Assembly (NCBI GenBank): GCA_002189035.1
Contig: NEEC01000004.1
Span: forward strand, 3,906,001 to 3,970,000
Direction: 5' to 3'
DNA: 64,000 nucleotides
Source: Utricularia gibba
Taxonomy: Eukaryota; Streptophyta; Magnoliopsida; Lamiales; Lentibulariaceae
Shown here: in pieces, positions 1-64,000 of the stretch
How positions within the stretch are numbered: position 1 is the stretch's first letter
Layout: every line of letters starts with the position of its first letter
Program-made: the position numbers and the translations under genes
The notes under the pieces: generated by a model
The model's input: only the letters and a program-made list of their open reading frames with translations
What the model was told of the DNA's origin: nothing
Database searches by the model: none

Positions 1-1151
1 CTCTTCCACCAACTCCTTTAGCTTTCTCACCTCTATGAATGCGTTGAAGGACCTTAACCTGAGTGACTGTCCGTTAAATGATTATTCAGTGCAGCATATT
101 GCCTCAATTGGACCAAGCTTAAAACATTTGAACCTCAGTCGGACAAAAATAAGCTCTGAGGGTGTTATGCATTTAGCAGGAAAGTTTCCTTCTCTTCAGA
201 CATTGGTGTTGTGTGGCACTGCAGTCGATGATACGGCAGTTCCATATATTAGCTTGATGACATCACTCAAATCTCTTGACCTAAGTTGCACATATATTAA
301 AGGTGTTGTCCCTGTAACAGTATCTTTGCATTTTTATTTCCCCCAACTCTGTCTCCCGCACACCATTTTTCTGTCGTTTTATTTGTAGATGCAACCATAT
401 TATTGACGGGATATTTTTTTCAGGTATCGTGCACACTGTAGGTACAGGTCGTGATAAAGTGCCTTCGCTTTCTGTTCTGGAAAATCTTAGAAGTTTAGAA
501 AGATTATACTTGGAGGAAATTAATGCCACTGATCTAGCCATCTACTCATTGAAGGGTTTGAACAGCTTGAGCCATCTGTTTCTTCGAGACTCGCGCCTCA
601 TGGATGCTTCTTTACATGAGATTTCATCTCTTCCAAATTTGGTACATGTTGATCTTCGGGGTGCTGTCTTCACAGATGCTGGTTTGGTCAAGTTTGTTCC
701 CCCGCATTCCATGGAAGTGATTGATCTCAGGGATTGCTGGCTGTTGTCACAGGATGCTCTCTTGGGTTTCTGCAGAAAACATCCGCACATTGAAGCCAGG
801 CATGATTTTTCTGATGCTCATGATAAAAGAAATGCCCGGAGGGCATCTCCATCACAAGATCACACCGGGTGTCCGAAGCAAAAGCTAGAAAACAGCAAGC
901 CGCTCTGGTTTCCCCACTTTTCAAACGGGATATTTCTAGGTATGATATCTCATCATTTAACCATTTCATTTTCTTACTTTCTTGGATCCGTCCTTTCGTA
1001 TCACCACACCCCGCACCTCACAGCACTGTTAACTTATCCTGCAGTATACTCTCTAATGATTATTCTTTCATCTCTTGATACTACTCTGTTCTTTATAGAT
1101 CAAAGGTTGAAATATGGCAGAGAAGAACTACTGTCTCTCCAATACCAATAG
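1..1151 (+). CDS. Leucine-rich repeat (RNI-like) protein, 5' end outside window
   Basis: Three exons fit: before 1 to 302, 424–939 and 1099–1151, joined at GT–AG sites with matching phase (the glycine codon spans the first junction, the aspartate codon the second). The frame is open from base 2, so the true start lies upstream; the ATG at 35 is internal. The protein is a run of short leucine-rich repeats of the LxxLxLSxT type (for example LKHLNLSRTKIS and LKSLDLSCTYIKG), followed by a basic, repeat-free tail ending GREELLSLQYQ. That tail resembles a plant LRR family typified by an Arabidopsis protein I recall as AT4G23840 (from memory, not searched). The family is not biochemically defined, so I infer only a protein-interaction role. 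I see no transmembrane or kinase segment in the visible part. Confidence 0.8.
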
Positions 1152-2919
1152 CCTAATTTTTATCGCATAAAGAGAACCGTGGGAGCCAAATCTTTTCAAC
1201 TTGTGGACGTTTCAGGTTTGATATCTGCTGTGCACCTCACCTCACTGGTAGATTTTGCTGTATGCTTCATCTACTTTGAAAATATTTAGGAAGTTCAGCT
1301 GAAGAATAGACCTGTAGAATCACCGCTCTTACAGACTTCCCAACTTGCAAGGAAATGGATGATAAACTGAGGTGCTTGAGCGCCTAGGAGGATCGTTGCG
1401 CCGAGCATGTTTTGTTGTGCACATTAAACAGTGCAGAGTTAAATAAACGTTATATGATTACTATTTATCAACATGTTTCTTTGAAATTCTCATATTATAT
1501 TCAGTAAGAGATTGATTTTGAAATTTTTTGTTTTTATTGTATATTCTACGTTTTCAAACATGTATGATTACATGCAACTAGATTTATGACTTATCTAAAT
1601 ACAAATACAAAAAGATTATGTAAAAAATAGAAAACTTGATAAAAAATTATATTTAAGCATTCAAACTGATAATTAAAGAATCCTAAAAGATTCAAAATAG
1701 ATTTAGAATAGATTTTCAGATTCTACTTAAAGCAACTTTCATAAAGGTAAGATCGAAGATGGATATTTGAGCACAACCATATATTAACTCAAAGGCTTAC
1801 GATTGCAAAAAATAAAAAAATATGTACTATTTAATAGATTTCTTATCTAGATCCAACATTGGTTTCAACGATAATTAATATATTAGATTCCAACTACAAA
1901 GTGTAGAGGGAATTAGAATAGGTAATGATTTTCATTTTTATATAACTTAAATTTTTCTCCAATATATACTACATTACCTGAATATGTCTTGGAGTTGTCC
2001 AAGGTTGCATACCTTGAGATTCAAAACTTGGCCATACATACATACTATAAGGATTGATAAGAAATATTTGGAAAAGAGAAGGCTAATGGGGGTTTATTAA
2101 GAAACTTGCAAAAATGTTGCTTAAAAAAAGGATGAAAAAAGTTGGTAGACATGAAATAGAAGTGGTATCATTTCTCTTGAAATATTGAGATTCAACTTTT
2201 AATATGATGGCAAGGGAGCCTATGCTTCTAATGATGACCCCTCATTTGTTTTAAACTAATGGCTCTTCAGAACATCAAACACCTGATTCTGAAACTAGGA
2301 GCTACAAATCAGACTGAAAATGAGTTTTAAAAGTAAATAATCAGAATTGGAAAAGAAAAGGGAATTGCATGAAAATGTGAATGACTTAATTCTGAAATTT
2401 TCAAGGCTGAGATATTAACATTAGAAATAAGAGTGATGAACCATAAGGATGAAATTGACCCAATGAGAATTTTGGGATCTCAAAATTCAACCCAAATGTA
2501 AATGTTAAAACCCCATACAAAGAGTCCATCATCAAGGAAGTGCTCATACCTACAAGAATTTTAGGCCTTATGAATCTTGTGCATTGAAGAACCTTCTCGA
2601 ATATTGTTTCCAAAAAAAATCCCATATAAATGGTTTATACATTCAGAAAACAGAATTTTTTATGCCGCGCCTATTGCTGGAAGGATTAAATTAACATTCG
2701 ACTTTGTAGGAATCACAAGTTGCACGTCTTGTCGGAAGAGAAGACACAGCGGTCTCCTTCTTGCATCCAGAAAGCTGGCATGGTGAGTTCAGGACACATT
2801 TGTCTTCACCTGACGATGGGAATGACGCTTTTACCCTTCCTGCTGCTTCAAGATAAGAGAGGGGAGTCAACAAACACAAGTTCTCTTGGTCCAAAGACGG
2901 CCATCGGTGGTCTGCGCAT
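1152..2919. other. Intergenic: 3' UTR of the LRR gene and CslG upstream region
   Basis: The first ~300 bases are probably the LRR gene's 3' UTR. The rest is AT-rich with no coding frame I can support. Short frames around 2400–2920 have no recognisable domain. The last ~150 bases become more GC-rich and are probably the CslG leader. Confidence 0.5.
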
Positions 2920-5453
2920 ATGAGGAACGCTAGCACTCCCACACCGCCTTTGGCACAGCCGCAGCTGTACGTCTTCCGGAGACTCCGCCGCCGTCATTTT
3001 AATCGCCTTTTTGCGTTTGTTTACTCACTCGCCGTCCTCTGTCTCCTCTACCGCCACTTACGCGCCGTCCTCACCACCGCCGCCAACTCCTTTACTCCCC
3101 TCCTTCTCTTCATCGCCGATGCAATTTTGGCTTACATGTGGTCCACCACTCAGTCCTTCCGAATGAACCCCGTTGTCCGGGAGGAGCTGCCGGGGAAAAA
3201 CTGCACCTGAAGGATTTGCCGAAAATCGACATATTCATATGCACGGCGGACCCCTTCAAGGAGCCACCCATGGTGGTCGTTAACACCGCCTTATCGGTGA
3301 TGGCCTACGACTATCCGTCCGAGAAATTGTCCGTCTACGTTTCCGACGACGGTGGATCGGAGCTCACCATGTTTGCTCTGATGGAAGCGGCTAAATTTGC
3401 AAAGTACTGGGTGCAGTTTTGCAAGGACAATAATATTGTCGACCGCAACCCTGAAGCTTATTTCAACACAGGCAACTCCAGCAATCTCGAGATTAAAGTA
3501 AGATACAGTCAATCTCTCTTATTTATTTCTTTATTCATTATTAACATGCAGTTATCGACTTCAATACAGGCACTCTATGATGCCATGAAACTAAAGGTGG
3601 AGGCGGTGGTGGATAACCGGAAAGTCAGCGATGGTTATATTTCCGGCGAAGATGAGCGCCGGATTTTAAGCCAGTTCTCCGTGGACGGGTTCTCACGACA
3701 ACAACACCCTCCAATAATTCAGGTTCATGCCATTCCTTTCAAAACAAATTATTAAAAGCAGTCAACTTTCATACAAATTAAAAACTCGTTTTGGTTTGAA
3801 ACTTTCCAGGTTTTATTAAATTCCAATAAAGACATGCTCAGAGATGGCGGTCCTGCGCCTAATCTGATCTACGTTTCTAGAGAGAAAAATCGAACCTTTC
3901 CCCATCATTTCAAGGCCGGCGCTCTCAATGCTCTGGTGAGATCTGCATATTTTCCAAAACAATAGGTACTGTTTAAAACATCACATAATTCCAGGTACGG
4001 GTTTCGGCATGCATGACAAATTCTCCGATCATACTAACACTGGACTGTGACATGTTCTCAAACGACCCCTCCACCATCTTGAACGCCCTGGGCTACTTTG
4101 GCGATCGCCCCGAGATCGGATACGTTCAGTTCCCGCAACGTTTTCGGGGGCTCAACGAGGCCGATACTTACGCTTGTGAACATAAGCGCCTCTTCCGGCT
4201 CAATCCCTCCGGGATGGACGGGCTCAATGGCCCTAGTTACGTCGGGACGGGCTGCTTTTTCAGCCGCCGTGCACTGTTCGGCGGTCCTTCCTCCTACGTC
4301 CAGCCGGAGGACTCGACGCTCGACCCGAAATCGATCGTGGGTCGATCAATTGATGACCCACTTGTGCTAGAACAATCCCAATGCGTGGCCCGTAGTGACT
4401 ACGACGAAAACAACACTTCATGGGGCTCCAAGGTGAATAAACCAGCCTCTTTTTCACTATAATTTTAGCCACTAGAAATACTTCAATCACCGTTTTCTGA
4501 TTGCAGATGGGTTTCCGTTACGGATCCATCGTGGAGGATTACTACACCGGCTATCAGCTTCAGTGCGAAGGGTGGCATTCGGTCTTCTGCGATCCAAAAA
4601 GGGCGGCGTTTCTCGGCGACGTTCCGATATGTCTAAACGATGCCCTGAACCAAACACAGAGGTGGGCGGTTGGGCTTTTAGAAGTGGGCTTCTCGAGGGT
4701 CAGCCCAATCACATTCGGGGTAAAGTATATGGGCCTGTTAATGGGCCAATGCTATGCCCATTATGCATTCTGGGCCATATGGTGCATCCCTGTTGCCATC
4801 TACGCATTCCTTCCTCCTCTGGCACTACTAAGAGGAATTTGCATCTTTCCAAAGGTAAAAAAAAAGGGTAATTTCACTCTTTTATTTTCACTTTTCCTTG
4901 AATTCTTTACCTCATTTGTGAATAGGTAAAAGATCCATGGTTCTTCGTGTATGCTTTCCTGTTTCTGGGGGCGTACGGTCAAGATTGCTTTGATTTCGTC
5001 ACCAAGGAAGGGACGCTGGCGCGATGGTGGAGCGATCAAAGGATGTGGCTGATACGCTCTCTCTCTTCCTACCTCTTCGGATCCATTGAATACGCCTCTA
5101 AGCGTCTGGGCTTCGCGAGCCACGCCTTCAACATCACAAGCAAGTTCGAAGACGAGGAGAAGCGGAAGCGGTACGATCAGGGGTTGTTCGAGTTCGAGGT
5201 CGCGTCTCCGTTGTACGTTCCGATGGTTGCCGCGTCGATCTTGAACTTGGTGGCGTTCCTCGCGGGGTTGCGGCGCGGCGGCGAGGACATGTTCTTGCAA
5301 ACAGCGGTCGCGGGCTTCGCGGTGGCGAATGCGGTCCCTGTGTACGGAGCTATGGTCTGGAGAGAAGATGGAGGAAGAGTCGCGAGCAAGACTGTGGCCG
5401 CTTCGGTTACTGTGGTTGGCCTTCTATTTGGAGTTGCCTGTGTGCTATGGTAA
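2920..5453 (+). CDS. CslG: Cellulose synthase-like protein G (family 2 glycosyltransferase), with one-base frameshift in exon 1
   Basis: Six exons: 2920–3497, 3570–3722, 3810–3935, 3995–4432, 4507–4854 and 4926–5453; all junctions are GT–AG and in phase. With one base restored the protein is about 723 residues, normal for CslG. In order: two N-terminal membrane helices, then the cytosolic GT2 core with [15 protein letters not shown] (DxD), VEDYYTG and QTQRW, then about six C-terminal helices. All catalytic motifs are present. The family is membrane-bound in the ER/Golgi. Some CslG/CslM members transfer glucuronic acid to triterpene aglycones in saponin synthesis; others have no known product, so the substrate is open. 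The frame breaks at 3192–3200 (four G then five A): upstream reads EELPGK, downstream [12 protein letters not shown], one base short. Everything else is intact, so a consensus error is more likely than a pseudogene. Exons are much more GC-rich than the surroundings. Confidence 0.9.
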
Positions 5454-5864
5454 CGTTGCTCCGGCTCCGTACTCATGAACTCCTGAACCAGAGGGGGCCA
5501 TGGGCCGGGCCGGGCCTGGACAAGCCCAGCTCGTGTGCCTAAAATCTATAATAACCTGTACGGGTCTAGACATGATACCGAATGTCATTGATGCCCATAA
5601 CCCCATCGAGGATGGTGGATTCTGATACATTCTAATATATTGGGCGTGTTTGGAGCTATAGTTACAAACCTTCGGTGGTGTGATGAGGTCAATTGAAATA
5701 AAAGTTATATTAATGCAGTTTAAGTGAATATGATTATAAATTTTTTGATAAAACATCAATCAAATGAATACAATTTGTGAAAATTGACCTTTATATCCTT
5801 CAATCTTTAACATTATTAGAAATCATTAATATTATATTAATTTTTTAGAAGATAAAAACAAGAG
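5454..5864. other. CslG 3' flank
   Basis: No coding frame. A short GC-rich patch near 5500–5530 has repeated GGGCC words. The remainder is AT-rich and runs into the copia-derived repeat. Confidence 0.4.
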
Positions 5865-5972
5865 TGATAAGGTGGATAAAAGAAAAAATGTGTAAAATTT
5901 TCTGAAAGATAAATTACTAAAAAAATACTATCATTAACTCTTGAATATGTTAGGCATAATCATGGAGGGTCA
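5865..5972 (+). repeat. Left LTR-like copy, first part (Ty1/copia remnant)
   Basis: This stretch begins TGATAAGGTGGATA and matches the start of the copy at 10585, which directly follows the copia coding remnant. The rest of the left copy resumes at 9669–9710 (CTTGATTAACGGATCTGATA), beyond the Harbinger element. I read it as one LTR-like unit cut in two by the later insertion. Confidence 0.55.
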
Positions 5973-6705
5973 TAAGAGCATTTCCATTGGTGGGCGCTCA
6001 AATCCGACATGGCACCTAGCTCAGCTTTCTCCGTCATTATTATTGATCCGCTCAACAATGTGATGGTAATAAAAGTCCAGAAAAAATAAATCTTAGCCCC
6101 TTTTATTTATGTGGACAAAAACCCGTGTGTGACTAAACCTAATTTTTTTCCTCCATTTTCTTTTGGCACCTGCATCAAATTCCTTCGAAGGTAGCAAATA
6201 AGTTTACGAATTTCACAAAACTTTGCCCATAATTACTTTGAAGAGATGGGTATGATTAATTTCTTTATTAATTCTTATTTTGGGATTATAAGTTATGTAT
6301 TTGTTTTTTTTAAAACCTTAAATCTAATAGAATTAATTATATTCGTCTAATCTATGTTTGTGAAGTGATTCTACTGCTATTTTGAAGTCATTTATATTTT
6401 TTCACACTACTATAATTATTTAAACAACTAAACATGATGTAGAATTATTTTATAGAAATCATACTATGTATTTCTTTTAATTTTTTTCATTTATCATTAT
6501 TTTCATGACAAAGCTCCTCCAATTTTCTGAATGTTGGTTTATAGATCTGTATTTATTTACATGGAATTAAGTTGATTTATTTAGGATATTTGCTGTTTAA
6601 TCAGTAATTTTAATAGTATGGTATTTAAATATAATGTCATTGTTTATATATATTTTGCATTATTTTCATGTAGCCACAATGATTTCAATAATAAGATAGA
6701 CTGAT

Positions 6706-7690
6706 GAAGAAATTATTATTCTAATTTCAACTTGGTTAAACACTTATGTTAATTCAATTTCTGGCAACTCTTAGAAAGCAGAATCTTTTTGAAAAGTTAT
6801 AGCTTACTTCTATTGCGATGCAATAAAGATTAATACCAACAATGCAAAGTTTCAAAATTATGAAGCATTAAGGAAGAAATGGGGAAAGTTAATTGCAGAT
6901 GTGCAACATTTATTCGGCATATATAATAGTATTGAACGTAGAGATCCTAGCGATCACAATAACAATGATTTAATGAACATGGGTTTGAAGCAATAAAAGG
7001 AGGTACTTTATAAATTTTTCATGTATTTAAAGGCTTGGAAGATATTGAGTGATCAACCAAAATGGAGAACAATAAAGTTTTTTTCTTGTATTATGTCTAA
7101 CTATTAATTCTAGTAACCTATTGTTTGACACCACATATAGGATATAAACAATACAATGAAGAAGAAAAAAAAAGTGAACACAACATCAGATTCCTCATTG
7201 ATACAATCGCCCATGACTCTAAGCATGAAAGAAAGAAAGGATTCAAAGTCTCCAACTCTGGAGTGTCCCATTGGTCAAAAGAGTGCTAAAAATATCTACT
7301 TTGAGATAGTCCTTCTCGAGGCATTTCTGAAGAGAAAAGAGCTACAATGAAACTTTTGATCGACAAGTTAGATGGATATAGATTGGAGATGGCAAGACAC
7401 AATGACTTGTTTCACCAACATATATCTATTAACAATGCATAGGTTTTAGTCAGCTCCGCACATGAGTTGAGGCTATTGATCGATATGGATATGTCGAAAA
7501 TGAATGACTTTCAGAAGAAGTTGTACAGTGAGACATGTAGTCATGCATTATCTGATATGATTGCTCTAGGTTTTATTTTTGATAAGCCTTCATCAAACAC
7601 TGAGGGTGGACTTGCAAATCAGCCAGAAAGACATTTCAGGACAACTCTGAGGAGCCAATTGTTGATTTTAGTGATGACTTAGATCTTCTG
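6706..7690 (+). pseudogene. Decayed Harbinger ORF1 (NAM-associated / SANT-like DNA-binding protein)
   Basis: Translation across several frames gives ISTWLNTYVNSISGNS, then ALRKKWGKLIADVQ and later PIGQKSAK, the order seen in the plant ORF1 proteins often annotated as NAM-associated or 'glutathione S-transferase T3-like'. Stops near 6770 and 7000 and after 7347 interrupt it. Small open pieces remain at 7156–7350 and 7467–7682. In intact elements this protein helps the transposase bind element ends. Confidence 0.6.
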
Positions 7691-7909
7691 TGATTTTCTT
7701 GGATTTTTAGTTGTAGGTGTTTACGACTTTTATGATTTTAATGATGAAGTGGAATTTGGATTGTGAACTAATATTTTTAATTATATATATTTAATCACAT
7801 AATACATATTTTATGATCTTCTCGAAATTTTTAATTTACATGTTTTTTAGGTATGATACAAATAAGGTTACCATTGCATGTAACCTGACTTTATATGAAC
7901 TATCACACC

Positions 7910-8041
7910 TATCAAAGTAGTGCATCAATCGAAAGTCATCTATCTACCATATCTATCAAAGTAGTGCATCAACTGAAAGTCCTCTATTTACCACACCTAC
8001 TAAAGTAATGTACCAACCAAAAGTCATCTACCTACCACATC
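7910..8041 (+). repeat. 44 bp tandem repeat, three copies
   Basis: Three head-to-tail diverged copies (7910–7953, 7954–7997, 7998–8041), each beginning TATCAAAGTAGTGCATCA or a close variant, lie between the ORF1 and transposase remnants of Harbinger-1. Confidence 0.8.
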
Positions 8042-8106
8042 TAACACAATGTTTTCAATCCAAATTACCTTATATATATACACCATAGCTCATAACTTTT
8101 TTCACA

Positions 8107-9300
8107 ATGAATCCTCACAACTCTGACAATGTTCCATACCAAAATGTTTATTTCAATCCAAATGATATTTCATTCTTTATGCCTAGCCATAGTGATATTA
8201 TCATTGATGTTGTTGATTTATTAGAAGATGAACCAAATCCGTTCCAAAGGCAAAGAGGAAACCATGCATAAATTGATCATGATCTTGAGATAGACAACGC
8301 TCGTCTGGTAGCAAATTATTTCTTTATTAATGCTACATACAATGATCAAATGTTTCACCATTGTTTCAGAATACGTCGTAGTTTGTTTGAGCGTATTATC
8401 TGCAGTGTTCGGGAAGTATAGCCATATTTACAATAAAGAATTAATGCAACAAGATGTGTCTTATTAACCACAATACAAAATTGCATTACTGCTATGCGAA
8501 TAATGGCTTATGAATATGGTGCAGATGCTTGTGATGAATATCTTTGAATTAGTGGGTTTGCTATCATCAAATGTTTAAGGTCTTTTGTATTTGCAATTCG
8601 TATTGTATTCGAGACAGAATATATGAGGCATCCCAATTCGAGTGATATTCAAAATTACTTTTATGGGGAGAAGAAAGAGGATTCATAGGCATGCTCGGAA
8701 GTACAGAATTTATGTATTGTGAGTGGAAGAATTGTTTAGTGGCTTGAAAAGGTCAATATAGTCGTGAGCATAGTTCATCTATTGTTATCCTAGAGGCTGT
8801 AGCCTCAAAGAATACTTGGATATGACACTCTTTTTTTGGAACTCTTGGTTTCTCATAATGATCTTAATGTATTATCACATTCACCTTTATTCGATGATTT
8901 GCATCAGGGTTGCCCCTTCGATCGAATACTTTGTGAATGGGAAGAAATACGAATGAGATATTATTTAACTAATGGTATTTATCCCGAATGACGCGTTTTC
9001 ATGAAATGAAAACTATCACTCTTCTACAAAATCCAAAAACAAGATTATTTGCTACTATCCAAAAAAGTGCAAGGATGTAAAAAGAGCATTTGGAGTGCTT
9101 CAAGCAAAATTTGCGATCATTTACTCACCAGCTCGAGCATGGGATCATCAAACGTTTATTAATATTATGTATGTTGTAATAATTTTACAGAATATGATAG
9201 TGGAAGATGAAGATGATGACGAATGGCCAAATCTTGGAGATTAGGATCAAGTTAATGTTGGACAACTATCCGATGTTTTGGGATAAAATGTTCATATTTT
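8107..9300 (+). pseudogene. Decayed PIF/Harbinger (HARBI1-like, DDE_Tnp_4) transposase
   Basis: Recognisable blocks in family order: FRIRRSLFERII, ITAMRIMAYEYGAD, EERGFIGMLGSTEFMYCEW, KNTWI, SHNDLNVL, DVKRAFGVLQAKFAII and LQNMIVEDED. Several stop codons and frame changes separate them. Two of the three catalytic acids are also altered: the first aspartate (usually SLDCMHW) reads STEFMYC and the final glutamate (usually DVERAFG) reads DVKRAFG. Only the middle aspartate survives, in SHNDLNVL. The copy is therefore inactive on two independent grounds. Confidence 0.8.
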
Positions 9301-9668
9301 ATAAAACTATGTTGATAGAGTTATAAAATCTCGAGAAAAAAACGTTACATAGACAACTCAAGGGAGACTTGATCGATCACATTTGGGCTAAGTTTGATTA
9401 ATTTAAAGTGTCTCATATTAAGTTGTTTCTTATTTTGTATGGTTGTTGTATTTTTAAATAATAAATAATGTATTTAAATAATATAAAAAAGGATAAATGT
9501 TAAGTATTAAATAATCAAATGTCCGGACAAGAATGTGAGAGTGTATGGAAAGATGATGTGTAATATTTAATATTAAATTTTAATTAAAATAAGTATGATG
9601 TGAAAGATAGAGAAGATGATGTGAAAAAAATTGATTGATTTGGATGGATATGAATGTGGATGCCCTAA

Positions 9669-10584
9669 CAGCAAGAGTAAAACTATGCTTGATTAACGGA
9701 TCTGATACCAATAGATTAAAAAAAGAAGACAAGCATAACACGTAAGGTTAAAGGAATGTTTATTCATTGTTCATTAAAAGGATCTTGGACCGATGCATCA
9801 TTTTCTTAGAGTGCAAATGTCACACTCTAAGCAAGACATTCATTTAACCACTTAAGAGAAAAGTAAACCCAAGGATCCAATATCTTTCAAAGCATTTATT
9901 GGAACCCTGCAATATCTAACATTCACACGATTAGATATAACATACAATGTGAATTATGTCTCACACTTTATGCAAGACCCAACTACACACCATCAAATTC
10001 AAGCCAATTGAATTTTACACTATGTCAAAAGGACACTGAATCTTGGACTCCTATATTCATGGGACACACCATTACGTCTTGAGGCGTACTTAGATGCAGA
10101 TTGGACTAGTTGTCCTCTCACAAGATGCTCAATCATTGGATATTATATGTTTCTTAGTACAAATTTGATCTTCTGGTGTTCAAAGAAGCAGTAGATTGTA
10201 TCAAGATCCAACATTGAAGCGGAATATAGACCAATGACTCACACAACACCATAAATAACCTGGTTGTAGTTTGTGCTAAGAAAACTGAATGTCAAGCTAG
10301 ATCGTACACGTACACTACATTGTGACAATTTTAATGCACTTCATCTCAAAGTAAATCCGGTCTTCCATGCTAGAAGCAAGCATATAGAAATTAATTGCCA
10401 CTTTGTTCGAAAACGTGTGGCGATGGGATATTTAATAACTCAACAAATCTCTACAACATATCAACTTGCAGATCTATTCACTAAAGTACTATCCTCAACA
10501 AAAATCACATTTCTCACCAGCAAACTTGGGCTTACCCCACCACCAAATTTGAACGAGGGTGTAGAAGAAAAGAAACCAAAGGAG
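9669..10584 (+). pseudogene. Ty1/copia reverse transcriptase/RNase H 3' remnant
   Basis: From about 9888 the plus strand reads the end of a copia polyprotein: FKAFIGTLQYLTFTRLDI, then LRLEAYLDADWTSCP (RNase H), NIEAEYR, then an open 104-codon piece at 10273–10587 with LADLFTKVL near its end. Stops near 10012 and 10195 break it. Gag, protease and integrase are missing, so a large internal deletion is likely. The first bases (9669–9710) are the tail of the split left LTR-like copy. Confidence 0.75.
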
Positions 10585-10676
10585 TGATAAGGTGGATAGA
10601 AGAAAAAAGATACTAATTTCTTAAAGATGAGTTATAATCATGGAAGATTAAACTTGATTAATGGATTTGATATATC
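10585..10676 (+). repeat. Right LTR-like copy of the Ty1/copia remnant
   Basis: It begins TGATAAGGTGGATAGAAG directly after the purine-rich end of the coding remnant, and later contains TAATCATGGAAGATTAAAC and TTGATTAATGGATTTGATA. These match the left copy on either side of Harbinger-1. The right end is not sharply defined. Confidence 0.5.
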
Positions 10677-11870
10677 ATTCTTTTATTTAAGTGTATTGAA
10701 ACTATTGTTTTAATGTGCGGTGAATAAATATTTTTTTTAGTTATGTGCTATGCTTGCCCTCTTCTTTTGATCTATAAGTTTAAAATGATAATAGAAAAAA
10801 ATAGAAATATTATTTTAAAATTGAATGAATATATTAAATTTGTTTTGATCATTTCAAGAACCAATTTTCATTCGATATTTTATAATATACCTTTTTGAAA
10901 CTCATTTTGAACGGATAACATCATAGAGAGAGAGACAGAGAGTATATATATGTATAAGAATTAATATTATAACACATTTATAAAAATCTACAAAAAAAAT
11001 TAAAAATTAAGCTCTTCATCCAAAATAAACAAAAATCATCAAATAAAACCTTTTATAGTTAAGGGTAATGGAACTTGGAAGTCATTTACAACATACGATT
11101 AAAAGAATGCTACTTTTTTTCTGAATCGATATCATCACATAAAATAAAAATGAATGAAATCAAATTTAGGTATATATTTAATTATAATAAAAAGTAATCA
11201 TTGAAATTCAACTGGACTCAGGCCACAGATCCAACACAACACCATTCTTGATTGTTGTCCATTGTGATGGAATGTGGACAAGTTAAAAGGGAATTCTGAA
11301 CATTGTCAAGTATGATTGGGTGTGATCGAATGTGAGGTACATAGAAAATTTTGATGATTAAAAGTCAATATAGTTTAAATATGAATTGAGGATGGGGATT
11401 AATTTTATCAAATGAGTATAACAAATCCAATTATTACAAGTAATAGTGACTATTGACATCAAATTATTTATGTAAATAACCAGAACTAAACTATTAGGAA
11501 ACAAAAATTCCGATTTTCTAAATAATAGGAACTCATTTTTTTCGACTATGAAACAGCGGTAACCAATTATGTCTGGTTTTTAAATAATAGAAATAAACAG
11601 TATAAATAGTAAAAGTTATTTTTACAATTAACGTAGGACCACACGGGCTGCAATGTATAATCTACAGACGTGATACTCAACCGAACTGAAAACGAGCTAA
11701 GGCTCAGACACAAGCCCGATGTTATGGGCGATGCTCTGTTTTTCGAGGCCGGTCTTCGTGATCTATTGGCTGGGCCGAGCCCAAGCCCATCTGTATCCTG
11801 AACTACTGACCTGTCGCCCGTGCTATAAGTTCGAGTAAATCGAGCATTCCCTTTCTCACGACGAACGGCA
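10677..11870. other. AT-rich intergenic and DPH1 promoter region
   Basis: No coding frame is supportable. A short GA-rich and TA-rich tract lies near 10925–10960. From about 11640 the base composition rises and the DPH1 promoter begins. Confidence 0.5.
11771..11790. promoter_or_regulatory. Site II (TGGGCC/AGCCCA) cluster upstream of DPH1
   Basis: TGGGCC at 11771 is followed at once by two AGCCCA words on the opposite strand, about 80–100 bases before the DPH1 ATG. TGGGCY site II elements are known plant promoter motifs, bound by TCP factors, in translation-related and growth-related genes. The role here is inferred from position. Confidence 0.55.
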
Positions 11871-13238
11871 ATGGGCGACGGAGTTGGGGCGGAGCTCGCC
11901 GCGAAGCAGGATCCAGCGCAGGCTACTCAGCCGAGGGTGCAGCCAAAGAGATTCGTGAAAAGCCAAGTCCCTGATTCCATAACCAATGATGCCGCGCTGA
12001 ACGCCGCCATCGCCCTGCTTCCGTCCAACTACAATTTCGAAATCCACAAGATTATCTGGCGTGTGAGATCCACCAACGCGACCCGCGTCGCGCTCCAGTT
12101 CCCGGAAGGCCTTCTGATGTATGCCCTTGTCATTTCCGATATTCTCACCGCCTTTGCCAGCGTCACCCACTGCTTCGTCCTTGGCGACGTAACCTATGGA
12201 GCATGTTGCATTGACGACCTCTCAGCCCTAGCCCTAGAGGTGCATCTCCTCGTTCACTTCGGCCACAGCTGCTTAGTCCCCATCGACTTCACCACCGTCC
12301 CTGCTCTGTATATCTTCGTGGAAATCGCGATCAACACTCGGAATCTCATCCAAGAATTGAATCACAATTTCTCTCCTGATAAGATCAGCAGTTTCATCAT
12401 GGCGGGAACGATACAGTTCTCCAATGCTATCCGCGCCGTGAAGCCCGAGCTTGAGAATTTGGGGTTTAGGGTTTTGGTACCTCAGTCAAAGCCCCTTTCT
12501 GCAGGGGAAGTCCTGGGATGCACCGCACCTTCTGTGAAATTGCAGGATTCCCATGGAAAAGAAGATGTGATCATTTTCGTTGCAGATGGGAGGTTCCATT
12601 TGGAGGCATTCATGATAGCCAATCCTGGAGTGAAAGCCTTCAGATATGATCCTTACATGGGGAAGTTGTTCTTGGAGGAGTACGATCATCAAGGAATGAA
12701 AGAGGACCGAAAAAAGGCTATAGAGAGAGCCAAGAGTGCTAAAACATGGGGGATCGTGTTGGGCACTTTAGGGAGGCAGGGGAATCCATTGTTGGTCGAA
12801 AGACTGGAAAAGAAGATGGAGGAGAAGGGACTGGAGTATATGACTGTTTTGATATCTGAGTTATCCCCACAAAAGATTGAGCTTTTTGGAGATTGTGTGG
12901 ATGCTTGGGTGCAAGTCGCTTGTCCTAGACTCTCAATAGATTGGGGTGATGCTTTCACGAAGCCATTGTTGACATCTTTTGAAGCTGAGATTGCTCTGGG
13001 GAACAGGCCAGGCTGGTGGGAGAGGAGGAATCCCAGAAATGTTTCTTGTTGCAAGAGCAGCGAAGAAGAGTGTTGCCAAGCACTTAAGAATGATGAAGTA
13101 GAATCAAACGTGGATTATCCCATGGATTACTATGCACAGGATGGTGGAGAATGGAATTCTTGCTACTCTAAGAAATCTGCGCGTTCCAGGGGAAGCACTA
13201 GGATTCGACTCAGAACCGGCGTCGAGGAGGGCGTATAG
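11871..13238 (+). CDS. DPH1: Diphthamide synthesis protein 1 (2-(3-amino-3-carboxypropyl)histidine synthase subunit 1)
   Basis: A single uninterrupted 455-codon frame. DPH1 works with DPH2 in the cytosol as a non-classical radical-SAM [4Fe-4S] enzyme. It moves the aminocarboxypropyl group of SAM to a histidine of eEF2, the first step of diphthamide synthesis. Visible hallmarks are PSNYNFEIHK near residue 51, ALQFPEGLLMY near 74, GDVTYGACCIDD near 105, HFGHSCLVP near 129, SKPLSAGEVLGCTAP near 206 and VACPRLSIDWG near 349. The three cluster cysteines expected of the family are Cys112 (or 113), Cys217 and Cys351. The ATG at 11871 gives a short variable leader before the conserved core. The C-terminal ~80 residues are low-conservation, as usual. 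Length is normal for the family and I see no defect. Confidence 0.95.
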   Translation: MGDGVGAELAAKQDPAQATQPRVQPKRFVKSQVPDSITNDAALNAAIALLPSNYNFEIHKIIWRVRSTNATRVALQFPEGLLMYALVISDILTAFASVTHCFVLGDVTYGACCIDDLSALALEVHLLVHFGHSCLVPIDFTTVPALYIFVEIAINTRNLIQELNHNFSPDKISSFIMAGTIQFSNAIRAVKPELENLGFRVLVPQSKPLSAGEVLGCTAPSVKLQDSHGKEDVIIFVADGRFHLEAFMIANPGVKAFRYDPYMGKLFLEEYDHQGMKEDRKKAIERAKSAKTWGIVLGTLGRQGNPLLVERLEKKMEEKGLEYMTVLISELSPQKIELFGDCVDAWVQVACPRLSIDWGDAFTKPLLTSFEAEIALGNRPGWWERRNPRNVSCCKSSEEECCQALKNDEVESNVDYPMDYYAQDGGEWNSCYSKKSARSRGSTRIRLRTGVEEGV

Positions 13239-13733
13239 AATGAACTGGACATCTTTCTGATACTTTTGATGCTTAAGAGATTTTGGTGAATGTGAAGACT
13301 GAACTATCCCAGTTTTGTCAAGTGCTTCTATGAGGTACCCTCAGTCTTATAGGGCCCTGGTTAGGGTGACCGGGGCGACCCGGGTCCGGGTTGTGCCACC
13401 TCCGTATCCTCACACTCCTCATCTTCTTGCAAGCCATCCAGACACTGCCACGTGTAAACATCAAACATCCAAATTCCCAGAGGATGACAACCAACAATTT
13501 TTGTGAATTCTCTGCGGCTATGGTTCTTGTATCCTCCACCCATCGCATATCACTTCAGCTGAAACAATTCCACGCATCCTCAAATGGCCAAATTGCCACC
13601 ACCGAAGAGATAAAGCCCAGCCACGAACCAAGGGCGTTTCTGGAACCACAAATAAACTCCTCATCATCTTCATCTTCATCATCTGCATTGTTTTACAGTA
13701 AACACTTGAGTGGTGTTTGTGAAAGCAGAGGAA
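13239..13733. other. DPH1 3' flank and phosphoribulokinase promoter/leader
   Basis: About 495 bases between two same-strand genes. Overlapping open frames on both strands have no domain and look like chance frames in GC-richer promoter DNA. The frame into phosphoribulokinase is open upstream of its ATG without homology, so I start at 13734. Confidence 0.5.
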
Positions 13734-15590
13734 ATGGCTATCTCCTCTGTGTACACTCTTCAGTCCATCAACTCCATCTGCAGCTCCTCCTTCAGCTTCA
13801 CCCACAAACACCAACAGCAACACCTCCTCGTCTGCACGGCCAACAAGCACCGGATATCGTGCTCCGCCACCTCATCCGATGACAAGACGGTCGTCATCGG
13901 CCTCGCCGCCGATTCCGGATGCGGCAAATCGACTTTCATGCGCCGCCTCACCAGCGTCTTCGGCGGAGCTGCTGAGCCCCCGAAGGGCGGCAACCCCGAC
14001 TCCAACACGCTTATTAGCGACACCACTACCGTCATCTGCCTCGACGACTATCACTCCCTTGATCGCACTGGTAGTGTTGTCTTTCATGCATCAAACTCCT
14101 TCCCCCTCCCCCAGTTCATTAGTGCTACAAATGGTACTTGTTCACCTTCATGAAGATAAATAGAAAGCGTGCTCCTTGTCTGTGAAAAAGCGTTAATCCA
14201 TCCATATGTGATGCCGGGCCAATGGTTTGGATTGAATTTTAGAACTATATCTAAATTCAAGACCCAATGAATACCACTGACTTTGCAGTTTCTGGTTATG
14301 TTTGGTAACAGGGAGGAAGGAGAAGGGGGTGACGGCGCTTGACCCGAGAGCTAACAACTTCGATCTGATGTACGAACAAGTGAAGGCATTGAAAGATGGA
14401 ATCGCTGTGGAGAAGCCAATCTACAATCATGTCAGCGGTTTGCTTGACCCCCCGGAGCTCATTAAGCCTCCCAAGATTCTGGTCATAGAGGGCTTGCATC
14501 CAATGTATGTGTGAGAGTGAGCAAGCTTATGGGTATCGATCTTGCATGGAGCATTGATCATTTCGTGCATTTTTTGCTGGTTCTTACAGGTTCGATAGCC
14601 GTGTAAGAGACCTGTTGGATTTCAGCATCTATTTGGACATCAGCAATGAAGTCAAATTCGCTTGGAAAATTCAGGTTTGCATCTTAAGAGATATGATAAT
14701 TATCAGAAATAGTGCATGATATCATGAACACGAACATGAACAAGCCTGTTGTTTTCCAGAGAGACATGGCTGAAAGAGGACACAGCTTGGAGAGCATCAA
14801 AGCCAGTATCGAAGCACGAAAGCCTGATTTCGATGCATATATCGGTAACAACTTCTCCTTCATTCGATCAATGATGGGCATAGGAATATGTACAATTAAT
14901 ATTGATTTTGGGGGCAGATCCGCAAAAGCAGTATGCAGATGCAGTCATAGAAGTGCTACCTACGCAGCTGATCCCAGATGACAATGAGGGCAAGGTTCTG
15001 AGAGTGAGGCTGATCATGAAAGAGGGCGTAAAATACTTCAACCCTGTTTATCTCTTTGATGAAGGCTCCACAATTTCATGGATCCCCTGTGGAAGAAAGC
15101 TCACTTGCTCCTACCCCGGGATCAAATTTGGCTACGGCCCAGATACTTATTACGGCCATGAGGTCAGTCAGTTTACTAATGTCAGATCACTAGAATCAAG
15201 TGGATATAAGCTGAATACTGAGAGCATGTTGGGGTACAGGTCTCTGTGGTGGAGATGGATGGGCAGTTTGACAGACTGGATGAGCTGATTTACGTGGAGA
15301 GTCACTTGAGTAACCTCTCTACCAAGTTCTATGGGGAGGTGACACAGCAAATGCTGAAGCATTCAGATTTTCCTGGCAGCAACAATGGGACAGGGCTGTT
15401 TCAGACAATTGTTGGTCTGAAAATCAGGGATCTCTATGAGCAGATCTCTGCTGCAAGAAAATCAGCTGCCCATTGCAAGCTGCCAAGGCATGATGATGTG
15501 GAGGGAAATGGAGAGGGTGGTGGTGTTGTTGTATCTATTTATTCTTCGCTTGAAACCGCAAAAGCAAATCCTTGGAGATATAACTTGTAA
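13734..15590 (+). CDS. PRK: Phosphoribulokinase, chloroplast precursor, with a long C-terminal tail
   Basis: Six exons in phase: 13734–14070, 14312–14504, 14590–14674, 14760–14844, 14918–15162 and 15240–15590, giving 431 residues. The enzyme phosphorylates ribulose 5-phosphate to ribulose 1,5-bisphosphate in the Calvin cycle. Residues 1 to about 48 are Ser/Thr-rich like a transit peptide. The P-loop GLAADSGCGKST spans 56–67. Cys63 and Cys102 (TTTVICLDDYHS) sit 39 residues apart, like the thioredoxin-regulated pair of plant PRK; the second pair is in WIPCGRKLTCSYP. Conserved blocks run on through IVGLKIRDLYEQ. After that the tail is unusual: about 48 residues ending ANPWRYNL, versus a short Ala-rich end in the PRKs I know. 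It may be an alternative terminal exon, a paralogue or a lost stop. Start: the ATG at 13734 opens the transit peptide. Confidence 0.93.
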
Positions 15591-18500
15591 TCAGTGTAAA
15601 GAAAAGGCGAACAGCTTGAAATGAAGACACAAGATTCAGTGTTTCCCATTCTAAACGCAAATCCCAGAAGCATCCTTTTCAGAGCCAAACCTTGGGATCA
15701 AAGGAGATTCATATAAACTGGGAAGGATTTGCGCTTTATACAATGGACCGGTCATTTTGACCCAGGGCCCAATTCTGGGTCGTGGATTCAACTCTCTTCA
15801 TTTTTTATCAACAAAAGCAAGTATACCATGATGATGCTTGGAAAACACTTTTAACCTATATTTTACATAACTTCTATTTCTTATTATTCATTTTTAAGAA
15901 TGATTTTACAAAACACAATGTATTTCTATTTCTATTTCTATAAATTTATATTAGAAATCAGTTATCGATATAATTTATTTTTGAAGATAACTTCTATTTT
16001 TACAATTATAACATTCTTTTCATTCTAATTCTATTTTTATTCTCATTTTGCAGAAATATAGGGCTTGTTCAATGCACTTTTGTCATAATAAATTTTCATT
16101 CTCATTTGAAAAAGAAAAATTACTTGTCCACAATGAAGAATACTTATTTCTCTTATTCCTTTTTTCATAAGGTGATTTTCTTTCTCATAAAATTCAACAC
16201 AATTGCAGAAAGAGCTTAAATCTTCATTTAGCTTCTCATTTTTTATTTACAGAAGGCTATTTACCATCATATCCTTTAAAAAAGTATCAGATCATGAATT
16301 TTTACCTCTATTTCTCGTTGGAACTGCAAAGAAACGTAAGTGGAACAAGGTATGTCTTCGTATTTTCTATTGAATGTGAATTAAGGAGAATTTTGATTCC
16401 TGATTCTTGAAAGAAGTTTATGTAACATATTTTCTATGGGGTACCAACCTTAGACTTCCAATAGCTTGGCTCAACAGATTTCTTATTGCCAAAGGTTGCA
16501 TCATATAATCTGAAGCTTAAATTCGTTTACCATTTTTTTGAATGCTCTCGAAACACTTATCATATAGAGTTTCTTCTAAATCCTAGAAACTATCCATATT
16601 CGATCCTTTTTCATTTGTTCTTGTATAACATTTGTAGTTCATTTGTTGGATTTGTAAGCTTGTATTTTTAATACTATAGACTGAGTTTGTTATAAATTTC
16701 CTGAATCTAATTTTTTTTGTTTAATTCTATCACAGAACAAGCTATGATACAAGAATCATAATTCTGCAACTATAATTGAGGATGTTTAAAGGTTTAGGCA
16801 TATATAGCTATCACATATTGGTTTTGTGTTGTTTGATTTTTTTTTTTGTGAATATAGACAGATGATGTTATATTTTTTTACTATTCTTAATGATGAATTT
16901 CGATAGTGGACTCTTATGTTTTCATTTTGATTCAATTCCTAAATGCATAGGAAATTGTAGAAAATGATTTTTTACTAAGAAGACATGAAGTCACAATTCA
17001 TGATTGCTAAATGTGGAGATGTTGCTTTACTTGAACTTTATTTTATTTATAAAGATGTAACATGCTTTTATTATAATATTAAAGAAAAACAGTAATTTAT
17101 TAATATATATCATTTTGCATTTTAATTCTATTCTCACTTTTTTAAAGAAAAATCAACTTCTTTCCCCCCTTTTTTCTACTACTTCTCAAAGGAGCCATGT
17201 TAATATTCTTGGTGTCGTTTCAATTTGATTGAATGTCGTATAGGAGACTCAACTCTTTTCATTCATGTATTTCCCTCTCCTCTTTTTTGGATATGATCTT
17301 GTAATGATATCATAAATTATTGTCGAATTAAATTGTGCCCATGTTTTTATATTATATATGATTTAATTTAAAAATCATTGAAATTCAAATCATTAAAAAT
17401 TGATTGAAGAGGGTCCACCATAAATGGAGTATGACCCACCGCACTCAATGCATCCAAATATTAAATTTGACACGACACTCGTGTACCCCATGGCTACAAT
17501 TATTTTATAAAATTTTATAATAGAATTGTGTTTACCTTACCCAGATGAGAGGCTGGGTTATCATATCATACTGTGGAACTCAAGGTATTCAATTCGAAAT
17601 AAATGAAATAAATAATTATGGGGAATGATCGAAATTTTAATATAATTTCAGTTATTTAATTTAATTACAAATCCAATTTAGATGCTATTATAGTTGAATC
17701 GATTATGAAGTGAGTTGTCGATTTTAGAGAGATCAATCGTACCGATTTAAGTGAATGAAATTTTGATTTTGGTTTTTATCGAAATAAGGATATGAGACGA
17801 TGATTTTTTACGTGAAAAACCATTATGATATAAAATTACTAAATTGATGGAACTCATGGATGAATTAAGTTTTACTAGATAAAAGTAATAAGAATTACAA
17901 TGATTGCAATAAATTTAGAATACTATTCGTCAAATCTTATATCTTATTTATAGAAAAGACTTGTCTGATTGATTTGAATGAGATCAGCTACTTATTACAT
18001 TTGACAGTATATATTTGATTTTGCTTGTAATTCTATTGATAAATAATCAATGTTTGTTATGTATTTCCATATATTAGTTGATTTTCAAATTATCTAACAA
18101 CAGCTTAGGTCTAACATTATTCTTGTTATGTCTTCTCTTGAATGTAACCAATTAACTGATTTGTTGATCTGTTGAATTTTCTCCATTTAACTGATTTGCG
18201 CATTAGCGCTGATTTTAGTTCCTTTAATGATTCTCCTAAAAGCTCTTTACAATTTGCTTAGGTTTCGGATTTATTGTCAATACAGGTTCTTTTGCTTTTC
18301 CCCAAAATTTTGCGACTTGGAGTCCTCTTTGTCTTTTTACTTTTTCTATTATGCCTACTTATTTTCAGCATCAAATGAAAACTTGCTAATAACTTATTAT
18401 GCGCCGCCGATCGTCGCCGGTTGCCCGCGCCTGCGCTCGCAGCCTGAGGCGGCGAGTGCCCATTTTGATCCATATGATGGTAAACCGTAATTCTACCTGA

Positions 18501-20369
18501 ATTTAAAACAGAGTTGGAAGTGGGGGTCCTTTATTCTTTGGCATCTGAAATTAGGGTTCTTCTCAAACCCCCTCAATTAATGGCTGCGCATCGCATCTCA
18601 TAGGCACCACACCTCGATAGAGATTGGTTGATTGGATGTGTTATATCTTGTCTGAAGATTCATCTTCTTGGTTCCACTCCTCAGCATCATGACGACGACG
18701 TGGCTCTTCAATAAAGCAACATCAGAATTGAAATTTCAGCAAAGATCACCAATGAGGGAATGGTGTTGAATCTGGTTTTTGTGCTGTGAATATCGAGTGA
18801 GTGAGTGAGTGCTGGCTAGCTCTGTATCAGCTCTGCACTACAAATGAAATGAAATCTAAGAGGAGGACACGATGGGTCAAAAGCTGCAGCCCATTGAATG
18901 TCAAGTACATCTCTCAAGATCGAACCTCCTCCTCAATCTCAGTTCCCACTTCACTGATTCAGAAGCAGCACAGCAGTTGCTACAGATCCGTCCGTGGAAC
19001 CCGACTCTCGAAGCAGCAATCAATTTTTCTCTCTGCATCCACGCCACCTTAATTCATCTTACATATCATTCTAAAATTTAACTGGACAATACAGGATATG
19101 GAGGAGCAGCAGCAGCAGCAGTAGCAGTAGCGGCTATGACTTCGAAACACAACTCTGGGAAGGTTTTTATGCACTTCAATAACATCAAACTTCAAATGTT
19201 CCAAATCTTGTTTAACTTCATTACTAGTAAGCTTCATTCTTCTATAACCTACCATCTAGAAGACTGCCATCGTAAAAAAAAAAAAAAAAAAAAAAAACCC
19301 ATATGGGAGACGTTATCTTCGCCGTCCCCATCCACTTCTGTTGTCCTCGTAGGCGATAATAGTGATTCTTCCACGTACCCTTCAAGCATTCATTTCCAAG
19401 AAGACTTTTTTAGCCATGAGTTGGAATCCCTTGCTTCCCCAACTTAGGGAAAGAGTGTTGGAGTGTTTTTTTCCTACCCTTGGACACTAAAAGAGAAAAA
19501 CATTTACCATATTTGGAACGTACATTTTCAGTGTTTTCAGAACTAGCGCAGCTCTTTAGAGAAACATGAAAGCCAGCGGTTATACAGCACTCGATTAAAA
19601 GGCACTTACTATGAAGGTAGGCAGACAGCAGCTTAACAGTATGGAATCAGCCTCTCAGCTTCACGTGTCTGTATGAAAGTGTCCGCGGTAGAGAGAAACG
19701 AGGGTGTGGCCACAACTTCTCAAATTTCCCTGGCTGTGGGATCACCCATGGCTTGCCTTGCCCTGCAGTACAGATAGACATTAAATTACCAAAAGGCCCA
19801 CCTGACATGCAATTGGGTGGGCTGGCCCTGGCTTGGGGGTAACAAAAAACTATTTTGAAAAGAAATTGTAAATGACAGGGACAATACAATTCAACGGGCA
19901 GTCACGTTTTTCGAGACTGCTATGTGGAATGTGCCGTTGCAGGCTTTTTCTACAAAAACTGGGTTCAAAATTTAAAACAGGGAAGGGGAAATGAGGGAAG
20001 GTGGGGAGAGTTAAGACTGCTCACGCACACACCCGTTGGGGTTAGGGTGTTTTTTCAAAAACTCGTTGCAGGTCTGGCTTTTTGTAGTGTTCTACAATGG
20101 AGCCAAACCAAACCATACCCGGGATCGCAAGCTAAGCACATTTTGTTTGTGATTCTCTAGCTCAGCAATCGAGGAGATAGTCCTGCCCTGCCCCTGTTTT
20201 TTGCCACATTTCCTTGTCATTCCTCTTTCGAAGTACCTTGGGAGTTCAAAAACGAAGTTGCAACTTCCAAGTTCAAGCTCAAGTTGTTTTGTTCTTTGAA
20301 CTCCAGCAAGCTGAGCTGCTGTTATTGTTCTGTTTGCATTTTTGTTCCCCGGAAAACAGCTGCTTTTGA
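15591..20369. other. Long intergenic region, no supportable gene
   Basis: Mostly AT-rich DNA with no recognisable domain on either strand. Notable spots: a 70-base GC-rich island at 18401–18470 inside AT-rich DNA, a GTGAGTGAGTGAGTG microsatellite near 18797, and a stretch at 18540–19450 with transcript-like composition ending near a 24-base A run. Short frames at 18801–19081 and 19136–19447 match nothing I know. The last ~700 bases are GC-richer and are probably the promoter and leader of the membrane-protein gene. Confidence 0.45.
19274..19297 (+). repeat. Poly(A) run of 24 bases
   Basis: Twenty-four consecutive A bases in otherwise mixed sequence. This could be a simple mononucleotide repeat or the tail of a retroposed transcript. 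I see no clear target duplication. Confidence 0.85.
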
Positions 20370-22140
20370 ATGGCAGAAATCAGTTCTCAGATCCAAGATA
20401 AGTCCAAGGAAAGGGAGGAAGATGGATCTATCTACGGCAATAGCTTGGGTATGAAAATTCAGAAGGAAAGTGAGGTGTATGGAACATATGATGGGATTGA
20501 AGATAAACCCACAAAGGGGGAATTTTTCACCTGGTATTTTTATGGGTTTTGCTCCTACTTCGTGCTGACAGTTCTCGTTCCCGTTGTGTTCCCACTGATA
20601 ATCAGCCAAACAGGCCCAGATCTGCCGGAGCCGCCTCAGGGCTGGCTTAAAAGCTTCAAGGGTTTGAAATGTATGCAGGAAGAAACGCAGCTGTAAGTTG
20701 CCTGATTCTTTTCTTTCTTGTTGCAAGAATTTCCACTGCTCTCTTCTTAGCTAGTGCTCTTGTTCTCGTGAAAACAGTTACGTAGGACTAGTGTACCGGG
20801 GTATAAGAATTGGTGGAAGAAGTTTCTCTCCACTGGAATGGACTTCGATTTCTTGGATTACAGGAATAGTTCTTGCAACACCTATTCTAGGAGCCATTTC
20901 CTTTAACCTCGACCATGGCCACGGTCAACAACTCATAGCCGCTGCAGCCACCGGTATTGGTGCACTCTTTTGTCTCCCAGCTGGGTTTTTCAGGAAAGCC
21001 GGGGTCTTTCTGCTATACTTGGTTATCGTTGTAGCCACCATCACTGTGACCGGAGCTTGGAGCGGCCGCCACTTGGGGCTACTGATCCGCGGGTTCACCG
21101 GTTCCAAGATCCCGAAAAGTCGGTTCTCTAGCAGGAGATGCATTGGAAGTAAGCTCTCCCTTTACTCAGTGGCAGGGGGTTGCTTTGGAGCTGTGATAAT
21201 GGCTTCATTCACATACCACATGTTGAGTCACTCGGACCGCTTCACTGCTTTATGGGTAGTTTCCATATTCAGTGGCCTGTTGTGGGGATTGGGATTGATC
21301 CACATCTTCAGCGCAATCAGAGGTTCAGGGGATTGCGCTGATTCACTAGAAGACTCCGGACCCGTTGGTCATATTCTCTCCATTTTCAGATCCCCTCTCG
21401 CAGCAGCAAGTGTTGCCCTTGTTTTCCTTTCCTCCTTCATGTCGATGTGTATTTTTGGGTCAACATTGCTCTATGCTCTAGGATATCTGTGCATGCAAGC
21501 ACACAACATTCTGTTTCTGTGGCTGATTTATTTCATGGTTCCTCTGGTCTCTCTACCACTGGCACATCGCCTGCAGCAAATCATGAAGTTAGATGCAGAA
21601 AAAATGTTGCTTGTAGCCTTCATGCTCGCCACTCTAACTTCAGGCTGCGGAATTTACTACAGAGAAAGCACCTGGAGCACAAGCTTGGTATTTTTATTTT
21701 CAGCCATCCAAGGCACTGCAGCAGGTTTTCATCTAATCTCAGACCCCTCCTGCTAGTGTTCTTAGCATCGCCACAGAAACAAAATTTAGCGAATCAATCC
21801 TCTTCATCTCTCTTGGGCAGGTTTGCTTCATGCATTTGGAGGGGTTCTGCTTCTAGATTGCACCCCTGCGGGAAAAGAAGGTGTATTTTCATCCTGGAGT
21901 TCATGGGCAAGAGTTGTGGGAGCATGCGCTGGATTCGCGTGGGCGACATCGATGCCTGGAAACATTGGCAAAGCTTTTGGGGTTTCACTTTGTGCAGGGA
22001 TGATAGGGATGGTTGTTCTCATCTTTGGGAACATCAGCAGCTTGCGAGGAGCCAAAGCTGCAGGACACATTATCAAGAGGCGCAAGGTTGGTGACCATTT
22101 CAAGGAATCAGATTCCACAGAGGCCGCAAACGATGTTTGA
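20370..22140 (+). CDS. Polytopic membrane protein, plant MFS/Atg22-like family
   Basis: Three exons in phase: 20370–20692, 20778–21724 and 21821–22140, giving 529 residues. A hydrophilic N-terminus of about 45 residues precedes GEFFTWYFYGFCSYF, the start of the first membrane helix. I count about eleven to twelve hydrophobic segments, with a basic cytosolic loop near the middle (KIPKSRFSSRRCIGSK) and a short charged tail. The layout, with a TWYFYGF-type opening, resembles the MFS-related Atg22-like vacuolar effluxer fold. The family assignment is tentative and the transported substrate unknown. All exons are intact with ordinary splice sites. Confidence 0.75.
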
Positions 22141-23087
22141 AGAAGCTTTCCCTCCGTTCCTCTGCGCTGGATGCAAGTCGCATTGGTGTGTCTGACTTAT
22201 TCTTTTTGTAAGAGCTAGGAGTGCCTGATCACATCTGTTTGTACAAGTGCTTTAGGATCCCATGTCATCACTCTTCTTTATCGGATGTCTTTCTTTTTCA
22301 CTGCAAAACATTCAACCCATGAAAAGTAAAAACAAGTTCAGTCTCTTCAATGGAAGAAACTTGGAAGTGGTTGGTCACGAGGAATTACTGTAGCCTTGTG
22401 AGCACTTCTTGAAGCCAACAGATGCGTTTTTTGCTGAGGCTGGTTCATTATGGAGCAATTGGAATTGCTGAGGCTTAGCATGTGGTTGGGAGCAGGTCAC
22501 TTAGCGCTGCACAACCTTGGCGCCTTGCAACATGATCCATTCCTTGTGTTTTTGACCAAACGACAGCCACAAGATCCATAAGATGCTGCCTCCCTGCTGG
22601 AATCTTCAAAAAGATGACTTCACCAATGTGTGTGGATTGCTAAATAAATTTTATGAGACATGTAAGCTTTCAGAAAGGCGCATCACCTAAACAACAGTTC
22701 AAATTCACCTATGGTTAATGACCTGCAATTCTAGGGCACTTCAATGTCATCTTAGGGAAGCTTGGTTGAATTTATGGCATTTCACTAAAATAATCATAAC
22801 AATAAAATAGGATCATAGATTTAATTATTTTGCAATTTAGTCCACAATGTGTTTTGGAGCATCAAGGTTATGATACTTGGAAATACTCTACAACAATCTA
22901 AGATGCTTGGCAATACTTGGAAACATTCACGACTCATGCTTTTTGTCATGCTTGCTATGGTTCAATTGACAGTTGGCTCTACTTTTTCTTTTGGTTGGTG
23001 TCTTAAGCTTACTCACTCTTTGGTGTACATTGACATGCCTTATGAATGAGAGCCTATATCAACTTACATACTCTCTCATTAATAACA
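22141..23087. other. 3' flank of membrane-protein gene, then AT-rich spacer
   Basis: The first ~150–200 bases are probably 3' UTR. The rest holds no frame with a recognisable domain and leads into the left LTR of the copia element. Confidence 0.45.
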
Positions 23088-23350
23088 TATGAATTATCAA
23101 GAAAAGAAGAATAATAATGTAGATCATAAAAGTAGGTTTCATTCAATCAAGAGTACCCCCATTTAAAGGTAACAATTCATTATGTTTCCATATCTGAATT
23201 GCCATAATCAATGGAGGATTCGGAGGAACTGACATCATGGATTAGGTCAATCTATCACCTATGACGATCAATATAAAACTATTAATTATGACATCCAATA
23301 TAAATTCAACTATGGCAGCCAATATGAATCTATCAACCATGATAGTCAAA
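23088..23350 (-). repeat. LTR of the copia element, left copy
   Basis: Shares ATGTAGATCATAAAA, TCAATCAAGA and the repeated CTATGACAGCCAAT-type words, in the same order, with 26885–27092. Clear divergence indicates an old insertion. Confidence 0.7.
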
Positions 23351-24205
23351 AATCCTCATCAATCGAGTGAGTGCAAGTTGCAAACATTGAATTTGCTCAA
23401 TTGGTGGCCGAAAGAAGTGCTCCCTAAGGATAGTGAGAATGTTTGTAGGTTGTTCAATAGACCCAATGTGACAAGGCTACACAAGAACAACTTGTACTAC
23501 ATCACAAACAAGTGACAATTAATTTCAATATGTTTAGTACGTTTATGAAAAACAAGATTAGCAGAGATATAGGTAGTAGTTTGATTATCACAATGAAGAG
23601 GAACAACATGACTATCCCAAACTCTGAGATCTAATAAGCCACTTGATTTCACAAATAATCATGATTATAGCATGTTACTCCACCTTAACTAAGGAACGAG
23701 ATATATGAAGTTGCTTCTTCGTTTTCAAAGAACAAGAGAACGTCTAAGTTTTATGGCATATCCACTCACGTATCAACGAGTAAACAGATGTCTAACATAA
23801 TTTGAATCGCAATATGCCTTGAGTCGGAGAAATTGCTTCAAGTATTGAATCACGTGAAGTGTAGCCACCCAATGATCAAGAGTAGGTCGTTGGAGAAATT
23901 GAGATGATAATACATGAACCGAGTAATTCAACTCCGATCAAGTATATGTTAAGTAAACCAAGCGATCAACATGGTGATGATACTATTTTGGTGTTGACAT
24001 TCATTTTGTCATAGAAATGGCCAAGGATTGATTTTGAAAGTGGCAAGTGGTTTTGCCCCTCTCAACTCACCTTCTAAGATAACATTGAGAGCATACTTAT
24101 GTTGATAGATAGATAATGCTCGAGAGTTTTAAACAACATCAATCTCATAAATGTTATATTGGGCATCGAGGTACTTCATTTGAAAATGCTTCTAAAGGTA
24201 GAGTT

Positions 24206-25105
24206 TTAAACATTCCACCATATGATCATTACTATAAACAATAATTGGATCATCCACATACATGAGGGCACATAACATGCCTTCGACCTTCTTGTAACAA
24301 AAGAAGGAATAATCAAAGTGCAACTGATGAAAATTGAATGAAGTCGAGGCATTGACTTATTTAATGAACTAACATAGTGGTGCTTGTTGCAATTCATATA
24401 GGAACTTTTGAAGTCTACAAACCTTCTCTTTGACATCAGAATTGAATCCTGGTGACAAATGCATGTAAATTTCTTCATCCAAATCATTATGAAGGAAGTC
24501 ATAAATTAGGTTCTTTGATACAGTATCTAATTTCGACTGATTGCTATTTTCAATAAAAGTCGATTGATGCAAAAGTTTCCTTATAGTCTATATATTTAAT
24601 TTGAGTTGTTTTCTGTGACAAACAATCATGCGTTGTAGCATCCAATACTTCCATCAAATTTATACTTAACATGAAATGCCCACTTGCTTCGAGTGCTTAC
24701 TTCTCGACAAGCAAAGTTGTGAGAACCCAAGTTTTGTTTATTTCCAATGTATTGATTTCACTTGCATGGTAAATCGCTAATTTGAGTGACAAAGGGCTTC
24801 ATGATAAGAAACATATTTCTTGATGTTATTAACTGTTGCTATAAAAGCATGGTATTGACCACTAAAACAAGCATTGAAGAGAAAAGAATCCAAAGAGTAG
24901 CAGCAAGGAAATGCATTTGAAGCTGCAACCACTTCAGTAAATATTGTAAGACAAATAAACTCGCGCAGAATTGATGGGGGTCATTGGGGATCACTACTAT
25001 GCCGCACAAGGGGCACTTGCATTGATTAGTTGAATATTGGTAGTGCATTAGTGATAGAGCAATTGATAGGCAATCGAATTCATTAAGGTTCAAAAAATGA
25101 TACAA
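24206..25105 (-). pseudogene. Copia reverse transcriptase remnant
   Basis: The minus strand reads DFLHNDLDEEIYMHLSPGF and KVCRLQKFLYELQQAP, the copia RT signature (usually DVNNAFLHGDL and LYGLKQAP). A decayed CMWMIQLL follows where the YVDD active-site region should be. Stops and frame changes break it. Confidence 0.75.
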
Positions 25106-25199
25106 AGATCGGAATGATCCAACCTTATTTGGGCGTAAGGTAGATTAGTCTATAGATTTCGACACAAGCCTTGGTCCAGATGGCTCTACCCATGAGATG

Positions 25200-25611
25200 A
25201 AAGAAATGTTTTGGAAAACTTTTATAACTTACTTTTACTTTTCTAAAAATACTTTTGAAAAGTAGAAGTAAACTTAACAAAAACAAAAAAATATTATAGT
25301 GTTCTAAACAAATTCTACACTTTGGAAAATAGAAAAAAATCACATCATACCATAAGCAATAATTCTAAGAAAAAGTACTCTTGAATTCAACACCTGTGAT
25401 CTTGGCCGACGGATTTGGGGAGAGAAGTTTTTATAAAACCTTTAAAAAACACACACCATATGAGTTCTACAAAAGTTTTTTTATTATTATGTGATTTTAA
25501 AAATACTTCTAATAAAAGTACTTTTGAAAATAAGTGTTCTAAAAATAATAATTTTTGCTTTTCTATAAGTAAAAGTTATGTATAAAAGTTTTGCAGAACA
25601 CTCTTGAAATT
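25200..25611. mobile_element. Foldback MITE-like insertion inside the copia element
   Basis: The left end (AATGTTTTGGAAAACTTTTA) and the reverse complement of the right end (GTGTTCTGCAAAACTTTTA) match over roughly 35–40 bases, and the interior has no coding capacity. The exact boundary and target duplication could not be fixed. Confidence 0.5.
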
Positions 25612-25639
25612 TAGTTCAATTATCTATCCAGAACACATT

Positions 25640-26931
25640 GATGATTTGATTAAATTATGTAGAAATCATAGCTCAAATTTGAGTAAGAATAGAGGGAGGG
25701 GGAGGGATCTTCTATTTTCTTTGCTAACAAGTAAATCCAAATACCACAAGAATCATCGTCCATTAAAATAAGAAAATACTAAGAAACACATGTTACTAAT
25801 GCATGATAATGTCCCCACAAATCACAATGAACACAAATATAACTCATTGCATAGCTAAAAGAAAGTGGATTAAATTGTCTTATCAATTTGGAATAACAAC
25901 AAATATCTGAAATTGTAAAACAACATAAATCAAAGGACATAAAAAAAATAATAAAAAAGAAATTTAGAATTTCACAACCAAAGTTGCTAAGTCGTTAATT
26001 TCTCACTCGACATAAAGCTAATCTACATTGCCAGCAAGTTCACACTCAACATCAATAGATAAATGCGCATGATTCAGTAGTGAATCAAGTAAAATTTCAT
26101 GGAATATTGCAAAGGTTCATAAGGATGCTTAATATTGCGATGTTGCTCTTCTTGAATGATACAATTGTACATCTGTTTGAAGGAGTGCAATGGTTCTTCA
26201 ACCAAGATTTTTAAGCAAATACTTACAAATATCACATCATCTAGAATATTGAGAATTAATGAATCTTATTTTGCTTATTTTTTTAATTGAGGACTAAACT
26301 TATTTGACATTTGCACCCTCATACAATTACGTGTTGGCAAGTTATCAAAAAGAACATATTTATTCCAATGTTTCTTCATGTGACCAAAGTATTGCATTAC
26401 GCTTTCTCCAATACATCGTCAATTTGTGAAATCATGTTTTATTTGGTAAAGGAATAGTCCATTAATGATGCTTGATCTCTCATTCACATGTGTTAACAAA
26501 ATCCATGATAGTCAATATTAAAATAAGATCTGATTTTATTATGCTGAAAATCCATGAAACCATCATGGAATTCAACAATTTCTAATACTTTGCAGCTTAC
26601 TATCAATGGGTTTAGAAATGAATTCATCCACAAATCCAAATTTCATTTGGGCTCACAATGGTACAAGAATTGCTTGAGGCCATTCATCAAAGTTATCCCC
26701 ACTATATTTGATGGAGGTTAGTAGAGCTTTAAGATGATTGATTGGAAGAACAGTGAATGAATTCGAGGTGTAACATGAGATACTTGAATTGCCAAAGTCA
26801 AGATTTTGTGCTTGAATGGTTAAAAGGATTCTTTTTAATGGTATGAATAAATTACTTTTTAGTAATTTTGATATCATGATAAAGTATGAATCATCAAGAA
26901 TACTGATGTAGATCATAAAAATTTGTTTCAC
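25640..26931 (-). pseudogene. Copia gag and integrase remnants
   Basis: Minus strand. Near 26653–26730 KALLTSIKYSGDNFDEW resembles the gag N-terminal motif (usually LNGDNYEEW). Near 25700–25910 the frame reads YICVHCDLWGHYH and FLILMDDDSCGIWIYLL, the copia integrase core (usually HMDVWGPY and VDDHSR). Many stops. Confidence 0.6.
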
Positions 26932-27092
26932 TCAATCAAGAACACCCATATTTAAAGCTTACAACCCATTCTGTTTTCATATTTTAATGACTGCAATCAA
27001 TAGATGATTCGAAGATATTGAAACCATCGATTATGATCAATATGTCAACGATGGCGGCCAATATCAATCTATCAACTATGACAGCCAATTTG
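26885..27092 (-). repeat. LTR of the copia element, right copy (5' LTR in element orientation)
   Basis: Direct repeat of 23088–23350. It abuts the primer-binding-site-like sequence at about 26868–26878 on its inner side, which fits a minus-strand element. Confidence 0.65.
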
Positions 27093-27653
27093 GGGTGAGA
27101 TTCGGTTTGGTTATCGATTATACAGGTCTCGAGTTAGTTTTTATTTCAAAAATATTAAACTGCCAACCAAACTGAGTAATGGTTTCGGTCTTTCGGGTCA
27201 GTTTATAGTGTTTATGTTTTATACTGTAAAACCAACACAAACCGAAATTGTTTGACGGTTCAACTGTGTTGGCAGGTTAGTTTTGGTAGGCCGGATCCAA
27301 GATATATTAATCCGACATGAATATCTTAATCAAGGTGAAACAATATATATTGAGAGAATAAATTCCAAGAGTTAGAACATCTTGTAAACATTTAATAACA
27401 ATTAATTTTAACAACCACAAACCAACAAACACGTTAACAAAAAATTAGTATTAATAGTCTAGCAAAATAGCAGAAGTTTGTCATAACTGGTGTTAATAAT
27501 ATTCATGTATATTTGAGAGTGTAGGTCATAAATGAAGTACTTTCTTCTATTATAAATATATTATAAATTGCTAAGGCACAACAATTACTTATAATAATAT
27601 GTCAATAATAATTCTGATTTTTTGACATAAAATAAAATAGACTCTCATAAGTC

Positions 27654-27960
27654 AGAAAAATTGCATGACCATTATGTTTCATGTTTTCGTATGTTATTTC
27701 CATATTTTATAAAATTACATTCTATACTCAACTTAGTTTAAAATTTATCACTTTACACCCACAAACCCTAATTTAATCCAATTTTACAATCAATATAGTG
27801 TGTAACGTGCACACGTAAATTTTGAAATTGTATAACATATCCATTTTGTTTCACATTTTTTGCATGCTATACCCAACTTTTACAAAATTATAAATTACAG
27901 TTTACAACCACAAACCCTAATTTGATCCAATTTTACAATTAATATAGTGTGTAATATGCA
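27654..27960. repeat. MULE-1 left TIR and tandem partial copy
   Basis: The terminal repeat (27654–27751) and its flank are followed by a diverged second copy starting near 27815. The words AAACCCTAATTTAATCCAAT and AAACCCTAATTTGATCCAAT recur 149 bases apart (27763 and 27912). Tandem TIR amplification is common in MULEs. Confidence 0.65.
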
Positions 27961-28652
27961 CCTGCCTGTTTTTGCATCATACATACCTAAACCCTAAGAC
28001 CGTGTTTGGTAATAAGGATAACATGGGATAAGATGGGATATCCTAATGTGCGGGATAATAATAACGTGTTTGGTAAGTAGAAGTAAATTTTTCTGAGATA
28101 CTTTTTTTCTTTCTATAAGAAATAAAATATCCCCATCAAAACCCCTCCTTAATTTTATACCTTACACATGGATAACTTTTTGATTATGAAAAGTCTAAAT
28201 TACTCATAAATACATCTACATCTTATCTTGAATTAAATTTGAGGGAAAATTATTTTTCAACCCTACGATTCTGTTTCCCCTCAACTTGCGAATTTCTTCC
28301 TCCATCTATAGATTTTTTTCCTCAACCTGTGAATATTTTCTATACCAACTTGCAAAATTTGGATCGTAGATCCATTGTTGGGTCTCAAATTCATGTAATT
28401 GAGGTCCATGTTTTGACTGTTCGGCGACACAACAAAGTATTCATTCGGTGTCCCACCCATTTGGAGACATCAAAATCGAAGGTCAGTAGCCAAGATGAAT
28501 AAATAATTTCTTTAATAATGCAAACATATTCATTTTGTATTTTCTGATTGTTTGCTTTGTTCCTGATGTGTGTACGCATAAGCATGTAGTCTATCTTGCA
28601 TTAATTATTATATGTGATGAATTAATTGTAGGAACCCAAATTATTTTTTTGG

Positions 28653-29162
28653 ATGGAATCAATTGATGAGAATGCTCAGTTATTGTTATTGGCATATTTT
28701 TTGAAAAGGAATTTCGAAATTGCTTATATTATTGTGTTTATTGTGCTGCTCCGACTATGTTCTCATGGTTCAAGACAGCAATGCCGATACTCATATACAT
28801 CGAAAATGCCAAGACAAATTAAACATCTCCATGAATTAGTTAGCAACATGAACAACACAGCTTTGGAGGAATTGAGGATGAATCGAGATGTCTTTGGACG
28901 ATTGTGTTGTCTACTTCATGATTATGCAGGGCTTCGTGACTCAAAGTATGTAACTATCAGTGAGAAAGTTTGTATTTTCTTAGGTATTTTACCCCATCAT
29001 AAGAAGATGCGAGTTCAAAAGTCATCCTTCAAAACATCGACTTGGACAATTAGCTGTCACTTCAAGGCCGTTCTTGCAGTTGTTTTATGCCTGCATGATA
29101 AGCTGTTAGTTAAGGGTGAATCTGTTACTACAATTATGTGGAATGAGTATATGAATAGATAA
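28653..29162 (+). pseudogene. Harbinger transposase (ALP1/HARBI1-like), N-terminal part only
   Basis: An open 169-codon frame matches the helix-turn-helix front part of plant Harbinger transposases: PRQIKHLHELVSNMNNTALE, LRMNRDVFGRLCCLL, GLRDSKYVTISEKVCIFL, ILPHHKKMRVQ and ISCHFKAVLAVVLCLHDKLL. It stops before any DDE catalytic residue, and none are recognisable downstream. The missing half was probably deleted. ALP1-type proteins were domesticated elsewhere, but context argues for a plain transposon remnant here. Confidence 0.8.
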
Positions 29163-29483
29163 TCATTCGTTTTTTGTGTTTCTGTTAACTATCATATCCA
29201 AGATTGAACATTTGTTATTTTTAAACATGATAGAACATGTCGTTGCACAGTGAACTTAAGATTATTATCAGCATTTTTATAAATCATATTTATTTCTAAG
29301 CACGCGAGAACATGCGAGATGCAACAATTAAAAAAATATTTTTATAATCATATGACATATGTTTACTAAAAATATAAATAATTTAAATATGTTATTTATT
29401 AGACCATATGATAAATATGAAAGTTTCTTAGTTTTTAATTTTATTAACATTCGATCCTTGGTTATACTTTGGACGACACCTTC

Positions 29484-29717
29484 AAAATAATGCATTGTGT
29501 GGGTGTCTGGGAAGAGTGGGTAAGACCATTTCCAGGCACCCACTTCCTTCATGTGGGTTCCTCGGGAGAGTGTCAGGAAAGAAAGTTTGACGGTACCTAC
29601 AAAATAATGCATTGTGTGAGTGTCTATGATGAGTGGGTAAGATCATTTCCAGACACACACTTCTCTGATATGGATGTTTGGAAAGGAGTATTTGTGATAG
29701 TTTTCCAGACATCCACT
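29484..29717 (+). repeat. 117 bp tandem duplication
   Basis: Two head-to-tail copies start with AAAATAATGCATTGTGTG at 29484 and 29601. Each carries the GAGTGGGTAAGA–CATTTCCAG block. Further diverged fragments continue to about 29800. A chance frame runs through them. Confidence 0.8.
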
Positions 29718-29890
29718 TCTCTCATGTGGGTGTCTCGGGAGGGTGTTTGTGAGTCTGCAACCAAATTCCAGGCACCCACTTTAAAAAAGGTGGGCGCCTG
29801 GAACCAGATATATCCAAATGTTTCGGTACGAACCATAGTTCCGGTTCGAACCGAACCCACCTCTACCCATGTGTATCCTGTATTAATACT

Positions 29891-30056
29891 ACCTATGAAA
29901 TAAGTAATTTGGTAGAAATCAAACACACGGACATAGGTTATGCATAAACCACGTCTGTGTGTATCACACATTAATGGCACCTACGAAATAAGTAATGTGG
30001 TAGGAGTCCAACACATTTGTGTATTGGATTCTTACCAAATTACTTATTTCGTAGGT
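29891..30056. repeat. Hairpin with a duplicated arm
   Basis: Positions 29979–30056 form a 78-base near-perfect palindrome: ACCTACGAAATAAGTAAT on the left returns inverted on the right, with arms of about 37 bases and almost no loop. A third, direct copy of the left arm starts 88 bases earlier at 29891. Confidence 0.85.
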
Positions 30057-30519
30057 AGCGCTAATATAAAATAATTTAATACATGAATTTAAATACATAA
30101 ATCAAAGTTTATGTTAAACATTGTTTTTTATTGTAAAACAGATTAATAAAACAAAAATTGATATTAAAAAATTCCAATTTATGTAATTATTCGAGAATGA
30201 AATATATGCTGTATATTATTCACATAAAAATAAATCATTAAATTTTGATGCAGACATATATTAGGTTCACTTGTTTCTTGAACTATAATTCAATAGATTT
30301 ATATGGTAAAATAGAATAACAAAAATTTAGAAAATATGATAACATCCAGCTCATTATTCTTCGGGTGATGTTATGCTGCAAGTGTGGTCAACTTTTATGA
30401 ATTTTCATGCGAACCTGTTATTATGTTTTAGTTTTAGGAGTCAAGGTGTTTGTGAACTGAATAAGACAAAAAGATAATGGATGATACACCACTTGAACCA
30501 GGGGAAGTTGTTATCTACA

Positions 30520-31893
30520 TGGACAGCTCTATATATATATTTTTTGGAGCTCAAAACTATGATGTTTCAAAACTATATAATGTCTATGGTGCATGTAAGA
30601 ACCTTTCCGTGGTCTTGAAGAGCACCAACGGATGATGCTGCCCAAAAAAATATTGCACCATTGATAAAACCTATTCTCTGACAAGTTGTTGGACCAATGC
30701 TCTGCGCTCATCATCTGAGAGGCACAAAAACAATTGCACATCCGTAGGCGTCTTCAACACAAGCTGAACATAAGAAAACTGATTTAATTATCTGTCAATA
30801 GAGATATTAAAAATGATGAGAGTTGTGAAAGACTATACCTGAGACACATGCACAATCTGAATGGATGTCAGTAACATGTCCATTTTACGATGGATATAGC
30901 CTCATTTTGTTGCTTTAATTGAGCATCAACAGGTGCCATCAATTTTTGTTGTATAAGTTCAGTGATAGCATCTGATCCTTTACGCATTGCTTTTAATTCT
31001 CCAATAAGTTCTCCAATAACTTCATCCTCTCTTTGTCTCTTGTTAAATTTCCTCTTGTGTGACCCTACATTGTTCTCAGCAGCATCACCATTAAGAGCAG
31101 ATGATTCGGCTTCTGAAATTGGCACAACAGCTGGTATTTGAGTTGTTGGTGATTCTGGTTCATTGTTCATATTGACATGATAGTTATTGCCTTCGACTTC
31201 AGTGGATGCACGGTTGGCAGCTTCCTCATGAGCAACTTCATCTTTCCCGGTAGCACGATCTGTTCCAAAAATCTCTACCCAATCTTCATAAAAGGTCATA
31301 CCTTATTTCTTAAGCCTTTCAGTCCCTTGATGGTTCCCTAAAAAAAAAAAAAAATCAACTCTCGTGATAGCTTTTCTCACACACAACAAGTAACATATAA
31401 AAAAATGTAAGAACTCCCATAAAATGGATTCTAAAACAATTACAAAAACCATATGATTAAACTAATTCATATCAGTAACGATTCCCAAATAATTAGCATA
31501 ATGAATTCTTAATAGTCACAAACTAATAAAAGTAGGAACTTTCCTAGAAAATACCAATTCATCCCATATCTCGTCTGGTATTTCTAATATCCTTGTGCTA
31601 TTCCACCATGTTCCCGATCGAGAAAGAATGTCCATGATCATGTAGTATTCCTTTTTCCAGATCTTGATTTTCGAAGAAATGTGTGGAATAGCTGTCAAAG
31701 TTGAAGTGGGTTTGCGTTTCTTCATGATCTTCTCAAGAGCAACATAATACCCATTTCTAAAACCATTTTCACTCTTCCACCCACTGTCAATAATATCTTT
31801 GAAAGCGATAACAAGAAGACGTTCTTCTTCAACGCTCCACCCACATTTCGATTTCGATTGACCATTGTTGTTCTCTGTGTGGGACGTGCTCAT
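30520..31893 (-). pseudogene. Harbinger-2 ORF1: Myb/SANT-like DNA-binding protein
   Basis: Minus strand, start ATG at 31891–31893. The first exon carries a Myb/SANT-like domain (CGWSVEEERLLVIAFKDI, then SKIKIWKKEYYMIMDIL and IPDEIWDEL), followed by a GTATTT donor. A second piece (about 30868–31345) reads MTFYEDWVEIFGTDRATGKD, a polar spacer, then a C-terminal coiled segment. A third piece near 30690–30760 reads FLCLSDDERRALVQQL-like sequence in another frame. An in-frame TAA just before MTFYEDW breaks the joined model, so I call it a pseudogene, only mildly decayed. In active elements this protein pairs with the transposase. Confidence 0.65.
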
Positions 31894-32499
31894 TTCGCAC
31901 AGAAAATTGGAGAATGATCGAAAAGCCGAAGCCAAGAACCCTACCCAGATAAAAAAAATGTAGAAGGGTAAAAATGTCTTTGTTCAAAATCTGTAAAAAG
32001 TAATCTAATATATGTCTACCAAACAAGTTATAGTATATCTTATTCCAACTCATAAATTCCATACTACCAAACATAATGTGTACTTATAAGAGGGATATCT
32101 ATTATAAATTATACCAGTATTACTAAAACTACTAGCAAACACGGCCTAAACTTTTTTCGCATACCAAAATTCTTTATCATACAACCAAAATAAAATACCA
32201 ACATTTTTTTAAACAAGAGTTTACAAAATAAAAATAACAAGATAATTTCAGTGCATCAATTCAACCAAATTCTTTCCAACTCCAATCTCATGTGCGAAGT
32301 TTTCAATTTCTTGTATTTGAAACAAGTCCTTTTGCATCTAAAAGAGATAATAATGAATATCTTCATGTCTCGTCAGAATATGTGTTCTACTAACATCCAA
32401 ACATATTAACATAAACAAATAATAAAAATTTTTATGAAAATATCTAAAAATATCTGGATGTTTGTAATACATCATGCATTAATGATGTATTTTTATGAT

Positions 32500-32910
32500 T
32501 TGATTTTACTTTACATGTCCTCTTATTGTGTCTCGGTTTCTTGCACATTTTGCATAAGATTGATCTTGTTTCATGAATCAGTTTAGTTTTTCTTCTCCCC
32601 AAACCTCCACGTGGCTCATCAGGTACGCTTTTCTTATATTTTAGTGGCCTACCAACTTTTTTTTAGTTGAAGGAGCTTCAAGTTGTTCTTTGTCAACAAG
32701 TGGCCAAAATTCAGAAGAACTTAAATTGATTGGATGCCCACATATTCAATAAGCTGCCATGAACCACCAGTACTTGGCCGAACAACTCATATTTTCCATG
32801 GACAACCTTCATGAGAACATCTTGAACAATAATATAAAATGAATGCAGCCCACATAAAATTAAAAAAAAAACAACACAATAATTCAATTCAATATGCAAT
32901 TGGAGTGTCA
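32500..32910 (-). pseudogene. MULE transposase C-terminal remnant (zinc knuckle)
   Basis: The minus strand reads SSSEFWPLVDKEQLEAPSTK, then KVGRPLKYKKSVPDEPRGG and LCKMCKKPRHNKRTCK. This is the proline/lysine linker plus CxxC–H–C zinc knuckle that closes MuDR-type transposases. It lies just inside the right end of MULE-1, which supports that element's identity. The catalytic region is gone. Confidence 0.7.
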
Positions 32911-33196
32911 AATCAAATGAAATTCAAGGAAAAAAGCAGTGCACGTGACACCCAAACAGTTCATGTTTAATCGATGCAACCCATACCAAATTAAAGAGTG
33001 GAAAATAGATATTCATTATTGAATGACTAATCTCAAACCAAATGTGGGGTACTGATGTATAATGACAACAATTGTAGCTTCAAATGATGAACGATGACTC
33101 TTTCGAAGAAATTATAAACCACACCCAATATGTTAAATGTTTATTACGCCAGAAATTGGGGGCACATAATAAACACGAAGCGCGTATAGATATGAG

Positions 33197-33300
33197 GTGA
33201 TAAATTTTAAACTAAGTTGGATATAAAATGTAATTTTGTAACATATTGTTATAACATGCAAAAACATGAAACATAATGGATACGTTATGCAATTTTCCCC
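33197..33300. repeat. MULE-1 right TIR
   Basis: Reverse complement of 27654–27751 with moderate divergence. It is followed by the 9-base TCATGAGTC target-duplication copy. Confidence 0.7.
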
Positions 33301-36300
33301 TCATGAGTCATAGTAATGATATACAATAACTCCCCTCTTGCTACTAAAGATTTTGATTTTCTACTCACGACGCCAAGTAGTCGTATTTTCAACAATCCAC
33401 AACTAATAAAAGCAATTTATGAAAATGAAAACATAACAATCTCTAAGCATTTCACATCTCTAGATTCTAATTTTATTTTATCATTCTTATTTTAAACAAT
33501 ACCTCTACAATCTACATCATGCCAAGAAGAAAACCTAAGTTTCAAAACATAAAAAATTAGAAAAACCTTAGATGGCATAGTGATTAATGAATACCTGGGT
33601 AATCTTGACACTTTAGTAGGGTGAGTGATTGGAGACAATTTGGATTTATAAAACCATTTCAACCCACGATTCTCTAATCCTGTGCCTGTCATAAGAAAAG
33701 AAGAGGCGTCGTTACGTGACACTGACTAGGGAATAAGAATGTAATGCCAAAAATTTCTTTCAAAGCTTTAAAATAATTAATAAACTCTAAATCCATAACA
33801 ATTATTTGGTTATTTAAGGCCCAACTATAGTAATAATCCTAAATTAAATCCCATTGACAACCCGAAAATCGATAAACCAGGAAACCCGATAACCCGAAAA
33901 AGAAAACCAGAATTTAATTTCGGGTTCGGATCAGTTTATATGGGTTGTCGGTTATCGATTGTCGGTTTTTTTTCCCACCACTATAGCCAATACTCATGAA
34001 TTCTTATTATAGTAATGAAATTGTCTTAGAATTAAAGTAATCACTTGTATTTTTATGAATTACAGAAAGAATATGTGAGTTGTATTACTCAGATTTCTTC
34101 ATCAAATCTCATATTTATGATTATTATTTGATCCACCATATCTTTTGAATTTTCTTAAGTGTTTTAAAATAAGGTCACTATCTTTGTATTCAGTTGTAAC
34201 ATATTATTATATAAAGTGAGCTTATTCAATGTGTTATTAGAGTAAAACATATCTTCTAAGGTCTTCCATAACAATTATGCAACGTCGTACTTATTAATCC
34301 TATACGACAAGCTATTTTTAATGCCTAGATTTATAATGAAAACTATCTTAAAATGCAATTTTTTTTTGAACACTCTCTTATATATGTAAACTATGTGTTC
34401 CTATTGATGGGTCCCTCCACATGAAACTCATATAATGTTTTAAAAAAAATCAATGTGATTGGTGGCTAGATTTTCGATGTTGTTTGTTGGATTATCCTCT
34501 ATGAATAGAGAATAACACTCCACCATTATGCATACTTCACCAATCATATCCTAACACCCTCAACAATCAAATATCAATCTCATTCGATCCTATTTGACTG
34601 AGTTATATAGAAACTTAAACTCAAGTGTTTTCAAGGATGGAATAGGAAAAAAAAAAGAATGAAAATACTCATTTTTCTGTTGCTTAATAGAATTTTTCAA
34701 GAAGAGAGTAAAATCTACTAATTTACTAGGTTATATCTTTTTGTATTTATTATGATAAATATTAATTTTTTAAATTGGATGTGTGTCCATTATTTTAGCG
34801 CAAATCAAGTAAGATTTTTGTGTTTTTTTTTATTTTGAGGTTGATAATAGATAGGTATCGATTACATATATCATCTAATTACCATAATTGATTTCCACAA
34901 ATCTTTTACACACTAGTGTGTACTTAATCTTTAAATGCCACAAAGAATAGTTATTGATGTTCAATTTTGGTACACCATTGAAGGATTGTGCAACAGCACA
35001 GCTTGTGATTAAGCAAGATTGCCCCTCCCAGATATGCCACTCACTCTACTAATTCTTTTTGCGCCTGGAATTGTGCTGAGTGTCTTCTGCATTGTTTTGA
35101 ACTGCTTATATGCAATCCTATGTAGAATATTTGATAAAAAACTAATAATAATAATACAAGGTGCACAGTGTTCAACTACCAGAAATATTGGGAAATCTAC
35201 CAAAAAGAAAATTTACCATGGTATATCAAGCAGAGCACAAAGAGTTTACTCACTCCATTGTGTGTGTATACTCCAAAAACTCAACTTCTAAGACAGAGTG
35301 CATTGGGAGGAGAAATGGTCTTGGAGCCCATAGGTCTTGTATTGTTGGGCTTTGAAAAAAAAGACATGATCCACCACCTTCGTTCCTATTTTTGCTTGTA
35401 TCGCCATTCGCCCCCCAATACTGCAATACACGAGACAGTCGGACAGGCGCACCCCACCAACCACTAATCACTCCTGTCTTCTATTGCCTGTCCTAACTTC
35501 AACTTTTTGTCCCTAAAAGTAGGCAACGTGTTCGTGTGTTTGCTCCCTCACGAGACACGCGGGGGTGTATTGGCATGTATAGAAAAGTGGATAATCAACA
35601 TGAACTATGTGAGAAAATTGATCACACGGTGGCCAGATTTATAAATGATACTCAAAAACACTTTATTTTTAGGAGTTTCTTAAAAAAATATCCATTCCAC
35701 ATACACAAGCTTAGAAATTTACCCAAAAACTATCCATACTTTCCTTATTTTTTTTAGTAAAATTATATAGTATACATAAACATTTGTATTTAGTTGCATT
35801 TTAATTGCCTTAATGATTCATTTATATTTTTAAATTACGATATGATAAAATAATTGTAATTCAATTTATTTTCTTATTGATTATATAAACTTATATTAAA
35901 TATATTTAAAACATATATATAATTTAAAATTATGTTTCTTATAATATATTAAACTAGGTTGAAGTAAAAAAATCCTAAACTAATAGTCATGAAACTTCAT
36001 TTTTATTTTAGTTTTATTTTGATCATTTTCATAAAAATAAAGAATGATAGGTATTTTTCTAAGTGTAGTGATGAAATGCGCACTTTTCTAAATATAATTA
36101 CAAGATGAGTAGATTTCTAAATTTGATTTTATGCAGTGGGTATCTTTCTAAATAACCCATATTTTCAGAGTCATCTTAATGCAAAATACACATTTTTTTT
36201 AATAAAAAAGAGGATAGATATTTTTCTAGTCAATTCTTCTAGGTGATTATTATTCTATGTGGACAAATGCATAGGGAGTCAATTTTTGAATAAAAAAAAA

Positions 36301-38277
36301 GAGGATGAATAATATTTTTAAGTGATAATTATTTTATGATTTCGGGATTAGAATGTGTTTGATAGATGGATCTAGATATATGTCATATATATAATGAAAA
36401 GATATTTGAATTGTGATTTGAAATGATTAGTTTTATATTTATTTAAAAGTGAATAAAATTATATATATAGTTTTAATTTATCTTAAATTGATTTTAAATT
36501 AAAGTAATTAGTTTAATTTAAAAATTATTAGAAAAGGTAGATGTTAAATAAAACATACTTTAAAACCAACTAACACACAATACCTAACGCTGTTAAAACA
36601 ACTCCATTAACAAATTTGGCATTCTAAACAATAACAATCGATGTCGTTAAAAAGGCAGTTTGGGAACCAACAAATCCTGCTTCGCCACGTGTGTGTGCGG
36701 ACACATGGGCCCTCTGTGTCCACCCAAGTCCCTACACCTTCCCCACACACGAAGCTGCTGTTTCACGTGAAAAAATCAATAGTAACGCCCGTGTGTGCAC
36801 TAAGGTACAACGCAGGCTTCGGAAGGTACAATGCGCACTTCGTGTTACCGCGAGATAGCGACGGCAGATGACGGCGTCACCGTCTCTATAAGTTCCCACG
36901 GCGTGAGGCTCGGGTGCGTCTCCAGTTTCCATTTTCACGCCACAAAACGAAGCGACATTTCACCTCACCCGGATTCATCTGTTTCCCCGATGTGGACGCT
37001 CTGAGATTCTGGTTTCGTTTTGTTATGTTGCTCCTATCTCTTTGTGACATCCGACCACTGTTTGTTTCTTTTTCAACGCTGGACAAGCCTCCTGGGTTTT
37101 CTCTACACACCTGCAGGAGGATTGGAATGTTTTCTTTTCTCGACCTCTGAGTGGGTCTTCGTCCTTCGACGGACCGGCTTCTGTTCTTCTTTTTTTTTCA
37201 AATAATTTCCCGTTTCATGTTCCTTTTTTCTTCTGTCCAAAGCTGTAAACGTTGGAGCGAGAGAGATTGAGGATTCTGATAAAGAACCATTTAGACTAAA
37301 AGCTTCTTACCACATTTCCGTTTCAGCAGTATTTTCATCCTTGAGGTGCGTATCTGTATTTGTGTGAACTTGTGCGCAGGGGTATGATTGTTGGGCTTTT
37401 TTCTGTTGCCGGAATCCTTGTACTAATTTCCCTGTGTTGAAAATTGTTCAGAGAGTACAGTTGGTGAAGGGGGAGGAGGAGGAAGATACGGCGTGTTCAG
37501 TTAAGGTGAGTCACAATCAACTCGAGTTAATGTTTGCACGGATTCTTGAACATCTGTTGAGAGATACTGCTCGCTTTCATTGTTGCTGTGCCTGCATTCA
37601 TTGCTCCTGCTCTTTCTCTTCAAGTTTTTTCAGATTCCATCAGTCACTCTTGTGATTGTCTGGCTTTGGACATCTCAGCCGAGAAATATCCATACTTATT
37701 ATTTCATTGTGTGGAGGAAGCACAGCCGCAGGCAACCCACTTTCCCATTTTTGCATTCCTTATGCATGCATCAACTACTCTTATTCTCTCGCTTCTTAAA
37801 TCCCTGCTTCAGCTGATTCCTAACCCGTTTCCCTCTTCGTCTTTTTATTAATTGCACTCTCATCTGGTTGTTGTTTGGTTACCGGGAGAATGGTTTTTAT
37901 TGAATAAGCAAAACAAAGATTCCTCATTACTAGCCTCCGTGGAGTTCATTATCTCTGCATTTATTATGCTTCTTAATTCACTGTAACTACCGTTCACAAC
38001 CTCAGCATTCGAATAAAGTTGTCATATGTGTTCATAAACAGAGACAGAGCAGCATAAACTGGTTTGCCATGCGGCTATCTGTCAATACATAGAGTTGTTT
38101 GAATCTTTTGTCATTGCCATCTCCCTCTTTTTCTCTTTTTTTTGTATATAATTCCCGGGAATCATCTCATTCTTACCGGCCTTAGAAGATGTGGTTTTGA
38201 AACTTCACCCAGAGTTTAGAAATCATGCGTTAGTTCATCTCAGGGGAAGGACACCAAGAGCTGAGGAATATTATAAA
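33301..38277. other. Intergenic, then promoter and 5' leader of the BRX gene
   Basis: 33301–36600 is AT-rich, with a foldback at 33855–33975 and no gene I can support. From about 36640 GC content rises and the region looks like promoter plus a long, probably intron-containing 5' leader (pyrimidine-rich tracts and several GT–AG pairs between 37000 and 38270). Small open frames here match nothing. Confidence 0.45.
33855..33975. repeat. Foldback sequence with ATCGATAA core arms
   Basis: The left part (GACAACCCGAAAATCGATAA) returns inverted at the right (TTATCGATTGTCGG) around a short AT-rich centre. Related GGTTCGG/TTATCGATT words occur at 27095–27300. This may be a small foldback element. Confidence 0.5.
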
Positions 38278-40506
38278 ATGCTGACGTGCATCACTTGCTC
38301 GAAGCAACGACTGGAAGGCGACGATGGGGACGCTCCGCGTGGGTTTCCCAATACTAAAGACGGCGTCAAAAGCCTGACATCGCAGGTTCTTACTTCTTCC
38401 ATCTGCAGCATGAAGTAGTATTCGTATCTTTTGCTTTTCATTACCTTTGCTTTAATCCTCTGGAAGTTCTCTTTTTGAACCCCAAAACCCAAGGATCGAT
38501 CTGATCCTGCACATCACTATTGCTTTTCTCTCGTCCAATGACGGGTGGGGAGGGCCCTCCAAAAGTGGTCACTTTCTGGGTCCCTAAAAAATCGAAAAAC
38601 TGAAGCTTGATCTGGCAATGGAGGTGAAGGGCAAAACAGTCTTTTCACCTCTGCACGATGCACTGCATCACAACACCTGTGGAATCACTCCACACATATT
38701 ACAGGAAAGTGGCCTATCAAGCATTTATTTAGTATGGGTGTGTCTGCCACTCCCCCAGACCTTGGATCATGTGTCGGAATCATCATAATCTTGGTCCCTA
38801 CGCTTACCATGTTGTCCGTTCTTGTTATCACTACCCTACTTATCCTCACATGTTTTACAATTTTGATACATTTGAAAGAAAATGTCAGAGGGTGAACTAA
38901 AGTTTGAGGCTTGCCTTTATTTTTTGGGATTGGAGATGGGTGGATGAGTAAATCACTTTGGAAAATGCTACTACTGTGTTAAGCTTCTGCTGTCAGACTT
39001 GTTTGAAATTGATTCTTGATGGGTTCTTACAAACGTGTGGTAATGTTTGATGGACGGATGGATGCTGTATTGAGCTTACTTTACTGGAAACGAAAAGAAT
39101 CTTACTGTTTCTGGTGCAAATCTTTTCCCAAAGGGATTTTAGAAAAGACATCACTTGCAATACTTAAGAGTTGTTGTCCTTTGTGTCATCGTTATGTCAA
39201 ATTCTGGGAGATTTCTTGCTTAAGGCATAGAGCAAGTCATCATGTAAATTCTGAGCTGTGTCAATAAATCATTCAATCAATTGCTTTAAATATTTGTCTT
39301 GTTTGCACTTTATTCGTCTGCTTTTCCTTTTGAATGAGAGATCTCCCTTTCTTGGAACCAAAATGAAGCTGCTTGGTGTATCTGTGACCGAAATGCATGT
39401 GTTTCAGATAAAAGACATAGCTCTAAAGGTGTCGGGATCGCACAAGAGCAAAGAGAACGGGGGAATGAAGAGGGCGCATGGGATTCCACATCCACCATAT
39501 CTGCATCAGCAGGGAACAGGAGGCTCAAGTTGTTCCTCTACTCCAGCATGGGATTATCACAACAACAGTAAGACACGCACTGGGGTTTCAAGATTCAGTG
39601 CATTTAGTAGCAATGGTATACCTGGACCCAATGCTGTCCTGCTGCAACATGATGACAATGAACCTAGAGAGTGGACGTCTCAAGTGGAGCCTGGGGTGCA
39701 GATCACATTCGTGTCCCTTCCTCGTGGTGGCAATGAACTCAAACGAATCCGTTTCAGGTACCCAAATCTCCATGCTCCTATTTTTTGCTGGTGAAATTTG
39801 AGGTTTCAGTGTTGCATTGTTGGTGAAGCCGGGAGATGTTCAACAAATGGCAAGCGCAGAGGTGGTGGGGCGAAAACTACGACCGCATCATGGAGCTTTA
39901 CAACGTGCAGAGGTTCAATCCGCAAGGTGTCAACACGCCTGGGAGATCCGAAGATGGAGTGAGTAGAGAGTTTTGAGGACTGCTCTTCAGCATCTCTCAT
40001 GGATGCTCTGTGCTTGATTATCATTTGCTAAGAGTGAACTCACTTGGCCCTGCAGAGGGACTCCAGTTACTCACGGCTGGAAAGCCCAAGAGTCACCGGC
40101 GCAACTCCGGCGAGGCACAGCAGATTCCATCAATACCAGCCTCCTCATCCACGGGCTCCCGAGATGGACGCCTCAAGAACCACCACATCTTCAAGAGACG
40201 AGGCGTCGGTTTCCATCAGCAACGCAAGCGAAATCGAGACGGAGTGGATCGAGGAAGATGAACCGGGAGTTTTTATCACCATCAGGCAGCTGGTTGACGG
40301 CACCAGAGAGCTCCGCCGGGTGCGATTTAGGTACGTTAGCAACCCATCGGCCGCCGCCGTACCTCCACCCTTCCGGTTAGGTTCATGGATGCTTACTGCT
40401 TTTCCTCCGTTTTTGCAGCCGGCAAAGGTTCGGCGAGGTGCACGCGAAGCTGTGGTGGGACACGAACAGGGACAGGATACAGTCCCAGTATCTTTGCCAA
40501 AACTAG
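38278..40506 (+). CDS. BRX: BREVIS RADIX family protein
   Basis: Five exons in phase: 38278–38385, 39408–39757, 39829–39958, 40056–40330 and 40419–40506, giving 316 residues. BRX proteins are plant-only, membrane-associated or nuclear regulators of root and vascular growth in auxin, brassinosteroid and cytokinin crosstalk. The N-terminus MLTCITCSK has the Cys pair that is palmitoylated in this family. SLTSQIKDIALKVSG is the KDMALK-type block. Two BRX domains follow at about residues 122–181 and 256–311, each closing with RIRFSREMFNKWQAQRWW or RVRFSRQRFGEVHAKLWW. Both domains are split by an intron at the same place (within the Ser codon after RF), as expected from domain duplication. Intron 1 is long (about 1.0 kb). 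It is convergent with the kinase gene, 286 bases from stop to stop. The specific BRX-like paralogue is not resolved. Confidence 0.92.
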
Positions 40507-40792
40507 CTGGATCCTGGATCCTTTATCTGATCATCTAACACTAAAAAAACAAGCTGAAGATTGGGGGGAGGGGGTTTTGTTGCTCACTGTTACTGCTATG
40601 CTTCTTTTGTGTTTGGGAAAATGCGCAGGAGGTTATATCATGCATGCTATCCTTATGAAGGGATTGTTGTTAACAAGTAGCACATGTCATGAACAAAACC
40701 AGTGCGAAGGCAAGGAAATCATTGGAGGTGTAAACCGAAACGAACAAACGATGGGCAGTGCAGGGGATGGATCGGAATGCAATGTTTCTTTC

Positions 40793-43649
40793 TTACCCAG
40801 CTACCTTTCTGATACACGAAGCTCTACTTGGGATGGCGTCTTGAGCTCGATGCATCAGCGTGCCTGATTTGCCACCATGCCATCCACCTGCTTTCATGGC
40901 TGGAGGCGGCAGCACAGGTGGCTTAACAAGTGGCGGCCTACGAGGGGGTAACTTCGGGTTCGACAGTTTCTCGGATGTGCAATCAGGTCCAATGGAATTA
41001 TTCGTAACTGTCATTAAAAGGCATCCATCGATTGGAATGTCTCTCAAGGAGATGAAAAATGTGCACGACTAGAGATATATATATATATATATAGCTTGCT
41101 TGGTGGTTAGGGAATTACCCGGCATAATCACTCCAGGAGGGCGATATTTTTGCTGTTGCTTGACAGGGGTCAGGTTCTTGATGTTTTTTGATCCACCCTG
41201 CATGATGAAGAAAAGGTTAACAGGAGGAGGAAACGGCCTGTCGTTTACAAAAACTGCCATTCTAACCTGATAGTTTAGGTTCAACTTCCTTTGCACACCT
41301 GGGTCAGAAAACGTCCGTGGGTAAGGACAGCTAAGAAGGAAATAGCAACGGCCATCGAGCACAAAAATTAGCATTTACGAACCTGGGCTAACATAAACCT
41401 GATGTCTGGATGCAGAGAAGAAGTCGCTAGGGGACTTGGGATTTGAAAGGCTGCTCAAAAGCTTGCTATCATTCTCTTGCTGCAAACTGCTCTTTGCCCC
41501 AGCTGCAAGAATACAAGCTGCCTAATTTTCCATTCTGATTTCGTCTTTGTGAAAACTGAAAAAGGAAAATTTTTCAAGGAGGGGGTAGCCGCCACGAACC
41601 TGAATGAGGGGTCTTTGAGAAAGCAACTTTTGGGCGAAGTGAAGGAGGAACATAATAGCAGCTCTGCCGAAATGGTAACATGTAAGAAAATAGAGCTTGT
41701 CAGAACATTCTCAAGAAAATCCCAACCAGTTCATAGATGGAAAATTACAAAACAAGCAAGCCACCTGAAAAAAAGGGTGCTGAAGAGCCTCAAGAGCTGT
41801 TGGTCTGCTGCACGGGTTCCAGGAGCAAAGAGACTGGGATTGAAAAGGAATAAAAATTGTAAGTGTGATACCAGAAAAACGGTTGACAGTCAAGGGGCTT
41901 ATTCCATGAAAAAGGTTCAGAAATTAGAAAAAATCTTAGTCAAGTAAACGTAAATAGAGAACACTTCACCTTTGTAAGATTGACAGCATCCTCACAAACT
42001 CCTGGCATCAACAATGAAGGATGAACTCCAGCAACCTGATAAACAATAGTTTAAGACCACGAATATAAACTCATTTGGCAATCTCATACAGGAGACATAG
42101 GGTTCGCTGACAGAATGATGCTCAAACACGATGCTATCATGTGTCAAAATATTTCTATCAAGAAATAAACCTATTTAACTAAAAATTAATATTAGCACAG
42201 GCTCTACATGAAAAATAGAACTATCGAATTAGCATTATGGGGTGTATGAAGATAGAATTGTTACACATGGAAATTGATAATTGATGGCATCAGCAAGTTT
42301 CAAGCCCTCTGGCCACACATCCTTGGCTGGGCTACCGAGTACACAGCATATCTTGTAAATCTCATCAGCCTCACTAAGATGAATAAAAAAACATTTTCAG
42401 AATCTCCTGGTGCCCATAAGCAGCGAACAGGCGAAAAAAAAAGAAAGGAAGGAAGAAAAAGACAAACCACAAGGGTAATACCTTGATCCAGGAAAAAGAG
42501 GCCGAAGTGTAAACAACTCAGCCATTATTGCGCCCATAGCCCACATGTCTAGTAAAAGATGATATAAGTTAACCGTCAAAATCTAAAGAGAAGTACCGCA
42601 CCAAGTCAAACATACTCACCAACTGGAGCTCCATAGACACGAGACTGAAGTAACACCTCTGGGCACGGTACCTGAATGTAGCAGTTGTAAGGCTCGGGAA
42701 AAAATCAGCACAGAAGAAAATAAAGTAAAATCATCCACCCACCATCTAGTTGAAACATATTCTGTGAACGGAGGTACAGAATCTATCTCGCGTGCCAGAC
42801 CAAAGTCAGCAATTTTAATAATGTCCTTGGACACGAGCAAATTCTCTGCATGAGAAAAAAGGAGAATACACAACTAAAACCACAATACAGTGAACTTGCA
42901 GAATCACAAAAATAGATCCTTGTTATTGTAAAATGACTATATGGAACTCGTAGAAACGTGTAACAATTAACCTGGTTTGAGGTCACGATGGAAGTAGCCA
43001 CGTTCATGTATGTAAGCAAGACCCTGAAAGACTTGGAAGCACCAATTCTTCACTTCTGACTCAGGAAAAAGGTTCGCACGATCCTTCATAAGCTGGTATA
43101 GATTGCATTCCTGAAAAGAAAATTATGGCTTAGATAATAGAAACTGAGAAATGCAGAATGCAGGAAGAGAGATGATTCATACCATATACTCAAACACGAA
43201 ATACAGAACATCATGCTCCCTAATAACTTCCTTCAGCTTAACAACGTTCTTGTGATTCATTTTCCTTAGTGACTGCATACAAAAGAAAGTAATTAGTCTG
43301 GATAAGTGTTCAATCTACAGCATACAAAGATAAGGATGTCACCTTTACTTCTCTGAGATTGACACATTCTTCCCATGAATAATACTTTTTTTTCATCTTC
43401 TTGATTGCAACCTGCAGATCTCATAAGCACAGCTATTGTAAATCAGGAATAATGAGTATCACACAAGGAAGAACTAAAGCAAGTAGTACGCTTACCACTT
43501 CCCCAGATTGCTTGCTTATAGCACGCCACACACTTCCAAATGTACCATTACCAACTTCTTTAATGATTTTATACCTGCACCGACACTTAAAGTTTCTGAC
43601 GCAGCATGGGAAATGAACAAGCACCAGAAAGTGACTCTCACCTTTCCAT
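40793..43649 (-). CDS. MHK: MHK / MAK-type serine/threonine kinase (RCK family, CDKF-4-like), with one-base frameshift
   Basis: Sixteen coding exons, from the right: 43642–43649, 43496–43574, 43343–43411, 43183–43272, 42972–43110, 42743–42845, 42620–42671, 42482–42548, 42265–42373, 41970–42035, 41765–41833, 41600–41663, 41383–41502, 41267–41298, 41119–41197 and 40793–41040. With one base restored this gives about 464 residues. Kinase motifs in order: [34 protein letters not shown], activation loop [11 protein letters not shown] (TEY), DMWAMG, and [13 protein letters not shown] closing the domain. The tail has [22 protein letters not shown] and MKAGGWHG, as in Arabidopsis MHK. The frame breaks in exon 7 at the GGG run 42661–42663: the conserved RAPEVLLQ block needs one more base. 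The last exon's acceptor (41040) is my least certain splice site. Function inferred: mammalian MAK/ICK act on cilia; the plant role is unclear. Confidence 0.88.
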
Positions 43650-45018
43650 TATTGTAACTGCAATGGCTTGCGAACTCTGCTTATTCAGAAAACGGGGTGT
43701 ATGAAAAACTTGTGGTAAGTTTCTATTTCTAGTAACAACTCAAAACAGATGCTGTTAAGATGTCTAAACGATGTGACAGAATCCGTCATCAATGCTCCAG
43801 CTGCTTTTATAAGAACACAAACTCATAGGCATAATTGATGGGATCCACAGCCATATACATTACAGAAACCAAATCATGGACCCTCATATGAAAAATGGCT
43901 GTGGTAATGAGATACTGCAGAACATCACCATGATGATACAAAAAAGGCAGCGAAAATCAGTTTCTTCCAAATGGATCAAGTTTGTGATCCACCGTAATCA
44001 ACTCAAACTTCACAACATTGTCGCCCAACAGATAAATTTAGGCATTAAAACGGGCATCCAACGCCATCAACTAAGCATAGAGAGAAGTGTGGAATGATGA
44101 CTTAGCCAATAAAATCTCACACGAGCAGAAAAAATCAGATAACGCAGAAACTTCTACGGCACTTGAAGACTTAGTCCTGTGGTCAAAGAAAAAATGATGA
44201 ATTTACATTACAAATGACTAGCTTAGACTGAAATATAATGAATATGCTAATAGAAAGATGTTAAAAAAACGGGCAATGCAATATTCAACATTCTGAATAT
44301 AACATTAGAAGAGAAAAGATTCATATTCATATACTCACGCCAGTAAACTTCAAGAAAATTCACGAGGTACATGTTAGAATGTAACTCACTTGATGAAGCA
44401 CAGAGAATTCAGCATCCTCTTAATTGAAGCATGCATTCAGCCGCATGTAATTTACTTGTGAACTTTTTTTTTTCACTAAGTACAGTTTTGAACGGAAACC
44501 AGAAGAAAATCTCCAATGATAAGAAGCCGCCAATAAAATAATTCCCGGAAAGAGGAAACTCGTGGCAGGAAGCAATCTGACGAAACGCAAACTTGGGCCA
44601 TATCCTAGATAGCACTAATCCTTCCAAACTGCTATCTGAAAAAACCTGGTAACAAAGAACAAAGTGAGATGCACATCAACAAGAGATCAACACATCTACA
44701 TCTTCCTAATAAATTAAATAAATCAAATATATTCCATATATATAATTAAATGAAAAACACAATTAACACCAATTAACGCCACCAAACCCTAAATCGACGA
44801 AAACCCTTCCATTCACATCCAGGACGTGCAAAAAAAATCGGATCTCGTTCAAACAAGCAGCAAGCAAGCAAGCGGATAATCGGAGATGGAACTGGGGAAA
44901 AGGAATTACCGGCAGCGAAAACGGCATAACCTAGAGAGATGGAAGCCAGCGATGCCACAGTGTTTTCCCTCTCCAGAGTTCTTCCTTCCCCACACCGAAA
45001 GCGGAGAATTACAGTGCG
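43650..45018 (-). other. 5' leader of the MHK-like gene with a long leader intron
   Basis: No coding homology. A GC-rich stretch at about 44910–45000 ends, on the minus strand, with GCTGCCG before GTAATT, and looks like a non-coding first exon. The intron to the start-codon exon would be about 1.25 kb. A non-ATG frame at 44773–44958 is not credible as a gene. Confidence 0.5.
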
Positions 45019-45024
45019 TTTATA
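45019..45024 (-). promoter_or_regulatory. Possible TATA box of the MHK-like gene
   Basis: Minus strand TATAAA, within CCTTATAAACGC, sits just upstream of the inferred non-coding first exon. Spacing to a start site is plausible but unmeasured. Confidence 0.4.
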
Positions 45025-47441
45025 AGGTGGCGTAGCGTGGTAGAAAAGTCAACGAGATTCTATTCTTTTTTTTTCTTTTTGGAAACGATACGAATATTTC
45101 TCCTGATCAATGAATATTAGCAGATATTTAATATTTTTCGATTTATTCTTCTTAAATCGTCTCTTATTCTTTTATTTTCTAGTAATTTTATTATTTAAAC
45201 TGCAGGTCACCCACCATATTTCTTCTTTTTTATTTTACTGATAATAAAACAATAATCAAGATTTTTAATGGTCTATTTGCAATAGTTTCTGTTTTTGAAA
45301 AACGTTCTAGAATTCGTTTTGTTATAAAACACGATTAACTTTTAATTTAAAAAATAAAATTTTAAAAAAATTCTCATTATTTAGAAGATGGAAAACCTAA
45401 TTTGTTCTTTTTCAAAAGTAATTTTCGAGAATTGATATCAAAAAGAATATTAATAAATACAATTAAATTATCAGTAGACATCAATTAAACAAGTCAATTC
45501 TATTGTTAAAAAAATAATGAAGATTTAAAATAATTAAATAATAATTATATAATACATGATAACTCAAAAACACATGAAATATTAAGTAAATTTTACTATG
45601 AAAACAGTTGTGTAAAAATTGATTAATTAGATACAAAATAATTTTCAAACATTAAAACAATTTGAAAACGAAAATTGATTTTTTTTTCTTGATTCCATAT
45701 AGTACCTATTCTGTAAACGTAATTTATCGGAATAATTTTGTTTAGTGATTAAATAATATATTAATTAAAGAATATATTGTTCAGTTTTTTTATCTATTTT
45801 AAAATTTATTTATATTATAATATTAAATTTTATAATATAATTTAATAACATACTATAAAATAATTTTATATTTTTAAACTAATTCTATTTATATAATCTC
45901 AAATCTATTTTATTATATATAATCTGAATCACACATTCAAAATACAAAACATGCTCATAATCTAAAACGTACACCGTCTATATTGTGTGTCGGGGGCAAA
46001 TTGGACCTCTTACATATTACTTATGAGTAGTATGCAATTGTGCCACATTATTTAGTTTATTTCCAATTGCCATCTGAAAGATATGTGCAATTGTGAGCCT
46101 TGTGATTTAGTAACTGGCCTTGTGATTGAGACATTGCTAACAAGGAGCGAATTCAATAATCGGTAAGAGATATATTTTATATTTCTTTAACTAAATAAAA
46201 GATAGAGTTCATATAAGTAATTGTAGGGCTATTAAACTAATTTCAGTTGCTTTATATGATCAAATTTGGGCCGCCCGCTTGTTAGATGAGGTGGACATTA
46301 TGTCACCGCAAGATGGAACTAGTGAAGAACTTTTACGTAAACCAGGTTCGGTCTATCAAAAACAATGTGGTTCGTTATGGAAAATTCATTGAATTATAAT
46401 TAAAATAATTATGTATTTTGTAAAATTAATTTTATTTTTGCAATTGGAATACAAAATTATTTCACAACAGATATTGCGTGATGAAGTAGAGCACTATCGC
46501 ATGAGCTGCGCGTGTTGTGTAGTGTTTTATTTAATATTTTAAATTATTAAAAAATATCGTGAATCCATTGAATTAATAATTCATAATTTGGATAGTTTAA
46601 CCATTATTCAAATTATGATTGTATCGTTCGTTTTTTTTTAAATTTTATTTATAAAAGATATAAAATTCTAATTAAATTATATTGAATTATTTATTTGTTT
46701 AATTTTTTATATTGTTATTAAATCATGACAAATCAATCTTGATTTAAAAATTTGAATTTAAATTAATCATTATCGTAAATGGTTAATAATTTAAAACAAC
46801 TGAATTACGTTTTTTTGAATATTAGTTTTATTATTTTTTTAATATAAAAGATGAAAAAAATTTCTAGAAGAAGGTGACAATAGGAATTTGTTTCCATGAA
46901 TTGTAATGCGTACCATAAATTTGGATAATGACATATATATTGACGACTCTAAATCAATATTTATTGAGTAATTTCGCTGGCCTTTGACAGCCACAAGTCC
47001 ATCGCGTTCCCCCAAGAAACCCCTAATTTTCGATTGTGATCTACGCTGTGTACTGCACACGTCGCGATTACGTCTTCCTCTTGTGAGTATTCCATCAGCG
47101 TTCTTCGATTTCAAGTATGGTTTCTCCCGTTGTTCTGTTAAGTTTTTCGATAACGGTGGCGGGATATTGAATTGTGATGATAAAATCAACTTATTTTTAT
47201 GTTTCTTCGATGATCTTTGTCCCGCTCGTTGTGATTTAGGTTTTCTTGCGGCCTCGATTTTCTATAACCTATCCTGGGTAAAGATAGATTAGTTCCCAAC
47301 TAATGTTCACACACAAAGGGGAGGGTGAGAATGGGAACGGGTCACAATGATTTGTTGTGTGTTTTATGACTGAAACCTGAAACTGGGTGGGCATTCATAA
47401 CTATGTTCTTTAATTTGAATTGCAGACAGTTATTTAGGGGG
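45025..47441. other. AT-rich intergenic; 5' leader of the next gene from about 46980
   Basis: 45050–46950 is very AT-rich without any frame I can support. From about 46980 composition rises. A leader exon followed by an intron ending at 47425 fits the downstream gene. Confidence 0.5.
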
Positions 47442-48781
47442 ATGGACTTTCTGCCGATGTCGATGTTGATTCAGGAGACAAATGATTGCTCCTTTAACGA
47501 GCAAGATATTCATAGATGTCCATTTTTGAGGAACATAAATGAGCCCACCAACTTCTCTTTTGCTACCCTGAACTGTCCGATTCCTGTAAGTTTGATATTT
47601 CTTGCCAAGTTTAGTTTTGAATGATTGTGTTGATTCATGTGATTTTCATTGCTTCGCATCTCTGTGTTCAGTCTAAGGGATCGAGGGGACCAATATTTGA
47701 GGATGCTCCGAATTTCCAGTTGGCCTTCAAACTTTTTCATGGGAAAGATGGAGTTGTCCCATTATGCGTCGAGACCCTTGGCAATGAAGTGGAAACTGAG
47801 GCTGTTCCGCAATTTAATCCACTGGCTTCAAGAGCCGCTTCCATCAGCATGTCAGCGTTTGGGCCAGGAGGGCCGTTTGGATTTCACTCTCTTTTTGGAA
47901 AGATGCATTCGAAGAATCTGGATTCTTCAAAGAATAAAGACCAATCATCCAAGGTTTGTTTTATGAATCATCAGTTTTAGAAAGTGCAATATTGCGTTTT
48001 GCTCCATGATTTCCTGTTTAACTGAGTATGGTTCCTGTATTGTTCAATTTCAGGGTGATTCATCAAAGCATGAAGCTCTTGGGAATGAGTGGTTGGAAAC
48101 TGGGAACTGTCCAATTGCTAAGTCTTACCGAGCTGTAAGCAGCGTCCTCCCCCTCATTGCAGCAACGCTCAGGCCACCACCTGGAATAAAACTCAAATGC
48201 CCCCTGCCGTAGTTGCAGCTAGGGCGGCACTGGCCAAGACTGCTTTTGTCAAGTCTATGCGCCCGCAACCCTTACCAGCAAAGGTGCTCGTAATCGGACT
48301 CCTTGGAATAGCAGCTAATATCCCTCTTGGTGTCTGGAGAGAACACACGGAGAAGTTCTCCTTGTCTTGGTTTACTGCCATCCATGCTGCAATCCCATTC
48401 ATTGCCATGCTCAGGAAATCGGTAGTTATGCCCAAAACTGCCATGGCTTTGACCATCGCAGGTTCTGTACTCGGGCAAATGATCGGCTCCAGAGCTGAGC
48501 GCCTTCGACTGAAAGCAATATCAGAGAGAAAAGACATGATGGAAATGACCAAAGCACCTTCACCCCTTCTCCAGCCTCTGAAGCTTACAACTCATCAGAA
48601 GGTAACAGCACTTTGGCAACCACCACCGCCGGTATCTGCGGCCGGCATCGTCATGGATTGCTGTTGCTGGAAACTCTTCCCAGCAGGATCTCCGAGGCAC
48701 CATCATCACCTGCAAGTGTGTGTTTCTGAGGCGCATCATCTCCTTTGTCCATCTTCACTCACAGGAGCCATTAGGGAATGA
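47442..48781 (+). CDS. Conserved plant protein of unknown function, with one-base frameshift
   Basis: Coding exons 47442–47585, 47672–47953 and 48054–48781. With one base restored this is about 384 residues. The start ATG opens MDFLPMSMLIQETNDCS. The middle is polar. The C-terminal half is the conserved part: AKSYRAVSSVLPLIAATLRP, then ARAALAKTAFVKSMRPQPL, VLVIGLLGIAANIPLGVWRE, FTAIHAAIPFIAMLRKS and MALTIAGSVLGQMIGSRAER, which looks like three hydrophobic, possibly membrane-spanning segments. I have a sense of this as a widespread plant family without a known role; I do not assign a function. At the five-C run 48200–48204 the frame is one base short: upstream reads GIKLKCP, downstream PAVVAARAAL. 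The last ~60 residues (from about 48600) are low-complexity and may not be real; a splice donor-like GTAACA at 48601 offers another end. Confidence 0.75.
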
Positions 48782-49014
48782 ATAAAGTCAACCTGCTGTA
48801 GGTAATCTCTACAACAGGGAACGCGTGTATTATTGTGATAACTGGAATCGGATTACTGATTGTGAGTCCATGGAAGACGGGCTTGTTGAACTGCAACTAC
48901 TGTACTCTTAATAGAAACCGCTTTGAGCCATTGATATTGTGCATGGATGCACATGTATGCCAATTCTTGTAATAAGCTTAGAAATAGGAAAGAGATACAC
49001 AACAGAACTGTTGA

Positions 49015-49437
49015 TCAAAACTCAATCTTCCCACCCTCGGTTGGTTCGCGGTATCCGCATACCTCCAATTTTACATTCAGACTTGCGCAAACGGCCCTGA
49101 ACTTGAGCCTCAATGAATTCATCAGCTCCGTCACCGTTTCATTCTCTGGCTCTGAAATCGGATACTTGCGAAGCAGTTCCTCCATCGTCTGGATGCTTCG
49201 CTGGATACGGGTCGAGAATAAATCGGGTTCGACCCGAATTGCAGAGCTCCACACATCAACGCAGCCTCTGTAGAAGCCCAATTCATGCCCCACTTCGAAT
49301 CCGGTTTTCAGACCTACTTGGCGGCCGTCCTCTCTCCCTGATATCAATCCGTCCGCATAGCCCTCTTTGTAACCTTCTTCGAGATGGGTCTCTTCGATTC
49401 TCACTGCAGATTCGAAGATGTCTTCAATGGCGTCCAT
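49015..49437 (-). CDS. LTO1: LTO1 homologue (ORAOV1 family, Fe-S adaptor for ABCE1)
   Basis: One exon, 140 residues. In yeast and human cells LTO1 pairs with YAE1 as an adaptor that brings the ribosome-recycling ATPase ABCE1/Rli1 to the cytosolic Fe-S assembly (CIA) machinery. The defining deca-GX3 motif is perfect here: ten glycines at every fourth position from Gly22 to Gly58 (EGYKEGYADGLISGREDG and onward). The C-terminus is Ile-Glu-Phe, which fits the C-terminal recognition tripeptide [LIM]-[DES]-[WF] used by clients and adaptors of the CIA targeting complex. The gene is divergent from uL24m with 346 bases between start codons. Confidence 0.9.
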   Translation of the reverse strand: MDAIEDIFESAVRIEETHLEEGYKEGYADGLISGREDGRQVGLKTGFEVGHELGFYRGCVDVWSSAIRVEPDLFSTRIQRSIQTMEELLRKYPISEPENETVTELMNSLRLKFRAVCASLNVKLEVCGYREPTEGGKIEF

Positions 49438-49523
49438 AGTGTAAAGTCTTTCTTCTCGCGATATTTAATTGGACTAAGCAGTAGCGAACTAGTTATATAA
49501 GCCCACTAGCATAAGCCCGAAAT

Positions 49524-49531
49524 TGGGCCCA
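49524..49531. promoter_or_regulatory. Site II palindrome TGGGCCCA between LTO1 and uL24m
   Basis: A perfect palindromic TGGGCCCA with nearby AGCCCA and AGCCCG words at 49500–49520. It lies in the 346-base divergent promoter and could serve both genes. Confidence 0.55.
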
Positions 49532-49783
49532 GTTGAGGTTTATACAGAACCCTTCAAACCCTGACGATTGCTGGTTTACATTCTACGATTTTTCTTTCGC
49601 CAGTAAAAAGCTGAATTTTTTTAGATCGCTGGTGCAACTGGTGGTGAGGTTTCTTGAACTTGGGTGTTCTTTAATTGATTGAATTGAAAATGTCGTGATT
49701 CCATGGTTTATGATATTTGTTTGAACGTGGATGAATCAAATGAGCCTTTTCGAATTCTCAGAGTGGTGAACTGAAGGGGAAAT

Positions 49784-50852
49784 ATGGGGTGGAAGGCGGC
49801 ACAGAAGCTGATTCAGAACTGGAAAATCCTTAGGGGTGATAACGTGAGTAGGTCTATATGTTTTTCTCTTTAATTTCTCAAGTTTCTCCTCAATAACTCT
49901 TCCATTTGATGCAGGTTATGATTATCAGGGGAAAGGATAAAGGAGAAACTGGGGTTATTAAACGTGTTATTCGATCTCAAAACCGTGTCATTGTTGAGGG
50001 CAAGAACTTGGTAAGCTGTGCCATTCACTTGAGAGGAACTATGATCAGTCTTAATCTGTCGTCATTACGAAGATTATTTGGCTTATGGAGATGAAAATGT
50101 ATTTGGGTGCGACATGTACTATTGAATGTGCCCCTTGAGAGTTTCAGCCGCATTCATGTATAATTTAATATGCGGTGGCTTTTTAGCTCATTTCTGTAGC
50201 TTGTGGTGAAGCAATGCAGTGTACATTGTTTTCTGACGTTCAACGTGAATCCAATAGGTGAAGAAGCATATCAAGCAAGGACAGGGACATGAAGGAGGGA
50301 TTTTCTCAGTAGAAGCCCCTCTTCATGTTTCTAATGTCCAGGTTCTAGATCCAGTCACAGGGTGAGATTCAAATGGTTCCATTTTAGTCCCATTTCTGCA
50401 TGGCGGCCATGTCTGATTTGATCTTCTCCAGGAAGCCCTGCAAGATTGGTATTAAGTACTTGGAAGATGGTAACAAGGTGCGTGTATCACGAGGTATCGG
50501 AACATCAGGGTCCATAATTCCCCGTCCTGAGATCTTGAAGATAAGATCCACACCGAGACCAACCATTGGTATCATATCTTCTACTTCTTAATTTTTTCAT
50601 TTGCCTTTGTTACTAGTTTGGGTCATTCTTGAGATCATTTCACTGAAGGGATAAATTTTTTCATTTCCAAATTCTAATAAGACAAATCTGATCTCAATGT
50701 CGATGTTCAACTTGCTGATTTTTGAAGTTAAGTAGTTGTGATGTTCTTTTATCCTCTCTTTTCCTACAGTTGGTCCCAAGGATACACCAATGGATTTGGT
50801 GCTCGAGAAGACGTACGATGTGAAAACTGGTATGGGAATGCCAGATCTTTGA
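49784..50852 (+). CDS. Mitochondrial-type large-subunit ribosomal protein uL24 (KOW domain)
   Basis: Five exons in phase: 49784–49843, 49915–50010, 50258–50361, 50432–50568 and 50770–50852, giving 159 residues. uL24 is an early-assembly protein of the large ribosomal subunit. The KOW motif is at about residues 21–40 ([18 protein letters not shown]), followed by [36 protein letters not shown] and [19 protein letters not shown]. The short basic-amphipathic opening [20 protein letters not shown] and the tail GMGMPDL resemble the plant KOW-domain protein I associate with mitochondria (Arabidopsis AT5G23535, from memory). A mitochondrial location is inferred, not shown. No defects seen. Confidence 0.9.
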
Positions 50853-52150
50853 TCTAGAATGGTAAATGAATCCATATATCATCAGTCCTCTCGAAATTTG
50901 AATGATGCTTTAGACAAATGGAAGTCGTAGTCTTCTTTTAACATTTTGAGAAGCAAGTGAAGCCTGGAAGTGAATCAGCTCCCAAGTCTCTGAAACTAAC
51001 AATAAAAGAGGAATTTTCGGTATTGGATATTCACTCCTTTACAAAACGTTAGACATATAACTTGAAAAAGCTGGTATTCCCTAAACAGCTTGTATATTGG
51101 AAAGCAGACTCTCTAAATTTACTGAAAGTAGGACACCATGGAAACAGCAGAAGTTCAAGACCCGCCTCCTACATAGTATTTTGCATGCATTCTGTATCTC
51201 CCCTTGCTGCTCCCATAGGCAAGAGGAATGTTGCTGGAGAGGGGAAAATGCTCCCGATCTTATGACACTGTTAGCAGTTGGGTGATGATCCTTCGGTGTT
51301 GGGGCAATCCCCAGCCGTGTGTCCGAACTCATACATTTGAAGCAGTCGGCTGATTAACCGAACCCACTACTGGATGTTGGGGCAACTCTGTTGTTGGTAT
51401 AGCCACTTCCATAGGAATGTGGTAGACCATAACTTGGACCAGGGCATTTTACATTGTCACCCTTTGAATCCATTGAAGGATTTCCAATGTCACCGTCTTT
51501 AACGCTGCTGTCGGAGGCAGACTAACCTGCGGAATCGACATTACCTTGTATGATGGCATCATGCTTCCATCTAGTAGAATAGTTCAAAATTATTATTTTT
51601 TTTTATAGATAATTGTATTAAGTTTTTTTCTTTCCAATTTGCATCAAACAAAACTTTAAACTGTTAAAATATTTGAATTCATCAACGACATCAATAATTT
51701 CATTTTAACCATCTTATGCTAAAAGATTTAAAATATGAACATAACAACAAAAATGAAATAGTGAACATTCTGTAGATAATTTTTTCCTATCAAAAAGCTT
51801 TTATTGAACATATATATTGTACACTCAGTAAAAGCAACTAGAGATGAGCACACATATGAGTCAACTTGTTGACCTGCAAGTTGACCATTGGATCTCTGAC
51901 TCAAATCCATATAAAATGGATCTGAATTAAGTTGGTTTCTTACGAACATGAGTTGACCTGTAAATATATTAATTTCAAAATCTTTTTTATAAATATATTA
52001 TTCTTTTTTATGATGATGCTAATTAAGATAGATAGGGTTCGATTAAAAAATAAGCAAAAAAAATAAATATCAAGGCATCTTAAGATGATGAACTCCTATT
52101 TCTAAATTATTGAGACTCGCTTCATCACAAAACAATGAACGTGATACTTA
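50853..52150. other. uL24m 3' flank and AT-rich spacer
   Basis: The first few hundred bases are probably 3' UTR and downstream flank. Short frames at 51062–51332 match nothing. The rest is AT-rich spacer up to the MITE. Confidence 0.45.
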
Positions 52151-52451
52151 GGGTGTAGTTTGTGTGACTGAATCAATAACTTCTACTTAATTTATAATTA
52201 GAAGTTATTGTACAAGTAGATACCAAATAAGTAGAAGTAATATATTAAGTAACCTACTTATTCAATAAGTCACATTTTATCAACTTATGTGTGATAAGTT
52301 GCTGAAATAGTTAAAATTGAAATAAATTACAAATAATTAGAAGTAGAAGTATAAGTTAAGTTTTTGAACAAGTAAAAATATTATGTAAAACACTTAATTT
52401 TACTTTTAATTTAAGTTATAAGTTGTAAAATAAATCATACAGACTACACCC
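52151..52451. mobile_element. Tourist-type MITE (Harbinger-related)
   Basis: A 301-base element between TTA direct repeats (52148–52150 and 52452–52454). The ends are inverted: GGGTGTAGTTTGTGTGA on the left and GGGTGTAGTCTGTATGA as the reverse complement on the right. Internal sequence is AT-rich and non-coding, and further inner segments also fold back (AAGTAGAAGTTATT-type words). Confidence 0.82.
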
Positions 52452-52664
52452 TTAGCTTCTGAAATAAATTTACTAGAAGCTATGATTCAGTTCAGAACTC
52501 GACGCTCCTCTGATTTCAGATTCAAGTTTCACCCAGCACTCACACGGGTTCCATACTTCGGTATGCAGCTTCCTCGATTATCAGCACAATGGTGGCCTAG
52601 ACTACGTTGGTTCAACTGAATTACAGCCGAATTCTTTTGCAAATATCTTAAGTCAGTGCCAGTC

Positions 52665-54448
52665 CTAGGCATCCTGAAACCCATGTCAACAGAGCTTACA
52701 AAATAATATGAGAGGAAGCACGTACAAGGTTAAGGACTGAGTTCAGAGCCACAAATGGCCTTTTGATGCAACGTTGTGGGATTCAAAAAGCATCAATCAA
52801 CGTAGGATAGAATGAATATTTAGGATGAGATGGTCAGACTACGGATGAGGATTGTAGCATGAGTTTGTGGTCGTTAACTGCAAAAATGGAAACTATGTGC
52901 TGTTTATGATGAAAAAGGTTGCCCTCTTATCGAAATCATGGAAGAGGAAAATTTAACATGAAATCTAACCTTATGTAAAAGACTCTCAGCTGCAGCCATG
53001 TCTTGTTTTTCTTTGTTGAGGGCCTCCAACTCTTCTTTGATCCTCTGATGTTGCTCTTCCGCCTAAGAAGTATAAAGGTGGTTTGTGAACTAAACTTAGG
53101 CAGTGGAAATGGTAGAATTAATGTATCCAGTGATGAAATATTTCAAAGATTACAAAGTGCTGATAAACTAATCACCTCCTCCAAGCGCCTTCTCAAAGTG
53201 TTAACCTCATTCTTCTTTGCTTCAGCTAAGGCTTCCACTACTCTTCCAATATTGGTTCTGAACTCAAAAGTGCATCAAATGAAACGCGGGTAGGGGGCGA
53301 ATACTTAGAAATGACATGTGAATCAAGACTACAGGCTTCATCATTTTTTTTAGAAGAAACAATAAAAACATGCGGGAGCAACACTGTTCCGATGGTATTC
53401 AAAGGATGGAAATCGTACTCTTCAGAAGAAAGTGGATCCAGATTATATGCCTCGATGAGCTCATCAGCAATGTCAAGAGCTTTACCAACCTGCAGGATCA
53501 ATAAAATGTTTCACGTCAATAGTATGTAAGCTTTTTTCAGCAAAAGAAATGAAATTTGCAAGAAACTGTAGTAATCATCAGGGTAATGAATCGGGGAAAG
53601 GTAGAAGATAGACTTGCAGCGGTCCTTTTGGCATCAGAATTCTCCACTCACAACAGTGCATCAGGGCCAATACAGAACAAATAATTACCAAAGATTACCT
53701 GCGTCTCCAACATTATTGAGTCAAACTCATCCTGAGAAATGCAAGACAGAACAGTGTCAACGCTAGATGCTTGTTCAAATTAGTAACCATTTGAGTTCTT
53801 CAAAAGAAGATTTCCGCTTACCTCCAGACCTTGATGTGCAGAGGTAATGACCTGGAGAAGATTCAAGGTAACGAAAGTCAAGATTTGGAAATAGAAACAT
53901 ATGTTTCACATTTTAGCTAAACACAAATCGGGCTACCAAAACTGCCCTAAGGGGGCTAATACAATGAACACCCATCAAATGTTTACCCTGACTATTCAAT
54001 ACTTTCCATTACTATATTAAGAAAAGTAGATACAAGGTTAACAAAAGGAAAATCAAATTTACCCGAATAAAAAGCTGGCGAAGGCGGTTTTTCTCAGAAT
54101 CGGTAAACTTCGGAAAGGCCTTTCGAAATTCCTGTAGAAAAAAAGACCAAGGCAATCGATTCTCTGAAATTCGTAAAAAAAAAAAAAAAATATCCTCTCA
54201 GAATCCATTTTAGATGCAGTAGTCAACTCCATAAACTGATTTTGGCCCCAAAATCGACTTTCCTAATGGTTATAAGAGACCCCAAAACACGAAAAGACGA
54301 AGCGAGTGTGAAGCAGGACTTAATTTCCATGAGAAATTGAGGCTCATACCTCATCGGAGCAAGAAGTCAACAAGCAACGGAGCGCGCGCTTGAAAGACTT
54401 CTTCAGATTCAGCTGCCTGGATCCAGGAAGCGATGCATTTTTGTCCAT
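52665..54448 (-). CDS. Probable kinetochore protein NNF1/PMF1-like
   Basis: Eight coding exons, from the right: 54350–54448, 54063–54131, 53822–53851, 53699–53731, 53385–53489, 53176–53262, 52970–53062 and 52665–52673, giving 174 residues, all in whole codons. Blocks: LKKSFKRALRCLLTSCSDE, EFRKAFPKFTDSEKNRLRQL, VITSAHQGLEDEFDSIMLET, VGKALDIADELIEAY, then a heptad-like coiled coil RTNIGRVVEALAEAKKNEV and KEELEALNKEKQDM. This layout (short helical head, coiled-coil tail) and the FP–F opening fit plant NNF1 of the MIS12 kinetochore complex. I assign the family from memory, so moderately. The donor at 53384 and the acceptor at 53263 are uncertain: read through without that intron, the protein would stop after EPILEE at 53238. 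Confidence 0.6.
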
Positions 54449-54762
54449 TTCTCAGCCTTTTTCTCCCCCCAAGGCGGGAAGCAGCAGAAAAGAATCGTAA
54501 TGGGCTTCCTCTCAATCACATTTAAAATATAAAATATTTTTTTGATTTTTTTAATATCCAGATTTTTGTTTAAATGATGTCCGAATATTATCATAAATTC
54601 GACAATTGTGATAAGAAATCATCCTGTTAGAGAAACAGGATTCTAGTTGGATGAATTTTCAACTTATCTTGTTTATTCTTAGAAGTTATTGGTGAAAAGT
54701 AAACCCAAAACAAATAACACAAGATTTGTGGTGAATGGAAACCCAAGAACCAAAAGAAAGAA

Positions 54763-54915
54763 GGGGATTTTACACAAATAATCATGTTTTCAGAATTCAT
54801 TCCTTATCATCCAAACCATGTTTGTCATTTTATACAACTCAATCATTTTAATCATTAAAATATTACATTCATAATTTATCATTTTATATGTTATTAAAAT
54901 AATACTATTTGTTAA
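54763..54915. repeat. MULE-2 left TIR
   Basis: Reverse-complement match to 58120–58272, with high identity across about 150 bases. Confidence 0.85.
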
Positions 54916-55208
54916 AGTTAAAATTCATGCCCCATATTTCTTATTTAATAAATTATTATACATTAATAAAATAATATATTTATAATTTATTATTTTATAT
55001 ATTAATAAAATAATAATATTTGTTTATCTCAAACTATCAAAACTTTCTCCAAAAAATTCTCAAGAAAATACAGAAATGAGGCTTCAAAAAATTTTAATAA
55101 ATTACAAAATAAAATAAGATTATAGGTTTTGATTGTTACCAAATCTATCTTCAAAAAGAGGAAATCATAATTCTAGGTTTTTTTATTATTATTATTTGAA
55201 GTATGAAA

Positions 55209-57207
55209 TCACCAGTACTCATCCATTTGAAGAGTTGGTGGAAACAAAGGGCTATGATAAGGCCTTTGATCGAGCAGGTGTTGGATGATGCGTCTATGGA
55301 CAATTCGATCATCACAGAGTGAACAACGATCCCCAGTTCTAGAACCTATCAACACAAAGTTAACACAAGGATGAAAAGTGTCTATGGAATGAATCATTCC
55401 ATTAGGGGACTCTAATAAATCGATTGTGCACCATGGCAATCACTCTGTACTAGAGGATACAACTTGCTTTACTTATTTGCTCTTCTATGATATCGACGTC
55501 CACCCATACAACTTGGAAATAGGATTGTTTTGTCACAACATGCACCTGTTTTTGATACATATCTTCCTGGATTATACATCAAATGAAATGGTGCATGTCA
55601 TCTTTTAGTTGGAGGTAATGGGGGGCTAAATTGCTTTGACCACAACTTTGCACATCGTTCAAATATATCTTCAATCAGTATTGTGATGAGAAGTCTTCGT
55701 GCTCCTCTCAATAAACTATTCATCGATTCTGAAATACTAGTACTAAGAATCTCACACCTGCAATTTGATTCAAAATTGTTAATTAAAGGTAACAAAATTC
55801 AATATAATTAAAGTAAACCATATATTACCTATAACCATCATCCTATGCAAAGGTCCATCGTTTTCTAAAAATCGTAGCAAGATAATCATAAGTATTCTTG
55901 TTTTTCTCTTTTATCTTATTCATGAAAATCTGAAACTTTGATTTTTGGATATCATTGCAGCATTCCAAAATAAATTATGAAAAACCTCTTATTTAAACTT
56001 AGCTCTAAAGTTCTCATGCAAATGTTTTAGAGAATATCGATGAGCTCCTTGTGGCTCTTGAAAGACTTGAAAGCTATTGACTACCTTACGTATCCCTACA
56101 TTTTGATCAAAAATAATACATGTAGCACAAGAATCAGATTTGATAACATGATCCATTAGGTTGCTCAAAAAGCAATACCAAGACTCAAACGATTCTTCCT
56201 CAACAATTCCAAATGCTAAAGTAACAATAACTCTATCACCATCAAGAGTTATCGCAATAAGTAACTTGAGTCGATATTGTGAGTACAAGTGTGTAGCATC
56301 AATAGAGATAATCAGTCGGCAATATTTATAAGCACATATACAAGTTCCAAATGCCCGGAACACACGATGCAACATAGCCTCATCCAAATCTGTATGAAAA
56401 TGATCATATTTAACAATAGTACTTAAAATAAATGAAAATGAACATATTAAATATTTATTCAAACATGTAGAGTAACAACAATATAAAATATATGATATAG
56501 CATCTTGAATAGCTTTTAAACATATTGGCAAGTTAGGTACCGAGGTTTCCCATGTGCCATATAAATCTCAAATATAATGCTTGATTCCAAGTCATGCTTT
56601 CTTATATGTTGATTTAGCATTAAGTTGATTTTTCATCAATGTGATCACATTAAAAACAGTAATATTAGGATCTGTGCAATGACATTTGTTCGCACATTCA
56701 CATGACGAATAGAACAGAACTACTAATGAAACATGTATGAGGTCCATCATACTGTGAAACTACTCAATCCTATATAACTTTATTGAAAATAACTCTAACA
56801 CGCCACATGCATTTCAAAATGGTTTCCCTATGCAAACAATGAATTTCATATTGAGAATTACTTGATTTGTATACCTTGAAAGAGCGTTTCATATTTTCAA
56901 TTACATTGAAGGATAAAACTGTCTTCATTTGTTCTTTATCTCTAAAGTATTTTACATTAAAAAGCTCTTCACATGCATTATCATAGTAAATAAATCGAGT
57001 ATATTCTATTAAAGAATCTGCAAACATTAACTCCATATTAACATAAGGATTGTAATCAACCTCATCACTCCAATCATCATATGACTCATCAATATTATAT
57101 AATATATCATTTTCATCAATATACTTCTCACTACTAGCTTTTTTTTTAGAACTTTCACATGAATTTGAAGAATAGATACGATATGATTGCACACCCTCCA
57201 TCTTCAT
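55209..57207 (-). pseudogene. MuDR-type MULE transposase, fragmented
   Basis: Minus strand, in family order: N-terminal MuDR block KYFRDKEQMKTVLSFNVIEN with WRVRV; transposase core AFGTCICAYKYCRLIISIDA, THLYSQYRLKLLIAITLDGD, LAFGIVEEESFESWYCFL, CIIFDQNVGIRKVV and HRYSLKHLHENF; then CRCEILSTSISESMNSLLRG from the downstream helical part. The SID and FDQ aspartates of the core are present. The pieces lie in separate frames with stops between them (open parts 56770–57207, 55989–56531, 55598–55795). Some gaps could be introns, but I treat it as degraded. Confidence 0.78.
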
Positions 57208-58119
57208 TTTCTAATTCAGTGTCAATATCAGATTCAACAAAATTATTTCTATATTTTATTTATATCTCCTTTATAAATTCTAAGTTTGCAATTTCACTGG
57301 TTCTTGTAAAATAACAATTCAAAGTATAATAATAAAATATATTTTCAAAAAATAAATAATAATAAATTTATCATAATTTAAATTAGAATATACTTGTTTT
57401 TTCACTATGAAAATCTGTTAACAAATTCACAAATGATTGTTTAATAATAACGTACATATCAATACTTGAAATATTACAATATTCATGAAACAAAAATGCT
57501 AAATATCTATCATCAAACTCTAATTGATGAAAAAAGTTTTTTAATTTCCTATTTTCATCATATGCAATATAATTCATAAACACATTTGTAATATGTTTCC
57601 TGTTATAAATATATTTAAAATAAAATAAATTGAAGATAAAAGATTTCCAATTGTAATATCACGTGCCAAATTTGCATAACATTGTAGTGGTTGATTGTAA
57701 TATATAAAATCATTCATTGTACAAATATTTCCACTCTAAAATATTTTTGTTATCACCATGGATGACACCATTATGAAAAAAAATTATGTAAATATCAAAC
57801 ATAAAAATAAGTAATTATAATTAAAAATGGAACCAACAATCATTAAAAATTTCTTTCTTTAACAAAAAAAAGAATGGAATAAAATCATATTTATGTTTTT
57901 GAAACCCTACAAAATAAAATTTATACTTGTATCATCTTATAAATTGGGTTTGGTTGTTGGGATTTCTTTTAATTGCAATTTGTGAAGGTAATATATAGAA
58001 AATGAAGTATTCAAGGAAGATGAAGTGTGAAATCAACCGATTAGCTCCCTCGGAGTCCGGCGAATTTCAAGAAGTTAAGGCACGATTTTAACTTTTGGGG
58101 CAAATTGGATAGGTGGGAT

Positions 58120-58272
58120 AAATAAATCGTATTATTTTAGTAATATACAAAATGATGAATTATAAATGTAGTATTTTAATGATTAAAATAGTTGAGTTGT
58201 ATAAAATGACAAACATGGTTAGGATGATGGTGAATGTATTATGAAAACATTGACTATTTGTGTAAAATTCCC
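58120..58272. repeat. MULE-2 right TIR
   Basis: Mate of 54763–54915 in inverted orientation. Confidence 0.85.
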
Positions 58273-59714
58273 GAAGAAATAACAATTATTTTACTAGTAA
58301 CACAAAGCAATCAATAAATATAAAATTTAAATCACACCACCATTAAGATAATCAACACAATAGGTACAAAAACAGAACTCTCTTTATAATTTAACATGAA
58401 CGTAATTTATCATGAACTTGATAAGAGATTAAACTATTTTCTTTTGGAGATGAATCAAGCCCAAGTCTTTCTCTCAAGATTGATCACTTGTGGTAAAGAT
58501 AAATCCTCTTATTTTATTATGTGAAATGGTCCAATCTTTATGCTTTATTGGTGGTGGCTCACACCAACTTTTTCATACACTTATTACATATGTGGTGGTA
58601 ACTCCACATATATGAATATGTGGATAGCTCCAACTCACTTGTTGGACTTTATGTTTGGGTCTAAATTTCTATTAAATATTATTTGAAGTAATTCAATTAC
58701 TTCAACAAAGTGAGTTTATTTTAAAAAATATTATCTATTTTATATATTATTTGAAAATAATAATTTTCTAAAAGACAACTATCTTCTTAAAAAATTTTAA
58801 TTTATTATTTGAATTTAAAATATAAAAAACATAAACATATCATGGTCACAATGAGATAATATAATTGGGATAAGAGAGAGACTCATGATCTTCATTAGTT
58901 TTGACACTATTAATGTTAAAGGCTCTTGATTGATTAATTTTAGGGATATATGACTTAGCAATTTTTTCCAAAGATTGTTGAACATAAGAATCATGCAATG
59001 ATGTTGGAGTTTCATTTAATGTTATGTTTGATACTGGTGTTTATAGACTTTGTAATGTTGTTGATTTATTCGTAAATAAAATTAAGAAGAATCAAAGAAT
59101 GAACTTGAGAAGAAAATATGAAATATCATGATTTCACTTGTAGTTGTTTGGTTATTAGTATTAGTTTCTCCATTTATTACTATCATGGTGGAGTAGATTA
59201 CTCATGTTGTTGATATGTAAAATACACTATCTTAGATATAGATATTCTGAATCTGATATAAGTTGAAGAAAAAATTGATGATTGCAAATAAGGAGAAAAA
59301 TAGTTTTTAATATATATACAAGACTAAATGAATGTGGGCTGACTTGAATCATTTAAACATATACTTAAGAAATCCTCTAATTTCAATAATGGCCCCTCAA
59401 TTCTCCGGCAATATGATTTTTACCCTTCATTAGTTGCATACGGGGGCTTATTTGGAATTATTTGCCTTTTAAATACCAAGAATTAACCACTTCCACATTC
59501 AGAAAATGGACCTTTATGTTGGGCCATCAAACCAGCCCAAATTGTTGGCCCAGTAACCTCTCGTCGTCAGCAACAACCTCTGTTTCGGAACAGAAGTGTC
59601 GTCCGTCCCCGCCCCGTCCCTCTCCCCGAACCCTCAAAAACCTTCATAAACCTCTTCCTTTCGGTAAATCTCAAAGTCCTTTCCTCTCCTTTTTCATTCG
59701 CAATTTCTTGGTAC
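58273..59714. other. AT-rich spacer and LAS1 promoter/leader
   Basis: 58273–59450 shows no supportable gene; the 66-codon minus-strand frame at 58815–59015 has no domain. 59460–59714 is GC-richer promoter and leader of LAS1. Confidence 0.5.
59520..59552. promoter_or_regulatory. Site II cluster upstream of LAS1
   Basis: TGGGCC at 59520, AGCCCA near 59534 and GGCCCA at 59547 lie about 165–195 bases before the ATG. The motif type is the same as in the DPH1 and LTO1/uL24m promoters. Confidence 0.55.
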
Positions 59715-62450
59715 ATGGAGACGATGCTTGGATTTGAGGATGATGGCGGAATCGAAGTCGTCGAGGGCAAGCCCATCAGAATGAAGCTGGTACCTTGGAT
59801 CAGCTGGGACGAGTGGATGTTTGTGAAAGAGTCCCTTTTCTCTTCAAATCCTTATTCTGTTACTTCGGCTATTCATAGAGTACGAAATTAGCCAAAATGC
59901 TGCAGTTCTCGTTTTTGAGATGTGAACTTGCAGAATTTTAATTTTTTTCCTCACCTTGCTGCGTTTGTAGATACGGACGTGGCAGAGTAGAGGATGCATT
60001 CCAGTTTTGGTTGAAGTTACCGCTTCTATTGTTGAAATTCGGCACAAAGATCCTTTCTTCAGGTTTCTCATTGTGACCCTCTCTTATTTTATGGTTGTAT
60101 TGGTGTGAACATTGGAAGTTACTATATTGTTTCGTGTTATGTAATATGTTAATCTGGATTTTTGATGCTTGAAGACTTAAATGATTTGTAAGTTTTCCAA
60201 CGTGAATGATGTAAAACTTTTATTTTTTTTTGTTTTGAGTATTCCATACTTGTGTGTATAACAGAAATGACTTAGATGATACTGGCTTTTCGACTGAGGA
60301 ATTGGCCATGCTGTATTGCATGGCAATAATGAGGTGAACATTCATTCGACCTTCTCCCTACTGGATTACATGCAGTTTTTTTTGTTTCCTCCATCTTGAT
60401 GTAAACTTGGTGGTTTTCAAGGCTAGTTAATGGGGTTATCGAGAAGAACCGGAAAAAGAATGAGATTTCTATAGGTGAAGCCGCTGAGATAATTGGTATC
60501 CCCAGAATGCTCATAGATATCCGGCATGGTGAGTGTGAACTTGTATTTAATTAGCTTTTCTATGTTTATGCTGGTACTAGAAACTGGTCATAACTTGTTT
60601 TGTTATTTGGTGTTCCACAGAGGGTTCTCATCGGGGTCTTCCTTCTCTTCAACTGCTTCGAGTGGCATCAGAAAAAGTACTGTTTTTCAATCTAACTGAG
60701 CCAGTTTTTTTTTTCAATTTTCCCTTGTTTACTTAAATATGTCAAGGACCCAGAATCCACCCAATAGAGTCCTCTAATCATAAGGTTCTGTGGTCTTGCA
60801 TTATATCTCATTTTTCTTATACTAGAAAGTATTCATTCAAAGGATGTCCCGTTCAACTTTATGATGTTTTTGTACTCTATCTCGGTAACTCATTTCTGAT
60901 TTTCTTTCATCAACATGTTGGATTTTCAGGCACTTGGCTGGTTGGTACGGTACTATTGGGAACCTCAAGAAAAGTTGATTGCTCCATCTAGTAATACCGC
61001 AGACAATCTTAAGAGAGAAATCAAGTGCATCCTACTTGAAGTTGCTTTCTCTCTGAAGCAAAAGCAGGAAGCAAGGGCTGGCTCTTCAAATGTTAGAGGA
61101 AAAGGTGAGTGCTCTTCATGACAAATAGTTCATAGATCTCACCTGTTTCAGGCGGTAGTAAGTTTTCCATCTTTTGTCACTGGCTTCCCATCACATTCAT
61201 ACTCTTGTTCGGCAGCTGTGTTTTATTTGCTTAATTTCATTCTTATTTATGTAACTCCACCTTCCACTTATATTTCAGGTATCAAGGACCAGCTTGCCAA
61301 GTCAATAAAGAGCATCCTCCAGTTGTATTCATCATCATTCTCTCAAGAAGTAATCCATATTCTTTTGGATTACGTACTAAATGCATTAAACAATCACCTG
61401 AGAGAAATCTCAGAAAACTTGCAAATTGCTGAAAGGCCCGAAGTGAAGCAAACAGCATTTGATGATTGGAAATCTTTTGTGGTGAAGCTCTCTAGCAGCA
61501 GCCCAGAGTTCCTTGTCGCTCTGACACAAGGAGTTCTTGAGAAGCTTGAGACAAATAAAGCTTTTGGTCATCAAACAGGTAACAATTCTATCCTCACCCT
61601 ATATACTTGCAGTAAATTTCTTGAATATCCTCCATAATGCCCATCTCCATCAGATGACAAGGGAATGATGGGCATCCCCAAGCTACCAGTCCGAATTAAG
61701 TTACTTTGGCGTCTGCTCGAGTGGCTGACTGGAAGCATGAAGAAACTAACAGAATCTCCAAAAAGCAAAGCTCCCATGGTAGAAAAGCATCTTTCAAAGG
61801 AAGTTGTCCGTGGATTACTACGCAGATGTCTTCTGGCATCCCCTCCACCCAACAAAGTATCAAAATCAGCTGTCATCACACTTGCCGAACTAAATGGACA
61901 CATTGGTCTTCTGCAAAATGTCAGAAAGCTTGTTTCAATGACTTGGCCATTGGTTCCAGAAACAGAGTCCTCTGACTCCTTGGATCTTGGCCTAGCTGAA
62001 TCCTCCCTGAGTCAAGCATTAGAGAAGTTCCATTCGGTCACCCGACATCAGATTCAGACACTATCCGAAGAACCCGTAAAGAGCAGATGGGCTGTAACCA
62101 AATCATGGAACCCATGCCCCATTGGGATGCTGCCTCATCATGTAGGCTTCTCTGGTAGGTTGCCGAATCTCGACAACCAGAGCGATGAAACCTGTTTCCC
62201 AGGTATGAAAGAGAGCAGTCAAGGGAGGCCAGGTAAAAGAGAAGCAGACAGTGAGAAGTGTGACAAGGTATTTGCTAAAAGAATGAAGGAGACAGAAGCA
62301 GATTATTCAGGCAACTGCTCAGAAACCGTTGGTGGAGATTGCCCTGTGGGTCGTATGTTGATAGGCGGAGCATGGAAGAGCATTGGAGAGCAAGAACTTT
62401 TGGGCATTGCCTCTACCATAAGACTGCTTGTCGAACCAACAGACATTTAA
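59715..62450 (+). CDS. LAS1: LAS1-like pre-rRNA ITS2 endoribonuclease
   Basis: Eight exons in phase: 59715–59879, 59971–60062, 60265–60333, 60422–60528, 60621–60676, 60930–61104, 61279–61578 and 61654–62450, giving 586 residues. LAS1 is the HEPN nuclease that cuts ITS2 in pre-60S particles, working with the Grc3 polynucleotide kinase in the nucleolus. The N-terminal Las1 domain opens VPWISWDEWMFVKESLF, then AIHRIRTWQSRGCIPVLVE and DTGFSTEELAMLYCMAIMR. The HEPN catalytic motif is RHEGSH at residues 143–148, split by an intron. Next comes LPSLQLLRVASEKALGWL, then a plant-type helical middle and a polar tail with basic stretches, ending VGRMLIGGAWKSIGEQELL. All splice sites are ordinary and no defect is seen. 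Confidence 0.92.
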
Positions 62451-62739
62451 GATGACGCATGTTCAGATTATGTAGTAACTTTAGAGATCAAGCTAGTTGT
62501 CAGTAAGTTTTTTAAATCGAGTTTGTAAAACATACCCTCCAATAAGCAAGATCCAAACCAACTTATTCTTTGGGATCCAAAAAAATTTATAAATTTAATC
62601 TGTGTTCTAGAAAAGTTCTATACTGAATTCATAAAACGTTGTTTCCTTTCGGACAGTCATAAAACGTTGTTTCTATTCTTGGACTTTGCTATGGAACCAT
62701 AATGAAGAGAGATTGGCTTTCTTTATCGACTATGATTGG

Positions 62740-64000
62740 ATTGGGTTGACCCATGATAACGGACTGGTCCGTGCCATGTTTACAAATTTGGGCAGGACCA
62801 CGATAATGGCTTCGAATGGGCCACATGGCGGGATGGTCTGGGCTCGGCCACCTATATAGATTAGGCCCGCCCAAATCATAATATTAACAACGCCTAGCCC
62901 AACTATTATGTTAGCCCAACCCATTTATTAATATTGGGCCACCAACCACTTTCCATGGCCCATACCAATAATTAATTTAATTCAAATGCATAAATGCCAA
63001 ATGAACTGGCCCAGCGCTTCACGTGCCCCTACCGATAACTTTAGCGAGGCGAAGACCATTACGTTAACGTGACCCAGCCCATAACACCTCGCCCAACCCA
63101 TTACTTTATATTGACCCAACCCGTCCCTTCTCTCGAGCCAAGATAATAATTAATCTTTGCCCAGTCCATAAACTAATCTTCACCCGGCCAAAAATTTAAC
63201 CAAGGCCCAGCCCATAATTTGATAAAAGGACCCGACATAACTAACAAAGGCTCATCCTATTAGTTCATGTCAGCTCAACCCACCACGTCACTGGCCCAGA
63301 CCATTAATAAACGTGGCCCATTCCATCAATTAACTTGACTCAGCCCAAACGTTAACCATGGCCCAGACCATAAACTGTTATATGGCCCAGACCATTAAGT
63401 AAAGTGGCCCAGTCCAACAATTAACTCAGCTCAACCCAAACATTAATCATAGCTCAGACCATTAATTAGCGTGGCCCAATCCATCAATTAACTCGGCTCA
63501 GCCCAAACATTAACCATGGCCCAGACCAACAATTCACGTGGCCCAGTCCATCAATTAACTCGGTCAGCCCAAACATTAACCAAGGCCCAGACCATTAGTT
63601 AACGTGGCCCAGTCCATCAATTAACTCGGTCAACCCAAACATTAACCAAGGCCCAGACCATTAGTTAACGTGGCCCCGTCCATCAATTAACTCGGATCAG
63701 CCCAAACATTAACCATGGGCCAGACCAATAATTAACGCGGCCCAGTCCATCAATTACCTCGGCTCAACCCAAACATTAACCATGGCCCAGACCATTAATT
63801 AACGTGGCTCAGTCCATCAATTAACTCGGCTCAGCACAAACTTTAACCATAGCCTAGACAATTAATCAACGTAGCCCCGTCCATCAATTAACTCGGCTCA
63901 GGCCAAACATTAACCATGGCCCAGACCAATAATTAACATGGCCCAGTCCATCAATTAACTCAGCTCAGCCCAAACTTTAACCATGGCCCACACAAATAAT
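62740..64000. repeat. GGCCCA minisatellite, 66–67 bp unit, continuing past the window
   Basis: From 63293 to the end, about ten head-to-tail copies of a 66–67 base unit, which is itself three related ~22 base sub-units: GGCCCAGACCATTAATTAAC, GGCCCAGTCCATCAATTAAC and a CTCAGCCCAAACATTAACC type. From about 62740 to 63292 the same words recur in degenerate, irregular order. The region has no coding frame. It starts about 300 bases after the LAS1 stop. Confidence 0.9.

Follow-up and report, generated by a model that had tools for sequence, protein, structure and literature searches.

Utricularia gibba serves as a model of a plant that has purged its non-coding DNA. In CACTA and hAT transposons, the subterminal repeats comprise many short GC-rich motifs whose orientation changes within the element. 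Plant minisatellites and satellites with higher-order repeats, such as the minisatellite families of Beta vulgaris (PMC2820488) and the satellites that give rise to eccDNA (PMC2543021), form head-to-tail arrays with higher-order periods, a homogenised centre and decayed edges, and are present at several loci as locus-specific variants. The putative centromeres of U. gibba have been reported to be without satellite repeats (PMC8333044). Site II promoter elements (TGGGCY) are a further point of comparison; they are bound by AtTCP20 (PMC6892148).

We analysed a stretch of 64,000 nucleotides of U. gibba DNA, hereafter the window (C413:3906001-3970000 in the searched assembly), which ends within a tandem array beside the gene annotated as LAS1. 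This array and its relatives resemble the plant satellites in each of the above respects, but they are very short and scattered between genes, and their core is common across loci while their spacers differ. The site II hexamer is present in most monomers; unlike promoter elements, however, the array lies outside the LAS1 promoter, is without the 8-base TCP consensus and repeats in one orientation over kilobases. With CACTA and hAT subterminal regions the family shares the many short GC-rich motifs and the change in orientation, whereas no termini, target duplication or coding partner were found for it.

Structure of the array beside LAS1

The array was followed rightward along the same contig. 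Within the window, TRF identified a repeat of period 67 at 63382-63990 (9.1 copies, 88% matches, score 931), and on the extended contig it found 22.3 copies of the 67-bp unit, from 63382 to the window-equivalent position 64871. The tandem array starts near 63292-63382, ends past the window edge and contains about 70 copies of a 22-bp monomer. The higher-order unit comprises three monomers of 22, 22 and 23 bp, two of which start with GGCCCA and the remaining one usually with GGCTCA. The initial annotation had described three sub-units of about 22 bases, two starting with GGCCCA, and had considered it probable that the main array lies beyond the window; both points were borne out, the latter by a further 870 bp of array on the contig. 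Its triplet repeat also stands, although the length it gave, 66 bp, applies only to occasional units.

This array is the centre of a GCCCA-rich island of 3.1 kb (62737 to about 65837) with degraded edges. GCCCA and TGGGC occur 61 and 22 times, respectively, in the 3.3-kb span 62701-66000, compared with 39 and 46 times in the remaining 62.7 kb of the window. The strands alternate along the island, with minus at 62737-62867, plus from 62863 to ~64960 and minus again at ~65080-65837. Copies left of 63397 have 0.60-0.79 identity to the 67-bp consensus; from there to about 64670 the value is 0.88-0.97, and by 64871 it has dropped to 0.60, so that the copies do become more regular rightward, as had been annotated. 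The old monomers at the left have identities of 0.60-0.69 up to 63262 and 0.79 in the next step, and their column conservation in an unsupervised profile HMM is 0.67 in the core and 0.57 in the spacer. Of the triplet array originally drawn across 62740-64000, the part from about 63382 is retained, whereas 62740-63290 consists of old degenerate monomers and 62737-62867 has the opposite orientation.

Table 1. Positions of the features discussed; numbers without a contig are window positions.
Feature	Position	Strand	Support
Gene with the moderately supported name LAS1, exons within	59487..62450	+	ORF ending at 62450; weak match to Pfam PF04031
Left edge of island, ~6 degenerate monomers, TGGGC orientation	62737..62867	-	runs of core matches
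Match to model R1 in left edge of island	62732-62798	-	11.8 bits, E 0.028
About 19 old, diverged monomers in which the core GGCCCAACCCA can still be recognised	62861..63291	+	unsupervised profile HMM
Homogenised array, 67-bp repeat from about 63382, running on to 64871	63292..64000	+	TRF and genome search
pre-miR168, 2.7 kb right of window edge	66691-66854 (L012:4692-4855)	+	RF00677, 93.9 bits
MULE transposase domain	55989-56531	-	Pfam, E 2.4e-10
44-bp tandem repeat	7900-8043		3.3 copies
MIR168 paralogue	C412:2210909-2211030		
MIR168 paralogue	C4:752357-752535		
Array	C1:6417.1-6420.2k		
Array	C1:8119.6-8119.8k		
Array	C4:530.0-530.5k		
Array	C4:715.6-716.7k		
Array	C4:928.8-929.7k		
Array	C142:1489.0-1493.9k		
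Array	C213:2536.4-2536.9k		
Array	C317:508.8-510.5k		
Array	C321:1007.3-1008.3k		
Array	C321:1155.7-1157.4k		
Array	C321:1338.9-1341.3k		
Array, near copy at C333:8.6k	C328:1648.9-1649.2k		
Array	C375:1467.2-1467.9k		
Array	C375:1485.4-1487.1k		
Array	C377:1-590		
Array beside LAS1	C413:3968.7-3971.8k		
Array	C413:4245.1-4246.9k		
Array	C413:4352.2-4353.8k		

A dispersed family of arrays

The searched assembly comprises 516 contigs and 100,091,633 bases. Wide occurrence of the unit as an ordinary satellite, which the initial annotation had named as the observation that would speak against a role in TCP binding, proved to be half the picture: the 67-bp unit is found at a single locus (C413:3969292-3970853), whereas the 22/23-bp monomer makes up no fewer than 18 arrays, each about 0.2-4.8 kb long, on nine or more contigs (Table 1). 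This census is a lower bound, with arrays located by core-containing patterns at a 20-odd-bp pitch; the patterns were counted 28, 9, 72, 75 and 63 times, compared with 0, 0, 10, 15 and 5 times for the reversed-pattern controls. Weak candidates at C402:808k, C317:1050k, C505:533k and C328:1334k were left out of the count. The array beside LAS1 therefore combines the three properties by which we recognised a satellite or minisatellite, namely head-to-tail repetition of a 10-100 bp monomer in many copies, local homogenisation with diverged edges along its identity profile, and related arrays dispersed over at least 18 loci.

The monomer consists of an 11-bp core, GGCCCAGCCCA, followed by a drifting spacer of 11-12 bp. 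Circular profile HMMs, trained for each array from random seeds without knowledge of the core, all reached a monomer of 22 or 23 bp starting with GGCCCAGCCCA or AGCCCAGCCCG. The core of the family is partly ascertained and cannot prove kinship, because the arrays were located through it; the spacers, which were not used in the search, can. Identity among spacer consensuses was 0.436 in register and 0.296 +/- 0.020 in shuffled register (P=0.0005), and with one array per spacer type it was 0.40 versus 0.26 (P=0.001). Spacers of type CATAAATTAACAT occur in the array beside LAS1 and on C375, CTCCTCATGGC in C4:530, C4:929, C142 and C413:4352, CACACCTTCTAACC on C1, and CATACTAAATGC-like spacers on C317, C321 and C377. 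A sequence-only covariance model trained on 12 arrays matched the held-out arrays L081 (E 2e-11), L078 (6e-11), L077 (4e-8), L072 (3e-7), L080 (1e-6) and L079 (6e-5), and gave no match outside the island in the rest of the 64-kb window.

The other arrays adjoin unrelated genes, each with its own version of the spacer and often with its own higher-order period. The largest sister array (C142, 4.8 kb) flips orientation near one end (L061 2018-2437 and 2460-6861), and the C1 array is bracketed by a direct duplication of 294 bp with 90% identity (L060:4600-4893 and 8210-8497). One array on C375 contains a miniature element whose ends are rich in GGGCCGGCCC and which was assigned by eye as hAT-like (L050:4610-5150; C375:1486.1-1486.6k); as the element sits within the array, the array predates the insertion. 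No description of this repeat was found in the open-access literature, and the arrays apparently constitute a dispersed euchromatic satellite family that has so far not been described.

Genomic neighbourhood

The gene name LAS1 rests partly on the initial annotation, as the match to the Las1 family PF04031 (E 0.0044) falls under the curated cut-off; we regard the name, assigned from sequence, as moderately supported. The island starts 0.29 kb past the stop codon of this gene, placing the array 3' of LAS1. The next gene rightward is MIR168, whose precursor (fold of -77.7 kcal/mol, z -7.3) lies ~0.85 kb from the island and is followed by a Rop exchanger (PRONE) gene. The array is thus flanked on one side by the LAS1 3' end and on the other by distal sequence upstream of MIR168. 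No arrays were found at the two other MIR168 loci, on C412 and C4, and the C4 locus shares only the proximal ~280 bp of upstream sequence with the MIR168 beside the array. A conserved MIR168 regulatory array was thus rejected, and the array is no general element of MIR168 genes.

The MULE transposase domain listed in Table 1 is part of a broken element that precedes LAS1 by a few kb, and the 44-bp tandem repeat near the left end of the window is unrelated to the 22/23-bp family. Elsewhere in the assembly, mitochondrial cox1 (C515, L074) reads LLLLCCSALVE, with a Cys-Cys pair by which the genome was placed in Utricularia; the pair is present at that site in all Utricularia examined and in one Genlisea section (PMC11688529).

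Origin of the arrays and alternative explanations

We consider it quite probable that the array beside LAS1 belongs to a family of short satellite (minisatellite) arrays dispersed through the genome, that no host function is needed to account for it, and that the arrays are best read as mostly neutral and locally homogenised. Unequal exchange or replication slippage would repeatedly re-homogenise the centre of an array while its edges decay; a homogeneous centre, a higher-order period, decayed edges and locus-specific spacers are what either process predicts. Rare copying of array pieces into new sites, for example by recombination of excised circles or by break repair, may then spread the family. 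Satellite-derived circles (eccDNA) are common in plants (PMC2543021) and could be the vehicle.

The neutral satellite was also one of three readings offered initially, and it fits best; the other two were an amplified promoter fragment and a factor sink. A putative cluster of TCP (site II) sites, arising from promoter sequence or acting as a factor sink, is favoured by the 71 TGGGCY hexamers of the 3.1-kb island, ten times the 7.4 +/- 2.6 in dinucleotide shuffles, and by the known binding of AtTCP20 to such elements. This abundance is a consequence of one monomer being repeated in tandem; it provides no separate evidence of binding. The dense TCP sites that had been annotated exist as the 6-base core, but under the 8-base consensuses (PMC6892148) neither class exceeds expectation: the class I sequence GGNCCCAC occurs 0 times in the island (shuffle mean 1.0) and class II GTGGNCCC twice (1.0 expected), because the base following GGCCCA is mostly G and not C; the sister arrays have 0-2 class I sites each. 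An amplified fragment of the LAS1 promoter is likewise unsupported: the array lies 3' of the gene and not 5', the monomer is present at no fewer than 17 other loci beside unrelated genes, and a left-flank search of the assembly found no other genomic source. TCP-based explanations are thus highly improbable.

We give equally little credence to a non-autonomous DNA transposon, CACTA- or hAT-like, with amplified subterminal repeats. The orientation flips at both ends of the island and in the C142 array are reminiscent of inverted subterminal arrays, the copies are dispersed, and 6 kb leftward there is a relic of a MULE transposase. Most arrays have a single orientation, however, and the two arms of the island are very unequal. 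At 11 arrays, TIRs, TSDs and terminal direct repeats were not found above shuffles with gapless scoring, which could miss short or imperfect ends, so that the TIR and TSD of a class II element (CACTA, hAT or MULE) are lacking at this level. When arrays were compared with each other, long similarity was confined within them and ended at their borders; the few further pieces shared between loci (113, 155 and about 70 bp) all lie outside the arrays, and the flanks have no shared termini. Protein coding was rejected since the mixed 22/23-bp units break any frame and the GC-rich sister arrays show long open frames in several frames simultaneously. The array beside LAS1 contains 0 canonical G-quadruplexes (four G3+ tracts, loops of 1-7).

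One property of the arrays is not predicted by pure neutrality. In most old arrays conservation is higher in core than in spacer columns, by 0.10-0.17 (two pieces from C375, at 0.05 and 0.00, are the exception), whereas uniform decay, simulated 40 times to match a single array, gave a difference of -0.003 +/- 0.027 with a maximum of 0.058. Mixed, ancestral spacer types within arrays could produce part of this excess without selection. Alternatively, a sequence-specific protein other than a canonical TCP, of the host or domesticated, might bind the core and preserve it while spacers turn over, making the arrays clustered sites at roughly two-helical-turn spacing that could act as a chromatin boundary, enhancer or sink. 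Besides the core conservation, on which this suggestion from sequence is founded, the pitch of 22-23 bp is constant in all arrays whatever the spacer, and at least one gene 5' end adjoins six of the eight arrays whose flanking genes were examined. In a compact genome, however, most stretches between genes are next to a 5' end in any case, and the C142 and C4:929 arrays have gene 3' ends beside them, insofar as the neighbours were identified. The MIR168 paralogues do without arrays, and in the young part of the array beside LAS1 spacer columns such as TTAAC are conserved as well as the core. We judge a selected binding site unlikely.

Conclusions

The arrays most likely represent a satellite family of an ordinary kind in an unusual setting, between the genes of a minimal genome. 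For the array beside LAS1, a tempting regulatory story loses support. If a protein did preserve the core, the arrays would represent clustered binding sites of a lineage-specific class that persists in the face of strong deletion bias. About 18 gene-adjacent arrays with one core provide a small, tractable set for studying the spread of satellites from one euchromatic site to another and for asking if selection can act on a short core.
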